A stretch of DNA of 64,000 bases from Saccharopolyspora ipomoeae (GTDB lineage Bacteria; Actinomycetota; Actinomycetes; Mycobacteriales; Pseudonocardiaceae). This document shows, piece by piece, positions 1 through 64,000 of this stretch. Within the stretch, counting starts at the first letter, position 1. Each line of letters starts with the position of its first letter. The stretch is taken from the NCBI RefSeq assembly GCF_029952525.1, contig NZ_JASAOF010000015.1, positions 62,001-126,000 of the forward strand, read 5' to 3'. A program made the translations under genes and the position numbers. The notes beneath the pieces are model-generated. The model searched no databases. It saw only the letters and a program-made list of their open reading frames with translations, and was not told the DNA's origin.

Positions 1-1
1 C

Positions 2-1714
2 GAGCAGGCGGGCGTGGTGTTCATCGGCCCGCCGGCGAGCGCGATCGAGTCGATGGGCGACAAGATCCGCGCCAAGCAGACGGTCTCGGCCGCCGGCGTG
101 CCCGTCGTGCCCGGCCGCAGCGACCCCGACATGACCGACGCCGACCTGCACCGGGCGGCCCTCGACGTCGGGTTCCCGGTGCTGCTCAAGCCATCGGCGG
201 GCGGCGGCGGCAAGGGGATGCGACTGGTGCACGCCGAATCCGAGCTCGACGACCAGATCGCCTCGGCGCGCCGCGAGGCGGGAGCCGCCTTCGGCGACGA
301 CACCCTGTTCGTCGAGCGGTTCGTCTCCCGGCCCCGGCACATCGAGGTCCAGGTCCTCGCCGACGCCCACGGCACCGTCGTGCACCTCGGTGAGCGCGAG
401 TGCAGCCTGCAACGACGCCACCAGAAGATCGTCGAGGAGGCCCCGTCACCGCTGCTCGACGCCGAGACCCGCGCCCGCATCGGCGCCTCGGCGGCCGACG
501 CCGCCCGAGCGGTCGGCTACACCGGGGCCGGGACGGTGGAGTTCATCGTCTCCGCCGACCGGCCGGACGAGTTCTTCTTCATGGAGATGAACACCCGCCT
601 GCAGGTCGAGCACCCGGTGACCGAGCTGGTCACGGCCGTGCGCGGTGAACGCGGCGTCGACCTCGTCGAGCAGCAGGTCCGGGTCGCCTCCGGCGAGCCG
701 CTCGCCTGGCGGCAGCAGGACCTGTCCCTCGACGGCCACGCCGTCGAGGCCCGCGTCTACGCCGAGGACCCGGCCCGCGGCTTCCTGCCCACCGGCGGCG
801 AGCTGCTCGCCGTTCACGAACCCACCGGCCCGGGCGTCCGCGTCGACTCCGGCATCCGACAGGGCGGCAGCGTCGGCTCCGACTACGACCCGATGCTGGC
901 CAAGGTCATCGCCTGGGCCCCGCACCGGGCCGACGCCCTGCGTCGGCTCGACAAGGCCCTGGCCGACACGACGATCCTGGGCCTGAGCAGCAACATCGCG
1001 TTCCTCCGCGCCCTGCTGCAGCACCCGGAGGTGCTCGCGGGCGACCTCGACACCGGTCTGGTCGAGCGCGACCTGGACTCCCTCACCGAGGACGCCGTCC
1101 CCGAGCACGCCTACGTCGCCGCCGCCCTGCGCGGCCTCCTCGCGGCCCAGCCCGGCCGCGGTGCCGACCCGTGGGACGTCCCGAACGGCTGGCGCATCGG
1201 GCCACCGGCCTGGAGCACCTGGCGCTTCGCCGACGACCTCAAGATCCACCTCCGGGGCACCCCGGACCGGGCCGAGGTCGTGGTGGAGTCCGGCGGGTCG
1301 ACGACCACCGCCGAGGTCTCCGCCCACGCCAGGGACGACGCGCTCACCGTCACCTACGAGGGGCGCACCCGCCGCTACCGGTTCGCGCACGTCGACGGCA
1401 CCACCTGGCTCGCCTCCGACGGCCACGCCTGGGCGCTCACCGAGCACGAGCTGCTGGCCGAGCGCGGCGGCACCGCGGGCCGCTCCGACGGCGTGGTCAC
1501 CGCCCCGATGCCGGGAACGGTGCTGGTCGCCGACGTCGCCCAGGGGCAGCAGGTGCGCAGCGGACAGCGCCTGTTCGTCGTCGAGGCGATGAAGATGGAG
1601 CACACCGTCACGGCCCCGATCGACGGAACCGTCACCGAATTGCACGCGCGGAAGGGGCAGTCGGTCGGGCTCGACCAGCCGCTGGCCGTCCTCACCGCCG
1701 AAGGGGAGGGATGA
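2..1714 (+). CDS. Acyl-CoA carboxylase biotin-containing alpha subunit (AccA1-like), 5' truncated
   Basis: This is the ATP-dependent biotin carboxylase subunit of an acyl-CoA carboxylase; it carboxylates biotin and passes the carboxyl to a separate carboxyltransferase subunit. The frame is open to the left edge, so the true start and the first ~85 residues of the usual ~650 lie outside. The ATP-grasp part shows the glycine-rich loop [11 protein letters not shown] and [14 protein letters not shown]; a biotin carboxylase C-terminal domain follows, then a biotinyl domain whose VEAMKMEH carries the biotinylated lysine. The acyl-CoA dehydrogenase starts four bases downstream. This pairing matches the mycobacterial accD1-accA1-fadE19 leucine-degradation operon, so methylcrotonyl-CoA is the likely substrate (inference); propionyl/acetyl-CoA is the alternative. 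Confidence 0.93.
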
Positions 1715-1718
1715 GGAG

Positions 1719-2876
1719 ATGGTGGACCACCGGCTCACCGAGGAGCACGAGGCGCTGCGGCAGAGCGTGCAGGACTTCGCGCGAAAGGACGTCGCCCCGG
1801 TCATCGCCGACTACTACGAGCGGGAGGAGTTCGCCTACCCGCTGGTGCGCAAGATGGGCGAGATGGGCCTGTTCGGCCTGCCCGTGCCCGAGGAGCACGG
1901 CGGCATGGGCGGCGACTACTTCGCGCTGTGCCTGGCGCTGGAGGAGCTCGGACGCGTCGACCAGTCGGTCGCCATCACCCTCGAAGCGGGCGTCTCGCTG
2001 GGCATCATGCCGTTGCTGCGGTTCGGCTCGGACGAGCAGAAGCGCACCTGGCTGCCCAAGCTCGCCACCGGTGAGGTGCTGGGCGCGTTCGGCCTCACCG
2101 AGCCCGACGGCGGTTCCGACGCGGGGGCCACCCGCACGACCGCTGTCCTCGACGGCGACGAGTGGGTGATCAACGGCGCGAAGGCGTTCATCACCAACTC
2201 CGGCACCGACATGACCGGGTTCGTCACGGTCACGGCGGTCACCGGCGAACGTCCGGACGGGCGCAAGGAGATCTCGGCGATCCTGGTGCCGTCCGGGACC
2301 CCGGGCTTCACGGTCGCCAAGAAGTACTCGAAGGTCGGCTGGAACGCCTCCGACACCCACGCCCTGTCCTTCGACGACTGCCGCGTCCCGGCGGCCAACC
2401 TCGTCGGCGAGCGCGGGCGGGGCTACGCCCAGTTCCTGGCCACGCTCACCGAGGGCCGGGTGGCCATCGCCGCCCTCGGCGTCGGCACCGCGCAGGGCTG
2501 CGTCGACGAGTGCCTGCGCTACCTGGGAGAACGCGAGGCGTTCGGGCACAAGATCGGCGAGTACCAGGCGATGCAGTTCAAGGTCGCCCAGATGGAGCTG
2601 CGGGCGCACACGGCCCGGCTGGCCTACTACGACGCCGCCTCGCGGATGGTGCGCGGCGAGCCGTACAAGAAGCAGGCGGCGATCGCGAAGCTGGCCTCGT
2701 CGAACGCGGCGATGGACAACGCCCGCGACGCCACCCAGATCTTCGGCGGCTACGGCTTCATGAACGAGACGCCGGTGGGGCGCTTCTACCGCGACTCCAA
2801 GATCCTGGAGATCGGCGAGGGCACCAGCGAGGTTCAGCTCATGCTCATCGCCAGGGAGCTGGGTCTGCCGGCCTGA
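1719..2876 (+). CDS. Acyl-CoA dehydrogenase (FadE19/MmgC-like)
   Basis: FAD-dependent acyl-CoA dehydrogenase, 385 residues, the usual length. It introduces the alpha,beta double bond into a short or branched acyl-CoA and passes electrons to electron-transfer flavoprotein. Visible signatures are AFGLTEPDGGSDAG, GWNASDTHALSFDDCRVP and, near the C terminus, QIFGGYGF and EIGEGTSEVQ; the Glu in IGEGT sits where the catalytic base of short/branched-chain enzymes lies, unlike isovaleryl-CoA dehydrogenase. GAGGAG lies right before the ATG. It is co-transcribed with the carboxylase subunit, supporting a role in branched-chain amino acid catabolism. The family call is firm; the substrate is inferred. 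Confidence 0.94.
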   Translation: MVDHRLTEEHEALRQSVQDFARKDVAPVIADYYEREEFAYPLVRKMGEMGLFGLPVPEEHGGMGGDYFALCLALEELGRVDQSVAITLEAGVSLGIMPLLRFGSDEQKRTWLPKLATGEVLGAFGLTEPDGGSDAGATRTTAVLDGDEWVINGAKAFITNSGTDMTGFVTVTAVTGERPDGRKEISAILVPSGTPGFTVAKKYSKVGWNASDTHALSFDDCRVPAANLVGERGRGYAQFLATLTEGRVAIAALGVGTAQGCVDECLRYLGEREAFGHKIGEYQAMQFKVAQMELRAHTARLAYYDAASRMVRGEPYKKQAAIAKLASSNAAMDNARDATQIFGGYGFMNETPVGRFYRDSKILEIGEGTSEVQLMLIARELGLPA

Positions 2877-2893
2877 CCTCCGGCAGACGCGAA

Positions 2894-2937
2894 ACGAGGC
2901 CGTGGGCGCGCATCGGGGGGCGCGCCCACGGCCTCGT
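2894..2937. terminator. Bidirectional hairpin between convergent genes
   Basis: A 17-bp perfect stem (2894-2910 with 2921-2937) around a 10-base loop fills the gap between the convergent dehydrogenase gene and the small gene at 2948. No T-run follows on either strand, so it is a GC-rich actinobacterial-type terminator rather than a canonical one. Confidence 0.7.
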
Positions 2938-2947
2938 CGAGTTCGTG

Positions 2948-3409
2948 TCACATGGGGCGGTAGCGGTCGACCGGGACGGTCATCTCCTCGGTTCGCTCCA
3001 CGTCGGGGATGCCTCCGGAGAAGTCGGAGGGCATCGGGTCGGGGGTGTTGTTGTCGGGGTAGGGGCCGTCCTGGCCGGGCCACGCGGGCGCCTGCGCAGC
3101 GGGCTGCTGCACCTGCGTCTGGGCCTCGTGCTCCTCCTCGGCGATCTCGAGGTGCTGCATCACCCAGTCGCGCGCGAGCGCGGCCGGGGATGTGCCCTGC
3201 TTGACGGCGAGCTCGCGGAGTCGCTCGTTGGCCAGCAGCGGCAGCCGCAGCTGGTACACCTGAGCGGCACCGAAGCGACGCCCTGACCCGGTGGTTTCGG
3301 GGTTGTCCGCCGGGTCCAGCGCAGCCAGGTACGACTCGAATTCGGGGTCCGGTTCGGCTTCCTCGGCTGTCTTGCGCTGCCGATTCGCCCTGGTTCGTCC
3401 TAGAGCCAC
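2948..3409 (-). CDS. Conserved hypothetical protein with possible RHH-like segment
   Basis: A 153-residue protein with no enzyme motif that I recognise. The start chosen is GTG at 3409 (VALGRTRANRQRK), which gives a basic N terminus. The middle, VYQLRLPLLANERLRELA followed by SPAALARDWVMQHL, reads like the strand-helix-helix pattern of ribbon-helix-helix antitoxin/CopG proteins; the C-terminal third is Gln/Pro/Asp-rich and probably disordered. It stands alone, with no toxin gene beside it. A DNA-binding role is an inference from the short segment. The frame is open further upstream, but that part looks non-coding. Confidence 0.6.
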   Translation of the reverse strand: MALGRTRANRQRKTAEEAEPDPEFESYLAALDPADNPETTGSGRRFGAAQVYQLRLPLLANERLRELAVKQGTSPAALARDWVMQHLEIAEEEHEAQTQVQQPAAQAPAWPGQDGPYPDNNTPDPMPSDFSGGIPDVERTEEMTVPVDRYRPM

Positions 3410-3937
3410 GCGGACACGATAACGGTTGTGTTGCGGCCTGCCTATCACGGCGACCTCGGAATTCCAGCCGTGCGTCCAGGCCGGGCACCGCCACCTGCGA
3501 GTGAGCCGGCCGGGGCGGGAGATGGCGAAAACCCGTCCTGACGTGGAAGGGCCCCCGCGCCAGGGGGAGGAGCACGGGGGCCGGAGGGGATCTCCACAGG
3601 TGCTGACCGGGGGTGTGTCAGCGAGGCCGATTGTGGCACGCGCCTCCCTCTGCCGGGGAGTGTTCTCGCCACGATTCGTGCTTCCGGAGCCGTCCGCGGG
3701 CACCCGGTCGGCGGTCGCGGTGCGCTACGAGCGGTGAGGTCGCCGAGATCCGGAATGCCGGAGCTGTCGCGTTCGTTGTCCGGTTAGGACGCGGGGATGT
3801 GACGCAGCCGATATCCGAAGTGGATCGACCCACGCACGCGATTACGCTCAGTTGACTGCGAATCACTCTCTGGGGGGCTGCGGCTGTTGACAACCTGTGG
3901 ATAACCTGCGGCCGAAACCCGAGGCCTGGGAGGCGTC
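3410..3937. other. Intergenic region without a supported gene
   Basis: This stretch separates divergent genes. I see no gene in it. It holds TTGACA at 3887-3892 without a matching -10, and TGTGGATAA at 3896-3904, which read on the minus strand is the E. coli-type DnaA box TTATCCACA. A single box is not evidence of an origin. A GC-rich segment around 3546-3580 can form weak hairpins. Confidence 0.4.
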
Positions 3938-4177
3938 ATGTACGGGTCGCTGGACGTACGAAAGTTCTTGTGGCAGCAGGACGACGGGCAGTCGCGCCAG
4001 TCGGGCGCGGTGCCCGGGCAGCGCGTCGGCGAGCCTTCGCGCATCTCGGAGGAGCAGGTCCACCGGGCCAGGATCGCGGTCGCCCGCAGCGCCGAGAGCG
4101 CGGAGGACTGCCGCCTGCTGCTGGACATGCTGGGTCTGGTCCCGGACGAGGACGGCCAACCGCCGGTGGCGCGCTGA
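3938..4177 (+). CDS. Small conserved hypothetical protein
   Basis: A 79-residue protein (MYGSLDVRKFLWQQDD...) starting at ATG 3938 after GGGAGG at 3928-3933. There is no membrane segment or cofactor motif. The second half (SEEQVHRARIAVARSAESAEDCRLLLDMLGLVP) is a predicted pair of amphipathic helices, ending in a short acidic tail. I have the impression of similar small proteins in other actinomycetes but cannot name a family. It precedes a TetR gene by 221 bp, too far to assume one operon. Coding character is supported by the good ribosome site and the strong third-position GC of the frame. Confidence 0.55.
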   Translation: MYGSLDVRKFLWQQDDGQSRQSGAVPGQRVGEPSRISEEQVHRARIAVARSAESAEDCRLLLDMLGLVPDEDGQPPVAR

Positions 4178-4398
4178 CCTGGGACGCGCACGCGGCCGGA
4201 CCGGCCGCGCGCCGGAGCGGTGTGCCGGGCGCAGCCCCGGTCGGCGTGCGTTCTCCGAACGTGTGACACGCGGGTGTTCCGCTGGGCGAAAGACCGGCGT
4301 CCGGGGTAACTTCCGGTGGCATATTTGATCATCCGTTCGGGCGGGGTCTCGCCCGCACGAGCGGGTCATGCACTGCCATCGGGGGTCGGAGTCGATCA

Positions 4399-4989
4399 AT
4401 GCCGCAGCAGCAGCGGGCACAGCTCACGCGTCACTCGATCCTGGTCGCCGCGGCCGGGGTGATCGATGAGGTCGGCTACGAGGCCGCCAGGCTCAGCGCG
4501 ATCCTGCGCCGCTGTGAGACGACCAAGGGCGCGTTCTACTTCCACTTCAGCGGCAAGGAGGAGGTCGCGCACGCGCTGGTCGAGCGCTACCGCGAGAACC
4601 TCACCGAGCTCAGCGAACGCTGGTACCAGCGCGCGCAGGACCCGATGGCGACGCTGGTCGGCCTCACCTGCGACACGGCTCGCCGCCTGGAGGAGGACGT
4701 GCTGCTGCGCGCGGGTCTCGTGCTGGCCTGCAACCACGTCGGCACGGACACCGACGGCTGGGAGTCCCTGTTCGACGATCTGGTCGGTCGCGCGGCGGAG
4801 CGCGGTCAGCTGCGGCCGGGCGCGGATCCGGCCGCCGCGGCCCGCCTCTGCTACGCGATGGTGGTCGGCACGAACCTGTTGGTGGCCGGCGACCCGCACC
4901 GCCTCGCGGCCCGCCTGGAGGAGTCGTGGCGAGTCCTGCTTCCGGGCCTGCTCGCCGACAGCTCCCGCCTGGCCGCCGCAGCCCGATGA
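4399..4989 (+). CDS. TetR-family regulator, gamma-butyrolactone-receptor-like
   Basis: A 196-residue TetR repressor. The N-terminal helix-turn-helix (about residues 10-55) contains the YEAARLSAILRRC and TKGAFYFHFSGKEEVA pattern that is especially close to ScbR/ArpA-type gamma-butyrolactone receptors and their pseudo-receptors. The C-terminal ligand domain is helical and ends with the typical VLLPGLL segment. No butenolide synthase or biosynthetic cluster is next to it, so it may answer to an unrelated small molecule or be an orphan receptor. Its operator is likely in the 221 bp upstream, where I could not fix a palindrome with certainty. Family is clear; the specific ligand is inference. Confidence 0.88.
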   Translation: MPQQQRAQLTRHSILVAAAGVIDEVGYEAARLSAILRRCETTKGAFYFHFSGKEEVAHALVERYRENLTELSERWYQRAQDPMATLVGLTCDTARRLEEDVLLRAGLVLACNHVGTDTDGWESLFDDLVGRAAERGQLRPGADPAAAARLCYAMVVGTNLLVAGDPHRLAARLEESWRVLLPGLLADSSRLAAAAR

Positions 4990-5301
4990 TCATGAGTCGT
5001 GGATCACAAAACCGGCCCGCTGTCGGTTTTGACCGCTTCCATCCCCTGCGGACCCGGTCCGGCGGGTGCCGGGCGGCCGTGGGGAGTCATGCTCGACTGT
5101 GGCGATTGGGCTGGTCAGGCGGCTAGTATCGGCGTCAGGCGCGGGGCGCCGAGGTGGCCCGCGGCGGTGTCGCGCGGTTTAGGGGACCCCCGGTTTGGGT
5201 GGCCGGAAGCGTGTGTCGTAAGCTTTCATCACTGCCAACGGGGCGCCCCGAAAGGGAAAGCCGGTTGGAGGCGACGGCCGGACCGGTTTCGGATCGGTCA
5301 A
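4990..5301. other. Leader region of the tRNA cluster
   Basis: No gene is supported here. A candidate promoter for the tRNA array is TTGGGT at 5195-5200, an 18-bp spacer and TAAGCT at 5219-5224, about 80 bases before tRNA-Glu. The fit to consensus is moderate. Confidence 0.35.
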
Positions 5302-5374
5302 GCCCCCATCGTCTAGCGGCCTAGGACGCCGCCCTTTCAAGGCGGTAGCGCGGGTTCGAATCCCGTTGGGGGTA
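5302..5374 (+). tRNA. tRNA-Glu (anticodon TTC)
   Basis: The cloverleaf can be drawn by hand: a 7-bp acceptor stem (5302-5308 with 5367-5373, one G-T pair), an anticodon loop CTTTCAA with TTC at 5336-5338, and the T-loop TTCGAAT at 5355-5361. CCA is not encoded. It is first of three tRNAs in one array. Confidence 0.96.
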
Positions 5375-5398
5375 CGAACAACTGAAGAACGATTGCAT

Positions 5399-5475
5399 GG
5401 CCCAGTGGCGCAGTTGGTTAGCGCGCCGCCCTGTCACGGCGGAGGTCGCGGGTTCGAGTCCCGTCTGGGTCGCCA
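5399..5475 (+). tRNA. tRNA-Asp (anticodon GTC), CCA encoded
   Basis: Acceptor stem GGCCCAG (5399-5405) pairs with CTGGGTC (5465-5471); the anticodon loop CTGTCAC gives GTC; the T-loop is TTCGAGT. The discriminator G is followed by an encoded CCA at 5473-5475. It lies 24 bases after tRNA-Glu. Confidence 0.96.
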
Positions 5476-5504
5476 AGGCGAACGGCATCAAGCCGGACGC
5501 TATC

Positions 5505-5578
5505 GGCCAGGTAGCTCAGTTGGTACGAGCGTCCGCCTGAAAAGCGGAAGGTCGGCGGTTCGACCCCGCCCCTGGCCA
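5505..5578 (+). tRNA. tRNA-Phe (anticodon GAA)
   Basis: Acceptor stem GGCCAGG (5505-5511) pairs with CCTGGCC (5571-5577), discriminator A at 5578. The anticodon loop CTGAAAA has GAA at 5539-5541. CCA is not encoded (CCG follows). Glu-Asp-Phe arrays of this kind are common in actinobacteria. Confidence 0.96.
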
Positions 5579-5597
5579 CCGCTCTCACCTGCGAAGA

Positions 5598-5627
5598 AGC
5601 CCCTCCGGATCCCGGAGGGGCTTTTTT
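5598..5627 (+). terminator. Intrinsic terminator of the tRNA array
   Basis: An 11-bp stem (AGCCCCTCCGG at 5598-5608 with its complement at 5612-5622), a 3-base loop and a run of six T's (5622-5627), 20 bases after tRNA-Phe. Confidence 0.93.
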
Positions 5628-5733
5628 GGGTCTCAGTTGTTGCGCTGGTGGCCTGTGGGTTAGGAGATTCGTGGAGGTCAGGTCTCAGATCCTGTTGAGG
5701 CCGGGCATGCCCATCGTGAGCCAAGTGATCAGC

Positions 5734-6114
5734 TCAGACCTCGTTGAGATCGTCAGTCGTAGACTCGTTCCCCAGGGCTGTTTCGTCTCGCAGCGCTTTG
5801 AGGGTGCCCAACTCTCGGTCGATGTCGCGCCGTTTGGCTTCAAGTCGTTGAAGCTCCTGGTCGAGCAGCTTTTCCATGAGGCCTGTGCGTTCTTCCGGGG
5901 GCGCTTCCAGGCACGGGAGCAGTTCGTTGATCGTGGCGCTGCACAGTCCGGCGGCGAACAGGTGCTGGATCATGACGACGCGTTCGATCATGGAGGGGTC
6001 GAAGTCCCTCCACCCTCCCGGAGTGCGTTCTGAGCGGATCAGGCCCAGGCCTTCGTAGTAGCGCAACGACCGGGCGCTGACACCGCTGGCGTCCGCCAGT
6101 TCGCCTATGCGCAT
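5734..6114 (-). CDS. MerR-family transcriptional regulator
   Basis: A 126-residue MerR regulator with the N-terminal winged helix MRIGELADASGVSARSLRYY, then a long helix (about residues 75-115) for the dimer coiled coil. The C terminus (DDLNEV) is short and has no cysteine cluster of metal-sensing MerR proteins, so it is more like the small redox/drug-type regulators. ATG at 6114 is preceded by GAGGAG in the right place. It is divergent from the DsbA-like/deaminase/SMR genes and probably controls them from the shared 111-bp region, since MerR proteins normally regulate a divergent promoter. Confidence 0.9.
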   Translation of the reverse strand: MRIGELADASGVSARSLRYYEGLGLIRSERTPGGWRDFDPSMIERVVMIQHLFAAGLCSATINELLPCLEAPPEERTGLMEKLLDQELQRLEAKRRDIDRELGTLKALRDETALGNESTTDDLNEV

Positions 6115-6155
6115 GAAGACCTCCTCAGGCTGTGTCCACTCAAGTGTTGCAGTTG

Positions 6156-6165
6156 ACACCGGTGT
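6156..6165. promoter_or_regulatory. Candidate MerR operator palindrome
   Basis: ACACCGGTGT is a perfect 10-bp palindrome in the region between the MerR gene and the divergent operon. It overlaps TTGACA at 6153-6158, which could be a -35 element for the rightward operon; no convincing -10 is seen at the 19-bp spacing expected of MerR promoters. Confidence 0.4.
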
Positions 6166-6225
6166 GAGGTTCCAGGATCGAGGGGACGCGCCCACCACGG
6201 GTGCCCGTGGAACCGGAGGTCCCCG

Positions 6226-6822
6226 GTGACGAAGCAGATCCACGTGTGGTCGGACTACGTTTGCCCGTTTTGCCTGATCGCTGACGAGGTCATCGAGCGC
6301 GCGATCGAAGATGACGCGGATGTGGAGGTCGTCCACCATCCCCATGAGTTGCGCCCTCGACCGGCGCCAACGCTGCGGCCCGAGGATCCGTACCTGCCCG
6401 ATATCTGGCAGCGCGCCGTCTACCCGATGGCTCGCCGCTACGGCGTGCCGTTGAAGCTGCCCAGCATTTCCCCGCAGCCCTACACCGACTTGGCATTTCG
6501 CGGCGCGCAGTACGCCGCGGACTGCGAACGGGCGCACGCCTACCACCGCCGCGTGATGACCGCGTTCTTCCGCGAAGACCTCGATATCGGGGACCGGTCG
6601 GTGCTCGGCCGCCTGGCAGAGGACGTCGGCCTGGATCCCTCCGGGTTCGATCGGGCGCTGGACGAGGCCACCTATACCGAGCGGCACCGGCAAGCACTGG
6701 CCGACTCAGCCTCGATGGACATCACGGTGGTTCCGACCATCGTCATCGGGACGCGGCGCATCCACGGGGTAGCAGCCGAAGGTGTAATCCGCCGTGCTCT
6801 GCACGAAACGGCCGTCGCATGA
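6226..6822 (+). CDS. DsbA/FrnE-family thioredoxin-fold oxidoreductase
   Basis: A 198-residue DsbA-like protein without signal peptide, so cytoplasmic. The active site is CPFC at about residues 14-17 (DYVCPFCLIADEV), and the cis-proline loop is TVVPTIVIG near residue 170. Between them is the all-helical insertion of DsbA and FrnE/2-hydroxychromene-2-carboxylate isomerase relatives. FrnE proteins are known as disulfide isomerases or mycothiol/glutathione-linked enzymes. GTG at 6226 follows GGAGG at 6215-6219. Its stop overlaps the next ATG (ATGA), so it is translationally coupled to the deaminase, suggesting a shared detoxification pathway. Confidence 0.88.
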   Translation: MTKQIHVWSDYVCPFCLIADEVIERAIEDDADVEVVHHPHELRPRPAPTLRPEDPYLPDIWQRAVYPMARRYGVPLKLPSISPQPYTDLAFRGAQYAADCERAHAYHRRVMTAFFREDLDIGDRSVLGRLAEDVGLDPSGFDRALDEATYTERHRQALADSASMDITVVPTIVIGTRRIHGVAAEGVIRRALHETAVA

Positions 6823-7313
6823 GTACCGACGCCACCCGGCTCAGCGATCTCATGGTCCGCGCCGTCGAGGCTGGCACCCGCCACGTTCTGTCAGGCGGGC
6901 TTCCGTTCGTCGGCGTGGTTGTCACCGCGGACGGTTGGGTCTCAGCACCAGGGTTCAACCGCGTTCCAGAGACCGGGGACCCTACGGCCCATGCCGAGAT
7001 TGTCGCCATCCGACAAGCGGCCGAGGAGCGGGGAGCCTCGGCGCTAACCGGAGCGACGCTGCTGGCCACCGGTGAACCCTGCGCCCTGTGTTACCGCTTC
7101 TCCGCTGGTCACGGCATCAGCCGCGTCTACTACGCCGTTGACCGCGACAGTGCCGCTGAATGGGGATTCGACTACCGGGCCGGTTACGCCGCCGACCGCA
7201 CCCAGGACCTCGCCCTTTCCGCAACCGCCCAACACCTCGCCGTCGACGGAGCTCTGGAGCCGTTCGTCGCTTACCTGCATCGCCAGGCCGGCGGCAGTGC
7301 TCCCCGCCTCTGA
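6819..7313 (+). CDS. Guanine-deaminase-like zinc nucleobase deaminase
   Basis: A 164-residue member of the cytidine/deoxycytidylate deaminase fold. Zinc ligands and catalytic Glu are visible: TAHAEIVAIRQA (HAE) and EPCALC (PCxxC). The segment YYAVDRDSAAEWGFDY resembles the C-terminal part of Bacillus GuaD, where aromatic residues close over guanine, so guanine or a related purine/pterin is the likely substrate. It overlaps the DsbA-like gene by four bases and is followed 21 bp later by an SMR transporter. That context suggests the substrate may be a toxic amidine/guanidine-type compound rather than housekeeping guanine; this is inference. Confidence 0.85.
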   Translation: MSTDATRLSDLMVRAVEAGTRHVLSGGLPFVGVVVTADGWVSAPGFNRVPETGDPTAHAEIVAIRQAAEERGASALTGATLLATGEPCALCYRFSAGHGISRVYYAVDRDSAAEWGFDYRAGYAADRTQDLALSATAQHLAVDGALEPFVAYLHRQAGGSAPRL

Positions 7314-7334
7314 CGCACGAAAGGACCTTCTCCC

Positions 7335-7655
7335 ATGCACTGGCTCTACCTCGGCATCGCCGTCATCTTCGAGATCACCGTTGCCATCTCCGCAGGTAAA
7401 GCTCAAGGCTTCACCAACGCCTCGTGGACCATCGCAACGCTGGTCAGCGGCGGCATCGCCACCTACTTCCTCAGCCTGTCACTGCTCACCTTCGACGTCG
7501 GCGTCGGCTACGCGATCTGGACCTCGGTCGCCGGCGTCGGGATCGTCCTGCTCGGCGCGCTCTTGTTCGGCCAGCGCCTGGACTGGCGCAAGCTCCTCGG
7601 AATCGTTGCCGTGATCGCCGGTGTGGTCGGGCTCCAACTCAGCGGCATCGCATAA
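7335..7655 (+). CDS. SMR-family multidrug/guanidinium exporter subunit A
   Basis: A 106-residue four-helix small multidrug resistance protein. The conserved membrane glutamate is at FEITVA in helix 1 (about residue 13), followed by KAQGFTNASW, GYAIWTSVAGVGIVLLG in helix 3 and a helix 4 ending in LQLSGIA. SMR proteins exchange a cationic substrate for protons as antiparallel dimers. A second SMR gene lies 54 bp downstream, so the two probably form a heterodimer (paired SMR type). Good AAGGA site before ATG 7335. Confidence 0.93.
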   Translation: MHWLYLGIAVIFEITVAISAGKAQGFTNASWTIATLVSGGIATYFLSLSLLTFDVGVGYAIWTSVAGVGIVLLGALLFGQRLDWRKLLGIVAVIAGVVGLQLSGIA

Positions 7656-7709
7656 CCAGGCACGACGGCTTCGCACGAACCAACCCTGCAATCACGAGAG
7701 GCACCCGCA

Positions 7710-8093
7710 ATGACCTCACCGGTAGGAACGACTGCGTCCAGTTCCCGGGCCCGCGCCTGGCTAACCCTCCTCCTCGCCGGCTGCTTCGAGATCGGCTACG
7801 CCCTGTGCGTTGGAGGTAGCCGAGGCTTCACGGTGCTGTCGTGGTCACTCGTCGCTGTGGTCTTCTTCCTGCTGACCCTGTTCGCGCTGAGCATGTCGCT
7901 GCGCACCATCGACGTCGGCATCGGCTACGCCGTCTGGGCCGGCATCGGCGCAGTCGGAGCCGCGCTCCTCGGACCACTGTTCTTCGATGAGCCCCTCACG
8001 GCTGCGAAGGCGTTCTGGCTGGCCGTCATCATCGCAGGAGTGGTCTGGCTCAAACTTGCGGATAGCCCCAAGCGAGCCGGCACGACTCAATGA
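7710..8093 (+). CDS. SMR-family multidrug/guanidinium exporter subunit B
   Basis: The 127-residue partner of the preceding SMR protein, with a ~17-residue Ser/Thr-rich N-terminal extension and a basic C-terminal tail. Helix 1 has the conserved Glu in CFEIGYAL, and helix 3 has GYAVWAGIGAVGAALLG. Paired SMR subunits usually differ in loop charge, which fixes opposite membrane topology; the basic tail here fits that. GAGG precedes ATG 7710. Both genes belong to the MerR-controlled operon. Confidence 0.93.
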   Translation: MTSPVGTTASSSRARAWLTLLLAGCFEIGYALCVGGSRGFTVLSWSLVAVVFFLLTLFALSMSLRTIDVGIGYAVWAGIGAVGAALLGPLFFDEPLTAAKAFWLAVIIAGVVWLKLADSPKRAGTTQ

Positions 8094-8492
8094 GATCGCC
8101 GGGATGTTGTTCCGGTCTGCGGACCAACTGCGTGGTCTCATTCGTTCGCGTTCACGGCGTTTCGAAAGTGGCTTCGGATGTTCATCGCGATCCTTTGTGC
8201 AGGCCACCGGGCTCGTCGCCTTCCGAGCGTGCATGGCCTCGACGCGTTTGACGCCGGATTCGCGCGATCGGCATCGACACGCCGGGTGTTGACCGCACGC
8301 GGGCCGTGTAGGGTGAACGGTGGTCGTTGTATTTCTGGGTTCGTGTTTTTGCGCATGCTCGCAGGATGTTGATGCGGGCGAGCTTCTTTCTTTGGTTTGC
8401 AGCTGGAGTGAGCCGCCGTCTGAGATCCCCCGGCCCGGGCCTCCGCGCGGTGTGGGTGCCCGTGATAACCCCAGCTCCCGAAGGAGACCGAC
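8094..8492. other. Region upstream of the cold shock gene
   Basis: No gene supported. T-rich stretches at about 8325-8400 (lower GC than the surroundings) are consistent with a long 5' leader of the cold shock gene, as is typical of csp mRNAs. TTGACC at 8288-8293 is a possible -35 without a well-spaced -10. Confidence 0.4.
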
Positions 8493-8696
8493 ATGACCAA
8501 CGGAACCGTGAAGTGGTTCAACTCGGAAAAGGGCTTCGGCTTCATCGCCCCGGACGAGGGCGGCCCGGACGTGTTCGTGCACTACTCGGCCATCGACGCC
8601 GGTGGCTTTCGCAGCCTGGACGAGGACCAGCAGGTGACCTACGAGGTCAGCCAGGGCCCCAAGGGCCCGCAGGCCGACCTCGTGCGTGTTGTCTGA
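8493..8696 (+). CDS. Cold shock domain protein CspA-like
   Basis: A 67-residue single cold-shock domain RNA/DNA chaperone. RNP1 (KGFGFI) and RNP2 (VFVHY) are intact: [15 protein letters not shown] and DVFVHYSAI. It binds single-stranded nucleic acid through these aromatic residues. AAGGAG at 8479-8484 precedes the ATG. It stands alone between a long leader and a terminator, the usual monocistronic arrangement. Confidence 0.97.
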
Positions 8697-8715
8697 GGCT
8701 CCGCTGAGTCTTCTT

Positions 8716-8744
8716 CCCGGCCCGCGCCTCGCGTGCGGGCCGGG
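8716..8744 (+). terminator. Hairpin downstream of the cold shock gene
   Basis: Ten-base-pair GC stem (8716-8725 with 8735-8744), 9-base loop, 20 bases after the stop codon; no T-run. Confidence 0.65.
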
Positions 8745-9046
8745 GAACCGCGGTTTCACCCGGCACAGCTCCCGCACCCGCCACCTGCGGTGCGGTTGAG
8801 GCAGGCCGAGGCGATCTAGTCGCGCAGCACGCTCGCCGCCGTGACGACGCTGCCCACCGCTGGTGAGCGCAACGACGCGGCTGGTCCGTAGCCTGCTGCA
8901 CCAATTCTTCTCCTTCTTCCGGTTGAGCCGAGCGCGTGTGCGCCGGCGGTTCCCGGAACCGAGTCTTGTTTCTGCCTGCGGCCTGCAGCGGCGACTTCTC
9001 TGCGTTGCGCCAGGCCACAGTTTCCTTCGACGTGTATTGGAGCCCG
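8745..9046. other. Intergenic region before the STAS gene
   Basis: No gene supported. An upstream extension of the STAS frame (from about 8936) is open, but its translation has no STAS-like character, and the start with a ribosome site is at 9047. Confidence 0.4.
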
Positions 9047-9424
9047 ATGCGGGCCAACTACAGCCTGATCACAACCCTGCCCACCCTGTTCGCAGTGGAG
9101 GGTGACCTCGCCGGCGAGGAAGTCGTCCTGCTGGCCGAGCGGCTCTGGCCGCACGTGCTGACCGGACCACCGGACACGCTCGTGGACCTGGCCCAGGCCA
9201 GCACCATCGATACCGCCGGGGTCGACCTTCTGGTCGCCGCACACTCCTACGCGGCTCACCGGTGCATTCCGCTGCGCATCGTCAACGCAGCGCCTCGGGT
9301 GCTGCGCGTGCTGCAGGCGGCCGGAGTTCACGCGCTCCCGCCCCGCGGCCGCCGTCCCGATTGCGCGGCCGCGAAGACCACGACACCTGCACCCCGGCAG
9401 CACAACGCGGCGGTGATGGCTTGA
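9047..9424 (+). CDS. STAS-domain protein (anti-anti-sigma-like)
   Basis: A 125-residue protein whose residues ~8-100 form a STAS fold: LFAVEGDLAGEE (first strand and turn), then TLVDLAQASTIDTAGVDLLV, where the usual D-S-S/T-G phosphoacceptor region reads TIDTAG, with Thr where antagonists have the phosphorylated Ser/Thr. It may act in a partner-switching circuit controlling a sigma factor, but no anti-sigma kinase is nearby. A Pro/Lys/Thr-rich tail follows. Start ATG 9047 is chosen for GGAG at 9037-9040. Its stop overlaps the next start (TGATG). Confidence 0.75.
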   Translation: MRANYSLITTLPTLFAVEGDLAGEEVVLLAERLWPHVLTGPPDTLVDLAQASTIDTAGVDLLVAAHSYAAHRCIPLRIVNAAPRVLRVLQAAGVHALPPRGRRPDCAAAKTTTPAPRQHNAAVMA

Positions 9425-9600
9425 TGCGGCACTGCCGTCACGTCGCGCGGACGTTGTCCGACGATGCCTGGCAGATCACCGATGCCGAAGGCCAGCACAC
9501 CGCCCGCATCGCCGGCACCGAACACGATGCGGTCGCCCGCGCTCACCACCAGCTCGCAGCCTACGGCGGAGGACGCGTGTTCCTCACCGACGCCGACTGA
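9424..9600 (+). CDS. Small DUF2188-like protein
   Basis: A 58-residue protein (MRHCRHVARTLSDDAWQITD...) coupled to the STAS gene through a TGATG overlap. The pattern WQITDAEGQHTARIAGTEHDAVARAHHQLAAYGG resembles the compact beta-alpha DUF2188 fold (strand, strand, helix) often found near stress-response genes. No catalytic residues. The overlap with a conserved gene and the domain-like pattern are the reasons to accept so short a gene. Confidence 0.6.
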   Translation: MRHCRHVARTLSDDAWQITDAEGQHTARIAGTEHDAVARAHHQLAAYGGGRVFLTDAD

Positions 9601-9920
9601 CCAACGAATACCGGCTTCAGACCCCGCGAATGGACTTTCCCGTGAACCTCTCCACCTCCCTCCGCCCTGGCAATGTGCCGCGGAACGGCCACGACCCGCG
9701 TCCACCTGGCCGCGGAGACACCTCTCGCGCGCGGAGGCCGGTGGCGCCCGTGGCGTTCCTCGAGCCCGGCACGACCGGCCCCACCTCGGCTCCACTGCCT
9801 CGGCGCACCGATCAGGACGAGAAGACGCTGCGCCCGCTCCGCACGCCCTTTTCCACTGGCGAACCCGGAGGTTCGTGATCGAACGCGCCGACGGCATGGG
9901 CCCCGCGCTCAGAGTTGCAA
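9601..9920. other. Intergenic region without a supported gene
   Basis: Nothing convincing in this stretch. Short open frames exist (for example 9630-9878) but lack a ribosome site and a recognisable sequence. Confidence 0.4.
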
Positions 9921-9950
9921 GAAGCCCCCGTCGATCCCGGCGGGGGCTTC
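9921..9950. terminator. Hairpin terminator between convergent genes
   Basis: GAAGCCCCCG (9921-9930) and its exact complement (9941-9950) around a 10-base loop, followed on the + strand by TTCGTCT. It sits between the rightward STAS pair and the leftward fluoride operon. Confidence 0.7.
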
Positions 9951-10022
9951 TTCGTCTGGCCTTCGAGGTGTTCATTGCCCCAGTGGCCATGTGCGTGCGT
10001 CGTCCGCGATGGTGGGGACGGT

Positions 10023-10382
10023 TCAAAGGATCGCGAGTGCGAGGACGTTGCCTCCGCAGGCTGCTGCTAGGCAGGCGGTTGTGCTGATCAGGATGTTCAG
10101 TCCGGCGATCAGGTGTGAGCCGTCCTGGGCCAGGCGGAGGGTTTCGTAGCTGAACGTGGAATAGGTGGTCAGGGCGCCGCAGAAACCTGTTCCGGTGATG
10201 GCGAAGACAGTCGGGTCGGTCGGGAGCGCGACGAGGAACGCGAGCAGCAGGGATCCGCTGACGTTGACGGTCAGGGTTCCCCACGGGAACACCGAGTCGT
10301 GCCGGGACTGCACGGCGCGATCGACGAGGTAGCGCAGCGGTGCTCCGACGGCGGCGCCGAGAGCGACCCACAGCAGCGTCAT
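10023..10382 (-). CDS. crcB: Fluoride channel subunit CrcB/Fluc
   Basis: A 119-residue four-helix Fluc channel subunit that lets fluoride leave the cell. Family marks are [13 protein letters not shown] in helix 1, [11 protein letters not shown] with the conserved Asn in helix 2, and the [14 protein letters not shown] break-helix in helix 3 that holds the central Na+ and fluoride path. ATG 10382 overlaps the stop of the DUF190 gene (ATGA). With the second CrcB gene upstream it probably forms the heterodimeric type of channel. Confidence 0.95.
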
Positions 10383-10732
10383 CGGAGATCGTTCTCGTGC
10401 TCGCGGCCGACGTAGCGGATCACCTCGACCTCGTCGACGATCGCCATGCCCTCTTCGATTAGCTCGTCGAGCTGCGGCAGGAACTCCCGGATCCGCTCGG
10501 CGGCGTCGACGATGATGATCACCATGGGCAGGTCTTCCGACAGCGAGAGGATCCGGGTGGTGTGGATGTGGTTGGACGCGCCGTACCCCTCCTGGCCGCG
10601 CAGCACGGTGGCACCGGCCAGGCCTGCGGCGTGCGCTCGGTGCACGATCTCGGTGTAGAGCGGTTTGTGGCGCCACTTGTCGAACTCGCCGACGAAGATC
10701 GTCAGCCGCAGCGCCGGTCCGTGCCGCTTCAT
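10379..10732 (-). CDS. DUF190 protein of the fluoride operon
   Basis: A 117-residue DUF190 protein, a ferredoxin-like fold related to PII-type regulators. Signatures are [40 protein letters not shown] and VIIIVD, the standard family blocks. DUF190 genes are commonly found with crcB, and a role as soluble partner or sensor of the channel has been suggested but not proven as far as I know. It overlaps both flanking crcB genes by four bases, so the three proteins are made together. Confidence 0.93.
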
Positions 10733-11208
10733 GAGCGTCCCGCCTTCCTGCGTGCTGCTTGGAGCAGCGCCCGCATCAGGATCGTTCCCGTGAGGACGGC
10801 CACCATCGCGACCACGACGGTGAGCGCCATGTAGATCAGGGCCACGTGCGGGGCCCCGACCGCGATGGCCCGCTGGATCTCCACGACGTAGGTGGAGAAG
10901 GTCGTGTACCCGCTGAGGAAGCCCACGCCGATGAACGGGCGAAGCAGTCGCTGACCAGGCCAGACATCGCTGATCAAGACCATCAGCACGCCGATCAGCG
11001 CGCAGCCGCCGGCATTGATGCACAGCGTTGCCCACGGCACGGCCCCGGACGCGGTCGGGAACGCCGTTGTCAGCCCGTGCCGAGCCAGTGCGCCCAGCGC
11101 GCCACCAGCGGCGATGGCGATCAGCACTGCGGCCGGGTGATCGCGCCACTCCCGCTGCGGTGGCGCACCGAGGCCGACATCGGCGTCCACGGGCGGTTCT
11201 GAAGACAT
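10729..11208 (-). CDS. crcB: Fluoride channel subunit CrcB/Fluc, second copy
   Basis: A 159-residue CrcB subunit with a ~25-residue hydrophilic N-terminal extension. Helix 1 has [12 protein letters not shown], helix 2 [11 protein letters not shown] with the conserved Asn, and helix 3 [14 protein letters not shown]; a longer basic C terminus follows (RRKAGRS). It is first in the operon crcB-DUF190-crcB. The two subunits differ enough to form a heterodimer with asymmetric pores, as in other paired Fluc systems. Confidence 0.94.
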
Positions 11209-11215
11209 CCACGCG

Positions 11216-11285
11216 CTCCTACCGGCATCACCGGCAGGGACCGTTCACGGCCGGACTGCGGTTCGGCGGTCCCCACCGCCGCACA
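11216..11285 (-). promoter_or_regulatory. Fluoride-riboswitch-like leader (weak candidate)
   Basis: Read on the minus strand, the leader of the fluoride operon shows GGCGGTGGGGACCGCC, then GAACCGC, a stem-loop, and GTGATGCCGGTAGG. Order and spacing resemble the crcB motif (GGNGATGG...AACCGCC...TGATGNNNCCTAC). However, the conserved GATGG is GGTGG and the 3' CCTAC is GGTAG, so the pseudoknot as I know it does not pair. It may be a divergent riboswitch or chance. Confidence 0.35.
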
Positions 11286-11338
11286 TCATCAACCCGTCCG
11301 GCCCAACGGGCTCGTCGACGCGGACGCCCGTTCGCGGA

Positions 11339-11797
11339 TCACTCCCAGGTGAGGAAGCGGTAGTGGAGGCCGGTGGTGGACTCGTGCCATTCGCCGACCG
11401 TGTCTGCGGGGCGGTCGAGTTCGGGGGCGTGGGTGTCGCCTTCGAAGGGTTCTTGGATCTCGGTGACGACGATCTTGTCTGCCAGGGGCAGGGCCGCTCG
11501 GTAGACGGCTGCGCCGCCGATCACCCAGACGTCGCCGGACACCGCGGCGAGGGCCGTGTCGAGGTCCGGGAAGGTTTCCGCGCCGTCCTGCGGGGTGCGG
11601 GAGAGGACGAGGTTGCGCCTGCCGGGCAGGGGGCGGAAGCGGGGCGGGAGGGATTCCCAGGTGCGGCGGCCCATGAGCACCGTGGCGCCCCGGGTGACCG
11701 CGCGGAAGTGCTTGAGGTCCTCCGGCAGGTGCCACGGCATGGTGCCGTCGCGGCCGATGACGCCCGTGGACGACTGGGCCCAGATCAGGCCGATCAC
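11339..11797 (-). CDS. folA: Dihydrofolate reductase
   Basis: A 152-residue DHFR reducing dihydrofolate to tetrahydrofolate with NADPH. Key residues are visible: [16 protein letters not shown] at the N terminus, [12 protein letters not shown] with the catalytic acid (Glu in LPEDL), [12 protein letters not shown] for NADPH binding, and VIGGAAVY near residue 97. GTG at 11797 overlaps the thyA stop (GTGA). The thyA-folA pair is functionally logical because thymidylate synthase produces the dihydrofolate that this enzyme recycles. Confidence 0.97.
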
Positions 11798-12591
11798 ACC
11801 GCCACCGGAGCCTTGATGCCGGGGTGCGGGTCGTAGCCTTCGATCTCGAAGTGCTCGTAGGTGTAATCGAACAGGCTGCCCGCCGGTTTCAGGCTCAGCG
11901 TCGGGAACGGCCGGGCTTCGCGGGAGAGCTGCCTGCGGACCTGCTCCTCGTGGTTGTCGTAGATGTGGCAGTCGCCGCCGGTCCAGATGAAGTCGCCCAC
12001 GTCCAGGCCGACCTGGTCGGCGATCATGTGCGTGAGCAGCGCGTAGCTGGCGATGTTGAACGGCACGCCCAGGAACAGGTCGGCGCTGCGCTGGTACAGC
12101 TGGCAGGACAGCTCGCCGTCGGCGACGTAGAACTGGAAGAACGCGTGGCACGGCGGCAGCGCCATCCGCGGGATGTCGGCGACGTTCCACGCCGAGACGA
12201 TGATCCGCCGCGAGTCGGGGTTCTCCCGCAGCGCGCGCAGGACCTCGCTGAGCTGGTCGATGTGGCCGCCGTCCGGCGTCGGCCACGACCGCCACTGGAC
12301 GCCGTAGATCGGTCCGAGGTCGCCGTCCGGGCCGGCCCACTCGTCCCAGATCGTGACGCCCTTGTCCTGCAGCCACGTGGCGTTGGAGTCGCCGCGCAGG
12401 AACCACAGCAGCTCGTACGCGAGCGACCGGAAGTGGACCTTCTTCGTGGTGATCAGCGGGAACCCGTCGGAGAGCCGGTAGCGCAGCTGGTGACCGAAGA
12501 TCGACCGCGTCCCGGTCCCGGTGCGGTCGTCCTTGCGGGCTCCCGTGTCCAGCACGTAGCGGAGCAGGTCTTCGTACTGCGTGTCCGGCAT
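11794..12591 (-). CDS. thyA: Thymidylate synthase ThyA
   Basis: A 265-residue folate-dependent thymidylate synthase, near identical in length to the E. coli enzyme. It methylates dUMP with methylenetetrahydrofolate. The catalytic cysteine is in [13 protein letters not shown], the phosphate-binding arginines in [12 protein letters not shown] and [11 protein letters not shown], and the nucleotide-site asparagine in [15 protein letters not shown] 12591 gives the canonical N terminus ([13 protein letters not shown]); the upstream open extension is ignored. First gene of the thyA-folA operon. Confidence 0.98.
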
Positions 12592-12710
12592 ACCGATGAG
12601 CCTACAAGCGGGCCCGGACGCGGGATGTACCACGGTGAACGCGGTCGCTCCAGGTCTGCGCCTCCGGACGGCGGTGGGCGGGGAGAGCCAGGTGGGCGCA
12701 CCAGGCGCAT

Positions 12711-12752
12711 CGACCGTTCGGCGCAGCCGGACGACCGTTGGGCGCAGCCCGG
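12711..12752. repeat. Tandem 21-bp direct repeat, two units
   Basis: CGACCGTTCGGCGCAGCCGG (12711-12730) is repeated with a few changes from 12732. It lies between the divergent-side end of a hydrolase gene and thyA. No further copies are seen. Confidence 0.6.
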
Positions 12753-12756
12753 CTTG

Positions 12757-13656
12757 TCACAGGTGTGTCGAGAAGAACTCGGTGAGCCGCTCCACCGCTG
12801 GGTCGACGTACCGGGGCTCGTCGTAGAGCTCGTAGTGGCCCGCGCCGTCGATCACCATCAGGTCGACCGGGTTCGGGGCGAGCTCCCACAGCCGCACGCC
12901 GTCCTCGTAGGAGCCGGTGCTGCCGCGCCGACCTGCGACCACGACCTGCAGCGGCTGCGTCAGCAGCTCCTCGACCAGGTGGAACGCGTCGTAGCCGAGC
13001 AGCAGCGAGTCGCCGCGCGACAGGCGGCGGTTCGTCGAGCTCTCGTGCCCGCCGCGCTCGGTGCGGTAGTAGGTGATCGCCTGGATCGTGTCGACGTCCG
13101 CGAGCTCGCCCGCCTCGTCGAGGGTGTCGGGCAGCCAGTTCGAGCGGGTCAGCGCACCGGTCCGGTTCTCCTCGGTGCGCGCGGCGGCCAGCTCGCCGAG
13201 CGCGGCGGCCGGGCCGTCCGGCTGGAACCCCCGGAACGCGGTGCCGATGTTGCCGGGAACGACCGTGCCGACGGCCTTGATGCGGTGATCGGTGCGGGCG
13301 GTGTGCACCGCGTACCCGCCGCCAGCGCAGATCCCGAGGACCCCGATCCGCTCCGGATCGACGCCGTCGCGCGTGCTCAGCGCGTCGATGGCGTACGAGA
13401 TGTCCTCGCCCCTGCGGTACGGGTCCTCGAGATCGCGCGGCTCGCCGCCGCTTTGGCCCTGGTGGCTCGGGTCGAACGTGAGGGCCGTGATGCCTCGGGC
13501 GGCGAGCCGGGACGCGTAGTTCGCGCCGATCTGCTCCTTGACGCTGCTGCCGGGCGTGGAGAGCACCACGGCACGTGGTGGGGCGGCGTCGTCCGGGCGG
13601 TGCAGGTCGGCCGCGAGCTCGTAGGGCCCGCGCGGGATCGTGAGGTGCTCGATCAT
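12757..13656 (-). CDS. Alpha/beta hydrolase (DltD/YcjY-like, X-Pro dipeptidyl-peptidase fold group)
   Basis: A 299-residue serine hydrolase of the alpha/beta fold. The oxyanion region is STPGSSVKEQIGANYA, and FDPSHQGQSGGEPR is the loop before the nucleophile elbow. The nucleophile position reads GICAGGGYA, that is Cys where most hydrolases have Ser (G-x-S-x-G), so the nucleophile may be cysteine as in dienelactone-hydrolase-type enzymes. The likely His is in DGAGHYELY near the C terminus. This group is often annotated as dienelactone hydrolase or acetylxylan esterase. Start ATG 13656 is preceded by GGAAAGG. Substrate unknown. Confidence 0.82.
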   Translation of the reverse strand: MIEHLTIPRGPYELAADLHRPDDAAPPRAVVLSTPGSSVKEQIGANYASRLAARGITALTFDPSHQGQSGGEPRDLEDPYRRGEDISYAIDALSTRDGVDPERIGVLGICAGGGYAVHTARTDHRIKAVGTVVPGNIGTAFRGFQPDGPAAALGELAAARTEENRTGALTRSNWLPDTLDEAGELADVDTIQAITYYRTERGGHESSTNRRLSRGDSLLLGYDAFHLVEELLTQPLQVVVAGRRGSTGSYEDGVRLWELAPNPVDLMVIDGAGHYELYDEPRYVDPAVERLTEFFSTHL

Positions 13657-13718
13657 GCGATCGCCTTTCCGCTGAAGATCCCCTTTTTCAGCGTACTCAC
13701 GATCGGCGCCTCCGGTTG

Positions 13719-14357
13719 TCAGCTCACCGGGGTGAGGCTCGCGAGGGCTTCGGCGACGCAGTCGGCCCAGGGGCGGTCGAGGCTGGTGACGCCGGAGTCG
13801 CCGGTGAAGGCGCTGGAGATCACCACGTCCGGCGTGAGCAGAGCCAGGGTTTCGAGGCTGCGCACGAGGGAGTCGTGGTCGCTGTGGCCGGGCAGGTATC
13901 CGGCGAACCACGCGCCGTCGGCACCGCGGACGATCGTGTCGCCGGTGAGCAGGTAGCGCGTCCCGTCCGCGCCCGGAACCAGGAAGCAGGCGCTGCCCGG
14001 GGTGTGACCCGGGGTCGGGATCACCTCGAAACCGGCCTCTTCCGTTCTCCTCTCGTCGAAAGTCCCGTCCACGTCGCAGGTTTCGCGCGCGACGGGAGCT
14101 TCGGCGGCTGTGATGTGCAGTTCCGAGCCGAAGCGCTGCTTGATGGTGCGCAGCGACGGGGCGATCTCGTCCCGGTGGCTGAGGTACTGGTGCCGCACGC
14201 CGCCGAGCTCGGCCATCGCCTCGATCTCGGACTCCAACGAGGTGTTGTAGAACAGCACGTTCCCGCCCGGTGAGGTCCACAGGTAGGCGTGGGTGCTCAG
14301 GCCGGGGGCCGGGTACTCGGGTTCGGTTTCCCAGAGATCAGGTCGAATCCGCTTCAT
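13719..14357 (-). CDS. Metallo-beta-lactamase-fold protein with degenerate metal motif
   Basis: A 212-residue protein with the metallo-beta-lactamase layout: strand-rich N terminus, YLSHRDEIA where HxHxDH is expected, PTPGHTPGSACF, and LLTGDTIVRG. The second His of the first motif is replaced by Asp and the final His is not seen, so metal binding must differ from the classical enzymes or be lost. The GHTPGS and GDT parts are conserved, so the fold call is safe. GGAGGT precedes ATG 14357. The gene is followed by the alpha/beta hydrolase gene in the same direction, 62 bp away; both may handle a small ester. Confidence 0.78.
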   Translation of the reverse strand: MKRIRPDLWETEPEYPAPGLSTHAYLWTSPGGNVLFYNTSLESEIEAMAELGGVRHQYLSHRDEIAPSLRTIKQRFGSELHITAAEAPVARETCDVDGTFDERRTEEAGFEVIPTPGHTPGSACFLVPGADGTRYLLTGDTIVRGADGAWFAGYLPGHSDHDSLVRSLETLALLTPDVVISSAFTGDSGVTSLDRPWADCVAEALASLTPVS

Positions 14358-14708
14358 GACTACCTCCAGTCGAAGAGCCTGACCCCACGCTAGAAGTTCC
14401 AGTTGACTCGAAGTCAAGGCGCGGCGTGGTGCCCTGTCCCGGGACGTCCGTTGCAGGAGGGGGACGGTTTTCCTCGAATCACCCATGATCAACATTCGTT
14501 TTGTCCGGATGATTCGAGGAAGAACCGTCCCCTGGCGACGTCCGCTCGAACCGGACCACCGGTCGCTCGGCGCCGGAAAGCGGGCCCGTGCCACCGGGTT
14601 TCCCGGCGGGCCGGGAGATGAACTCGGCGTGAACAGCGATCATCTCGGTCCCTGAACCGCCGCGAATCGGCCCTACGCTGTGCTGACCAGCGCTGATGGG
14701 AGGGGGCA
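14358..14708. other. Divergent intergenic region carrying a repeat element
   Basis: No gene supported. It contains the inverted-repeat element at 14461-14531 and a possible promoter area before 14709 (CCCTACGCTGTGCTGACC). AGTTGACTCGAAGTCAA at 14401-14417 contains a short imperfect palindrome that could be an operator for the leftward gene. Confidence 0.4.
14461..14531. repeat. 71-bp element with terminal inverted repeats, copy 1
   Basis: The ends GGGACGGTTTTCCTCGAATC (14461-14480) and its near-exact complement (14511-14531) enclose a ~30-bp centre. A second copy lies at 35301-35370 in the opposite orientation; alignment of this copy with the complement of the other gives about eight differences. 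No protein can be encoded, and no target duplication is obvious. Confidence 0.85.
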
Positions 14709-16334
14709 ATGGCCAACCTGTGGGCGGGTCTGGTCGGCATCGTCGCCGAACTCGGTACCCCGGGGTGGATCGCGTTGGCCGCGGCGCTCATGCTCGCCGC
14801 GCCGCTAGCGGACCGGTTGGTGATCCGGCGCAAGCGCATCGACTACCGCGTCCTGTACAACTCGAAGATCGGCCTCGACCCGCTGTCCAGGCACGACGAG
14901 CTGTCCTCCGAGGCGGATCCGCGGCTGCGGCACCTCACCGACATGGCCAACCGGATGAGCGTGGTCATCATCCGCATCCGCAACGTCGGCAGCTACGACA
15001 TCGAGAAGCGCGACTACGACCTCCCCCTCTCGTTCACCTTCGGCAAGCGCGTCGTGTGGGACGCGCGGATCTCCGAGGCGAGCACCCCCGAACTGCGCGC
15101 GGCGGCTCGGGCCAACCTCGCGTTCTTCACCGAGGACACCGCGCCCCGCCGACCCGCTCCCGGCGACTCCGGCGACCTGGGCGCCGTGCGGACGTGGCTG
15201 CGCAGCCGCATGTCGACCACGATCGAAGCCGGTGCGACCGAGCTCGGTCCGCAGTGGCACGGCGTGCGGGTGGGGCAGCTGGCGCTCAAGCGGCGGGAGA
15301 AGTTCAAGCTCGTCGTGGTCCTGCAGGAGCCCGACGACCGCTCCGGCGGCGAGACGACCAAGACGGTGCTGGCAGACGGCCGGATCGAGAACGGCTGGAT
15401 CCGCGACGAGAAGACCAAACCCCGCTTCACCGGGGCCGCGGTGGCGACCGGGCTGAGCCTGCTGCTCGCCGGTGCGCTGATCGCGACCTCGATCCACGCC
15501 GCCGTCTCCGCCGAACCCGACCACTGCGCGAGCGGCTCCATCCAGATCGCCGGGTCCAGCGCCTTCATGCCGGTCGTCGACCGGGTGGCCGAGCAGTACG
15601 AGAAGGACTGCGACGGCGCGACCATCAGCACCTCCGACACCGGCAGCATCGACGGGCTGGGACTGCTCGGCCGCGACGCGGGATCGCCCGTGGTCGGGGT
15701 GTTCTCCGACGGCCCGGCCGATCACGGCGACTTCCAGCAGCGGCCGATCGCCGTCGTCACCTTCGCCGTCGTCGTCAACAGCGAGACCGACGTCCCGGGC
15801 CTGACCTCCGACGATCTCCGCGCCATCTTCTCCGGGGAGGTGACGGACTGGAGCCAGGTCGGCGGCGCGCCGGGTCCGATCAAGATCGTCGACCGCACCG
15901 ATCTGTCCGGCACCCGGAAGGTGTTCGAGAACGAGGTCATCAAGGGCGACATCACCGCGCCGACGCTGCCCTGCGACAGCCACGTCCTCGCACCGGACGG
16001 CCCGCCCGTGCGCTGCTGGTCGCCCAACACCGCCGCCGTGCTCAACCGCGTCGAGACGACGCCCGGCGCGATCGGGTTCGCCGACGTGCACGCCGCCAGG
16101 ACCGTCGCCGAGGCCCGGGCGCTGGCGATCGTGCCCCTGGACGGCAAGGACCCGGGCAAGGACGGATACCCGTTCTGGGCGGTGGAGTACCTCTACACCC
16201 GCAAGTCCGAGGACGACCCGCTGCTCACCCGGTTCCAGGAGTACCTCACCGGCGATCCGGCCCGCGCGCTCCTGATCGGCGCCGAGACCACTCCCTGCGG
16301 CAACCCGAGCCAGAAGCCCTGCCCCGACCGCTAG
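14709..16334 (+). CDS. Membrane-anchored protein with C-terminal PstS-like substrate-binding domain
   Basis: A 541-residue protein of unusual layout. A transmembrane helix lies near residues 15-33, then a ~220-residue soluble region with no recognised motif, a second helix near 245-268 (VATGLSLLLAGALIATSI), and an extracytoplasmic PstS-type periplasmic-binding domain: IQIAGSSAFMPVVDRVAEQY, the phosphate-loop-like STSDTGSIDGLG, IFSGEVTDWSQVGG and VDRTDLSGTRKVFE. With two helices the middle region probably faces the cytoplasm, so the protein could pass a ligand signal inward rather than feed a transporter; no pst genes are nearby. The start follows GGGAGGGGG. Ligand assignment to phosphate is inference. 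Confidence 0.75.
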   Translation: MANLWAGLVGIVAELGTPGWIALAAALMLAAPLADRLVIRRKRIDYRVLYNSKIGLDPLSRHDELSSEADPRLRHLTDMANRMSVVIIRIRNVGSYDIEKRDYDLPLSFTFGKRVVWDARISEASTPELRAAARANLAFFTEDTAPRRPAPGDSGDLGAVRTWLRSRMSTTIEAGATELGPQWHGVRVGQLALKRREKFKLVVVLQEPDDRSGGETTKTVLADGRIENGWIRDEKTKPRFTGAAVATGLSLLLAGALIATSIHAAVSAEPDHCASGSIQIAGSSAFMPVVDRVAEQYEKDCDGATISTSDTGSIDGLGLLGRDAGSPVVGVFSDGPADHGDFQQRPIAVVTFAVVVNSETDVPGLTSDDLRAIFSGEVTDWSQVGGAPGPIKIVDRTDLSGTRKVFENEVIKGDITAPTLPCDSHVLAPDGPPVRCWSPNTAAVLNRVETTPGAIGFADVHAARTVAEARALAIVPLDGKDPGKDGYPFWAVEYLYTRKSEDDPLLTRFQEYLTGDPARALLIGAETTPCGNPSQKPCPDR

Positions 16335-18679
16335 GCGACGTAGTCGCTTAGGTGCTTCGCGGTGAGGGTCCTGCCGGACGCGACGAGGTCGGCCGGGGTT
16401 CCCTCGAAGACCACCTGACCGCCGTCGTGACCGGCACCGGGACCGAGGTCGATGATCCAGTCCGCGTGCGCCATGACCGCCTGGTGGTGCTCGATGACGA
16501 TCACCGACTTGCCCGAGTCCACGAGCCGGTCCAGCAGGCCCAGCAGCTGCTGCACGTCGGCCAGGTGCAGGCCCGTGGTGGGCTCGTCGAGGACGTAGAC
16601 GCCGCCCTTGTCCCCCATGCGCGTGGCCAGCTTGAGGCGCTGCCGCTCACCACCGGACAGCGTCGTCAGCGGCTGGCCGAGCCGCAGGTAGCCGAGCCCG
16701 ACCTGGTCCATGCGCTCCAGGATTTTGTGCGCGGCCGGCGTGCGGGCCTCACCGGAACCGAAGAACTCCTCGGCCTGGGCGACCGACAGGTCCAGCACCT
16801 CGCTGATGTCCCGGCCGCCGAAGGTGTACTCCAGCACGTCGGCGTTGAACCGCTTGCCTTCGCACTCCTCGCAGGTCGTGGCGACGGTGTCCATGATCCC
16901 CAGATCGGTGTAGACGACCCCGGCGCCGTTGCAGGTCGGGCAGGCGCCCTCCGAGTTCGCGCTGAACAGGGCCGGTTTCACGCCGTTGGCCTTGGCGAAG
17001 GCCTTGCGGATCGGGTCGAGCAGACCGGTGTAGGTCGCGGGGTTGCTGCGCCGCGACCCTCGGATGCCGCTCTGGTCGATGGCCACCACGCCCTCCTCTG
17101 CGGGCAGCGACCCGTGGATCAGCGAGCTCTTGCCCGAACCCGCCACCCCGGTGACCACGCACAGCACGCCCAGCGGCACGTCGACGTCGACGTCGCGCAG
17201 GTTGTTGGCGTTGGCCCCGCGGATCTCCAGCGCTCCCACGGTCTTCCTGAACTGCGATTTCAGCGAGGCGCGGTCGTCGAAGTGCTTCCCGGTGACGGTG
17301 TCGCTCGCGCGCAGGCCCGCCACGTCGCCCTCGAAGCACACCGCACCGCCGTCGGTGCCCGCGCCCGGACCCAGGTCGACGACGTGGTCGGCGATGGCGA
17401 TCGTCTCCGGCTTGTGCTCGACGACCAGCACCGTGTTGCCCTTGTCGCGCAGCCGCAGCAGCAGGTCGTTCATCCGCTGGATGTCGTGCGGGTGCAGCCC
17501 GATCGTGGGCTCGTCGAACACGTAGGTCACGTCGGTCAGCGACGAGCCCAGGTGCCGGATCATCTTGGTGCGCTGCGCCTCACCGCCCGACAGCGTTCCG
17601 GCGGGGCGGTCCAGCGACAGGTAGCCGAGGCCGATCTCGACGAACGAGTCGAGGGTGTGCCGGAGCTTGCCGAGCAGCGGCGCCACCGACGGCTCGTCCA
17701 GGCCGCCGACCCACTCGGCGAGGTCGCTGATCTGCATCCGGCACGCGTCGGCGATGCTGATCCCGGCGATCTTCGACGACCGCGCGCCCTCGTTCAGCCG
17801 CGTGCCCTCGCACTCCGGGCAGGTGTCGAAGGTGATCGCCCGGTCCACGAACGCGCGGATGTGCGGCTGCATCCCCTCGCGGTCCTTGGACAGCATCGAC
17901 TTCTGGATGCGCGGGATCAGCCCCTCGTAGGTGACGTTGACGCCCTCGACCTTGATCCGGGTGGCCTCCTTGTGCAGGAGGTTGAACAGCTCCTTCTTGG
18001 TGTACTCGCGGATCGGCTTGTCCGGGTCGAGGAACCCCGAACCCATGTAGATCCGCCCGTACCAGCCCTCCATCGTGTAGCCGGGGATCGTCAGCGCGCC
18101 CTCGCGCAGCGACTTCGAGTCGTCGTAGAGCTGGGTGAGGTCGAAGTCGGACACGCTGCCGCGTCCCTCGCACCTCGGGCACATGCCGCCGGTGACGCTG
18201 AACTCGCGGCGCTCCTTCACCTTCATCCCGCCGCGCTCCAGGGTGACCGCGCCCGCGCCGCTGACCGAGGCGACGTTGAACGAGAACGCCTGCGGCGAAC
18301 CGATGTGCGGCTCGCCGACGCGGCTGAACAGGATGCGCAGCATCGCGTTGGCGTCGGTGGCGGTGCCGACCGTCGAGCGCGGGTCGGCGCCCATCCGCTC
18401 CTGGTCGACGATGATCGCCGTGGTCAGGCCGTCGAGCACGTCGACGTCGGGGCGCGCCAGCGTCGGCATGAAGCCCTGCAGGAAAGCGCTGTACGTCTCG
18501 TTGATCATTCGCTGCGATTCGGCGGCGATCGTGCCGAAGACCAGCGAGCTCTTGCCCGACCCGGACACACCGGTGAACACCGTCAACCGGCGCTTGGGGA
18601 TCTCGACGCTGACGTCCGCGAGGTTGTTGACGCGCGCCCCGTGCACGCGGATCAGGTCATGGCTGTCGGCGACGTGCAT
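16331..18679 (-). CDS. UvrA-like ABC ATPase (UvrA2/DrrC type)
   Basis: A 782-residue tandem ABC ATPase of the UvrA class but shorter than UvrA (~950), lacking most of the UvrB-binding insertion. Both nucleotide sites are intact: Walker [14 protein letters not shown] and [13 protein letters not shown], signatures [12 protein letters not shown] and [13 protein letters not shown], and two Walker B regions ([26 protein letters not shown]). Zinc modules are present as [24 protein letters not shown] and CEECEGKR. DrrC of the daunorubicin cluster and deinococcal UvrA2 belong here; roles in tolerance to DNA-binding drugs are known. It converges on and overlaps by four bases the PstS-like gene. Confidence 0.93.
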
Positions 18680-18856
18680 AGCGGCTCCCGTTCGACGTGC
18701 CCGGCAGGGGCTCCCGCTCGGAGCCCCTGCTGCGGCTTGCTCACCAGCGGAATCCTGCCACGAAGCACCGACGATCGCGTCCGTTTCGTCCCGACGGTTC
18801 AGGGCCTCCGCCCGGTGAACGCCAGCAGCGTCGAGAACCGCGGTTGGCTCGGTCGT
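18680..18856. other. Short intergenic region
   Basis: No gene seen. GGCAGGGGCTCCCGCTCGGAGCCCCTGC around 18700-18730 is a strong hairpin just upstream of the UvrA-like gene start, possibly an attenuator or the terminator of the gene behind it. Confidence 0.45.
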
Positions 18857-19564
18857 TCAGGGGACGAGAGGGCCGTCAAGGATTGTGCGGGCGGCTTCGC
18901 GATCTCCGGTGCAGGTGATGGCGGGGTCGTCCGGGGTGAGGCGGTTCCAGAGCAGCAGGGTGAGCGACTCCGCCGTCGCCGCGAGTTCGGCGACCGGTTC
19001 GCCGGGGCCGTAGGTCCAGGTCGCGGGGGTGTCGGTGGCGCGGAGGCGGATCGCGTGGCGGGGCGCCGGGGCGCGACCGAGGGAGACCTGGCGCGGGGCC
19101 ATCGTGTCGAAGACCTCGGCGACGCCGTCGGCGGCGAGGTCCGGTGAGATCGGGGTGATCCGGCCGAGCGCGTTCTCTGCGTCCCAGCGGTGGATGACGG
19201 TCTCGTGGCAGCGGCGGCGTCGCCAGAACCCGACGGTGCTCGGCGGCGCGATCGTCCACGCTGCGCTCTCGGGATCCGCGGACAGCTCCGCCAGCATGGT
19301 TTCGCAGGTGTTCTCGAACCACGCGATCAACCCGTCCTCCGGCGCGGGAGCGCGCTGGTGATCGCCGTGTCCCTCCCGGACGGCCGTGGCAACCCAGAGG
19401 TTCTCGTTGCCCAGGTGGTCGGCCAGCTCCCGCAGGGTCCAACCGGGGCAGTGCTCGATCGGAACCGACAGATCACCACCCAGCAGTTCCCGGAACGCCT
19501 CCAACTGCCTGCCCAACTCACCGAGGAAGTCCACGATCGTGACGTTAGTCCACCTCGCCGACAC
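18857..19564 (-). CDS. Maleylpyruvate isomerase family (DinB-like, mycothiol-linked) protein
   Basis: A 235-residue member of the actinobacterial family of DinB-fold proteins named after mycothiol-dependent maleylpyruvate isomerase. Family marks are PIEHCPGWTLRELADHLG in the N-terminal four-helix domain and ETVIHRWDAENALG with the metal-site histidines, followed by a C-terminal SCP2-like part. Two starts are possible: GTG 19564 or GTG 19534 (VDFLGELGRQ), the second being more typical of the family. Substrate unknown; many relatives are of unknown function. A second paralogue is at 36286-37011, and mshA in this window shows that mycothiol is made. Confidence 0.82.
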   Translation of the reverse strand: MSARWTNVTIVDFLGELGRQLEAFRELLGGDLSVPIEHCPGWTLRELADHLGNENLWVATAVREGHGDHQRAPAPEDGLIAWFENTCETMLAELSADPESAAWTIAPPSTVGFWRRRRCHETVIHRWDAENALGRITPISPDLAADGVAEVFDTMAPRQVSLGRAPAPRHAIRLRATDTPATWTYGPGEPVAELAATAESLTLLLWNRLTPDDPAITCTGDREAARTILDGPLVP

Positions 19565-19930
19565 GCCCCCGAGGTCGAGATCCGCGGTTCTCGACGCGAA
19601 CCGCAGTTCTTGCAGGTTTTGTCAGTGGGTGCGGGTAGCTTCGGGTTGCCTCGCGGGGATCGCTGCGGATGACGACGTCGTGGTCAGCGTGGAGGTGGCT
19701 GAGCTTCGGTCCGAAGTGATCGGGACGGTGCTGTCCACCTTGGCCGCTCAGGTCGCTGCGGACGCAGGTGAAGGTGGAGTGGATCTCGTCCACATTCAAC
19801 GTGGGCTGGGAATGGCGACGCCCCCGCGCTCAACCGGCCTGGGGGTTACCGGGAGTGCGGGGGCGTCAAGGTCCACCCCTGGGGGTCAGGTGGACGGCGT
19901 CAATGCTACTGCGTGGTATCCAAGATGTCT
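19565..19930. other. Intergenic region with a large hairpin
   Basis: No gene is supported although frames are open on both strands (for example 19545-19799 on the minus strand). At 19817-19867 an 11-bp GC stem (GACGCCCCCGC with its complement) encloses a 29-base loop that itself has short inverted repeats; it could be the terminator of the leftward YczE gene. Confidence 0.45.
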
Positions 19931-20578
19931 CTAGGGGAAGAGATCTTTTTTCACCCGCACGGCGGTGAATTGCAGACATGCCTGCGTGAGAGGGCCGATC
20001 GCCGCCGCGTACAGCACGGTTCCCAGGCCGGCCGTGCCGCCGAGCAGCCAGCCCGCGGCGAGCACGCAGACCTCGATGGACGTTCGCACCGCCCGCATCG
20101 ACCACCCGGTCCGCGCGTGCAGTCCCGTCATCAGACCGTCGCGTGGTCCCGGGCCGAGGCGGGCGCCGACGTAGGTGGCGGTCGCCAGCGCGTTGAGCAC
20201 GACTCCCGTGACCAGCAGCGGGACCCGCATCGCGAGCGCCTGCACCGGAGGGAGCGCGGCGAGCGTGGCGTCCACGGCGACGGCGATCAGCAGCACGTTG
20301 GCGACCGTGCCCACGCCCGGCCGCTCCCGCAGCGGCAGCCAGCACAGCAGGACCGCCACGCCCACCACGGCGCTGGCCGTGCCCATGCTCGCGCCCAGCC
20401 GCTCGGCGATGCCCTGGTCGAGCACGCTCCACGGCGACAGGCCCAGGTCGCCGCGCACCATCAGCGCCAGGCTCGCCCCGTAGAGCAGCAGCCCGCCGAT
20501 GAGCTGCGCGAACCGGGCGAGGGGGCGGAATCGCATCGACAGCGGTGAGAGATCCACGGGAACCGTTGCTGAGGCCAT
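19931..20578 (-). CDS. YczE-family integral membrane protein
   Basis: A 215-residue membrane protein with five to six hydrophobic helices (about residues 20-40, 55-75, 85-105, 115-135, 160-200). The first blocks, GGLLLYGASLALMVRGDLGLSPWSVLDQG and ARLGPGPRDGLMTGL, are typical of the YczE/YitT-like family. Such genes often lie divergent from a MocR-type regulator, exactly as here (61 bp gap), and the transporter is then the presumed regulated target. Start ATG 20578. The transported compound is unknown; an amine or vitamin B6-related molecule is plausible. Confidence 0.85.
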   Translation of the reverse strand: MASATVPVDLSPLSMRFRPLARFAQLIGGLLLYGASLALMVRGDLGLSPWSVLDQGIAERLGASMGTASAVVGVAVLLCWLPLRERPGVGTVANVLLIAVAVDATLAALPPVQALAMRVPLLVTGVVLNALATATYVGARLGPGPRDGLMTGLHARTGWSMRAVRTSIEVCVLAAGWLLGGTAGLGTVLYAAAIGPLTQACLQFTAVRVKKDLFP

Positions 20579-20597
20579 GACCCAGTCATAGCCGTGA

Positions 20598-20633
20598 ATT
20601 GGACTTCAACTCGATATCCAATCTGGCTATTCT
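20598..20633 (+). promoter_or_regulatory. MocR promoter with overlapping ATTGGA/TCCAAT operator
   Basis: TTCAAC (20605-20610), a 17-bp spacer and TATTCT (20628-20633) form a good promoter; the ATG follows 6 bases after the -10, so the mRNA is probably leaderless. An inverted repeat ATTGGA (20598-20603) and TCCAAT (20617-20622) straddles the -35 and spacer, a likely site for the MocR protein on itself and on the divergent yczE. Confidence 0.6.
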
Positions 20634-20639
20634 GGACTC

Positions 20640-22085
20640 ATGTTGCCGACTCCCGGTGCGCACATCCACGGCCAGAAGCTCCTCGACCTCCTCGGGTTCT
20701 GGCACCAGGGCGCTCGCCCGTCCTCGCAGCTGCTCGCCGACGGCGTCCGTCAGCTGGTGCTCGACGGTCGGCTCCCTCCCGGCACCCGGCTGCCCGCCGA
20801 GCGGGAGCTCGCCGCGTCCCTCGACGTGAGCCGCACCCTCGTCGCCCGAGCGCTGGAACGACTGCGCGAGGACGGTTTCGCGGCGAGCCGGCGCGGCGCG
20901 GGATCGTGGGTGAAGCTGCCGGACTCACGGCGCGGCAGCGAGATGCACGGCGGCTGGTTCCCCTCCAACGACCCGGGCGTGATCAACCTGGCCCAGGCCA
21001 CGCCCGGCGCTCCGCCGGAGCTGCGCGGGGCCTTGGAGCGCGCGCAGGTGCGGCTCGCGGAGCAGATCGGCGATCACGGCTACCAGCCGCACGGGCTGCC
21101 CGCGCTGCGCGCCCGCGTCGCCGAGCGCTACACCGCGCGCGGACTGCCCACCAACCCCGAGCAGATCATGATCACCAACGGCGCTCAGCACGCGTTCGCG
21201 CTGGTCCTGCGCGCGCTGGTCTCCCCCGGTGAGCGCGTCCTCGTCGAGCACCCGACCTACCCGAACGCGATCGAGGCGCTGCGCGGGCTCGGGGCCGCAC
21301 CGGTGGCCGTGCCGATGACCGGCGACGGCTGGGACCTGGAGCTGCTCGCCGCGACCCTGCGCCAGACCTCGCCGCGGCTGGCCTACCTGATCCCCGACTT
21401 CCACAACCCGACCGGCGTGCGGCTGGACGCCGGAGGCCGCGAGCGGCTGGCGCGGGCGCTCGCCCGGACCTGCACCAACGCGGTGATCGACGAGACGCTG
21501 CTGGACATCGATCTCACCGGGCGGCAGGCGCCGCCACCGATGGCGAGCTTCACCGACCGGGTCATCACCATCGGTTCGGCGGGCAAGTCGTTCTGGGGAG
21601 GATTGCGGCTCGGCTGGGTGCGGGCCGGGGAGGAGTTCGTCCAGCGGCTGGTGCTCGGTCGTGCCGCGACCGACCTGGGCACCCCGGTGCTGGAGCAGCT
21701 GGTGCTCGCCGAGCTCCTCGACGACGCCGAACCCGTGCTCGCCCGGCGGCGGGCCGAAGCCCAGGAGCGGCTGGACGTGCTGGTCGCGGCGTTGCGGGAG
21801 TACCTGCCGGAGTGGCGGTACCGAATTCCCGACGGCGGTCTGTCGCTGTGGTGCGACGTCGGCGAACCCATCGCCAGCAGGCTGGCCGTGGCAGCCGAGG
21901 CTCACTCGGTGAGACTCGCTCCGGGGGCGCGGTTCTCGGTGAACGGATCGCTGGAGCGCTGGATCCGGGTTCCCTACACGCTGCCCGGCGAGCGGCTGGT
22001 CGAGGCGATCCAGCGGCTCGCGGCGGCAGCGGGTTCGGTGCGGCCGGGGCCGGCACCGAACCCGCTCACCGTTCCCATCGCCTGA
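20640..22085 (+). CDS. MocR/GabR-type PLP-dependent regulator
   Basis: A 481-residue fusion of a GntR winged helix (about residues 25-95, PAERELAASLDVSRTLVARALERL) with a fold-type I aminotransferase domain. The PLP lysine is in TIGSAGKSFWGGLRLGW, the Asp that contacts the pyridine nitrogen corresponds to VIDETLLDI, and the substrate-cleft segment is FHNPTGVRLD. MocR proteins bind PLP and an amino compound and regulate genes for it without catalysis. It is divergent from the YczE membrane protein, a pairing known from many bacteria. Starts at ATG 20640. Confidence 0.94.
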   Translation: MLPTPGAHIHGQKLLDLLGFWHQGARPSSQLLADGVRQLVLDGRLPPGTRLPAERELAASLDVSRTLVARALERLREDGFAASRRGAGSWVKLPDSRRGSEMHGGWFPSNDPGVINLAQATPGAPPELRGALERAQVRLAEQIGDHGYQPHGLPALRARVAERYTARGLPTNPEQIMITNGAQHAFALVLRALVSPGERVLVEHPTYPNAIEALRGLGAAPVAVPMTGDGWDLELLAATLRQTSPRLAYLIPDFHNPTGVRLDAGGRERLARALARTCTNAVIDETLLDIDLTGRQAPPPMASFTDRVITIGSAGKSFWGGLRLGWVRAGEEFVQRLVLGRAATDLGTPVLEQLVLAELLDDAEPVLARRRAEAQERLDVLVAALREYLPEWRYRIPDGGLSLWCDVGEPIASRLAVAAEAHSVRLAPGARFSVNGSLERWIRVPYTLPGERLVEAIQRLAAAAGSVRPGPAPNPLTVPIA

Positions 22086-22187
22086 AGCTCACACCCCTCG
22101 TAGCGAGCTTCAGGACTGCGCCGGGTGGGAAACCGGGCGAAGTCCCGTGCGGATTTCGTGCGGATCCCACCGATGAGAAGTTGCCGG

Positions 22188-22226
22188 CCGCCCGTCGGCA
22201 CGGCCCCTCGACGTGCCGACGGGCGG
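22188..22226. terminator. Strong hairpin, terminator candidate for the MocR gene
   Basis: A 14-bp perfect stem (CCGCCCGTCGGCAC at 22188-22201 with 22213-22226) with an 11-base loop, about 100 bases after the stop; no T-run. Confidence 0.55.
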
Positions 22227-22244
22227 TTCGACCTGTGGGGCGCC

Positions 22245-22280
22245 GCCCCGGTGCCGCTGGGGCAATAGCGGCACCGGGGC
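22245..22280. terminator. Second strong hairpin
   Basis: GCCCCGGTGCCGCT (22245-22258) pairs perfectly with 22267-22280 around an 8-base loop. With the hairpin just before it, it separates convergent genes. Confidence 0.5.
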
Positions 22281-22473
22281 CAGGGCCCAGTCCTGTTCTT
22301 CCAGCAGGTCAGAGACGCTTAATCAGCGATGTTCTTCAGCGACGCTGCCGGGCAGGCTGATGGCGCCCCGGTCCGATCCGGCCGGGCGCAGGCGTCCGGA
22401 TCGGAGTCCATCGGGTGGTGTTGACACCAGAGTCACCGCAGATGCGGTTTCATGCAGGCCGGATCGGCCGCTG

Positions 22474-23463
22474 TTAGTCGGGCGACGCCGTGGTTTCGGC
22501 CGATCGTGTGTTGATGTCCGGGCCGATGTCGCGTTGCGCCACCAGTGCTGCGGCGGTGTCGGAAAGATCGGGTGATCCGGGCAGGATGGCGTGTGCGCTG
22601 CGCAGGCCACCGATGCAGCCGGTGTTCGCGGAGGTCAGCGAACTGGCAGGTGGTGAGCAGGGCGCGGGCGCCGCCGGGCTCGAATCGCTCTGCCGCTCCA
22701 CGTCCGGCGCCGGGGCCTCGTCGGGCGCCCGGGGTTGCGCGTCGTCGCGGGCGGTGCTCGTGCCGGTCGCGGCCGCCGATTCGTGCGTGATCGGCTCGCT
22801 GACCAGCTCGGGAGTCGTCTCCTGCTGCTGGCCGTGGGCGGCCGCAGGCGTGGTGTGGCGCGCGTGGGAGACCTGGGCCGACGAGCCCTGGCCCTTCTCG
22901 GACGCGGAGTCGGCGTTCGACGAGGAGTTCGTCTCGGCCTGCTCGGGGCGTTGGCCGTCGTCCTCGGAGTTGCCGACCGCGGGTTCGGCCGGGCTCGGGA
23001 CGTCGGGCTTGCTCGGCTGGACCTTCTCGGGCTTGGCGGGTTCGGCCGTCTCGGGCTGGACCTTCTCCGGCTTCGCGGGTTCGACGCCGGACGTGTCCGG
23101 CTTCGACCCGGAGTCCTGCACGTCGGGCTTCGACGGCTTCTCGGAGCCCGAGCTGCTCGACCCCTTCGAATCCGATGCCGTCGAGTCAGAGCCCGAGCTG
23201 CTGGAGCCCTTCGAGTCGGACCCCTTCGCCGTGTCTGGCCCCTTCGCCGAGCCGGACCCCGTCGCCGAGTCGGATGAGGAGGCGGACTGCGTGGCGCTGG
23301 GCTTGTCGGCGTGCGCGTGTTCGGCGGCCGAGGCCGCGGTCGCACCACCGACGAGCACCCCGAGGCACACGCCGCTGAACAACGAGATCCGCACCAGGAA
23401 CGCGGCGGTCCGCGAACGGGGACCGCGCGCTGCGCAGATTCCCTTCACGGTGATCACCGCCAA
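22474..23463 (-). CDS. Secreted low-complexity Ser/Pro/Lys/Glu-rich protein
   Basis: A ~329-residue protein with an N-terminal signal peptide (hydrophobic core VRISLFSGVCLGVLVGG, cleavage near ASAAEH). The rest is low-complexity: Ser/Gly/Asp repeats (SDSKGSSSSGS twice) and Pro/Lys/Glu repeats (EPAKPEKVQP twice), then an Ala/Gln/Pro region. A C-terminal segment has PCSPPASSLTSANTGCIGG, with two cysteines that could form a disulfide. No sorting signal. The start is uncertain: TTG 23463, GTG 23457 or GTG 23448. It is most like a cell-wall-spanning or mucin-like protein; function unknown. Confidence 0.6.
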   Translation of the reverse strand: MAVITVKGICAARGPRSRTAAFLVRISLFSGVCLGVLVGGATAASAAEHAHADKPSATQSASSSDSATGSGSAKGPDTAKGSDSKGSSSSGSDSTASDSKGSSSSGSEKPSKPDVQDSGSKPDTSGVEPAKPEKVQPETAEPAKPEKVQPSKPDVPSPAEPAVGNSEDDGQRPEQAETNSSSNADSASEKGQGSSAQVSHARHTTPAAAHGQQQETTPELVSEPITHESAAATGTSTARDDAQPRAPDEAPAPDVERQSDSSPAAPAPCSPPASSLTSANTGCIGGLRSAHAILPGSPDLSDTAAALVAQRDIGPDINTRSAETTASPD

Positions 23464-23717
23464 TGTCCGTCAGGTTCGCGCGGTTCGAGCGCGGCGGGGC
23501 AACGGCTGCGCCGGGGTCGGCGCCTCCGGTTGACATTCAACCACTCCAGGGGGCGATTTCGGACCACCCGGAGCGACGATCACGACAGTTGGGCCAGCAT
23601 TCTCCATGCATTCGGGGGACTCCGGAAGGGGCCAAACGTTGTCGCGACGAAGTGGTCCGTTCCCCGAAAGGGTCTCGTCCGCTGTGGACTTCGCCCGAAA
23701 CATGCAGAGTGTCCGCT

Positions 23718-24905
23718 GTGGATCACGATCACCAGCGCGGCGGCCTGGGGCTGGCCGAACTCCATCGCATCTGGACGTCCTACGGGCACGAGATGGTGCT
23801 GCACGATGCGGGCGGCGACTCGGAATGCCTGGTCAGGCGGGGTGAACTGCTGGCTCCGGCGGAGTCGCTGGATCCCGTTCTGGACCGCTACCGGCGGTGG
23901 ATCGACCGGGTGCACCACGACGAGGAGCTGCTGCTGGCCCGCATCCGGCTGCGCGATGCGGAACGCGATCACTGCGTGGAGCTCGCCCGCGACACCTCCG
24001 GTGTGTCGGTGAACAACGTGCACGTGGGCAGCCCGGTCATGTTCGGCACACCGGTGATGTTCGGGACCGGCGCCGAAGCGGAGTTCAGCCCGCCGGTTCC
24101 GGAACCGCCTGCGGCCCAATGGGAACCGCCCGTGGTCGTGGGAGTCCTGGACACCGGCTGCGATCCGCACCCCTGGTTCACCGGCCGCCCGGGGTTCGTC
24201 GCGGCGCCGGAGGTGCTCGACGCGGACGACGACTCGGGGCAGGACCGGCAGGCGGGGCACGGCACCTTCGTCAGCGGTGTCGTGCTCCAGCACGCGCCCG
24301 GCGCGGTCATCCGGTCGCAGCGCGTGCTGTCCTCGCTGGGCTTCACCGACGACCTCACCGTCGCCACCGGGCTGCGCGCGCTGCGGCGTTCGGCGGAGCA
24401 GCGGGGCGTTCCGGTCGACGTGGTGGTGCTGACCTCCGGCTGCCACACCGCCGACGACGAGTGCCCGGAGATCCTGGCCGCCGAGCTGCGGGAGATGGCC
24501 CCGGCCGTCGTCGTGGCCGCCGCGGGCAACCACGGCCGGACCCGACCGTTCTGGCCCGCCGCGCTGCCCGACGTGGTGGGCGTGGCCGCGACCGGGCCCG
24601 ACGGCCGGATCGCGGATTTCTCCAACAGCGGCGACTGGGTCGACGCGGCGGCTCCCGGCGTGGACGTGCGCAGCTGCTTCGTCCGGATGCGGGCCGGGGG
24701 TGGCCGCAGCTTCGGCTACGCGCGCTGGAGCGGGACGTCGTTCGCCGCGCCCCGCGTCGCCGCCGTGATCGCCACCGCGCTCCAGGCCGACCGCGATCCC
24801 GAGCGGGCTCGCGCGGCCGTCGCGCACATCTACCCGGCCGCGGTTTCCGAGACCGATGTGGCGCCCGAGACGGATGCGGTGCCCGAAACTGCTGCGGTGG
24901 AGTGA
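23718..24905 (+). CDS. S8 subtilisin-like serine protease of a CHAT-associated locus
   Basis: A 395-residue protease without signal peptide. An N-terminal helical part of ~90 residues is followed by VGSPVMFGTPVMFGTG, in which PVMFGT is repeated, and then a subtilisin domain with catalytic Asp145 (GVLDTGC), His181 (GHGTFVSG), the oxyanion Asn in AAAGNHG and Ser341 (GTSFAAP), so it should be active. It ends with a short acidic repeat tail (ETDVAPETDAVPETAAVE). Lack of export signal suggests a cytoplasmic protease, unlike most subtilisins. It precedes a sigma factor and a CHAT gene in the same direction. GTG 23718 is the chosen start; there is no clear ribosome site. Confidence 0.82.
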   Translation: MDHDHQRGGLGLAELHRIWTSYGHEMVLHDAGGDSECLVRRGELLAPAESLDPVLDRYRRWIDRVHHDEELLLARIRLRDAERDHCVELARDTSGVSVNNVHVGSPVMFGTPVMFGTGAEAEFSPPVPEPPAAQWEPPVVVGVLDTGCDPHPWFTGRPGFVAAPEVLDADDDSGQDRQAGHGTFVSGVVLQHAPGAVIRSQRVLSSLGFTDDLTVATGLRALRRSAEQRGVPVDVVVLTSGCHTADDECPEILAAELREMAPAVVVAAAGNHGRTRPFWPAALPDVVGVAATGPDGRIADFSNSGDWVDAAAPGVDVRSCFVRMRAGGGRSFGYARWSGTSFAAPRVAAVIATALQADRDPERARAAVAHIYPAAVSETDVAPETDAVPETAAVE

Positions 24906-25026
24906 TTCCGGCGGGCAATTCTTGACTCGATCGTGGGGTATCCGGCTCGAACTGAATCTTTGAGGCCCCCTTCCTCCTCTTACTCGGTGGGAAAGAAGAC
25001 AACGCCGAGCTCCGGAGGTGCTGGTC

Positions 25027-25611
25027 GTGTACGAGGTCGGGGAAGCCGGTCCGGCTGCGGTGCTGCTGAGTCGGGCGGCGTCCGGGGACGAACAGGCGTG
25101 GCGGGAACTGGTGGACCTGTACACGCCGGTGATCTGGGGTGTTTCGCGCGCGTTCGCCGGCAACACCGCCGACGCCGAGGACGTCTGCCAGGCCACCTGG
25201 CTGTCGCTGGCGGAGAACCTGGATCGGTTGCGGGAGCCGGAGAAGCTGCCGGGCTGGCTGGTGACCACCGCGAGGCGGGAGGCGATCCGGTTGCGCCGGG
25301 CCCGGTCGCGGGAGGCGCCGATCGGGCTGGACACCGATCACCTGGACGGTTCCGAGCGTTCCGAGCCCGCCGAGAACCTGGTGATGCGGATGGTCTCGGC
25401 CTCCCGCCTGGCGCAGGCGTTCGGTGGCCTGCCACAGCGGTGCCAGCAGCTGCTGCGCGTCCTGGCGGTCACGCCGGAGGCCAGCTACGCCCAGGTCAGC
25501 GAGGCCTTGGGGATCCCCAGAGGAACGATCGGTCCGAAGAAGAGCCGGTGCCTGGCCGAGCTGCGCAAGCGGCTGCTCGGCGCCGAACTGCCCGAGGAGG
25601 TGGCGGGATGA
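25027..25611 (+). CDS. ECF-type RNA polymerase sigma factor
   Basis: A 194-residue group 4 sigma factor. Region 2 is at about residues 12-80 (ELVDLYTPVIWGVSRAFAGNTADAEDVCQ is the core-binding and -10 part) and region 4 is near the end (QRCQQLLRVLAV...YAQVSEALGIPRGTIGPKKSRCLAELRKRL). GTG 25027 is preferred over GTG 25018 because GGAGG (25014-25018) lies eight bases before it. The stop overlaps the next start (ATGA). No anti-sigma factor is visible; regulation may come from the partner proteins encoded downstream. Sigma factors in front of CHAT genes are a recurring actinobacterial arrangement. Confidence 0.9.
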   Translation: MYEVGEAGPAAVLLSRAASGDEQAWRELVDLYTPVIWGVSRAFAGNTADAEDVCQATWLSLAENLDRLREPEKLPGWLVTTARREAIRLRRARSREAPIGLDTDHLDGSERSEPAENLVMRMVSASRLAQAFGGLPQRCQQLLRVLAVTPEASYAQVSEALGIPRGTIGPKKSRCLAELRKRLLGAELPEEVAG

Positions 25612-26081
25612 ACCAGCGGATTCCAGCGGAACTGCGCAAGCTGCGCGAGCTGTTCCAGACCGAGGACCCGGTCCCGGAACGGGTCCTGGCCGGTTCGTAC
25701 GCGGCGGTCGCGATGCGCACGAGCGGTCGCGACCGGGGCGAGCTCAAGCTCGTCGGCGACTCGGCGGACGAGCGCGTCGGGGTGCGCACCGGAGGACCGC
25801 AGAACCGGGTGCTGACCTTCGCGATGCCCGGGCGCGTGCTGGAGATGGACCTGGTGCCCGCCGCGAGCGGGCTGGTCACGGTCTCCGGGCTGGTGCTCAA
25901 CAAGGCCGGGCAGGCTTCGCCGACCGGCGAGGTCGTGCTGCGCCACCCCGCGGGTGAGCGCAGCGGCGAGCTGGACCGGCACGGCGCGTTCCAGGTGACC
26001 GACGTGCCGCGCGGACCGCTGAGCGTGGTCTACCGGCCGGAGCGGGCCGAGCCCGCCTTCGCGGATTGGCTGGTCTGTTGA
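25608..26081 (+). CDS. Small partner protein of the sigma/CHAT operon
   Basis: A 157-residue protein with no catalytic motif. The N-terminal ~50 residues are charged and helical (ELRKLRELFQTEDPVPERVLAGSYAAVAMR), the remainder is strand-rich and resembles a carboxypeptidase-regulatory/immunoglobulin-like module: VSGLVLNKAGQASPTGEVVLRHPAG, then LDRHGAFQVTDVPRGPLSVVYR. It overlaps the sigma gene (ATGA) and the CHAT gene (TTGA), so it is produced in step with both. A role as adaptor or protease target between them is an inference from its position. Confidence 0.75.
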   Translation: MNQRIPAELRKLRELFQTEDPVPERVLAGSYAAVAMRTSGRDRGELKLVGDSADERVGVRTGGPQNRVLTFAMPGRVLEMDLVPAASGLVTVSGLVLNKAGQASPTGEVVLRHPAGERSGELDRHGAFQVTDVPRGPLSVVYRPERAEPAFADWLVC

Positions 26082-28693
26082 GCGCCGCGGCGGCGGTGAC
26101 ACCGCCGGAGGCGATCGCGGACGCGCTGCGCTGGCGCGAGGAGGCGACGGCCGTGCCGAGGGACGCGCTGCGCGAGGCCGAGCGGCTGCTGGCGGGCGCG
26201 GCACCGGAGGGAGAGCTGCGGGTGCTCGCACGGCACATCGCGGCGCTGGCCTCGGTCGAGCTCGGCATGGTCGAGCAGGCGCGCGGGCACGTGCGGCTCG
26301 GGCTGTCCACCGCCCAGCGCGGGCGGTGGGCCAAGCGGTCCGCGCAGCTGCAGCTGACGCTGGCCTGGATCGAGCTGGAGCGCGGCGACACCGGGGCGAG
26401 CTGGGCGAACCTGGCCGCGGCCGAGCCGCACCTGCCCGCCGACGATCGGCCCCGGGCGACCTGCCTGCGGGGGCTGCTGCACTGCCAGCGCGGTCATCAC
26501 CGGGATGCGCGGCTGCGGCTGACCAGCGCGCTGGCCCACCTCGACGGGGACCGGCGCTGGCGGGCGAACGCGCTGCTCGGTCGTGGCCTGGCCAACCTCT
26601 ACACCAACCGGTTGGAGGAGGCCGAGCAGGACCTGGCCGACGCCGAGCGGATCTTCGCCGCCGACGGCCGGGGCGCGCGGGCGGCGGGGTGTCGGCACAA
26701 CCGGGGCTGCGTGGCGTTCCGGGCCGGGGACCTGCCCCGGGCGCTGCGGCTGTTCGAGGAGGCCGAGGCCGCCGGGCTCGACGTCCGGGCCAACCCCGAA
26801 GCGCTGGTCGACCGGGGTGAGGCGCTGGCGGCGGCGGGGCTGACGCAGCAGGCCCGCGCGGTCATGGAGCAGGCGGCCCGGCGGCTGTCCGCCACCGGGA
26901 AGCAGGGCAGGCTCGCCGAGACCCGGCTGGCGCTGGCCGGGTGCGCGTTGCGCGACGGCGACCCGGCGGCCGCGGTCGAGGCCGCGAGCGCGGCGCGGCG
27001 GTTGTTCCGGACGCAGAAGCGGCCGGCCTGGGCGGCGCTGGCCGCGGCGATCGTGTGGCAGGCCAAGCTGCGGACCGGCCAGAGCACGCGCTGCGCCCTG
27101 TCGGCTGCGCGCCGCGCGGCCTCCGCCTGCGAGGAGTTCGGGTGGCGGGCCACAGCGGCGGAGCTGCGGCTGACCGCCGGGAAGACCGCGCAGCGCGCGG
27201 GACTGCACTCGGTGGCGCGCAAGCTGCTCCGCCGCTGCGCCCGGCTGCGCGAAAGCGACGCCGTGCCACCGCAGTTGCGGGCGATCGGGTGGTTGGCGGA
27301 CGCGCTGCTGGCCGAGCAGGACGGCAACACCGCGCGGCTGCTCCGGTCCTGTCGCGCGGGCCTGCGCGCGGTCGACGGTCAGGCCGTGGACATGGCCGCC
27401 TTCGAGATGCGGGTGCACGCGCTGGGGCTCGCCGACGAGCTCGGCGAGGTCGCGGTGCGGGCCGCGCTGCGCGTCGGCGACCCGCAGCTGGTGCTGCGCT
27501 GGACGGAGCGCTCCCGAGCCAGCGCGCTGCACCGGCGTTCGCTGCTCCCGCCGACGGATCCGGCGCTCAACGACGCCCTGGTGCGGCTGCGGGGCGCGGT
27601 GCTCGACGCGCAGCGGTCCGCCGACCCGCAGCGCGGCATGAGAACCGTCGCCGACATGGAAGAGCGGGTGCGCCGCCGGGCGATGCTCGTCCAGGGACGC
27701 ACCGACCGGCTGCGGGCACCGGCCGAGGCCGACGAGATCAGCGCCGAGCTCGGGGAGGCCGTGCTGCTGAGCCTGTTCTCCGAGCGCGGCAACCTGTTCG
27801 CGGTGTCCATCGTGGACGGTGAGTTCGGGTTGCACGCGCTCGGTCCGGAATCGGCCGCCGAAGCGCAGGCGCTCCGGCTCCGGCACCTGCTCTCGCGCCA
27901 GGCGTGCGGGGTGGCGTCGCGCGCGGCGCCGATGTTCGAGCACGGGATCAGCGTGGCAGCGGCGGAACTCCAGTCGCAGCTGCTGTCCCCGGTGCTGGCC
28001 GAGCTGGAGCGGGGGCGCGGTCTGGTCGTGGTGCCGACCGGGCGGTTGCACCTGCTGCCGTGGTCGGTGCTGCCGGCGTGCGGCGGGAACGCGGTCACGG
28101 TGAGCCCGTCCATCCGCTGCTGGCTGGGTGGCGCGGCCCGGGCTCGCGCGGCCGATCCCGCCGGGGAGCGGGTGTGGGTCGCCGGGCCTGCGCTGGACCA
28201 CGCCGAGCGCGAGGTCACGACCTTGCAGCGGCGAGGTGGTGGACGGCTGCTCGCCGGTGATCAGGCGCGGACCGACCAGGTCCTGTCCGCAGTGGACGGA
28301 GCGGCGGTGGCGCATCTGGCCGCGCACGGTCATTTTCGCGCTGACCAGCCGTTGCTGTCCTGCCTGGATCTGGTCGACGGGCCGCTCTACGCCCACGACC
28401 TCGACGGCCTGCACCGGAGCCCCACCACGGTCGTGCTCTCGGCCTGCGACGTCGGCAAGTCCGCGATCAGCAGGGGCGATCAGCTCAGCGGGCTGACCGC
28501 CACGCTGCTCGAACGCGGCACCGCCACGGTGATCGCGAGCGTCGTCCCGGTCCCGGACGAGCGCACCGTGGAAGTCATGCTGACCCTGCACGAGGCCCTC
28601 GACGCGGGTCTGCCACCAGCAGCAGCCCTCGCGAAAGCCCAAGCGCAGCACGGAGAAACGGGCTTCATCTGCATCGGCTACGGAGGTGGTTGA
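26078..28693 (+). CDS. Helical-repeat (TPR-like) protein with C-terminal CHAT protease domain
   Basis: An 871-residue protein. Residues ~1-550 are a long alpha-alpha solenoid of TPR type (repeated W/L-A-x-A patterns such as ANLYTNRLEEAEQDLADAER), the rest a CHAT domain. The caspase-like dyad is present: His750 or His752 in AHLAAHGHF and Cys790 in VLSACDVGKSA. CHAT proteases are cysteine peptidases that cut specific partners, and in some systems gasdermins. Start TTG 26078 overlaps the upstream stop (TTGA); TTG 26066 and GTG 26096 are alternatives. With the sigma factor and S8 protease it forms a compact module; no gasdermin gene is seen nearby. Confidence 0.9.
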   Translation: MSAAAAVTPPEAIADALRWREEATAVPRDALREAERLLAGAAPEGELRVLARHIAALASVELGMVEQARGHVRLGLSTAQRGRWAKRSAQLQLTLAWIELERGDTGASWANLAAAEPHLPADDRPRATCLRGLLHCQRGHHRDARLRLTSALAHLDGDRRWRANALLGRGLANLYTNRLEEAEQDLADAERIFAADGRGARAAGCRHNRGCVAFRAGDLPRALRLFEEAEAAGLDVRANPEALVDRGEALAAAGLTQQARAVMEQAARRLSATGKQGRLAETRLALAGCALRDGDPAAAVEAASAARRLFRTQKRPAWAALAAAIVWQAKLRTGQSTRCALSAARRAASACEEFGWRATAAELRLTAGKTAQRAGLHSVARKLLRRCARLRESDAVPPQLRAIGWLADALLAEQDGNTARLLRSCRAGLRAVDGQAVDMAAFEMRVHALGLADELGEVAVRAALRVGDPQLVLRWTERSRASALHRRSLLPPTDPALNDALVRLRGAVLDAQRSADPQRGMRTVADMEERVRRRAMLVQGRTDRLRAPAEADEISAELGEAVLLSLFSERGNLFAVSIVDGEFGLHALGPESAAEAQALRLRHLLSRQACGVASRAAPMFEHGISVAAAELQSQLLSPVLAELERGRGLVVVPTGRLHLLPWSVLPACGGNAVTVSPSIRCWLGGAARARAADPAGERVWVAGPALDHAEREVTTLQRRGGGRLLAGDQARTDQVLSAVDGAAVAHLAAHGHFRADQPLLSCLDLVDGPLYAHDLDGLHRSPTTVVLSACDVGKSAISRGDQLSGLTATLLERGTATVIASVVPVPDERTVEVMLTLHEALDAGLPPAAALAKAQAQHGETGFICIGYGGG

Positions 28694-28714
28694 GACCCGT
28701 CGCCGCAGAACCCC

Positions 28715-29881
28715 CTACCGGAGCTTGTGCAACCGCCGGATTCCTTCGTCGAGGACTTCGTCCTTCTTGCAGAAGGCGAAGCGGACCAGGTGCTTGAAGT
28801 CGTCGGGGTTGTCGCAGAAGACCTGGACGGGGATGGCGGCGACGCCGACGCGTTCGGGCAGCGAGCGGCAGAACTCGGCGCCGTCGGTGTAGCCGAGCGG
28901 GCGGACGTCGGTGCAGATGAAGTAGGTGCCTTCGCTGTCGAGCACGTCGAAGCCGGCTTCAGCGAGTCCTTCGGCCAGCCGGTCGCGCTTGCGCTGCAGG
29001 TCGGTGCGCAGGGAGTCGACCCAGGGCAGCTCGTGCCGCAGGGCGTGGGCGACCGCCGGCTGGAACGGGGCACCGCCGACGAAGGTCATGAACTGCTTGG
29101 CGGCCCGGACCGCCGCGACCAGCTCGGCGGGTCCGCAGACCCAGCCGATCTTCCAGCCGGTGGCGCTGAAGCTCTTGCCGACGCTGGAGATCGACACGGT
29201 GCGCTCGGCCATGCCGGGCAGGCTCGCCAGCGGGTGGTGCTCGCGGCCGTCGAACAGGAGGTGCTCGTAGACCTCGTCGGTGACGGCGATGACGTCGTTG
29301 TCCCGGCAGACCTGGGCGATCGCGGCCAGCTCGGCATCGGTGAACACGGTGCCGGTGGGGTTGTGCGGTGAGTTGAGGATCAGCGCGCGGGTCTGCGGTC
29401 CGACGACCGATCGCAGCTGGTCGAGGTCGAGCTCGAAGCGGTGGTCGGGGCCCTGGCGCAGGCCGACGGTCTTGCGCACGCCACCTGCCATCGCGACGGC
29501 GACGGGGTAGGAGTCGTAGTACGGCTCGACGAGCACGACCTCCTCGCCGGGCTCGACCAGCGCCATCATCGTCGCGGTCAGGGCCTCGGTGGCGCCGACG
29601 GTGACCAGCACCTGGTCGGCCGGGTCGTAGGTGGTGCCGTAGCGGGCGCGGTGCTCGCTGATGGCCGCGCGCAGCTCGGGCTCACCGGCGCCCGGCGGGT
29701 ACTGGTTCACGCCGTTGGCGATGGCGTCCCGCGCGACGCGCAGCATGCTCTCCGGGCCGTCGGTGTCGGGGAAGCCCTGGCCGAGGTTGACCGCGCCGGT
29801 GCGGCGGGCCAGCTCGGTGATCTCCGCGAAGATCGTGGACGTGAACGGCTGGAGACGCGAGGTCAAAGCAGGAGTGCGCAC
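28715..29881 (-). CDS. PLP-dependent class I aminotransferase, DapC-like
   Basis: A 388-residue fold-type I aminotransferase. The PLP lysine is in SISSVGKSFSATGWKIGW, the pyridine-Asp in AVTDEVYEHLLF, and the substrate-carboxylate Arg is likely in HLVRFAFCKKDE. NSPHNPTGTVF is diagnostic of the aspartate/methionine aminotransferase class. It resembles Rv0858c of M. tuberculosis (N-succinyl-diaminopimelate aminotransferase) along its full length, which makes a lysine/cell-wall role likely; kynurenine or methionine aminotransferase activity is the alternative. GTG 29881 is chosen. Its stop is convergent with the CHAT gene, 21 bp apart. Confidence 0.9.
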   Translation of the reverse strand: MRTPALTSRLQPFTSTIFAEITELARRTGAVNLGQGFPDTDGPESMLRVARDAIANGVNQYPPGAGEPELRAAISEHRARYGTTYDPADQVLVTVGATEALTATMMALVEPGEEVVLVEPYYDSYPVAVAMAGGVRKTVGLRQGPDHRFELDLDQLRSVVGPQTRALILNSPHNPTGTVFTDAELAAIAQVCRDNDVIAVTDEVYEHLLFDGREHHPLASLPGMAERTVSISSVGKSFSATGWKIGWVCGPAELVAAVRAAKQFMTFVGGAPFQPAVAHALRHELPWVDSLRTDLQRKRDRLAEGLAEAGFDVLDSEGTYFICTDVRPLGYTDGAEFCRSLPERVGVAAIPVQVFCDNPDDFKHLVRFAFCKKDEVLDEGIRRLHKLR

Positions 29882-30019
29882 GCTTGCGGAGCCTAATACA
29901 CCGAACAACCCGCGTGACCAGCGTTTTAAGGCCCCCGAGGGGTGGGGCCGGGCGCCGTGTCGGGGCTCACGTCGTCGTGTTCGCCCCGGCTTGCCCGAAA
30001 ACGCTGCCACAATCGTGGA

Positions 30020-31279
30020 GTGCAACCCACGACGGTCCCCGACTCGGACAAGCGCCGGAGCCTGCGGCGGATGAAGGCGGTGGCCACCGCGTTCCTGCTG
30101 GTGGCGACGGCGGTCTACTTCTTCGCGCGGTGGCAGGAGAACGCGGGGGCCGGGGCCTGGGTGGGCTACGTCCGGGCCGCGGCGGAAGCGGGCATGGTCG
30201 GTGCGCTGGCGGACTGGTTCGCGGTGACGGCGCTGTTCCGGCGGCCGCTGGGGCTGCCGATCCCGCACACGGCGATCATCCCGACCCGCAAGGACACCAT
30301 CGGCCGCAGCCTGGGCGACTTCGTCGGCACGAACTTCCTGGCCGAGAACGTGGTGCGGGACAAGCTGCGCAGCGCCGGGATCAGCCGCCGCATCGGGGTC
30401 TGGCTCGACGACGACGATCACGCCGAGCGGGTCACGTCGGAGCTGGCCACGGCGGTGCGGGGTGCCGTGCAGGTGCTCCGGGACGACGACGTGCAGGCGA
30501 TCATCGAGCACGGGGTGGTGCGCAAGCTCGTCGACCAGCAGTGGGGGCCGCCGCTGGGCCGGATCCTGGGCCAGGTGTTCAGCGACGGATCGCACCACAA
30601 GCTGGTCGACCTGGTTTGCGACCGCGCTTACGACTGGGTGCGCGACAACCACGAGACCGTGCTGCGGGTGGTCAGCCAGCGCGCGCCGTCGTGGTCGCCG
30701 AAGTTCGTCGACGCGATGCTCGCGGACAAGATCTACGCCGAGGTCCTGTCGTTCGCGTGGGCGGTGCGCACCGATTCGGAGCACCCGATGCGCCAGGCCG
30801 TGGATCGCTTCCTGGTCGAGTTCGCCCACGACCTGCAGCACGACGAGAAGACGATGGCCAAGGCCGAGCAGATCAAGCACCAGGTGCTGGAGCACCCGGA
30901 GGTGCAGAACCTGGTGTCCTCGGCCTGGGGCACGGCCAAGAAGATGCTGCTCGACGCCGCCGAGGACCCGTCCAGCGAGCTGCGCGTGCGGGTCCGCGAC
31001 GGCCTCCGCTCGCTCGGGGCCCGGCTGCACGCCGAGCCCGAGCTGCGGGAGAAGGTCGACGGCTGGCTGGAGGGCGCCGCGACCTACGTCGTGTCGAACT
31101 ACCGGGACGAGCTGACCACGCTGATCACCGACACGGTGGAGCGCTGGGACGCCCAGGAGACCTCGCGCAAGATCGAGCTCCAGGTCGGCAGGGACCTGCA
31201 GTTCATCCGCATCAACGGCACCGTCGTGGGCGCCCTGGCGGGTCTGGCGATCTACGCGATCTCGGAGCTGCTGATCTAG
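30020..31279 (+). CDS. DUF445 family membrane protein
   Basis: A 419-residue DUF445 protein. One transmembrane helix is near residue 25 (VATAFLLVATAVYFFARW) and one at the C terminus (VVGALAGLAIYAISELLI), with a long helical, coiled-coil-like region in between. Family blocks are AGMVGALADWFAVTALFRRP, IPHTAIIPTRKDTIGRSLG and FVGTNFL. Function unknown; members are seen in many bacteria. GTG 30020 is chosen over the longer frame from 29942 because it yields a start directly before the first helix. It is divergent from the aminotransferase gene. Confidence 0.88.
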   Translation: MQPTTVPDSDKRRSLRRMKAVATAFLLVATAVYFFARWQENAGAGAWVGYVRAAAEAGMVGALADWFAVTALFRRPLGLPIPHTAIIPTRKDTIGRSLGDFVGTNFLAENVVRDKLRSAGISRRIGVWLDDDDHAERVTSELATAVRGAVQVLRDDDVQAIIEHGVVRKLVDQQWGPPLGRILGQVFSDGSHHKLVDLVCDRAYDWVRDNHETVLRVVSQRAPSWSPKFVDAMLADKIYAEVLSFAWAVRTDSEHPMRQAVDRFLVEFAHDLQHDEKTMAKAEQIKHQVLEHPEVQNLVSSAWGTAKKMLLDAAEDPSSELRVRVRDGLRSLGARLHAEPELREKVDGWLEGAATYVVSNYRDELTTLITDTVERWDAQETSRKIELQVGRDLQFIRINGTVVGALAGLAIYAISELLI

Positions 31280-31366
31280 GTTTTCGCGGCATGCGGCGGA
31301 GCCGCGTTCTCCTCCACCACCCGGGCAACCCCGCACCGCTGAGCAAGGTGACGACGATCGCTTTGG

Positions 31367-31912
31367 TCAGGCGGGAGTGTGTCTCTCGCGCCAGGAACGG
31401 GCCTTCTCCCGGTTGCCGCAGACTCGCATCGAGCACCAGGTGCGGGATCTGTTGCGGGAGCGGTCGTAGAACGCCCACAGGCAGTCCTCGGCCGGGCAGA
31501 TCTTGATGCGTTCCCAGTGCTCGGTGTGCACGAGTCGGGTGGCGGCGACGAGCACGCTGCCCAGCGCGTCCACGCCGACCAGCGAGGGGATGCCGTTGCG
31601 CAGCTGCACCTGCACGGGCCAGGTCGTGTTCGCCAAGCCGGTGGGGCGGGTTCCGCAGGCCACCGACGACCGCATGGTGTCGCGGATCTCGCGGGCCGCT
31701 TCGACTTCGGGGACCACGACCAGGCCGCGTTCGGTGCACCACCGCTGCCAATGGGCGTGCTCGTCGAGGACTTCGGTGCCCTTCTCGGCGTCGCAGGTGT
31801 TGAGGAAGGCCAGGACTAGCTCGATGTCGTGGTCGAAGTCGAGTCCGACCGCCTCCAGCACAGACGCGCGGTCCACTTCCGGAGCGACAGCTCTGCTGTT
31901 CACGGACACCAT
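31367..31912 (-). CDS. CGNR zinc-finger / ABATE domain protein
   Basis: A 181-residue protein of the family with an N-terminal stress-induced ABATE-like domain (LVLAFLNTCDAEKGTEVL, EIRDTMRSSVACG) and a C-terminal CGNR zinc finger: KICPAEDCLWAFYDRSRNRSRTWCSMRVCGNREKAR in which four cysteines and the CGNR motif are visible. These proteins are thought to be transcriptional regulators. ATG 31912. It lies alone, downstream-facing toward the DUF445 gene. Confidence 0.88.
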   Translation of the reverse strand: MVSVNSRAVAPEVDRASVLEAVGLDFDHDIELVLAFLNTCDAEKGTEVLDEHAHWQRWCTERGLVVVPEVEAAREIRDTMRSSVACGTRPTGLANTTWPVQVQLRNGIPSLVGVDALGSVLVAATRLVHTEHWERIKICPAEDCLWAFYDRSRNRSRTWCSMRVCGNREKARSWRERHTPA

Positions 31913-32004
31913 CGTAAGCCAGTAGGGGGTTGCGGCCGACACTTGTAACCTGCATTCTGCTCATTGGTGGTTAGTTAGCTCCGACACAGATGAGGAGAAG
32001 TGCG

Positions 32005-32385
32005 ATGAGTGCGTTGACGCTCGCCGCGTACGCGATCGACTGCGCCGACCCGCGCCGGCTCGCCGAGTTCTACGGCCGCTTGCTGGGATGGCAGATCGAC
32101 GAGGAGGAGTCCGGCGATCGGTGGGTGGAGCTCGCCGACCCGTCCGGCGGTGCGCCGCTGGCGTTCCAGCTCGACCCGCACCACAAGCGCTCGACCTGGC
32201 CGAGCCCGGAGGTGCCGCAGATGGCGCACCTCGACGTCCGGGTGGGCACGCTCGACGAGGGGCACGAGCGGGCGATCGCCGCCGGGGCGGTCCAGCTCCC
32301 GCAGCCGGCCGATCAGCGCGACGCGAGATTTCGGGTTTACGCCGATCCCGAAGGTCACCCCTTCTGCATGTGCGCAAGTCAGTAG
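32005..32385 (+). CDS. VOC-fold (glyoxalase/bleomycin-resistance-like) protein
   Basis: A 126-residue two-module VOC protein: DPRRLAEFYGRLLGW begins the first beta-alpha-beta-beta-beta unit, LDVRVGTLDEGHERAIAAGA the second, ending ADPEGHPFCMC. This is the DUF5069/PF18029-like glyoxalase group common in actinobacteria. Metal ligands are not all certain (His in AHLDV and Glu in DPEGH are candidates). ATG 32005 is used because GAGGAG (31991-31996) is in range; an ATG at 31990 lacks a site. Substrate unknown. Confidence 0.85.
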   Translation: MSALTLAAYAIDCADPRRLAEFYGRLLGWQIDEEESGDRWVELADPSGGAPLAFQLDPHHKRSTWPSPEVPQMAHLDVRVGTLDEGHERAIAAGAVQLPQPADQRDARFRVYADPEGHPFCMCASQ

Positions 32386-32396
32386 GGTTTCCGGCC

Positions 32397-32453
32397 GAGC
32401 GCTAGCAGGGTGTTAGCTGGGTGCTTGCAAGAGCTAGCACTCGGGGCTATGGT
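32397..32453 (+). promoter_or_regulatory. Promoter of the XRE-hbhA operon with GCTAGC repeats
   Basis: TTGCAA (32425-32430), a 17-bp spacer and TATGGT (32448-32453). GAGCGCTAGC (32397-32406) and GCTAGCACTC (32433-32442) are inverted copies of each other with one change, and TTAGC lies between. The second copy lies inside the spacer, so a bound protein would block RNA polymerase; the XRE protein itself is the obvious candidate. Confidence 0.6.
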
Positions 32454-32479
32454 GGATGTCGAAACCGGAGAGGTGCCCG

Positions 32480-32896
32480 ATGGAACGCGTGGACAAAGCC
32501 GTCCCCAAGGCCGTGAACCAGGCGGTCAGCGACCTCGGTGGCTACATCCGGACCCAACGCAACAACGCCCAGATCTCGTTGCGGCAGCTGGCGAAGCTCG
32601 CCGGAGTGTCCAACCCGTATCTGAGCCAGGTGGAACGCGGGCTGCGCAAGCCGAGCGCGGAGATCCTCCAGCAGATCGCCAAGGGGCTGCGGATCTCCGC
32701 CGAGGCGCTCTACGTGCAGGCCGGAATCCTGGAGAGCCGCGAGTCCGGGCCCGTGATCGACGCGATCCTCGCCGATCCGGAGCTCAGCGAGCGGCAGAAA
32801 CAAGTGCTTCTGGACATCTACTCCTCGTTCCGGCGCGAGCAGGACGCCGCGGAGGACGGGGACAGCGACGGGGACACCCACCAACCCGAGGAGTGA
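32480..32896 (+). CDS. XRE-family helix-turn-helix regulator (Rv0474-like)
   Basis: A 138-residue regulator with an XRE helix-turn-helix at about residues 25-75 (ISLRQLAKLAGVSNPYLSQVERGLRKPSAEILQQIAKGL) and an acidic C-terminal tail. It matches Rv0474, which lies directly before hbhA in mycobacteria, and the same gene order holds here. ATG 32480 follows GGAGAGG. Probably controls its own operon through the GCTAGC repeats upstream. Confidence 0.92.
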   Translation: MERVDKAVPKAVNQAVSDLGGYIRTQRNNAQISLRQLAKLAGVSNPYLSQVERGLRKPSAEILQQIAKGLRISAEALYVQAGILESRESGPVIDAILADPELSERQKQVLLDIYSSFRREQDAAEDGDSDGDTHQPEE

Positions 32897-32902
32897 ACCG
32901 CG

Positions 32903-33559
32903 ATGCCGGCTTTCCCCAAGACCGACGACGTCAACAAGGCCTTCAAGGAGGGCGTCGACCAGGCCCGGACCCCGCTGCTGGCGGCGCTGGGCGCCGGTGA
33001 CCTCGCCGCGCAGGCCGTGCTGGACGCCGTCACCAAGTTCCGCAACCAGGTCGCCGAGCGCACCGAGTCGGCCAAGTCCGAGCTGCCCAAGGACTTCAGC
33101 GAGTTCAAGGCCAAGCTCGACCCGTCCGAGGTGCGCAAGCAGCTCGAGACCTACGGCGAGTCCGCCAAGAAGTTCTACGAGCAGCTCTCCGAGCACGGCG
33201 AGGAGACCTTCAAGAAGCTGCAGGACTCCACGCAGGTGAAGAAGGTCCGCGAGCAGGTCGGCACCGCCCAGGGCAAGGTCGAGGACACCGTCGGCGACGT
33301 GCGCGGCCTGGCCGACGACGTGCTCGGCAAGGTCACCCGCACCTTCGTCAAGGAGGACGCGGAGCCGGAGACCGACTCCGACAAGGCCGACTCCGCGAAG
33401 ACCGAGGAGCCGAAGGCCGAGACCACCGAGAAGCCGGCCGACACCAAGCCCGCCGCCAAGCCGGCTGCGGCCAAGGCCACTCCGGCGCCGAAGGCGACGA
33501 CCACCAAGGCGACGCCCGCCAAGAAGTCGACGAGCGCCAAGGCCGCCGACGACGAATGA
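32903..33559 (+). CDS. hbhA: HbhA-like heparin-binding hemagglutinin homologue
   Basis: A 218-residue surface-protein homologue. The N-terminal two thirds form a long coiled coil, as in mycobacterial HbhA; the C-terminal ~60 residues are Lys/Ala/Pro repeats (KPAAKPAAAKATPAPKA) which in Mycobacterium bind heparan sulfate and are methylated. It starts six bases after the XRE stop. In a soil actinomycete an adhesin function toward host glycans is unlikely; a role at the membrane or with lipid bodies is possible, as proposed for HbhA. Confidence 0.9.
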   Translation: MPAFPKTDDVNKAFKEGVDQARTPLLAALGAGDLAAQAVLDAVTKFRNQVAERTESAKSELPKDFSEFKAKLDPSEVRKQLETYGESAKKFYEQLSEHGEETFKKLQDSTQVKKVREQVGTAQGKVEDTVGDVRGLADDVLGKVTRTFVKEDAEPETDSDKADSAKTEEPKAETTEKPADTKPAAKPAAAKATPAPKATTTKATPAKKSTSAKAADDE

Positions 33560-33571
33560 TCGCCGCGAGCG

Positions 33572-33604
33572 CCGGTCCCGGTACCCGACGGGTGCCGGGA
33601 CCGG
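33572..33604 (+). terminator. Hairpin after hbhA
   Basis: A 15-bp stem with one mismatch (33572-33586 with 33590-33604), 3-base loop, no T-run, 12 bases after the stop codon. Confidence 0.65.
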
Positions 33605-33656
33605 TTGCTGCCGGAGGCGGGTGCCCACGGCGGCACCCGGCACGTAAGGTGGGCAC

Positions 33657-33959
33657 GTGGGTTTTTCGAGCGGAATGCCGCTGTACTGGTGGATCCTGAC
33701 GGTCATCTGGATCGTGTGCATCCCGGTCGGTGTGTTCGCGTTCGTGCACGCCGCGCTGCAGCGCGCGGATGCCTTCACGGCCGCGGACAAGTTGAACAAG
33801 CTGGCCTGGATGGGGATCACCGGCGCCGCCGCGCTGCTGCTGATCGTCGACACGCGCGGGCCCTACGGGATCATCTGGATCGCCGGGCTGGTCGCCGCGC
33901 TGGTCTACATCGTCGACGTGCGGCCGAAGGTGAAGGAAGTCCAGGGGCGGTCCTGGTAG
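33657..33959 (+). CDS. DUF2516 family membrane protein (Rv0476-like)
   Basis: A 100-residue protein with two to three helices (about residues 8-30, 50-65, 70-85). It matches DUF2516 proteins, for which Rv0476 next to hbhA is the mycobacterial example: WWILTVIWIVCIPVGVFAFVHAA and GPYGIIWIAGLVAALVYIVDVRP. Function unknown. GTG 33657. Its stop overlaps the next start by one base (TAGTG). Confidence 0.88.
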   Translation: MGFSSGMPLYWWILTVIWIVCIPVGVFAFVHAALQRADAFTAADKLNKLAWMGITGAAALLLIVDTRGPYGIIWIAGLVAALVYIVDVRPKVKEVQGRSW

Positions 33960-34699
33960 TGCGCGCTCGCTGGCGGGCGCTGGGCAGCGGTGCGCCGGTG
34001 ACGCTGGTCGCGCACGGACTCGGCGCGACCGAGGGCGAGGCGCGCATCCCCGCGTCCGGCCTGCGCGGCACCCGGGTGGTGATCACCCTGCCCGGGCACG
34101 GCTCCGCGCCCGACGCCCCGGCCGGGTACTGGAACTACGCTTCGGTGGCCGCCGACGTGCTCGCCATCGCCGACGAGGTCGGTGCGACGCAGGCGGTAGG
34201 CGTCTCGCTCGGCGCAGGCGCGCTGACCCGCATCGCCGCCGAGCACCCCGATCGCTTCCAGCGCCTGGCGCTGCTGCTCCCGGCCGCGCTGGACCGGCCC
34301 CGGGAATCCGCAGCGGCCTGGGCCTACGAGCGGTTGGCCGCCGCGATCGCCGCCGATGACGAGGGCGCGAGCCTGCGGGAGGCGCTGGCCGCCGAGATCC
34401 CGCCCGGCGTCGAGGTCGGCGATCACCTGGCGCAGCGGGCCACCGCGCTGTCCCGGCTCGCCGAGGCGCTGCGCGAGCTGCCGGAGCAAATCCCGGTCGC
34501 CGACGCGAGCGCGCTGTCGCGGGCGTCGGCCGAGGTCCTGGTCATCGGCGCCACCAGCGATCCGATGCACCCCGCCTCGGCGGCGAAGGCCACCGCCGCC
34601 GCGTTCGGCGACGCCCGGCTGGAGCTGCTGGAGTCCCAGGCGCCGATGCTCACCCACCGCAAGCTGCTGCGGGACCTGCTGACGGGTTTCCTGCGCTGA
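33959..34699 (+). CDS. Alpha/beta-fold hydrolase
   Basis: A 246-residue serine hydrolase. HGLGATEGEARIPAS is the oxyanion region, GVSLGAGALTRI the nucleophile elbow with Ser (G-V-S-L-G), and VIGATSDPMHP the acid region; the catalytic His is likely in PMLTHRKLLRD near the end. Substrate not predictable. GTG 33959 is coupled to DUF2516 through a one-base overlap. Confidence 0.85.
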   Translation: MRARWRALGSGAPVTLVAHGLGATEGEARIPASGLRGTRVVITLPGHGSAPDAPAGYWNYASVAADVLAIADEVGATQAVGVSLGAGALTRIAAEHPDRFQRLALLLPAALDRPRESAAAWAYERLAAAIAADDEGASLREALAAEIPPGVEVGDHLAQRATALSRLAEALRELPEQIPVADASALSRASAEVLVIGATSDPMHPASAAKATAAAFGDARLELLESQAPMLTHRKLLRDLLTGFLR

Positions 34700-34717
34700 G
34701 CGTTCTATCGTGCGGGC

Positions 34718-35266
34718 ATGGGTTTCGATGGGTCCGCGGCGGCGGGAACGCTGGAAGTCACCACGGCGCTGGAGCGCCTCGACCTGCTCGCCGACCCGGT
34801 CGCCGAGTCCGTGCGCGGGCTCGGTGACGACCGGATCGGCGTGGCCGAGATCGACCCGGATCTGGCCGACACCGCCGCGTTCTGCGAGAAGTACGGCTCG
34901 CCGCTGGAGCTCTCGGCGAACTGCGTGGTGGTGGCGGGCAAGCGCGCCGGCGAGGTCCGCCGCGCGGCCTGCGTCGTGCTGGCCACCACCCGCGCCGACG
35001 TCAACGGCGTGGTGAAGCGCCGTCTCGACGTCCGCAAGGCGTCGTTCGCCGCGATGGACGAGGCGGTGATGCTCACCGGCATGGAGTACGGCGGCATCAC
35101 CCCGTTCGGCCTGCCCGAGGGCTGGCCGATCCTCGTCGATCCCCGCGTGGTCGAGGCCGGCGCGGTCGTCGTCGGCAGCGGCCTCCGCCGCAGCAAGATC
35201 ATCACCCCGGCCGACGTGCTCCCGGAGCTCCCGCACGCCGAAGTCCTCGAAGACCTCGCCCGCTGA
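34718..35266 (+). CDS. YbaK/EbsC-type aminoacyl-tRNA deacylase domain protein
   Basis: A 182-residue protein of the YbaK/ProX superfamily, which hydrolyses mischarged tRNA in trans. The family blocks are ANCVVVAGKRAGEVRRAACVVLATTRADVNGVVKR, the catalytic-type Lys in KRRLDVRKASF, and GITPFGLPEGWPILVDPRV. Within the superfamily it falls with the actinobacterial branch whose specificity is unknown. ATG 34718 follows the hydrolase by 18 bp. Confidence 0.9.
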   Translation: MGFDGSAAAGTLEVTTALERLDLLADPVAESVRGLGDDRIGVAEIDPDLADTAAFCEKYGSPLELSANCVVVAGKRAGEVRRAACVVLATTRADVNGVVKRRLDVRKASFAAMDEAVMLTGMEYGGITPFGLPEGWPILVDPRVVEAGAVVVGSGLRRSKIITPADVLPELPHAEVLEDLAR

Positions 35267-35300
35267 GCGGTGGTCCCGGGAGGCGCGTTCCGCACCAGCA

Positions 35301-35370
35301 GACGGTTTTTCCTCGAATTGTCCGGGCAAAACGGACATTGATCATGGGTGATTCGAGGAAAAACCGTCCC
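35301..35370. repeat. 70-bp element with terminal inverted repeats, copy 2
   Basis: GACGGTTTTTCCTCGAATT at 35301-35319 and ATTCGAGGAAAAACCGTCCC at 35351-35370 are inverted ends. It is the reverse-oriented partner of the element at 14461-14531, lying between the convergent YbaK and purU genes, where it may also act as a terminator. Confidence 0.85.
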
Positions 35371-35380
35371 TTGGTGACGC

Positions 35381-36253
35381 TCAGAACACGACGGTGCGCT
35401 TGCCGTGGACCAGGACGCGGTCCTCGACGTGGGAGCGCAGGCCCCGGGAGAGCACCATCTTCTCGATGTCGCGCCCCTTGCGGACCATGTCCGCGACGTC
35501 GTCGGTGTGATCGATGCGGATCACGCCCTGCTCGATGATCGGGCCCGCGTCCAGCTCCGCCGTCACGTAGTGGCAGGTCGCGCCGATCAGCTTCACGCCG
35601 CGCTCGTAGGCCTGGTGGTACGGCCGGGCACCGGCGAACGACGGCAGGAAGCTGTGGTGGATGTTGATCGCCTTGCCCGCCCACCGCTCGCACAGCTCCG
35701 GCGGCAGCACCTGCATGAACCGGGCGAGCACGATCGCGTCCGGGTCGTGCTGCTCGGCCAGCTCCCGGACCTGCTCGAACGCGGCCGCCTTGGTCTCCGG
35801 GTCCTTGCTGAAGGGCACGTGGTGGAACGGGATGCCGTGCGCCTCGGTGATCGGCCCCAGCTCCGGGTGGTTGCCGATCACCGCGCACAGCTCGACGTCC
35901 AGCTCCCCGGATCCGACCCGGCCGAGCAGGTCGTGCAGGCAGTGGGCCTCCTTGGACACCAGCACCACGACGCGGCGGCGCTCGGCGGTGTCCCAGATCC
36001 GCCACTCGGCCCGGTCGCTGAGCTCGCCCGCCACGGCGCCGAAGCGCTCGCGCAGCTCCTCGATGCCGAACGGCAGCGAGTCCGCGCGCACCTCCTGCCG
36101 GGTGAAGAACCAGCCGGTCGTGGTGTCGGTGTGGTGACCGGCCTCGACGATCCATCCGCCGTGCTCGGCCAGGAAGCCGGAGACGGCGGCGACGATCCCG
36201 GTCCGGTCGGGACAGCCGAGGGTGATGACGAAGCGACGTTCGGAAGAGCTCAC
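35381..36253 (-). CDS. purU: Formyltetrahydrofolate deformylase
   Basis: A 290-residue enzyme that hydrolyses 10-formyltetrahydrofolate to formate for purine synthesis and C1 balance. An N-terminal ACT domain (RRFVITLGCPDRTGIVAAVSGFL) precedes the formyltransferase-like domain with catalytic Asn-His-Asp: AINIHHSFLPSFAGA, and HYVTAELDAGPIIEQ with the Asp. GTG 36253 (MSSSERRF) is chosen over TTG 36259. Its stop lies just beyond the inverted-repeat element shared with position 14461. Confidence 0.96.
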   Translation of the reverse strand: MSSSERRFVITLGCPDRTGIVAAVSGFLAEHGGWIVEAGHHTDTTTGWFFTRQEVRADSLPFGIEELRERFGAVAGELSDRAEWRIWDTAERRRVVVLVSKEAHCLHDLLGRVGSGELDVELCAVIGNHPELGPITEAHGIPFHHVPFSKDPETKAAAFEQVRELAEQHDPDAIVLARFMQVLPPELCERWAGKAINIHHSFLPSFAGARPYHQAYERGVKLIGATCHYVTAELDAGPIIEQGVIRIDHTDDVADMVRKGRDIEKMVLSRGLRSHVEDRVLVHGKRTVVF

Positions 36254-36285
36254 GACCAAGATTGTCGCAGGTCGGGTGGGTTCCT

Positions 36286-37011
36286 TCAGCGTCCGGCCGC
36301 CACACCGGCCAGCGCGGTGTCGCCGGTGACCGAAGCGGAACTGGGCCGTCCCCACACCCGTCGGTACACCGCGTCGGCGGTGCCCGCGACGGTCGCGCCG
36401 GTCTCCAGCCCGGCGCCCGCGGGAGCCCCGGTCTCGGGGCGTTCGCCGGGCCGGTAGGTCACCAGCCAGGCCCGTCCCGCGTCGGCCGCGTGGTAGAGCA
36501 CGGTGCCGTCGTGCTCGCCCGCGCTCCAGTCGCCGAGCGGCAGCAGGACGGTGAGCATCTCGTCGATGCCGTCGGCCGCCAGCTCCGGGTCGAAGACCAG
36601 GTCGTGCGCCTGCCCGAGGGCGAGTTCGGCGTCGAGCCGGTGGATCGCGGTCTCGTGCGCGACCCGCCGCGCCCAGCCGGTCGGGGTCGCGTCGTCGAAG
36701 AACGCCCACACCCGCCGATCCGGGTCCATCGTGGACAGATCGGAGACGAGTTCGCCGCGGAGCTCGTCCCACCAGGACAGCAGCGCGTCGAAATCCGCTG
36801 GGGCGTCGGGAACGTCCGGGCGCGCGTCGCCCGGGCCCGACCGCAGCGATGCCCGCACCCGCGCGTAGACGCGCGCGAGGTGCCCGGTCATCCGCCGGAC
36901 GTCCCAGCCCGGGCAGGTCGAGACCGGGGCGTCCGGACCGGCTTGCAGGACCGCACGCCGGAAAGCGTCCGCCTGCTCCTGAAACGCCTTGAGGTGGAAG
37001 TCGCGATCCAT
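36286..37011 (-). CDS. Maleylpyruvate isomerase family (DinB-like) protein, second copy
   Basis: A 241-residue relative of the protein at 18857-19564. The N-terminal blocks are VSTCPGWDVRRMTGHLARVY and AHETAIHRLDAELALG with metal-site histidines; the C-terminal part is a smaller SCP2-like domain. Many actinobacteria carry dozens of these mycothiol-associated DinB proteins. ATG 37011 (MDRDFHL) is preferred because GGGGGG precedes it; ATG 37020 has no site. Substrate unknown. Confidence 0.82.
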   Translation of the reverse strand: MDRDFHLKAFQEQADAFRRAVLQAGPDAPVSTCPGWDVRRMTGHLARVYARVRASLRSGPGDARPDVPDAPADFDALLSWWDELRGELVSDLSTMDPDRRVWAFFDDATPTGWARRVAHETAIHRLDAELALGQAHDLVFDPELAADGIDEMLTVLLPLGDWSAGEHDGTVLYHAADAGRAWLVTYRPGERPETGAPAGAGLETGATVAGTADAVYRRVWGRPSSASVTGDTALAGVAAGR

Positions 37012-37077
37012 GCCCCCCATTAAAGGCGCTACCCCGCTCGCGGGGAAACGCCCGCTCCCGTCGTGTCCGAGACGGCG

Positions 37078-37095
37078 CAGTTTTCATGAAAACTG
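37078..37095. repeat. CATG palindrome, copy 1
   Basis: CAGTTTTCATGAAAACTG is an 18-bp perfect palindrome, one of four sites built on GTTTTCATGAAAAC in this window. Confidence 0.8.
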
Positions 37096-37185
37096 TCATC
37101 CCCCTGCGAAGCAGGGTCACGTTCGAGAACCGAGACGAGATCCCGTTCCGATGCAGGTGAGAAGCACCCTCCCGTCCCCAGACCG

Positions 37186-37231
37186 TTCCCCGTCCTCTAG
37201 AGGACGGGGAAGTTTTCATGAAAACTTCCCC
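37186..37231. repeat. Two overlapping perfect 26-bp palindromes
   Basis: The first palindrome (37186-37211) is centred on CTAG, TTCCCCGTCCTCT with its complement; the second (37206-37231) is centred on CATG, GGGGAAGTTTTCA with its complement. They share GGGGAA (37206-37211), so that segment can pair with either side, like a switch between two mutually exclusive hairpins. Confidence 0.85.
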
Positions 37232-37256
37232 CACTCACGGAGACCCGGGGTGGTGC

Positions 37257-37272
37257 AGTTTTCATGAAAACT
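37257..37272. repeat. CATG palindrome, copy 3
   Basis: AGTTTTCATGAAAACT, perfect 16-bp palindrome, 26 bases after the second palindrome and 13 before the methyltransferase stop. Confidence 0.8.
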
Positions 37273-37285
37273 TCGTCATCCGAGG

Positions 37286-38131
37286 TCAGGGGGCGACGGA
37301 GGACCAGGGGACGGTGAGTTCTCCGAGGCGCCAGCGGGGGTGGCGGTCGAGGACCGGCCACCGCTCCGCGAGGAGGCGGACGGCGTGGGCCCAGCGGGCG
37401 CGGGGGCCGAAGGTGGCCAGCGGAGCGGCCGTCGCCCAGCACGAGTCGAGTTCGCCGAGCAGCGCGTGGATCCGCTCGCCGGGGACGTTGCGGTGGATCA
37501 GCGTCTTCGGCAGCCGCTCGGCGAGGTCGGAGGGCTTGTCGATGGCGGAGGGGAGGCAGGCCAGCGTGAGCGTGCGCGGGCCCTCGCGGGTGAGCGTGAC
37601 CCAGCAGCAGCGGCGGCCGATCTCGTCGCAGGTGCCCTCAACGAGCAGCCCTGTCGGGGCGAGCCGCGAGCACAGCTCGTCCCACGCCTTCCACGCCTCC
37701 GGCTCGGTGTACTGGCGCAGCACGTTGAGCGCGCGGATCAGCGCGGGACCGGGGAAGCCGCGGACGCCCGCGGCGAGGCCCGCGAGCTCGAACCCGCCGC
37801 GCCGGAACTCCAGCCGGGGCGGATCGGCGACGACCTTGCCCGCCGCCACCCGCTCCGGGTCGATCTCCAGCCCCACCACCCGCAGCCGCGGGTGCAGCCC
37901 GGAGAGCCGCTGCGCGAGCTCGACGGTGGTGGTCGGGGTGGCGCCGTAGCCGAGGTCGATGACCACGGGTTCCACGGCGGTGCGGACAGCGCGGGCGACC
38001 TGCGGGGTGGCGGCGATCCAGCGGTCGACGCGGCGCAGCCGGTTGGGGTTGGTGGTGCCGCGCGTCGGCATCCCCATCGCCCGGGCGCGGCCGGCGGCGA
38101 GCCGGGGGTTGCGCTTCTTCGGGACGTTCAT
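37286..38131 (-). CDS. Class I SAM-dependent methyltransferase
   Basis: A 281-residue protein with the Rossmann motif VVIDLGYGATPTTTVELA (motif I, D-L-G-Y-G) and VVGLEIDPERV (motif II acidic strand), then ALIRALNVLRQYTE. The N terminus RLRRVDRWI is basic. It has the look of the actinobacterial methyltransferase often found beside murB. Target unknown; small-molecule methylation is possible. ATG 38131 chosen; a shorter start MGMPTRGTTNPNRLRR is possible. Confidence 0.8.
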   Translation of the reverse strand: MNVPKKRNPRLAAGRARAMGMPTRGTTNPNRLRRVDRWIAATPQVARAVRTAVEPVVIDLGYGATPTTTVELAQRLSGLHPRLRVVGLEIDPERVAAGKVVADPPRLEFRRGGFELAGLAAGVRGFPGPALIRALNVLRQYTEPEAWKAWDELCSRLAPTGLLVEGTCDEIGRRCCWVTLTREGPRTLTLACLPSAIDKPSDLAERLPKTLIHRNVPGERIHALLGELDSCWATAAPLATFGPRARWAHAVRLLAERWPVLDRHPRWRLGELTVPWSSVAP

Positions 38132-38151
38132 CGCGGGCGGGAGTCGCGCGC

Positions 38152-38670
38152 TCAGGCGCGCTGGGCCAGCCACGCGGCCGTGAAGTGGTCCTCCTCGACC
38201 AGCATCTTCTGCACCTGCTCGGCGACGAGGTCTTCGAGCTTGCCGCCGACGAACGGGACGGTGACCTTGACCGAGCCCTCCACGACGAGCTCGCTGACCG
38301 CGGGCCCGGTGGGGTCGACGAGGTCGCGCAGCCACATCGAGCCGGTGATGGAGCAGGGGGCGCCGGCGATCTCGGCCGCGATCTCGCCGGTGTAGTGGCC
38401 GTCCTCCTCGCGCCGCCAGGACTCGCTGCGGTCGATGAGCAGGTCGCCGCCGACGACCGTGCGGGCCACCGACGGGAGCTTGTCGGCCGGGACGCCCTGA
38501 CGGGTCTGGAAGCGGGCCCCGTCGTCGGTGTCCACGTGCTGCAGCAGGGTCGCGGTGGAGCCGCCGAGCTCCTCCAGCCGGGCTGCGAGGTAGTCGGAAT
38601 CGATCAGCGCCCGGTACACCTCGACGGCGGGCCGTTCGGAGGTGCTGCGGTGCTCGATGCGGCGTGCCAT
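38152..38670 (-). CDS. DUF2505 family (START/polyketide-cyclase-like fold) protein
   Basis: A 172-residue DUF2505 protein: ARRIEHRSTSERPAVEVYRALIDSDYLAARLEELGG at the N terminus, VSELVVEGSVKVTVPFVGGKLEDLVAEQVQ near the end. The fold is a lipid-binding SRPBCC barrel; no catalytic residue is known. It lies next to the methyltransferase and divergent to murB, an arrangement conserved in mycobacteria. ATG 38670. Confidence 0.9.
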   Translation of the reverse strand: MARRIEHRSTSERPAVEVYRALIDSDYLAARLEELGGSTATLLQHVDTDDGARFQTRQGVPADKLPSVARTVVGGDLLIDRSESWRREEDGHYTGEIAAEIAGAPCSITGSMWLRDLVDPTGPAVSELVVEGSVKVTVPFVGGKLEDLVAEQVQKMLVEEDHFTAAWLAQRA

Positions 38671-38695
38671 GCAGCGGAGGTTACCTTTGGCAGTC

Positions 38696-39820
38696 GTGAG
38701 TGCCTCTACGTCCGGTGCCGAAGAAGTGCGCGACGACACTGCCCTGCCTGGTGAGAAGCCGGGCGGTGGGTCGCCGCTGGCCGAGTTCACCACCCTGCGA
38801 CTCGGCGGCCCCGCGACCGGCCTCGTGGTCGCCACCAGCGAGAACGAGCTGGTCGACGCGGTCCGCGCGGCCGACGACGGCGGGCACCGGCTGCTGGTGC
38901 TCGGCGGCGGGTCGAACCTGGTCATCGCCGACGAGGGCTTCGACGGGCACGCCGTGCGCATCGCGACCCGCGGCCGCGAGTACGACAACGTCGGCGACGG
39001 GATCGTGCAGCTCACCGCCGAGGCGGGCGAGGACTGGGACGACGTGGTCGCCGACTCGGTGGCCCAGGGCCTGGGCGGGCTGGAGTGCCTGTCGGGCATC
39101 CCGGGCCTGGCCGGGGCGACCCCGGTGCAGAACGTCGGCGCCTACGGCGTGGAGGTCTCCGAGCTGCTGGTCTCGGTCGACCTGCTGGACCGGCGCACCG
39201 GCCGGGTGCGGACCGTGCGGGCCGCCGACCTGGGCCTGACCTACCGCAGCAGCGTCCTCAAGCACAGCGACGCGGCGGTGGTGCTGCGCGCCCGGTTCCG
39301 GCTGCACGACAGCGGCCTGTCGGCGCCGATCCGCTACGCCGAGCTGGCCCGGACGCTGGGCGTGGAGCCCGGGGAGCGGGTGGACGCAGCGAAGGCGCGG
39401 GACGCGGTGCTGGGGCTGCGGCGCGGCAAGGGCATGGTGCTCGACCCGGCCGATCACGACACCTGGAGCGCGGGCTCGTTCTTCACCAACCCGATCGTGC
39501 CGGAGGCCGAGCTGCCCGCCGCGCTGGAGCGCATCGCCGAGCGGGTGGGCGCGGACCAGCGGATCCCGCAGTACCCGGCCGAGGGCGGCGGGAAGCTGTC
39601 GGCGGCCTGGCTGATCGAGCGCGCCGGTTTCGCCAAGGGCCACCGGGGGCCGGGCGGTCGGGTCGCGCTGTCGAGCAAGCACACCCTGGCGCTGACCAAC
39701 CGGGGCGGCGCGACCACCGCGGACCTGCTGGAACTGGCCCGCGAGGTCCGCGACGGCGTCCGCGAGGTCTTCGGCGTCACCCTCGCTCCCGAGCCCGTGA
39801 TGGTCGATTGCGCGCTCTGA
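38696..39820 (+). CDS. murB: UDP-N-acetylenolpyruvoylglucosamine reductase
   Basis: A 374-residue FAD enzyme that reduces UDP-GlcNAc-enolpyruvate with NADPH in peptidoglycan synthesis. FAD-binding blocks are LVLGGGSNLVIADEGFDG and GLGGLECLSGIPGLAGATPVQNVGAYG; the catalytic Ser is in WSAGSFFTNP and the Glu of motif 3 in AGFAKG near the end. It is the type-I enzyme. GTG 38696 (MSASTSGAEE) is used; TACCTT at 38682-38687 would allow leaderless transcription. Divergent from DUF2505. Confidence 0.97.
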   Translation: MSASTSGAEEVRDDTALPGEKPGGGSPLAEFTTLRLGGPATGLVVATSENELVDAVRAADDGGHRLLVLGGGSNLVIADEGFDGHAVRIATRGREYDNVGDGIVQLTAEAGEDWDDVVADSVAQGLGGLECLSGIPGLAGATPVQNVGAYGVEVSELLVSVDLLDRRTGRVRTVRAADLGLTYRSSVLKHSDAAVVLRARFRLHDSGLSAPIRYAELARTLGVEPGERVDAAKARDAVLGLRRGKGMVLDPADHDTWSAGSFFTNPIVPEAELPAALERIAERVGADQRIPQYPAEGGGKLSAAWLIERAGFAKGHRGPGGRVALSSKHTLALTNRGGATTADLLELAREVRDGVREVFGVTLAPEPVMVDCAL

Positions 39821-39898
39821 TCCAGCGGCCATCCAGGTGACTCTTAGTGACTAACAGGTAACCCTGTGTGTTAAATGGCAGAGGTGGAGGGGGCCACC

Positions 39899-40903
39899 AT
39901 GCTGAGCATCAGGGAACTTCGCGACCGCGCGGTGATCCGCCCGATCAAGCGCGCGGTCGAGGACCAGCTGCTGGACCTGCCCGGGGTCACGGGCGTGGAC
40001 ATCGGTGCCCGGACGCGCGCGGGCAGCCGACTCCGCGAGCAGGTCATCGTCGTGTCGGTCGCCCGCAAGCGGCCGCGCGATGTCCTCGGCAGGGACGGTT
40101 GCGTGCCCGCCGAGCTGTTCGGCATCCCCACCGACGTGGTCGAGGAGCAGGCTCTCCTGCAGCACATCCACCGCTCCAGCGAGGAGCCGCTGCGGTGGCC
40201 GACCCGGACGATCGGCTCCGACGGCGGTCCGGGGTGCCCGCTGCGCGCGGTGCGCGGCGGCAGCGGCCTGGCGCCGTGCCGGTCGGTCCGGCTGGAGGCC
40301 GGCGAGTACCGCCGGATCGGGACGCTCGGGGTGCTGGTGGCCGGTGATTCCGCCGAGCCGATGGGACTGACGACCTTCGACGTCGGCTGCCTGGACGACG
40401 CGTGGTCGGTGGGCGACCGGATGGCCGAGCCGGAGAGCGGCCAGGTGCACGCCGAACTCGCCAGGGCCGCGCTGTCGGGCCGGGTGGACGCGGCCGCCGT
40501 CCGCGTCGTGCCCGGTCTGACGGCCTCGCCGGAGGTCGGCAGGCTCGGCCCGGTCACCGGTCACGCGCGGGCCTACCCCGGCGAGCCGGTCCGCAAGCAC
40601 GGGTTCGGCACGGGTCTCACCGACGGCGTCGTGACCTCGGTGGACGCCACGATCCGCGTCGATCACGGGGCGGCGCTGGGGGTGCGGGTGCTGCGCGAGC
40701 AGATCCGGATCACCACCGATCGGCCGCACTTCTGCGGCCCGGGTGATGCCGGGGCGGCCGTCGTCGACCCGTCGGGCCGGTTGCTGGGTCTGCACGTCGC
40801 CGGGGCCGAGGGCGGGGTCGTCGGATATGCGACTCCGATAGGGGACGTTCTCTCGGAACTCGACGTCCGGCTCCACCCGCGATTCCAGCCGCTCGGCGTC
40901 TGA
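39899..40903 (+). CDS. Trypsin-like protease fold with GDAG at the active serine (pseudo-protease)
   Basis: A 334-residue protein of chymotrypsin fold. The usual GDSG motif around the catalytic serine reads GDAGAAVVD (after FCGPGD), so the nucleophile is lost and the protein is probably not a protease. Other strands of the fold are visible: TRIDIGARTRAGS-like start, GHARAYPGEPVRKHGFGTGLTDGVV and RLLGLHVAGAEGG. It may keep a binding role. ATG 39899 is chosen because GGTGGAGGGGG lies before it; an ATG at 39875 is in frame. It is monocistronic between murB and the L,D-transpeptidase. Confidence 0.8.
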   Translation: MLSIRELRDRAVIRPIKRAVEDQLLDLPGVTGVDIGARTRAGSRLREQVIVVSVARKRPRDVLGRDGCVPAELFGIPTDVVEEQALLQHIHRSSEEPLRWPTRTIGSDGGPGCPLRAVRGGSGLAPCRSVRLEAGEYRRIGTLGVLVAGDSAEPMGLTTFDVGCLDDAWSVGDRMAEPESGQVHAELARAALSGRVDAAAVRVVPGLTASPEVGRLGPVTGHARAYPGEPVRKHGFGTGLTDGVVTSVDATIRVDHGAALGVRVLREQIRITTDRPHFCGPGDAGAAVVDPSGRLLGLHVAGAEGGVVGYATPIGDVLSELDVRLHPRFQPLGV

Positions 40904-41160
40904 GGGCCGTTCGCGCGAATTGTGCCGGGGAATCGCGCGAACTCCATTTCGCGTCGAATGCCCCCCTTTCGGGGCAGGTGGAGCGGCATTCGGCGGTTGT
41001 GATGCGATGCACAAGCGTCCCGGACATCTTTTCGCGCCGTCGCGCGTCTTAATGGTGGGGGCGAGGAGAACCGCCGGCTGGAGAGAAGCGCGTTCGCTTT
41101 TTCCGGCGGTGACCGTTTTTTGCCGATTTCGACTTCATTTTCAGAGAGGATTCCTTCGAA

Positions 41161-42312
41161 GTGAGTGGTGTGATGCGGCTGCCGTGGCGCGTGTTGTTGG
41201 GGGCGTTGGCGGCCGTCCTGCTGATCGCGGGCTGTTCTGCGCAATCGCAGGAGCAGTCCCAGCCCGCTCCGCCGGTCGCCGCGGTCCACCTCGAACCGGG
41301 CGCCGGTGCGGGTGAGGTCAGTCCGACCGCTCCGATCAAGGCTTCCGTGGGCGAGGGGCGCTTCGAGTCCGTCCAGCTGACCAACGCCGACGGCAAGGCC
41401 GTGGCCGGGCAGCTGGCCGCCGACGGCACGAGCTGGCAGGCGACCGAGGCGCTCGGCTACGGCAAGGAGTACACCTGGTCCGGCCAGGCCGTCGGGACCG
41501 ACGGGAGGAAGGCGCCGGTGCAGGGCTCCTTCCGCACGGTGCAGCCGAAGAAGACGGTCCGGGCCACGGTCAACCCGACCGACGACGCGAAGGTCGGCAT
41601 CGCGATGCCGATCAGCGTCAAGTTCGACGAGCCGGTCAAGGACAAGGCGGCGGCGGAGCGCGCGCTGAGCGTGCAGACCTCCACGCCCGTCGAGGGCTCG
41701 TGGGCGTGGCTGTCGGACAAGCAGGTCGACTACCGGCCCAAGGAGTACTGGCCGGCGAACACGCACGTCACCGTCAAGGCCGACCTCTACGGCGTGCCCT
41801 ACGGCGACGGCTCCTACGGCCTGGCCGACCTGACCAGCGATTTCGACATCGGCCGCGCGCAGATCGTCAAGGCCGCGGTGGGCACCCACCAGATGGTCGT
41901 GATGCGCGACGGGCAGCAGGTGGCCAGCTACCCGGCCAGCTACGGCGAGGAGTACGACCCGGGGCGCAACACCCCGAACGGCACGTACATCGTGATGGAG
42001 AAGAACCCCGTCGAGATCATGGACAACCCGCGCTACGGGTACCACGACGTGCGCAAGACCTTCGCGGCCCGCTTCTCCAACCACGGCGAGTTCATCCACG
42101 AGAACCAGGAGAACGCCGCCGCGCTGGGCAAGGTGAACAACTCGCACGGCTGCATCAACCTCAACGCCGCCGACGCCAAGGCCTACTACGACAGCGCCCT
42201 GCTGGGCGACCCGGTCGAGGTCACGGGCTCGGCGAGCTCGATGGAGCCGCGCTACGACGTCTACGACTGGATTTTGACCTGGGACCAGTGGAAGGCGAAG
42301 TCCGCTCTCTGA
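41161..42312 (+). CDS. L,D-transpeptidase lipoprotein (LdtMt-like)
   Basis: A 383-residue secreted lipoprotein that makes 3-3 crosslinks in peptidoglycan. Lipobox LIAGC (signal peptidase II), two Ig-like domains (~residues 40-230), then a YkuD domain with the catalytic Cys in SHGCINL and the HEFIHENQEN region. WxxW-like C terminus (WILTWDQWK) is typical of the mycobacterial Ldts. The palindrome at 42321-42355 follows the stop. GTG 41161, GTG 41170 and ATG 41173 are all possible starts; the first is taken. Confidence 0.95.
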   Translation: MSGVMRLPWRVLLGALAAVLLIAGCSAQSQEQSQPAPPVAAVHLEPGAGAGEVSPTAPIKASVGEGRFESVQLTNADGKAVAGQLAADGTSWQATEALGYGKEYTWSGQAVGTDGRKAPVQGSFRTVQPKKTVRATVNPTDDAKVGIAMPISVKFDEPVKDKAAAERALSVQTSTPVEGSWAWLSDKQVDYRPKEYWPANTHVTVKADLYGVPYGDGSYGLADLTSDFDIGRAQIVKAAVGTHQMVVMRDGQQVASYPASYGEEYDPGRNTPNGTYIVMEKNPVEIMDNPRYGYHDVRKTFAARFSNHGEFIHENQENAAALGKVNNSHGCINLNAADAKAYYDSALLGDPVEVTGSASSMEPRYDVYDWILTWDQWKAKSAL

Positions 42313-42320
42313 TCGAGGCC

Positions 42321-42355
42321 GGGGTGGGGAAGTTTTCATGAGAACTTCCCCACCC
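42321..42355. repeat. CATG palindrome, copy 4, after the transpeptidase gene
   Basis: GGGGTGGGGAAGTTTTCA continues into a near-perfect complement (one mismatch), with the same CATG core as the three sites at 37.1-37.3 kb. Nine bases after the stop, so it may serve as terminator. Confidence 0.8.
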
Positions 42356-42560
42356 CCACCGCGCCGCGGTGGAAGCGCGGACGGTCTGTGACGGAAGCCA
42401 CCGAGGGGCGGCGGAGCGGGGGTTTCGCCGCCCCTCGGGGGTAGCGTCGTGGGTTGGCTCCGAGGTTTCAGCGCGTCGACGGGAATGTTTCGGCGGCGTG
42501 CGGTGTCGGGGTTGATCGGGTCCGAACAACTCGGGCCCACCGGCTTGCGATGGGCAGCAG

Positions 42561-43856
42561 ATGACTTCCAGGACCTTGCGGATGCGGCCGCGCCGCGCCG
42601 CCGTCTTCTCGTTGCACACCTCCCCGCTGGAGCAGCCCGGCACCGGTGACGCGGGCGGGATGAACGTCTACATCGCCCAGACCTCCCGGCGGCTCGCCGA
42701 GCTCGGCACCGAGGTGGAGATCTTCACCCGCGCCACCTCCTCCGACATCCCGCCGATCGCGGAGCTGGCACCGGGCGTGCTGGTCCGCAACGTGGTGGCC
42801 GGCCCGTTCGAGGGCCTGGACAAGAACGACCTCCCCTCGCAGCTGTGCGCGTTCGCCGCCGGCGCGCTGCGGGTGGAGGCCCGGCACGAGCCGGGGTACT
42901 ACGACGTGGTGCACTCGCACTACTGGCTGTCCGGCCAGGTGGGCTGGCTGGCCCGGGAGCGCTGGGGAGTGCCGCTGGTGCACACCGCGCACACGCTGGC
43001 CAAGGTCAAGAACGCCAACCTCGCCGAGGGCGACTCGCCGGAGCCCCGGGTGCGGGTGCTGGGCGAGGAGCAGATCGTCGATCAGGCCGACATGCTGGTG
43101 GCGAACACCGAGTTCGAGGCCACCGATCTCATCGACCGCTACGACGCCGATCCGGACGCGGTCGCGACGATCCCGCCGGGGGTGGACCTGGAGGTCTTCA
43201 CCCCGGGCGACGGGTCGGCCGCGCGCGAGGAGCTGGGCGTTCCCGCCGACGCGCTGGTGCTGGCGTTCGTCGGACGGATCCAGCCGCTGAAGGCGCCGGA
43301 CGTGCTGCTGCGCGCGGCCGCCGAGCTGCTGCGGCGCCGTCCGGAGCTGCGCGAGCGCTTGGTGGTGCTGGTCGTCGGCGGTCCTTCCGGCAGCGGTCTG
43401 GAGCGGCCCCGGGCCCTGCAGCAGCTGGCGGTGGACCTGGGTGTCGACGACGTGGTGCGCTTCCTGCCGCCGCGCGGCGGGGCGGACCTCGCCCGCCTCT
43501 ACCGCGCTGCCGACGTCGTGGCTGTGCCCAGCCACAACGAGTCGTTCGGCCTGGTCGCGCTGGAGGCGCAGGCGTGCGGCACGCCGGTGGTGGCGGCCGC
43601 GGTCGGCGGCCTCCCGGTGGCGGTCGCCGACGACGTGTCCGGCGTGCTGGTCGACGGCCACCGCACCGGGCAGTGGGCCGACGCGCTGGGCTCGGTGCTG
43701 CTGAACCCGGAGCTGCGGCACCGGCTGGCGGCCCGCGCGCGGGAGCACGCGAGCACGTTCTCCTGGGCGCGCACGACGGAGTCCCTGCTGGAGACCTACG
43801 CGCAGGCGAAACTGGCGTTCAACCGGAGCCTGCGGATCGAGGAGGTGACGGCGTGA
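42561..43856 (+). CDS. mshA: D-inositol-3-phosphate glycosyltransferase MshA
   Basis: A 431-residue GT4 glycosyltransferase that starts mycothiol synthesis by joining UDP-GlcNAc to inositol-3-phosphate. Family marks: [22 protein letters not shown] at the N terminus, [27 protein letters not shown], and the nucleotide-sugar Glu region [23 protein letters not shown]. It is mycothiol-specific because GTs in this clade retain [16 protein letters not shown] overlap with the YbjN gene. Neighbour order mshA-YbjN-gpm is the mycobacterial one. Confidence 0.97.
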
Positions 43857-44338
43857 CCCCGGAACAGGTGATCACGTCCACGCTGGAGGCCAACGAGCTC
43901 GCCCACCAGGACAAGGGCGAGGGGCGCTTCTTCGTGACGCTGCCCGGCACGAAGAAGCTGCAGACCAACTGCTGGCTCATCGTCGCCGAGCACGCCCTGC
44001 TCATCGAGGCGTTCGTCTGCAGGCAGCCGGACGAGAACCACGAGAACGTCTACCGCTACCTGCTGCGCCGCAACGCCAAGCTCTACGGCGTGCACTACAC
44101 GATCGACAAGACCGGTGACATCTACCTGGTGGGCCGCATCAGCCACCAGGCCACCACCCCGGACGAGCTGGACAGGATCCTCGGCCAGGTCCTCGAAGCG
44201 GCCGACGGGGACTTCAACACCCTCCTGGAACTCGGCTTCGCCACTGCCATCAGGAGGGAATGGGCCTGGCGCGAGTCCAGGGGCGAGTCCCTCGCCAACC
44301 TCCAACCCTTCAAGCAACTGGTGGACCAAGAGGACTGA
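43853..44338 (+). CDS. YbjN domain-containing protein (Rv0487-like)
   Basis: A 161-residue YbjN-like protein: [51 protein letters not shown] with the family's charged alpha-beta pattern. YbjN proteins resemble type III secretion chaperones and are thought to act as chaperones or regulators. It is coupled to mshA by a GTGA overlap; the same pair exists in mycobacteria. GTG 43853. The 176-bp repeat starts nine bases after its stop. Confidence 0.92.
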
Positions 44339-44346
44339 AAGAGTCC

Positions 44347-44522
44347 ACGTCAGGCAAGCACCGCAGGTGCTTTCGCAGTACCCCACCCGAGCGACCGGCG
44401 CCGCCGCGGGTTCTGAGCGCCTTCGTGGCGAGTACGCCGGGACACCGCGTATTCACATACTCAAGGAGCGGCGCACGGAGTCCACGGAGGCGCTCAGGTT
44501 CCGCCACTGGCACCGCTGAGCA
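44347..44522. repeat. 176-bp dispersed repeat, copy A
   Basis: This segment aligns without gaps to 54795-54970, with about 19 differences (roughly 89% identical). Both copies begin next to a stop codon, contain AAGCACC-3 bases-GGTGCTT (a small terminator-like hairpin at the start), and share an invariant block from CGGCGCACGGAGTCCACGGA onward. On the minus strand both copies leave a frame open. Confidence 0.85.
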
Positions 44523-44949
44523 ACTGGACCACGCACCACGGGAGGGGCGGCTCGGGAGAGAGGGGGAGTCACGAGCTCGAGCCGCCCCACCACGGTGGTC
44601 CCGCCTGACGGGTCTGGAGGGCGGGGGGCACCCTGAACCCGGCGGGGCGCGGCTCGTTGGGGGAGCTGAACCGCGCTCACGCTCTCGCGAGATCGGGGAG
44701 TGCGTGGGAGCCGATCAAGGAGAGCGTTGTCAACTTCGCAGAGTTATGTAGCTGCCACAAGGCCGCCGCATTACTCCATTCGTGTGATGTTCGACTAGAA
44801 AACTAGAGCACGCACGGTTGGAGGCGCCATATCTTCCACGGAAAGTGACGGCCGACACTGTCGTGTCACAGCCGGGCGGGGATCACGTAACTCTCGGGTG
44901 AAGCTCACAACCCCGCTGCCCTGCGGAACGGGCCGGATAGCCTGGGGCC
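44523..44949. other. Leader region of gpmA
   Basis: No gene is supported. It holds the hairpin at 44544-44588 and an AT-richer stretch (44720-44850). TAGCCT at 44938-44943 is a possible -10 close to the gpmA start. The hairpin and low GC contrast with the rest of the window. Confidence 0.45.
44544..44588. terminator. Hairpin between YbjN gene and gpmA
   Basis: An 11-bp GC stem (GGGGCGGCTCG at 44544-44554 with 44578-44588) and a 23-base loop, downstream of the repeat. Confidence 0.5.
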
Positions 44950-45693
44950 ATGACTTCGACTTTGGTGCTGCTGCGGCACGGTGAGAGCACGTGGAACGCC
45001 GAGAACCTGTTCACCGGCTGGGTGGACGTCCCGCTGTCGGACAAGGGCCAGGCCGAGGCCAAGCGCGGCGGTGAGCTCCTCCGCGACGCGGGCGTGCTGC
45101 CGGACGTGCTGCACACCTCGCTGCTGCGGCGCGCGATCTCCACGGCGAACATCGCCCTCGACGGCGCCGACCGCCACTGGATCCCGGTGAAGCGCGACTG
45201 GCGGCTCAACGAGCGCCACTACGGCGCGCTGCAGGGCAAGAACAAGAAGCAGACGCTGGAGGCCTACGGCGAGGAGCAGTTCATGCTCTGGCGCCGCTCC
45301 TACGACACCCCGCCGCCGGAGATCGAGCTCGGCGACGAGTTCAGCCAGGACTCCGACCCGCGCTACGCCGACCTCGGCGCGGAGATGCCGCGGACCGAGT
45401 GCCTCAAGGACGTCGTGGCCCGGCTGCTGCCGTACTGGGAGTCGGCGATCGTGCCGGATCTCCAGGCGGGCAAGACGGTGCTGGTCGCCGCGCACGGCAA
45501 CTCGCTGCGGGCGCTGGTCAAGCACCTGGACGGGATCTCGGACGAGAACATCGCCGGGCTGAACATCCCCACCGGCATCCCGCTGCGCTACGACCTCGAC
45601 GAGAACTTCAAGCCCACCAACCCGGGCGGCACCTACCTCGACCCGGAGGCCGCCGCCGCTGCCGCCGCGGCCGTGGCGAACCAGGGCCGCTGA
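44950..45693 (+). CDS. gpmA: 2,3-bisphosphoglycerate-dependent phosphoglycerate mutase
   Basis: A 247-residue glycolytic enzyme interconverting 3- and 2-phosphoglycerate. The phospho-histidine motif is [18 protein letters not shown], followed by [25 protein letters not shown] and [14 protein letters not shown] with the second catalytic His. Length and motif order match the dPGM type. An Ala-rich C-terminal tail ends the protein. Order gpm-senX3-regX3 is the mycobacterial one. Confidence 0.98.
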
Positions 45694-45740
45694 CCCGCTG
45701 CTGAACCACCGGCGGGCCGCTGAACCACCGGCTTCGCGGG

Positions 45741-45776
45741 GGAGGGCACCTCGGGAACGTTCCCGAGGTGCCCTCC
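45741..45776. terminator. 36-bp perfect palindrome after gpmA
   Basis: GGAGGGCACCTCGGGAAC (45741-45758) is followed directly by its exact complement (45759-45776). The hairpin has no loop bases beyond the minimum and no T-run; it is probably the gpmA terminator, but its perfection also fits a binding site. Confidence 0.7.
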
Positions 45777-45876
45777 ACGCGTCGCTCACGTGGGTGACGA
45801 GTGGCGAGAAGTCGCCGAGTCGGGGAACGGAGCGCTACCGAGGCCCGGGCGGTAGCTGAACCAGCTCCGATCAGGG

Positions 45877-45894
45877 GGTGAACCACAGGTGAAG
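45877..45894 (-). promoter_or_regulatory. PHO-box-like direct repeat upstream of senX3
   Basis: On the minus strand the two 11-base units CTTCACCTGTG and GTTCACCCCCT are tandem; the + strand shows GGTGAAC-CACA-GGTGAAG. This matches the PhoP/RegX3-type box (GTTCACC, four bases, GTTCACC) and lies ~85 bases before senX3, fitting autoregulation by RegX3. Confidence 0.6.
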
Positions 45895-45977
45895 AAGCGC
45901 CCGATTCGTGTCACGGGCGTCACGGAACGCCCTCGTGGACTGGCATTCGCCCACCCGAGCTTGCTTACGATGCAGAC

Positions 45978-47213
45978 GTGACCGCATTGGGCTGGACCGC
46001 CCTGATCATCGCCGCGCTCCTGCTGGGCGCGGTCGGCGGATTCTTGGTTGCCAGAGGACCCCGGCCCTACCGCACGTCCAAGCCCCAGGGCCCCACCGTC
46101 GCCGAACTCCTGCAGCGCCTGGTGCACACCAGCACCAACGGCGTCGTCGTGCTCAACCGCTTCGGCGACGTGGTGCTGCACAACCCGCGCGCCGCCGAGC
46201 TGGGCGTCATCCAGGACTACCGGGCCGACGCGCGCGCCCAGAAGGCCGCCGAGCAGGCCGTGCGCACCGGCGAGCCGGTGACCGTCGACCTGTGCCCGCT
46301 GGACGGGCGCGCCTCGCTGGCCGGCCGCGGCCCGGCCGCGGTGCTCGGCGACGTCCGGCCGCTCGGGGACGGCTTCGCCGTCGTCGACGCCGCCGACCAG
46401 TCCGACTCGGTGCGCCTGGAGGCGACCCGGCGCGACTTCGTGGCCAACGTGAGCCACGAGCTCAAGACCCCGGTGGGCGCGCTGGCGCTGCTGGCCGAGG
46501 CTCTGCTGGACAGCGCCGACGACGCCGACGAGGTCAAGCGCTTCTCCACCAAGATCCTGCACGAGTCCACGCGCCTGGGAACGCTGGTCTCGGAGCTGAT
46601 CGCGCTGTCGCGGCTGCAGGGCGCCGAGCGGCTGCCCGAGCTGACCACGGTCGAGGTCGACGACGTGGTCGAGGAAGCGCTGGGCCGGTCCCGGCTGGCC
46701 GCCGAGTCCGCCGGGATAGAGATCGCGGTGGACGGACCGTCCGGCTACCTGCTGGAGGGCGACCGGGCGCTGCTGGTCACGGCCCTGACGAACCTGGTCA
46801 CCAACGCGGTCAACTACTCCCCCCACGGCAGCCCGGTGTCGATCTCGCGCCGGTTGTCCGAGGACTTCGTCGAGATCGCGGTCACCGACCGCGGCATCGG
46901 GATCGAGCCGGAGCACCACGAGCGGGTGTTCGAGCGGTTCTTCCGGGTGGACCCCGCGCGCTCGCGGGCCACCGGCGGTACCGGCTTGGGGCTGGCCATC
47001 GTCAAGCACGTCGCCGCCAACCACGGAGGCGAGGTGAAGCTGTGGAGCAGGCCGGGGACGGGCTCCACCTTCACCATCCGGGTGCCCCGGCACAGCGTTG
47101 CCGAGAGCGACGACGAGGCGACCACCGAACCCGATCGGGCGGCACCTGCCGCGCGGTCCACCACCGACAGTGCGGACGGCGTGACAACCGTCGAAACAGG
47201 AGGAGTCCGGTGA
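45978..47213 (+). CDS. senX3: Phosphate-responsive sensor kinase SenX3
   Basis: A 411-residue histidine kinase: one N-terminal membrane segment (residues 4-24), a PAS-like region (~60-150), the dimerisation/phosphoacceptor motif [15 protein letters not shown] with His, and a HATPase domain with N-box [12 protein letters not shown]1 DRGIGI, F-box and G2 GGTGLGLAI. SenX3 controls phosphate-limitation genes with RegX3. GTG start; TACGAT at 45966-45971 suggests an almost leaderless mRNA. GTGA overlap with regX3. Confidence 0.96.
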
Positions 47214-47890
47214 CCAGAGTGCTGATCGTGGAGGACGAGGAGTCCTTCGCCGACCCGCTTGCCTTCATGCTCCGCAAGGAGGGCTTCACGGCCGCCGTCG
47301 CGGCCAACGGCACCGATGCCCTGGACGAGTTCGACCGCAACGGCGCGGACATCGTGCTGCTGGACCTGATGCTGCCCGGGATGAGCGGCACCGACGTGTG
47401 CAAGCAGCTGCGGCAGCGCTCCGCCGTGCCGGTGATCATGGTGACCGCGCGCGACAGCGAGATCGACAAGGTCGTGGGCCTGGAGCTGGGCGCGGACGAC
47501 TACGTCACCAAGCCCTACTCGGCGCGCGAGCTCATCGCCCGGGTGCGGGCGGTGCTGCGCCGCCGCGGCGAGGCCGAGGAGCTGCAGCCGCAGGTGCTGG
47601 CGGCCGGTCCGGTGCGGATGGACGTCGAGCGGCACGTGGTCACCGTCGAGGGCGAGGACGTGAACCTGCCGCTCAAGGAGTTCGACCTGCTGGAGTACCT
47701 GCTGCGCAACGTCGGCCGGGTGCTCACCCGCGGTCAGCTCATCGACCGGGTCTGGGGCGCGGACTACGTCGGCGACACCAAGACCCTGGACGTGCACGTC
47801 AAGCGGCTGCGCTCGAAGGTCGAACCGGACCCTGCGGACCCGAGCTACCTGATCACCGTGCGTGGTCTTGGCTACAAGTTCGAGGCCTGA
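47210..47890 (+). CDS. regX3: Response regulator RegX3
   Basis: A 226-residue OmpR/PhoB-type regulator. Receiver domain with phosphoacceptor Asp in [12 protein letters not shown], the acidic pair EDEE near the N terminus and the Lys in [10 protein letters not shown]; winged-helix DNA-binding domain with [17 protein letters not shown] and [15 protein letters not shown]. It binds PHO-box-like direct repeats; one such site lies upstream of senX3. GTG 47210, coupled to senX3. Confidence 0.97.
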
Positions 47891-47925
47891 GCCGGCCGGG
47901 TGCGACCGGTCGCATCCCCGAGAGG

Positions 47926-47965
47926 CTGATGACCTGGTGGCGGGCCCTGATGACCTGGTGGCGGG
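47926..47965. repeat. 19-bp direct repeat, two units
   Basis: CTGATGACCTGGTGGCGGG at 47926-47944 is repeated exactly at 47947-47965, between regX3 and the ppx gene. Confidence 0.85.
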
Positions 47966-48043
47966 TGCGGCGGGAGTGTTCCGGGACGCAGTTTCCCGCC
48001 CACCTGCAGCCCGGGGACGTGCGCAGCCGGTAATTTGTCGGTC

Positions 48044-49135
48044 ATGCGCCTAGGGGTCCTCGACGTCGGATCCAACACCGTCCACCTGCTCGTGGTGGAC
48101 GCGCACCGCGGTGCGCATCCGACCCCGATGACATCGGAGAAGACCGTCCTGCGACTCGCCGAGCGGATCGGCGCGCAGGGCGGCCGACTCGCCGACGACG
48201 ACGCGGACGCGCTGATCCGGACGATCGCCGACGCGCAGGAAGCGGCCGTGGCCGCCGGGTGCGAGGAGCTGATGGCCTTCGCGACCTCGGCGATCCGCGA
48301 CGCGGACAACGCCGTGGAGGTCCTGGACCGGCTGCGCGCCGAGACCGGCGTCGAGCTGGAGGTGCTGCCGGGCGAGGACGAGGCCCGCTACACCTTCCTC
48401 GCGGCCCGCCGCTGGTACGGCTGGTCGGCGGGCAACCTGCTGCTGCTCGACATCGGCGGCGGTTCGCTGGAGATGGCGCTGGGCATCGACGAGCAGCCCG
48501 ACCTGGCCGTCTCGCTGCCGCTGGGCGCTGGCCGGATGAGCCGCACGATGCTGCACGACCCGCCGAAGCAGGACGAGATCAAGAAGGCGCGCGAGTGGCT
48601 GGAGGGCCAGCTGGCGCCGACCGCGAAGAAGTTCCGCAAGCTCGCCCGCCCGGACCGCGTGGTGGCGACGTCGAAGACGTTCCGCTCGCTGGCCCGGCTG
48701 ACCGGTTCCGCGCCGTCCTCGGCGGGCCAGCGCGTGCCGCGCAAGCTCACCGACACGGGGTTGCGGCAGCTGCTGGCGTTCATCACCCGCATGTCCTCGA
48801 ACGACATGGCTTCACTCGACGGTGTGAGTTCGGCTCGGGCGCACCAGCTCGTCGGCGGTGCCCTGGTCGCCGAGGCCGCGATGAAGGCCCTGGGAGTCAC
48901 CGAACTCGACATCTGCCCGTGGGCGCTGCGCGAGGGAGTCATCCTTCGGCGGCTGGACCACACCAACGGAGATAGTCACACTGCGTTCAAGAGCGGCGTT
49001 CCGGTGCGTGCGGGGGGCACGGACGGGCTCGTGCCGGCGCAGGAGAATGCGTCCGGCCCGACACGGAATGAAACCGAGGCACCGGTGGACGGAACTGGAC
49101 TGCAACCGCGGCACGGGGCACGGTGGGAACGATGA
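48044..49135 (+). CDS. Ppx/GppA family exopolyphosphatase
   Basis: A 363-residue Ppx/GppA phosphatase. The two phosphate loops of the actin-like fold are LGVLDVGSNTVHLLVVD and LLLLDIGGGSLEMALG. Mycobacterial Ppx1 (Rv0496), short like this one, degrades short polyphosphate; placement after senX3-regX3 fits phosphate metabolism. TAATTT at 48031-48036 with ATG 48044 gives a leaderless mRNA. A ~50-residue disordered tail; the stop overlaps the next start. Confidence 0.94.
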   Translation: MRLGVLDVGSNTVHLLVVDAHRGAHPTPMTSEKTVLRLAERIGAQGGRLADDDADALIRTIADAQEAAVAAGCEELMAFATSAIRDADNAVEVLDRLRAETGVELEVLPGEDEARYTFLAARRWYGWSAGNLLLLDIGGGSLEMALGIDEQPDLAVSLPLGAGRMSRTMLHDPPKQDEIKKAREWLEGQLAPTAKKFRKLARPDRVVATSKTFRSLARLTGSAPSSAGQRVPRKLTDTGLRQLLAFITRMSSNDMASLDGVSSARAHQLVGGALVAEAAMKALGVTELDICPWALREGVILRRLDHTNGDSHTAFKSGVPVRAGGTDGLVPAQENASGPTRNETEAPVDGTGLQPRHGARWER

Positions 49136-50262
49136 GTCGGGACAGCGGGGCGGACCAGCCCACCCAGCGCACCGTGGCAGAGCTGCTGGCCGAGTACGGC
49201 GGCAGCTCCGACAAGAGCTCCCGGCGCCGGCGCAGGAAGGCCGAGGACCCGACCGAGACCGCGCCGCAGGAGATCATCAACCGCGTCCTGTCGGACAGCG
49301 GTCAGATGCGCGCGGTCAACCCGGACGAGGAGGCCCCGGCGAGCCGCAGGCACGGCGGGCAGCCGCCGCAGACACCTCCGGCCCCGGCACCCCAGGCCCC
49401 CCAGGGACAGGCACCTCAGGCTCAGCCGCCTCAGTCGCAGGTACCACCGCCTGCGGCCCCGCCCGCGGCGCAGCAGCCGCCGCAGGCTCCTCCGGCAGCG
49501 CCGCAGCCGCCCGCGCGCCCGGCACCGGAGACCCCGGCCGAGTCCGGGCCGCAGCCCGGCAGCGCCGGCTACTGGGCGCAGCGCTTCGGCAGCGCCGGTG
49601 GCGCGTCCGCCTCCCCGGCGCCGTCCGCGCCGAGCACCGACGCCGAGGCGACGATCCGGCAGCCCGCGCTGCCGGCGCCGCCCCCGTCCGGACCGGCCGC
49701 CGGACCGGCCGCCGGACCTGTTGCCGGTCCGCCGATGGCTCCGGCCGGACCGCCGCAGCTGCCGGAGAGCTTCACGGAGCAGCTCCCGCGCATCGACGGC
49801 GGCGTCGGCGCCTACCCGGCGCAGGCCGAGCCCGAGTCCGACCCGTACGACTTCGACGATCAGAGCCTCGCCGAGGGCGGCTACGAGCAGGCCCCCTACG
49901 AGCAGCCGTACGACCAGTCCTACGACGAGGACTACGACCTCTCGGCGCCCGCCGGGCTCGACGACGACTACGACCCGGACGAGGGCGACCGGCCGCCGTC
50001 GGCGGGCAAGGAGTGGGGCACGCTGGCCCTGCAGGGCGTCCTCGGCCTGGTCGGCGGCGGTGCGGTGTGGGTCGGCTTCCGCTGGTTGTGGATCAACGCG
50101 ACGATCGCCGCGTTCGGCGCGGCACTGGTGTTCACCGGCCTTTTGGTGCTCGTTGCGTGGAAGTTCTTCCGCACCAACGATCTGCAGACCATCCTGCTGT
50201 CGGTGCTGGTGGGCCTGTTCTGCACGGTGTCGCCCGCGGCGCTGCTGCTGATCAACCAATGA
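49132..50262 (+). CDS. Proline/alanine/glutamine-rich membrane protein (Rv0497-like)
   Basis: A 376-residue protein: an N-terminal charged part, a long Pro/Ala/Gln/Gly-rich disordered stretch (~residues 60-210), an acidic segment (YDQSYDEDYD), then three C-terminal helices (LQGVLGLVGGGAVWVGF, TIAAFGAALVFTGLLVLVAW, ILLSVLVGLFCTVSPAALLL). It corresponds to Rv0497, encoded between ppx1 and Rv0498. Function unknown. ATG 49132 is coupled to ppx by an ATGA overlap. Confidence 0.88.
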   Translation: MSRDSGADQPTQRTVAELLAEYGGSSDKSSRRRRRKAEDPTETAPQEIINRVLSDSGQMRAVNPDEEAPASRRHGGQPPQTPPAPAPQAPQGQAPQAQPPQSQVPPPAAPPAAQQPPQAPPAAPQPPARPAPETPAESGPQPGSAGYWAQRFGSAGGASASPAPSAPSTDAEATIRQPALPAPPPSGPAAGPAAGPVAGPPMAPAGPPQLPESFTEQLPRIDGGVGAYPAQAEPESDPYDFDDQSLAEGGYEQAPYEQPYDQSYDEDYDLSAPAGLDDDYDPDEGDRPPSAGKEWGTLALQGVLGLVGGGAVWVGFRWLWINATIAAFGAALVFTGLLVLVAWKFFRTNDLQTILLSVLVGLFCTVSPAALLLINQ

Positions 50263-50358
50263 GAGGTCGTCGGTGTTGGCTCGGACAGGTGATGTGAACG
50301 TCCGGACGCCAGACCGCTGCGCAACCGCTCCACGACCGTCGGTCATGCTTGGTACGAG

Positions 50359-51237
50359 ATGACTGGACAACCAACCCGACCCGAGCGGCAGGACGCCCCC
50401 GACCGGATACCGGTGGGGCTGTCCAGCGCCTCGGTGTGGCCGCAGCCGGCGCGCGCGGCCTTCGAGATGTCGGCGGACCTCGGTTTCGACGGGGTCGAGG
50501 TGATGGTCTGGGCCGACGCGGTCAGCCAGGACGTCAAGGCGCTGAGCCGCCTGTCCCAGCAGCACGGGGTCCCGGTCCTGGCCGTGCACGCGCCCTGCCT
50601 GCTGATCACGCAGCGCGTGTGGTCGCCGGAACCCGAGGAGCGGCTGCGCAAGGCCGTGGTGGCGGCCTCCGAGCTGGGTGCCTCGACGGTCGTGGTGCAC
50701 CCGCCGTTCCGCTGGCAGCGCCGCTACGCCGAGGCGTTCCCGGAACTGGTGGAGGAGCTGGAGGAGACCAGCGGCATCAAGATCGCGGTGGAGAACATGT
50801 TCCCGCTGCGCCCGCCGAACTCGCTGAACCGGCTGCGCACCGCCCGGTCGTCCGGGGCCAAGGGCAACGGCGGGCTGTCGGCGTTCAAGCCCTCGCCGGA
50901 CCCGACCGACGTGGGCTTCCGGAACTACACCCTGGACCTCTCGCACGCGGCAGCCGCGCACGTCGACGCGATCGAGCTGCTCAAGCGGATGAGCAGCGGG
51001 CTCGCCCACGTGCACCTGGCCGACGGCACCGGGGCAGCGCACGACGAGCACCTGCTGCCGGGTCAGGGGAGCCAGCCGTGCGCCGAGGTGTGCGAGGCGC
51101 TGGCGGCCGACGGCTACGAGGGCTCGGTCGTGCTGGAGGTCAACACCCGCAAGGCCAAGAATCCCCAGCAACGAGCCGATCTCCTGGCCGAAGCCCTGCT
51201 CTTCGCCCGTCTGCACCTCGAACCGCTGGGCACTTAG
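50359..51237 (+). CDS. Sugar-phosphate isomerase/epimerase-type TIM barrel (Rv0498-like)
   Basis: A 292-residue member of the AP-endonuclease-2/xylose-isomerase-like barrel family. Metal-binding residues appear as VLAVHAPCLL, VVVHPPFRWQ, AVENMFPLR (Glu), TLDLSHAA and AHVHLADGTGAAHDEHLLPGQG, in the order seen in Xyl-isomerase-like epimerases. The substrate is unknown; the gene follows the membrane protein as in mycobacteria. ATG 50359. Confidence 0.92.
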   Translation: MTGQPTRPERQDAPDRIPVGLSSASVWPQPARAAFEMSADLGFDGVEVMVWADAVSQDVKALSRLSQQHGVPVLAVHAPCLLITQRVWSPEPEERLRKAVVAASELGASTVVVHPPFRWQRRYAEAFPELVEELEETSGIKIAVENMFPLRPPNSLNRLRTARSSGAKGNGGLSAFKPSPDPTDVGFRNYTLDLSHAAAAHVDAIELLKRMSSGLAHVHLADGTGAAHDEHLLPGQGSQPCAEVCEALAADGYEGSVVLEVNTRKAKNPQQRADLLAEALLFARLHLEPLGT

Positions 51238-51338
51238 GGCCGCTAACCGACGCCTGATGATCAACTTCGGCGGCGGTCATTAGAATCCTCGATCATGAAC
51301 TCGTTGCGCGCAGTGGGCTTTCGACCGGTGGACCCCAC

Positions 51339-52124
51339 GTGACCGAGGTCCAGGACTCGTTCTCCGCGGCCACCTCGGTGCGTTCGCTCGGCGACGGCAG
51401 TTACGTCGCGAACCTCCACCCCGACTGGGCTGTCGGGGACAACCCGCACGGCGGCTACCTGCTGGCACTGCTCACCAGAGCGGTCTGCGACGGCACCGGG
51501 TTGGAACCGCTGTCGATCAGCGCGCAGTACCTGCGGCCGCCGCGCGTCGGTCCGGTGATGATCCGGCTGCAACCGCTCAAGACCGGCAAGACCGTCACCG
51601 TCGTGCGCGCGTCCCTGGAGCAGCGCGGGCAGGTGTGCGTCGACGCCACGGTCACCGCCGGGCGGATGCCCGCGGCCGAACCGGAGTGGTCGGACCTGCC
51701 GTCGATGCCGGTGAACCCGCCGCCGGACGCCGTCGACCTGAGCCAGTCGACGCGGTTCTTCCACCTCGCAGAGGTCTGCGACATGCGGCTGGACCCGAAC
51801 AACGCCGAGTTCCTCAACGGCGGCACCGGCGAGCCCCGCTACCGGATGTGGGTCAAACCGCGCGACGGCCACCCGGACCTGCTGTTCGGCCTGGTCGCGG
51901 GTGACCTCACCGTCCCGGTGACGCTGAACCTGGGCCGCTTCGGCTGGGCCCCCACGGTCCAGCTGACCGCCTACCTGCGCGCGCACCCGGCCAACGGCTG
52001 GCTGCGGATGTTCGTCGACTGCCGCGCCGTCCACGGCCAGTGGTTCGACGAGGACGTCCAGGTCGTCGACTCGGTGGGCCGCCTCATCTGCCAATCCCGC
52101 CAACTCGCCCTCTCCCCCTCCTGA
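51339..52124 (+). CDS. Acyl-CoA thioesterase, double hotdog (TesB-like)
   Basis: A 261-residue protein with two hotdog domains: DWAVGDNPHGGYLLALLTRA in the N-terminal half (the region binding CoA) and the C-terminal half ending VDCRAVHGQWFDEDVQVVDSVGRLICQSRQ. It is of the thioesterase-like family of actinobacteria found before proC. Substrate unknown; a fatty acyl-CoA is probable. GTG 51339. Confidence 0.88.
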   Translation: MTEVQDSFSAATSVRSLGDGSYVANLHPDWAVGDNPHGGYLLALLTRAVCDGTGLEPLSISAQYLRPPRVGPVMIRLQPLKTGKTVTVVRASLEQRGQVCVDATVTAGRMPAAEPEWSDLPSMPVNPPPDAVDLSQSTRFFHLAEVCDMRLDPNNAEFLNGGTGEPRYRMWVKPRDGHPDLLFGLVAGDLTVPVTLNLGRFGWAPTVQLTAYLRAHPANGWLRMFVDCRAVHGQWFDEDVQVVDSVGRLICQSRQLALSPS

Positions 52125-52145
52125 CCGGTGCACCCGGACTGACCG

Positions 52146-52200
52146 GGGACCCCGATTTCAATGGAAATCAGGTCCACGACTTCCGTTGAAATCGGGTCCC
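52146..52200. repeat. 55-bp inverted-repeat element
   Basis: GGGACCCCGATTTCAATGGA begins the left arm (52146-52166), TTCCGTTGAAATCGGGTCCC is the right arm (52181-52200), inverted with two differences around a 14-base centre. Between convergent genes. Its ends (GGGAC...GTCCC) resemble those of the elements at 14461 and 35301. Confidence 0.8.
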
Positions 52201-52216
52201 TCCCCGGGTGCGCGGG

Positions 52217-53845
52217 TCAGGTGAGGTGGATGACGTCGAGAGCGCCTTCGGCGTGGTGCTGGCGGAGGCGCTTCTTGTCGAACTTGCCGACGCTGGTCTT
52301 GGGGGCCTCGGTGATGAAGGTCCAGTACTCCGGGAGCTGCCAGTTCGCGACCGAGCCGGTGAGGAACTCGCGGAGCTCGGCGGCGTCGGCGGTCTGACCC
52401 TCGCGCAGCACCACCGCCACCAGCGGGCGCTCCGACCACTTCTCGTCGGGGACGCCGATGACCATCGCCTCGGCCACCGCCGGATGGGCCATGACCTGGT
52501 TCTCCAGCTCCACCGAGGAGATCCACTCGCCGCCGGACTTGATCACGTCCTTGGCCCGGTCGGTCAGGTGCAGGAAGCCCTCCGGCGTCAGGAACCCGAC
52601 ATCACCGGTGCGCAGCCAGCCGTCGTGGAACTTCTCCGGGTCGTCGTCGCCGTAGTAGGCCTTGGCCACCCACGGGCCGCGAACCTCCAGCTCACCGACG
52701 CTCTGCCCGTCCCACTGCAGGATCCGGCCGTCGTCGCCGACCAGCCGCCCCTCCACCGAGGCGGGCAGCCGGCCCTGGCTCTCCCGGTAGGCCCACACGT
52801 CCTCGCCGGTGGCCGCGGCCGGCGGCCGGGCGAGGCTGCCCAGCGGGGACGTCTCGGTCATGCCCCAGGCGTGCACGACGGTGATGCCGTAGCGCTCCTG
52901 GAAGGTCCGCATCATCGCGGGCGGGCAGGCCGATCCGCCGATCACGACCTCGTGCATCGAGGAGATGTCGCGCGGGTTCGCGTCGAGCTCGGCGAGCACG
53001 CCCTGCCAGATCGTGGGCACCGCGGCCGCCATCGTCGGGCGCTCGGCGGCCATCATCGTCACCAGCGGCTCGGGCTGCAGGAACCGGTCCGGCATGATCA
53101 TCGAGGCGCCGACCATGAACGCCGCGTAGGGCAGGCCCCACGACATCGCGTGGAACATCGGCACGACCGCCAGGCCCCGGTCGCCCTGCCGCAGGCCCAT
53201 GCCGTCGGTCATGCAGACCTGCATCGAGTGCAGGTAGATCGAGCGGTGCGAGTAGACGACGCCCTTGGGGTTGGCGGTGGTCCCGGACGTGTAGCACATG
53301 GCCGCCGCCGAGCGCTCGTCCAGCTCGGGCCAGTCGAACTCGTCGGGCTGCCCGGCGAGGAGCTCGGCGTAGCCGTGCACCTCGACCCCGGGCGGGGCCT
53401 CCAGCGCCGCCGCGTCACCGCCGACCACGACGACGTGCCGGACGGTCTTCATGTCCGGCAGCAGCTTCCCGAACAGCGGCAGCAGCGTGCGGTCGACCAG
53501 CACCACGTGGTCCTCGGCGTGGTTGGCGACGTAGACGACCTGCTCCGGGAACAGGCGGATGTTGAGGGTGTGCAGCACCGCGCCCATCGACGGCACCGCG
53601 AGGTACGCGGCGAGGTGCTCGGCGTTGTTCCACATGAACGTGCCGACGCGGTGGTCACCGGTGACGCCGAGGCCGCGCAGGGCGTGGGCCAGGCGAGCGG
53701 CGTCCCGGCCGACCTCGGCGTAGTCGCTGCGCCGAGCCCCGTCCCCGGTCCAGGTGACGACCTCGGCGGAGGCGCCGTGCGGGCCGGAGCCCTGCCGCAG
53801 GATCCGGGCGATCGAGAGGGGGCCGTCGTTCATCGTGCTCAACAT
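52217..53845 (-). CDS. Fatty-acyl-CoA ligase / AMP-binding enzyme
   Basis: A 542-residue adenylate-forming acyl-CoA synthetase. Motifs: [18 protein letters not shown] (P-loop), [19 protein letters not shown] and [20 protein letters not shown] with the C-terminal Lys at [12 protein letters not shown]. The medium/long-chain FadD-type length. AAGGAG precedes ATG 53845. Converges with the thioesterase; proC is divergent. Confidence 0.95.
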
Positions 53846-53982
53846 GGTCGAAGCTCCTTCGGGTGGGGATCGCTCGGTGTGGCGGGGTGAAAGACCTTCG
53901 GTTGTGGTGCAAGACACAGTATCTTCCAGGTCAGGTCAACGGGAGGGCTCGACACGCAGCGTGGTCTGGCACCCTGAGGCGC

Positions 53983-54795
53983 ATGACGACCATCGCCGTG
54001 CTCGGAGCCGGGAAGATCGGAGAAGCCCTGCTCTCGGGCCTGATCAAGGCAGGCCGGGCCCCGTCCGACCTGCTGTTCACCGAGCGCTTCCCGACCCGGG
54101 CCGAGGAGCTGACCAAGACCTACGGCATCTCGCACGTGGACGTGCCCGCGGCGGTGGAGCGCGCGGACGTCATCGTGGTCGCGGTCAAGCCGCAGGACAT
54201 CGAGCCGCTGCTGGACGAGGTGGCGCCGAAGATCCCGTCGGGCAAGCTGGTCGTCTCGCTGTGCGCGGGCCTGCCGACGAAGCTGTTCGAGCGCCGGTTG
54301 CCGGAGGGCACGGCGGTCGTGCGGGTCATGCCGAACACGCCGATGCTGGTCGGCGAGGCGATGGCCGCCATCTCCGGCGGTGCGCACGCCGAGGAGCACC
54401 ACCTGGACCTGGTCGAGGAGCTGCTGGGCAGCGTCGGCAAGGTCGCCCGGGTCCCGGAGAGCCAGCAGGACGCGGTCACCGCGCTGTCCGGATCGGGTCC
54501 GGCGTACTTCTTCTACCTGGTCGAGGCCATGATCGACGCCGGGATCCTGCTGGGCATCCCGCGCGCCACGGCCGCCGACCTCATCGTCCAGTCCGCGGTC
54601 GGGGCGGCCGCCATGCTCCGCGAGGGCGACGGCCACCCGGTGATGCTCCGCGAGGCGGTCACCTCCCCGGCGGGCACCACGATCGCGGGAATCCGCGAAC
54701 TGGAGAAGCACGGAGTCCGCGCAGCCCTCATCGACGCCATCGAAGCGGCCCGAGACCGCTCGGTAGAGCTCGGCAAGGCCCACGAGGAGCACTGA
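53983..54795 (+). CDS. proC: Pyrroline-5-carboxylate reductase
   Basis: A 270-residue NADPH enzyme of proline synthesis. N-terminal Rossmann motif AVLGAGKIGEALLSGL, the middle VVVAVKPQDIEPLL, RVMPNTPMLVGEAM, and the C-terminal ALSGSGPAYFFYLVEAMIDAG. ATG 53983. The 176-bp repeat copy B starts at its stop codon and may terminate it. Order with bldC and the basic 33-residue gene downstream follows mycobacteria. Confidence 0.97.
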   Translation: MTTIAVLGAGKIGEALLSGLIKAGRAPSDLLFTERFPTRAEELTKTYGISHVDVPAAVERADVIVVAVKPQDIEPLLDEVAPKIPSGKLVVSLCAGLPTKLFERRLPEGTAVVRVMPNTPMLVGEAMAAISGGAHAEEHHLDLVEELLGSVGKVARVPESQQDAVTALSGSGPAYFFYLVEAMIDAGILLGIPRATAADLIVQSAVGAAAMLREGDGHPVMLREAVTSPAGTTIAGIRELEKHGVRAALIDAIEAARDRSVELGKAHEEH

Positions 54796-54970
54796 CGTCA
54801 GGCAAGCACCGGAGGTGCTTTCTCCTTACCCCACCTGAGCAACCGGCACCGCCGCGGGTTCTGGGCGCCTTCGTGGCGAGTACGCCGTGACGCCGTGTAT
54901 CGGCATACATAAGGAGCGGCGCACGGAGTCCACGGAGGCGCTCAGGTTCCGCTACTGGCACCGCCAAGCA
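54795..54970. repeat. 176-bp dispersed repeat, copy B
   Basis: See copy A (44347-44522), about 89% identical. It starts on the last base of the proC stop, with AAGCACC and GGTGCTT pairing (stem 7, loop 3) followed by TTTCTCCTT, a good terminator. Confidence 0.85.
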
Positions 54971-55111
54971 GAGTGAGCACGTACCGCCCCTCGCAAAAAA
55001 GTCAACTCAACAATCTCGCTGTGTCCCGTTAGTCTCGGTGGAGCACGTGCGTGAGGTTTCCGGCGGAGGGGAAGCCGCCGGGGGCGACACGTGCGAAGGG
55101 CACGGTGAAGC
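54971..55111. other. Upstream region of bldC
   Basis: No gene. AAAAAAGTCAACTCAAC and TCTCGCTGTGTCCCGTTAGTCTCGG lie here; TTAGTC at 55029-55034 could belong to a -10. GGCGGAGGGGAAGCC and GGGGGCGACACG follow before the gene. Confidence 0.4.
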
Positions 55112-55336
55112 ATGTCTGCGAACTCCGAACCCAGCCAGCAGGCGCCTCCCAACATGGGTCAGGTGCGGTTCCTCACCGTCGCCGAGGTGGCCAAGCTGAT
55201 GCGGGTCTCGAAGATGACCGTCTACCGGCTCGTGCACGCCGGTGAGCTGCCCGCGGCGCGGGTGGGGCGCTCGTTCCGGGTCGCCGAGAAGGACGTCCAC
55301 GCCTACCTCGAGCACGCCTACTACGACGCGGGATGA
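55112..55336 (+). CDS. bldC: BldC-like MerR-type DNA-binding protein
   Basis: A 74-residue winged-helix protein: QVRFLTVAEVAKLMRVSKMTVYRLVHAGELPAARVGRSFRVAEKDVHAYLE. BldC is a small MerR-like activator in Streptomyces that binds direct repeats and controls early development; Rv0500A is the mycobacterial homologue. Unlike full MerR it has no dimer helix. ATG 55112. The gene after it is the ribosome-associated 33-residue gene. Confidence 0.94.
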   Translation: MSANSEPSQQAPPNMGQVRFLTVAEVAKLMRVSKMTVYRLVHAGELPAARVGRSFRVAEKDVHAYLEHAYYDAG

Positions 55337-55517
55337 GCCGACCGCGATGATCACCCCCAGGTGCGCCCGGGGGTGATCGAATCGCGCTTGCCGGACCACG
55401 GCGGCAGCCCCGAGACCAGGGCGGGTAAAGTTTTGGGTTGGTCGTGCCTGACGCGCTCCTGGCAGCTGCTCCGGCACGGAAGACGTTCGAACCGCCGTCA
55501 AGAGTGAAGGAGTCCGC

Positions 55518-55619
55518 ATGGGCTCGGTCATCAAGAAGCGCCGCAAGCGTATGTCCAAGAAGAAGCACCGCAAGCTGCTTCGCAAGACGCGCGTCCAGCG
55601 TCGCAAGTTGGGCAAGTGA
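55518..55619 (+). CDS. 33-residue basic ribosomal protein bS22 (AURKAIP1/COX24 domain)
   Basis: A very short protein ([20 protein letters not shown], 33 residues in all) nearly composed of Lys/Arg. It is the conserved actinobacterial protein encoded after bldC (Rv0500B), identified as ribosomal protein bS22 in mycobacterial ribosome structures. GGAG at 55508-55512 precedes ATG 55518. A strong terminator follows at 55626. Confidence 0.93.
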
Positions 55620-55625
55620 TGTGAG

Positions 55626-55663
55626 AACCGCCGTCGACCACTGGAGTCGACGGCGGTTTTTCT
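55626..55663 (+). terminator. Intrinsic terminator of the small ribosomal gene
   Basis: A 13-bp stem (AACCGCCGTCGAC at 55626-55638 with 55646-55658), 7-base loop and T-run (55657-55661). Confidence 0.93.
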
Positions 55664-55764
55664 TGCACGACCCCGCTTGGTAACGCCCGGTCAACCCGGT
55701 CGGGGGCGGGTGCGCCTGTAGCATCGATCTCGGGCGGCACTCCTTCGACTGCGCGGGGTGACTA

Positions 55765-56799
55765 ATGGGGCCGAACGTCGTGCTGGTGACGGGTGTGAGC
55801 CGCTTCCTGGGCGGACACCTGGCGGCGCGGCTGGCGGCGAACCCGGCGATCGACCGGGTGCTGGGGGTCGACACCGTCCAACCCGGTCGCGACCTGCTGC
55901 GGCGGATGGGGCGCACCGAGTTCGTGCGCGCCGACATCCGGAACCCGCTGATCAGCAAGGTCATCAACAACGCCGGGGTGGACACCGTGGTGCACGCGGC
56001 GATCAACACGCACACGGGTCCGGGCGGGCGCGCGACGCTCAAGGAGATGAACGTCATCGGCAGCATGCAGCTGCTCGCCGCCTGCCAGCAGTCTCCCCGG
56101 GTCCGCAAGGTCGTGGTGCGCTCCACCTGCGCCGTCTACGGGTCGAGCTCGCGGGATCCCGCCGTGTTCACCGAGGACGTCGAGCCCAAGGACCTGCCCT
56201 CGTCCGGCTACGCCAAGGACGCGGTCGAGATCGAGGGCTACGTGCGGGGTTTCGGCCGCCGCAGGCCCGACGTGGACATCACCACGCTGCGGTTCTCCAA
56301 CCTGATCGGCCCGCGCATCGACGCGATGCTGGCCCGCTACTTCATGCTCCCGGTGGTGCCCACCGTCCTCGGCTTCGACGCGCGCTTCCAGCTGCTGCAC
56401 TCCGAGGACGCGCTGGCCGTGCTGGAGCGCGCGACGCTCGGGGACAAGACCGGCGTCTACAACGTCGCCGGAGACGGGGTGCTGATGCTGTCCCAGGCGA
56501 TCCGCCGCGCGGGCCGGGTGGCGCTGCCGCTGCCGAGCATGTCCGTCCCGGCCGTGACGCAGCTGTTCCGCAGCGCCCGGCTGGTCGACTTCTCCCCGGA
56601 GCAGCTGCGCTTCCTCAACTTCGGCCGGGTGGTGGACGCCACACGTCTCCGTGAGACCTTCGGGTACACCCCGCGCTGGACCACCCAGCAGGCGTTCGAC
56701 GACTTCGTGCGCGGTCGCGGACTCCGCCCCGTGGTGGAGCCGGACAACATCATGGCGCTGGAACGGCGCGCCGGGGAACTGCTTTCCAGACTGCGGTGA
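55765..56799 (+). CDS. NAD-dependent epimerase/dehydratase (GalE2-like, Rv0501-like)
   Basis: A 344-residue extended SDR. NAD-binding motif VLVTGVSRFLGGHLAARL, and SGYAKDAVEIEGYV supplies the Tyr-Lys pair (YxxxK). CAVYGSSS is the catalytic Ser region. Rv0501 (GalE2) has the same place in mycobacteria; whether it is a true UDP-galactose epimerase is unproven. ATG 55765; overlaps the next frame at its stop. Confidence 0.92.
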   Translation: MGPNVVLVTGVSRFLGGHLAARLAANPAIDRVLGVDTVQPGRDLLRRMGRTEFVRADIRNPLISKVINNAGVDTVVHAAINTHTGPGGRATLKEMNVIGSMQLLAACQQSPRVRKVVVRSTCAVYGSSSRDPAVFTEDVEPKDLPSSGYAKDAVEIEGYVRGFGRRRPDVDITTLRFSNLIGPRIDAMLARYFMLPVVPTVLGFDARFQLLHSEDALAVLERATLGDKTGVYNVAGDGVLMLSQAIRRAGRVALPLPSMSVPAVTQLFRSARLVDFSPEQLRFLNFGRVVDATRLRETFGYTPRWTTQQAFDDFVRGRGLRPVVEPDNIMALERRAGELLSRLR

Positions 56800-56813
56800 G
56801 AGACGGAGGCGCG

Positions 56814-57722
56814 ATGGCCGATGCGCAGGTGATCCCGCTGCGACCGGAGGACGGCGACCGGATCCCGCCCGTCCCCGAGGAACCGGGGTGGGAGGAGTCC
56901 GTCATCGACGTGCTCGCCTTCGCCCGCCGCCGCCTGCTCGGCGACTACCAGGTCGACGAGTTCGGCTTCGACGAGGAGCTCACCGACGAGGTGCTGCTGC
57001 GCCTGATCCGCCCCTTCTACGAGAAGTGGTTCCGGGTGGAGACCATCGGCGCGCACAACGTGCCCGAGACCGGGGCGCTGCTGGTCGCCAACCACTCCGG
57101 CACGCTGCCGTGGGACGCGCTGATGACCACCATCGCCGTGCACGACCACCACCCGGCCGAGCGGCACCTGCGGATGCTGGGCGCGGACCTGGTGTTCCGG
57201 ATGCCGGTGCTGGGGCCGCTGGCCCGCAAGGCCGGGCACACGCTGGCCTGCAACCCCGACGCCGAGCGGCTGCTGACCAACGGCGAGCTCGTCGGCGTCT
57301 GGCCGGAGGGCTTCAAGGGCATCGGCAAACCGTTCAAGGACCGCTACAAGCTGCAGCGGTTCGGCCGCGGCGGCTTCGTGTCGGCCGCCCTGCGCACCGG
57401 GGCGCCGATCATCCCGTGCGCGATCGTCGGCGCCGAGGAGATCTACCCGAAGCTGGCCGATCTCAAGCCGCTCGCCCGCCTGCTGGGGCTGCCGTACTTC
57501 CCGGTGACCCCGCTGTTCCCGCACTTCGGCCCGCTGGGCGCGGTCCCGCTGCCGTCGAAGTGGTACATCGAGTTCGGCGAGCCGATCGAGACCAGCGGCT
57601 ACCCGGAGGGCGCGGCCGACGACCCGATGCTGGTGTTCAGCCTCTCCGACCAGGTCCGCGAGATCATCCAGCAGACCCTCTACCGCCTGCTGTCCCAGCG
57701 CACGAACGTCTTCCTCGGCTGA
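56814..57722 (+). CDS. Lysophospholipid/glycerol acyltransferase-like protein (Rv0502-like)
   Basis: A 302-residue acyltransferase of the PlsC/DAGAT-like superfamily. NHSGTLPWD carries the His and Asp, spaced by six residues instead of four, and VWPEGFKGIGKPFKDRYKLQRF is the phosphate-binding region. Mycobacterial Rv0502 is similar. ATG 56814 is preferred for GGAGG; GTG 56796 would give a coupled start with the epimerase. A role in lipid assembly is inferred. Confidence 0.9.
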   Translation: MADAQVIPLRPEDGDRIPPVPEEPGWEESVIDVLAFARRRLLGDYQVDEFGFDEELTDEVLLRLIRPFYEKWFRVETIGAHNVPETGALLVANHSGTLPWDALMTTIAVHDHHPAERHLRMLGADLVFRMPVLGPLARKAGHTLACNPDAERLLTNGELVGVWPEGFKGIGKPFKDRYKLQRFGRGGFVSAALRTGAPIIPCAIVGAEEIYPKLADLKPLARLLGLPYFPVTPLFPHFGPLGAVPLPSKWYIEFGEPIETSGYPEGAADDPMLVFSLSDQVREIIQQTLYRLLSQRTNVFLG

Positions 57723-57862
57723 TATCCACCCGGTCTGATGATCCCGCCCCATCGGGCATGCAGGGGGCGCCACCGGATGTTCAGGATGTAGCTGGCCGGC
57801 GCGACGGGCGGGGATGCCGCCGCGCCGGCCCGTCCGCACCCCTACTACTGGAGGCGATTCCG

Positions 57863-58273
57863 GTGGCGGCGAAGCTCAACCCGTACCTGCAGTTCAACGG
57901 CGACGCCCGGCAGGCGTTGGAGTTCTACCGCTCGGTGCTCGGCGGTGACCTGGCGCTGAACACCTACGGCCAGTTCGGTCAGGCCGACGGCCCGCTCGCG
58001 GACAAGATCATGCACGGGAACCTGATCTCCGAGCTCGGGTTCACGATCATGGCGGCCGACGCGCCGCCGGACATGACACCGCAGCCCGGCAGCAACTTCT
58101 CGATCAGCATCAGCGGCGAAGCGACCGACGGCGACGCCCTCCGCGGCTACTTCGCGAAGCTCTCCGAGGGCGGCCAGGTCCACGTCCCGCTGGAGAAGCA
58201 GATGTGGGGCGACGAGTTCGGCATGTGCACCGACAGGTTCGGCATCAACTGGATGGTCGACATCTCCGGTTGA
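57863..58273 (+). CDS. VOC family protein (PhnB/glyoxalase-like)
   Basis: A 136-residue VOC protein of the PhnB-like type: LNPYLQFNGDARQALEFYRSVLGG, LSEGGQVHVPLEKQMWGDEFGMCTDRFGINWMVDI at the end with the typical W-G-x-x-F-G-x-x-x-D-x-F-G. Substrate unknown; members are annotated glyoxalase/3-demethylubiquinone methyltransferase by error. GGAGG precedes GTG 57863. Two bases from the convergent HAD gene. Confidence 0.92.
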   Translation: MAAKLNPYLQFNGDARQALEFYRSVLGGDLALNTYGQFGQADGPLADKIMHGNLISELGFTIMAADAPPDMTPQPGSNFSISISGEATDGDALRGYFAKLSEGGQVHVPLEKQMWGDEFGMCTDRFGINWMVDISG

Positions 58274-58275
58274 GC

Positions 58276-59208
58276 TCAGGAGCGGTCGCGGCGGCGGTAG
58301 GCCATGCCCGCTGCGACCGCTCCGGCCGCCGCTCCCGCGCCGAGCATGGAGTTGAGGCCGATGCGGACGGCCTTGCGGCCGGTGCGGAAGTCGCGGACCT
58401 CCCACTCGCGGGCGCGCGCGATCTCGCGGAGCCGCTGGTCCGGGTTCACCGCGACGGCCGTGCCCACCACGGACAGCATCGGGATGTCGTTGGCCGAGTC
58501 CGAGTAGGCGGTGCAGCGCCGCAGGTCCAGGCCCTCGCTGGCGGCGATCGCGCGGACCGCGTGCGCCTTGGCGCGACCGTGCAGCATCTCGCCGACGAGC
58601 CGGCCGGTGTAGATCCCGTTCTCGCTCTCCGACACCGTGCCCAGCGCGCCGGTCAGGCCCAGCCGCCGCGCGATGATCGAGGCCAGCTCGACCGGGGTCG
58701 CGGTCACCAGCCAGACCCGCTGACCGGCGTCGAGGTGCATCTGCGCGAGCGCGCGGGTGCCCGCCCAGATCCGGTCGGCCATCAGCTCGTCGTAGATCTC
58801 CTCGCTGAGGTTCACCAGCTCCTCGACGCTGCGCCCGGCCACGAACGACAGCGCCTGCTCCCGGCTGGCCTGGATGTCCTGCGGGTTCTCCCGCCCGCCG
58901 ATGCGGAACTTGAGCTGCTGCCAGGCGAATCCGGCCAGGTCACCGGCGTTGAAGAACTTGCGGGCGGCCAGACCTCGGGCGAAGTGGAACAGCGAGGCGC
59001 CCATCATCATCGTGTTGTCGACGTCGAAGAACGCCGCCGCGGTCAGGTCGGGCGGCGTCGTGAGCGTGCCGTCCTGGACCGGGGCAGCGGCGACCGCGGC
59101 CTCCGCTGAGGCGCGACCCGCTACCTTCGCGCTGTCGATCTGCTCTGTGCTGGACGTGCGCATGCCGTTGTGGTCCGCGTCATCGGCCGAGCCCTGCCGT
59201 GTCGGCAC
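58276..59208 (-). CDS. HAD-IB family phosphatase (SerB1/Rv0505c-like)
   Basis: A ~310-residue HAD hydrolase. Motif [15 protein letters not shown] with the nucleophile Asp, motif [14 protein letters not shown], motif III Lys in GRAKAHAVR, motif [17 protein letters not shown]. The C terminus has a hydrophobic Ala/Gly stretch with a basic end ([18 protein letters not shown]), a likely membrane contact. Subfamily IB with helical cap; substrate not serine-specific for certain. Start 59208 or ATG 59163 (MRTSSTEQ). Confidence 0.92.
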
Positions 59209-59373
59209 CGCCGCGCCTCCCGGGTTCCTCCGGAGTGGTGATGTGCGAAGTCCGTGGTCCGATCCGACCCGCTCCGAGGATGCCGTCCGGGTCGGCGTCC
59301 TCCTAGCTTAAGACCTCGCCCGCGCCACGATTGCGCACCTACGCCGGGAACGGCAAGAACCTTGATCGTGTCG

Positions 59374-59394
59374 AAGCGGCGGAGCCGCTTTTTC
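59374..59394 (+). terminator. Hairpin with T-run, no + strand gene before it
   Basis: AAGCGGC (59374-59380), loop GGA, GCCGCTT (59384-59390) followed by TTTC. It points rightward although both adjacent genes are leftward; it could end a small RNA from 59210-59390 or be a leftover. Confidence 0.45.
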
Positions 59395-59460
59395 TTCTCG
59401 GTGAGCTGTCTCGCGACCCCACCCGCACCGCCGAGCGGAGGGAGCGCGATCTCCTGAGGG

Positions 59461-60153
59461 CTAGCGGAGATCGTCGGGCAGGAGTTGGGCCAGTCGGCGG
59501 ACCGCGCGGTGCTGCAGGGCCTTGACGGCGCCCTCGTTCCGTTGCATCGCCACGGCGGTCTCGGTCACCGAGAGGTCCTGCAGGAACCGCAGCCGGATGC
59601 ATTCCCGCTGGTCGGGGTTGAGCTGGCGGATGCACTGCAGCAGCTCGCTGTTGGTGGCGTCGAGCAGCACCTGGTGCTCGGGTCCGACGTGCGAGCCCTT
59701 GGCGGGCAGGTGGTCGGTGACCTCCGAGGTGGGGATCTCCAGCCGGTTCCGGCTCGACTTGATGTGGTCGAGGATGAGGTTCTTGGCGATGGTGATGAAC
59801 CAGGCGGCCACGTCGCGGCCCTGGTAGCTGATCGAGGCGATGCGCCGCAGCGCCCGCAGGAACGTCTCGCTGGTGATGTCCTCGGCCAGGCAGTGATCGC
59901 TGACCCGGAACAGCACGTACCGGTAGACGGTCTGCGAGTACTCGTCGTAGAGCCTGCCGAAGGCGTCGTTGTCGCCCTGCTGGGCCGCGCTGACGTAGGC
60001 CCAGCTGTCGGGGACGCAGTTGTCCAGGACGGTGTCCGCGATCTCCGACCAGGCGTCGGGCGTGCTCGGTGAACTCACAGGCCGTGACCGCACGTGGTGA
60101 GTGCGGCCTGCGGTGTCGGGGGCGGGGGGTGCGAGCGTCTCGGGGCTGCTCAT
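59461..60153 (-). CDS. BldN-type ECF sigma factor
   Basis: A 230-residue group 4 sigma factor. Regions 2 (AFGRLYDEYSQTVYRYVLFRVSDHCLAEDITSETFLRALRRI) and 4 (LNPDQRECIRLRFLQDLSVTETAVAMQRNEGAVKALQHRAVRRLAQLLPDD) match Streptomyces BldN closely, including the N-terminal extension of ~60 residues that in BldN is a cleaved prosequence. ATG 60153 is chosen for the upstream GGAGGT; a longer frame reaches 60249. BldN controls aerial development and has the anti-sigma RsbN in Streptomyces; no such gene is visible here. Confidence 0.9.
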   Translation of the reverse strand: MSSPETLAPPAPDTAGRTHHVRSRPVSSPSTPDAWSEIADTVLDNCVPDSWAYVSAAQQGDNDAFGRLYDEYSQTVYRYVLFRVSDHCLAEDITSETFLRALRRIASISYQGRDVAAWFITIAKNLILDHIKSSRNRLEIPTSEVTDHLPAKGSHVGPEHQVLLDATNSELLQCIRQLNPDQRECIRLRFLQDLSVTETAVAMQRNEGAVKALQHRAVRRLAQLLPDDLR

Positions 60154-60563
60154 CTCCGGCGACCTCCTGCCTTCGTTGGCTTCGCCGACTGGCGGTGGTA
60201 CGGGGACGCACCGCGCCGGCAACCATGTCGTCGTGCCCGTGACGGACACCTGATCCGGGGACCGATCAGGGCCGACGGGTTGCGCCGGTACCGCTCGATC
60301 GGGCCTTCACTCGACTGGCCGACCTCCCACCGAAGTGGGCGTTGGAGCAGCAGCATACGTGTTGTTACTCAGAAGTAGGTAGTTCATTGCGGTGACGGTC
60401 CGGTCGCGTTGCGTGGCTCCCCGGCGAGATGAGCCCGATCACGCCGGGTGATTTTGGCCACGTGAGCAGGACGATCGCGCCAGTGAGCCCGGTCTCCGCC
60501 CGGTCGCGGGCTGAGTACGTTGGAGTCGCGGATTTTTTTCGAACGACCCGCCGAGGAGGCGAC

Positions 60564-60800
60564 GTGCACGAGGTCACCGTGATCTCCCGCGAGGGCTGCC
60601 ACTCCTGCGTCGACGCGATCTCCGACGTGCGCCGGATCTGCGATGAGCTGGGGGTCCCGTGGTCGGTCATCGACGTCGACGGCGACTCGGAGCTGCGCGC
60701 CGAGTACGGCGACCGGGTCCCGGTGATCTTGATCGATGGAGCCGAGCACGGTTTCTGGAAGGTCGAGGAAGAACGCCTCCGCCGAGCGCTGGGCGACTAG
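60564..60800 (+). CDS. Glutaredoxin-like protein (Rv0508-like)
   Basis: A 78-residue thioredoxin-fold protein with the active site CHSC (REGCHSCVDAI) and the cis-Pro region DRVPVILIDG. GAGGAGG before GTG 60564. In mycobacteria Rv0508 occupies the same site before hemA. It may be a mycoredoxin-type protein, reducing mycothiol disulfides, but the Cys-x-x-Cys sequence differs from Mrx1. Confidence 0.9.
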   Translation: MHEVTVISREGCHSCVDAISDVRRICDELGVPWSVIDVDGDSELRAEYGDRVPVILIDGAEHGFWKVEEERLRRALGD

Positions 60801-61098
60801 CCCCGATTCGGAGCCCGCGAGCCCCGTCACGTGCCCTGTACCACCCGTTTTGGCACTTCAGGGGGGTATCCGCAATGATGGCGGGGAAGGTTTGCGCCTC
60901 CGGTGCTGCGGCCCCCGCCGACTTTGTGCATGCATTCACAAATGGCTACGGTGTAAGGGTCGTGCCGCCGGAACTCCCCGCCGGAATCTCCGGCGCGGAT
61001 CAGCGGATCAGGTGGTTCGGTCTCACCGCTTCCCCGGTGTTCGTCCCACCTCGATGCCGCCCGAGGGGCAGACCACCAGCAGGCGAGGGAGATCCAGC
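60801..61098. other. Leader region of rex
   Basis: No gene supported. It contains the Rex operator at 60924-60941, GGTGTAAGG (60950-60958) and a long leader up to the GTG at 61099. Confidence 0.5.
60924..60941 (+). promoter_or_regulatory. Rex operator (ROP) in front of rex-hemA-hemC
   Basis: TTGTGCATGCATTCACAA matches the Rex consensus TTGTGAANNNNTTCACAA at 16 of 18 positions, a near-palindrome. It lies ~157 bases before the rex GTG. In Streptomyces coelicolor Rex represses its own rex-hemACD operon through such sites, released by NADH. Confidence 0.93.
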
Positions 61099-62045
61099 GT
61101 GACGGCCCAAGGAGCGGACGTGCCAGAAGGAGACGGGCAGAGCTCTGCCCGGACCGCTGCGTCCCCGCGGACCCCGGACGCCGACGCGACCGACGCCGCC
61201 GGCACCAACGGGAGCCAGAACAACGGCGACCAGACCACTGGCGACCAGACCAATGGGGCGGCCATCGAGGTCCCGGCCGCTCGCGAGCGCGCCCGCTCCA
61301 TCCCGGAGGCGGCCGTCGCCCGGCTCGCGGTCTACCTGCGCGCCCTGTCCTCGCTCGCCGAGCAGGACATCACCACTGTCTCCAGCGAGGAGCTGGCCAC
61401 CGCGGCGGGCGTGAACTCCGCCAAGCTGCGCAAGGACCTCTCCTACATCGGCTCCTACGGCACCCGCGGCGTCGGCTACGAGGTCGAGGTGCTGATCGGT
61501 CAGATCGAGCGGACGCTCGGCCTGACCCGCAAGCACAGCGTCGCCGTGGTCGGGATCGGCAACCTCGGCCACGCGCTGGCCAACTACGGCGGGTTCCCCG
61601 GCCGCGGTTTCCCGGTGTCGGCGCTGTTCGACCTCGACGACGACCTGGTCGGCGTGCCGGTCGGCGGCATCCCTGTCAGCCACATCGACGACATCGTCGA
61701 CGTGTGCTCCCAGCGCGAGGTCACCATCGGCGTCATCGCCACCCCCACCCAGGGCGCGCAGGAGGTCTGCGACCGCCTGGTGGCGGGCGGCGTCACGTGC
61801 ATCCTGAACTTCGCCCCGGTCGTGCTGCAGGTTCCCGAGCACGTCGAGGTGCGCAAGGTCGACTTGGCGGTGGAGATGCAGATCCTGTCGTTCCACGTGG
61901 CCCGGCGGCAGCAGGAAGCGGCCGCCTCCGGCGAAGCCGCGTCCGGTCAGGTCGCGTCCGGCCAGGTCAACGGGGCCGGTCCGCCGGGCGGCGGCGCAGG
62001 GCTCCCGGGCGAGATCGATTCGGCGAACAGGATGGTGGAACGGCT

Positions 62046-62049
<4 letters not shown>
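61099..62049 (+). CDS. rex: Redox-sensing transcriptional repressor Rex
   Basis: A 316-residue Rex repressor: an N-terminal ~60-residue low-complexity extension, a winged helix (residues ~65-130, [36 protein letters not shown]), and a Rossmann domain with [14 protein letters not shown] binding NAD(H). It releases DNA when NADH is high and controls respiratory genes. A Gly/Ala/Gln-rich tail follows. GTG 61099 is chosen for GAGGGAGA; GTGA overlap with hemA. Confidence 0.95.
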
Positions 62050-63427
<1,378 letters not shown>

Positions 63428-63431
<4 letters not shown>

Positions 63432-64000
63432 ACAAGACCCTCCGCATCGGCACCCGGGGCAGCGCGCTGGCGATGGCGCAGAGCACGTGGGTCGCCGAGC
63501 AGCTGGAGGCGGCCGGTTACCCGACCCAGCTGGTGACCGTCGCGACCCCCGGTGACAAGTCGATGGCCCCGATCGCCGAGATCGGTGTCGGCGTGTTCAC
63601 CTCGGCGCTGCGCGAGGCGCTCGCGGCCGACGAGGTCGACGTCGCGATCCACTCCTACAAAGACCTGCCGACCGAACCGGACCCCCGGTTGTCGCTGGCC
63701 GCCGTCCCGGTCCGGGAGGACCCGAGGGACGCGCTGGTGGCACGGGACGGTCTGACGCTCGGCGAACTGCCCCCGGGGTCCGTTGTGGGCACCGGTTCGC
63801 CGCGCCGCGCCAGTCAGCTCCGGGCCGCAGGCCTGGGGCTGGAGGTGCGCGGCATCCGCGGCAATGTGGACACCCGAATGCGCAAGGTGACCGACGGCGA
63901 GCTGGACGCCGTCGTCCTCGCCCGCGCCGGGCTGGCCCGGGTGGGCCGGCTTTCGGTGATCACGGAAACGCTCGATCCGCTGCAGATGCTGCCCGCGCCC
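63428..64000 (+). CDS. hemC: Hydroxymethylbilane synthase, 3' truncated
   Basis: The start of porphobilinogen deaminase ([18 protein letters not shown]), TTG 63428 overlapping the hemA stop. 191 codons lie in the window, two thirds of the enzyme. Visible motifs: [41 protein letters not shown]. The dipyrromethane-cofactor Cys lies beyond the edge. The enzyme condenses four porphobilinogen units. Confidence 0.97.

Follow-up and report, generated by a model that had tools for sequence, protein, structure and literature searches.

Two CRISPR-linked systems are the closest described precedents for proteolytic control of an ECF sigma factor through a second protein. In Craspase of type III-E CRISPR, the TPR-CHAT protease Csx29 cuts Csx30, an inhibitor of CASP-sigma, and in the CalpL/CalpT/CalpS system of type III CRISPR, an ECF sigma factor has a cytosolic anti-sigma factor that is cleaved by a soluble protease. 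A third point of reference is the group ECF54, whose gene context comprises a subtilase, a CHAT protein and a 'carboxypeptidase'; proteolytic control has been proposed for it (Huang 2015; Casas-Pastor 2021, both via PMC8999054) and it is listed in PMC8999054 among the sigma factors without an anti-sigma factor. These comparisons draw on PMC10028731, PMC8999054, PMC8195603 and PMC11417357.

The locus described here lies in a window of 64,000 nucleotides from the soil actinomycete Saccharopolyspora ipomoeae, to which all coordinates refer, and all its features are on the + strand. It holds four same-strand genes, confirmed to be real and intact, as a preliminary description of this DNA had stated. 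There is, in our estimation, close to an even chance that together they form a cytosolic ECF sigma switch gated by proteases and composed of two pairs, in which CHAT-led cleavage frees the sigma factor from its partner.

Gene products of the module

The first gene (23718..24905) encodes a subtilisin-like S8 protease of 395 amino acids with an N-terminal pro-domain, a catalytic domain and no evident signal peptide. It matched Peptidase_S8 of Pfam (E 1.1e-22), and the residues of the catalytic triad noted previously, Asp145, His181 and Ser341, were all found and are invariant across 39 aligned sequences. Judged by model pLDDT and fold matches, residues 12–104 (23751..24029) form a folded, pro-domain-like N-terminal domain, which is packed on the catalytic domain in the predicted model (pLDDT 84.9 overall, block means of 87–96 over model residues 11–100). 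Unprocessed pro-subtilisins were the best structural matches, aligned over model residues 40–379. The internal PVMFGT repeat mentioned in the preliminary description was located as two tandem copies, residues 106–111 and 112–117 (24033..24068); the protein models as a zymogen-form subtilisin with the repeat at its pro/mature junction. Subtilisins favour large hydrophobic P1 residues, and the repeat is a putative duplicated auto-processing site. The highest 19-residue mean hydropathy near the N-terminus was 0.83–1.43 among the four module proteins; with no strongly hydrophobic stretch in any of them, a cytoplasmic location of all four is plausible, and by hydropathy the S8 protein shows no evident signal peptide, in line with the earlier claim.

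Two copies of GTCCGCTGTGGA, 34 bp from start to start, are found at 23677..23722, the second of which runs into the start codon of S8. Both copies, with at most one mismatch each, were present in 15 of the 20 loci compared, spaced by 34 in 14 of these and by 35 in one. As 34 is not a multiple of three, protein coding does not account for both copies; the pair is likely a cis-element.

The ECF sigma factor, with regions 2 and 4, is encoded at 25018..25611 and matched the general ECF model above its cut-off; an alternative start at 25027 has, as judged by eye, the better Shine-Dalgarno spacing. Overlapping it by four bases (ATGA) is the gene of the small partner (157 amino acids; 25608..26081), predicted to fold into N-terminal helices 7–18 and 24–38 followed by a beta-sandwich at about 47–143. 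The TPR-CHAT caspase-like protease gene occupies 26078..28693. The last three genes had been said to overlap by four bases, which is correct for the sigma and partner genes but applies to the partner and CHAT genes only if the latter starts at TTG 26078, GTG 26096 being the alternative.

The CHAT domain (about 27959–28648; PF12770, E 2.2e-33) is preceded by TPR-like repeats (about 26462–27193, residues about 133–376), matched by TPR_12 (9.4e-07) and TPR_MalT (0.0014), both under the Pfam cut-off. Among the previously proposed catalytic residues, His750 and Cys790 are intact and invariant in 13 sequences (alignment numbering +4), but His752 varies among them; the protein is a putative protease with a His/Cys dyad. 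Compared with solved chains named 'CHAT domain protein', presumably those of the Craspase TPR-CHAT, its sequence matched at no better than E 0.15.

Conservation and pairing of the genes

CHAT and partner gave one match each in all 22 Saccharopolyspora genomes, and of 20 neighbourhoods compared (18 Saccharopolyspora genomes and two other genera) 19 had an S8 gene close to the two, which is more than a chance arrangement. The block keeps a syntenic position between an aminotransferase gene and a gene for a GntR-aminotransferase fusion, which we take to be MocR-like. Across 296 genomes of the class, both partner and CHAT were detected in 100, a single one of them in 1 and 1, and neither in 194; this co-occurrence, singled out in the preliminary description as a test of its proposal, favours that proposal and holds even where the two genes are unlinked.

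Gene orders and strands vary between families. In split modules, partner and sigma gene remain together, as do subtilisin and CHAT; on the evidence of gene arrangement the module is two pairs, sigma factor with partner and CHAT with subtilisin. Of 100 partner loci, 97 include the sigma gene, which lies just upstream of the partner in 112 of 115, and one natural sigma-partner fusion exists, whereas the linkage of CHAT to the partner is looser (80 of 100). Three of the 100 partner loci have S8 but no sigma gene, one of them with CHAT as well. No S8 gene was found near the module in 16 genomes having no subtilase above 105 bits, a profile uncalibrated there on true module S8 proteins, and the subtilisin can therefore not be indispensable if the mechanism is a general one. 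The view of the four genes as one functional set thus stands as regards conserved neighbourhood and near-perfect co-occurrence, but has to be modified in that the primary associate of the partner is the sigma factor, the subtilisin belongs with CHAT and some genomes have no subtilisin.

No anti-sigma family of Pfam matched any of 47 partner members, and the partner profile had no match among solved protein chains. The fold search covered mainly residues 44–157, and within the searched sets the helices resemble no known anti-sigma domain. Similarity to the carboxypeptidase regulatory-like domain, mostly sub-threshold, was seen in 18 of the 47 members. Gaussian DCA over 140 loci (effective number 68–87) gave the sigma-partner pair no support: among ten protein pairs it ranked last by z (6.69, against 6.74–9.74 for the others) and third by raw score. 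The partner is probably a cytosolic, non-enzymatic anti-sigma protein, proposed also to be the protease substrate, and we read the 'carboxypeptidase' of ECF54 loci as this same non-enzymatic protein.

Promoters and proposed mechanism

A bipartite promoter-like element, TGAATC-N18-CTCTTA, is situated 5' of the sigma gene (24953..24982). In several families the sigma operon is preceded by the more general pattern TG[TA]ATC-N16-19-CTCT; it was counted in only 82 of 236 loci, part of which had served to derive it. We infer that it is read by the ECF sigma factor of the module. The pattern also occurs upstream of a probably secreted trypsin gene in 21 of 22 Saccharopolyspora genomes, where it takes the form TGTATC-N18-CTCT. 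A one-mismatch scan of the 22 genomes yielded 39 places (16 operon, 6 trypsin and 17 others), and control patterns yielded 13, close to those 17, so that single promoter matches carry little weight; the trypsin link is drawn because the pattern is conserved over orthologs. For a control on paralogs of the trypsin gene, no more than 8 of the 44 matches could be used. The trypsin is a predicted target of the module sigma factor within Saccharopolyspora. In a single case, the genome without the pattern at the trypsin promoter was also without it at the operon promoter. Among the best trypsin matches of the 22 genomes, two were flagged as carrying one in-frame TGA each.

In the mechanism that we propose, the ECF sigma factor would be held inactive by the small helix-plus-beta-sandwich partner, and a signal sensed by TPR-CHAT would lead to cleavage of the partner, either by CHAT alone or together with the subtilisin, which would first have to cut itself at the PVMFGT junction and so shed its pro-domain. 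The freed sigma factor is predicted from the promoters to transcribe its own operon and, in Saccharopolyspora, the trypsin gene. Binding, inhibition, cleavage and the signal are steps that we infer. The original idea that proteolysis gates the sigma factor via the small protein is, although unproven, the best-fitting mechanism, gene linkage and co-occurrence supporting a functional set.

Instead, the sigma factor could be the direct target of proteolysis and be kept low by CHAT and/or the subtilisin without an anti-sigma factor, the partner serving as protease adaptor. Such control was proposed from gene context for ECF54 (PMC8999054), and the three loci with partner and S8 that have no sigma gene fit a protease-linked partner; the partner, however, is linked more tightly to the sigma gene than to CHAT, follows it rather than the proteases in split modules, and is fused to it in the sole fusion, and we hold this explanation to be unlikely. 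Somewhat less likely again is a partner that assists the sigma factor, as a positive co-factor or chaperone, until the proteases destroy it and so end the response. Linkage, fusion and co-occurrence would fit it too, as they do not tell activation from inhibition, but both CRISPR-linked precedents considered here act by cleaving an inhibitor.

A conflict or programmed-death module, with the proteases as effectors and the sigma factor secondary, would be a further reading. CHAT and subtilase domains do occur in conflict systems, and PADLOC gave domain-level matches for the S8 protein (subtilase 1.6e-11, IetS 1.9e-4) and CHAT (BovA 3.5e-4). Among the module proteins and ten neighbours PADLOC found no complete known anti-phage defence system, the neighbours giving only generic helix-turn-helix matches in one protein; conserved synteny, presence throughout Saccharopolyspora and predicted targets consisting of the own operon and trypsin also speak against it. 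The death effector suggested earlier, like a defence role, is thus unsupported, and we regard this reading as improbable. Least probable, and very unlikely, is mere ancestral clustering of genes whose products have no direct interplay: the whole region is syntenic in Saccharopolyspora, but the changes of order and strand between families and the persistence of unlinked partner-CHAT co-occurrence speak against it.

Comparison with known systems

The proposed protease-gated switch resembles ECF54 in its gene context of subtilase, CHAT and carboxypeptidase-like genes; it differs in that the partner, a predicted beta-sandwich tied to the sigma gene, is put forward as the anti-sigma factor that this group is listed as lacking. 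The S8 protein shares with the pro-subtilisins Tk-subtilisin and subtilisin E a pro-domain and catalytic domain in one chain, whereas it has, at the junction, a tandem peptide repeat specific to its lineage and is partnered with CHAT. Intracellular subtilisins are also among its sequence matches, and it has no evident signal peptide.

With Craspase, the module has in common a TPR-CHAT protease, a regulator protein and an ECF sigma factor. In contrast to Craspase, it has an additional subtilisin and no Cas7-11 or CRISPR array alongside: no CRISPR array-like repeats were found at 10000–42000 of the window, and PADLOC matched no Cas protein among 14 proteins (the four of the module and ten neighbours). 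CalpL differs in being a cA4-triggered Lon-SAVED protease, no such domain having been found in the module. Neither the partner as anti-sigma factor nor the module as a CRISPR-free counterpart of Craspase was described in the open-licence literature searched.

If the interpretation is true, a sigma group on record as lacking a regulator would gain one, and concrete promoters with one target gene, trypsin, would let the signal be sought by reporter genetics. A wider proposal is made more tentatively and may well be wrong: a CRISPR-free TPR-CHAT/anti-sigma/ECF sigma switch would be widespread in actinomycetes and akin to the stock that may have given rise to Craspase-type systems, with the ECF54 'carboxypeptidase' as overlooked anti-sigma factor and a protease relay driving a very small regulon, namely the own operon together with the trypsin (Saccharopolyspora) or with an AAA-type ATPase gene and a G-tract-repeat RNA (Streptomyces). 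With the 'carboxypeptidase' read as the partner anti-sigma factor, the module would, without CRISPR, follow the same logic as Craspase and CalpL/CalpT/CalpS, and the caspase-like protease switch known from CRISPR would have a common non-CRISPR counterpart in actinomycetes, partner and CHAT being present together in 100 of 296 class genomes.

Gene content and setting of the module

Four proteins are encoded by the module at 23718-28693 (+) of the window: a subtilisin-like protease of family S8, a sigma factor of the ECF type, a protein of 157 aa (the partner) and a TPR-CHAT protease. The four-gene observation of the preliminary description stands. The catalytic residues assigned there to both proteases were all found in place; the S8 triad is intact and invariant across 39 sequences, as are His750 and Cys790 of CHAT across 13 sequences, whereas the alternative His752 is not conserved among the latter. 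Four-base overlaps had been described for the last three genes: ATGA is indeed common to the sigma and partner genes, and the partner and CHAT genes share TTGA if the start is the TTG at 26078. The internal PVMFGT repeat of S8 was located at residues 106-111 and 112-117. In four compared loci (L097, L092, L099 and L098) the pro/mature junction of S8 likewise carries peptide repeats in tandem, specific to each lineage.

A single match to CHAT and a single match to the partner were obtained in 22 of 22 genomes of Saccharopolyspora, the genus to which named relatives assign the window. In a set of 20 neighbourhoods (L060-L079; 18 genus genomes and two other genera), the gene order is MocR-like gene, S8, sigma, partner, CHAT, aminotransferase and DUF445, the exceptions being L076, where S8 was not found, and L075, where the MocR-like gene was not found. 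Within the genus the module thus looks like a vertically inherited core element and not an island. A direct repeat, GTCCGCTGTGGA, at 23677-23722 (copies 34 bp apart) overlaps the S8 start and is kept in most loci of the genus as well as in Saccharothrix locus L116; GTCCGCTGTGGAC itself forms a GTCC-N5-GGAC dyad. A divergent Ser/Asp-rich protein with a hydrophobic N-terminal stretch and without a Pfam match is encoded at 22474-23463 (-), its similarity dropping quickly beyond the closest relatives. At 37206-37274, an operator-like 23-nt stretch with the dyad GAAGTTTTCATGAAAACTTC occurs in two copies, 46 bp apart.

Two gene pairs

Profiles were built on 121 loci (40 fetched, 80 named and the window); in these loci, many of them redundant, the sigma gene lies directly upstream on the same strand for 112 of 115 partner matches. 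For a choice of loci independent of CHAT, the partner profile was searched in 296 class genomes, giving 115 matches in 101 genomes. At 100 of these places the neighbours were sigma (97), CHAT within about 7 kb (80) and S8 (65), with all four genes together at 62; no sigma was found for the three remaining partner loci even by a search at E 10. The CHAT profile matched 106 of the 296 genomes at E 1e-20, of which 101 reached a stricter limit of E 1e-40 and were counted, while five weaker ones (G162, G200, G217, G286 and G302) were left out. Both proteins occur in 100 genomes, the partner only in one (G131), CHAT only in one (G129) and neither in 194 (phi 0.985; the genomes are related, and a P value is therefore meaningless).

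CHAT is lacking at 20 of the 100 partner loci (19 genomes), and in 15 of the 16 such genomes searched CHAT sits elsewhere, more than 1.8 Mb away by contig coordinates in four single-contig genomes (G109, G164, G174 and G210), a pattern that physical linkage explains less easily. S8 adjoins the unlinked CHAT in 15 of the 16 loci returned, the sixteenth being one half of a gene whose two parts sit on separate contigs of the same genome. Together with the partner-sigma linkage, this separates two pairs, sigma with partner and S8 with CHAT, and genomes retain both. In locus L099 one sigma-partner pair is flanked by two S8 and two CHAT genes. Sixteen other genomes have sigma, partner and CHAT with no adjoining S8; 12 of them gave subtilase matches of at most 105 bits and four none at E 1e-10, so S8 is an optional part, as judged by a profile not calibrated there on true module S8.

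Proposed promoter element and candidate targets

Of the 22 genus genomes, 21 have TGAATC-N18-CTCT upstream of the sigma gene. Its CTCTTA form is found in the window and close kin and also in Halosaccharopolyspora, with a variant in Halopolyspora, and TGAATC-N14-18-CTCTTA occurs a single time in the window's own genome. A search of 236 loci (3.40 Mb) for TG[TA]ATC-N16-19-CTCT gave 44 sites at 20-420 bases before S8, 39 before sigma and none before CHAT, against a chance expectation of about 0.5-0.6 per class; the counts are inflated by duplicated loci, and the pattern was first derived from Saccharopolyspora and Streptomyces. These matches fall in 82 of the 236 loci, and 16 lie beyond Saccharopolyspora, Streptomyces and Halopolyspora (Salinispora, Kribbella, Actinomadura, Catellatospora and further families). 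We infer that the module's own sigma factor uses the element as its promoter. The pattern occurred 48 times outside the upstream zones, a background that is overestimated because it includes second Streptomyces sites.

Twelve genomes were taken as Streptomyces on the basis of locus identity, which is 80-96% with named Streptomyces loci and about 67-68% with the best of ten other loci. They hold TGTATCA-N15-17-CTCT at 16 places (control patterns, 5). Nine are the operon; three lie about 5 kb from it, upstream of a gene for which the single copy tested matches AAA_16 weakly; and four precede a G-tract leader and GC hairpin, possibly a small RNA, without an Rfam match. Among 29 named Streptomyces loci (at least two incomplete), 27 have the operon site and 15 a second site 4.5-5 kb off, which supports the AAA-type target. 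Sites of this kind, upstream of the candidate AAA-type gene, are those in L412, L413 and L415 and in named loci such as L148 (at 12747). Around position 1500 of L414, L408, L402 and L417, such a promoter is followed by the G-tract leader, with 8, 6, 5 and 1 copies of GGGGGA, respectively, and a strong GC hairpin.

A one-mismatch scan of the 22 genus genomes pointed to a trypsin gene (PF00089, 2.4e-58) whose product, given its hydrophobic N-terminal stretch, is probably secreted. The ortholog is present in 22 of 22 genomes, preceded by TGTATC-N18-CTCT in 21, compared with none of eight paralogs. Saccharopolyspora genomes have three trypsin matches each, as at G000:C33:199897-205637 and G000:C46:55709-56449, two of the three lying close together in this searched genome; the element was seen at the best match only (8 paralogs checked).

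Relation to known systems

Coevolution analysis gave no support to the switch mechanism proposed for the module. Two described systems, Csx29/Csx30/CASP-sigma (PMC10028731) and CalpL/T/S (PMC11417357), bring together a soluble protease, an ECF sigma factor and an anti-sigma factor of the cytosol; both are CRISPR-linked, and the former has a TPR-CHAT protease. All three functions would be represented in the module, provided that the partner is an anti-sigma factor as proposed, and we read it as working like Craspase. We do not read it as a Craspase itself: the defining neighbours were not found, with no CRISPR-like array at 10000-42000 of the window and no Cas match among the four module proteins and ten neighbours, and similarity to solved CHAT chains was marginal (E 0.15). 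Conflict systems described in PMC8195603 include further neighbourhoods with caspase and ECF genes, which differ in make-up from the module. The gene context has already been published under group ECF54, and the module is therefore not a new kind; new, as far as the literature searched shows, are the two-pair dissection, the reading of the partner, the S8 zymogen model and the promoter with its candidate targets.
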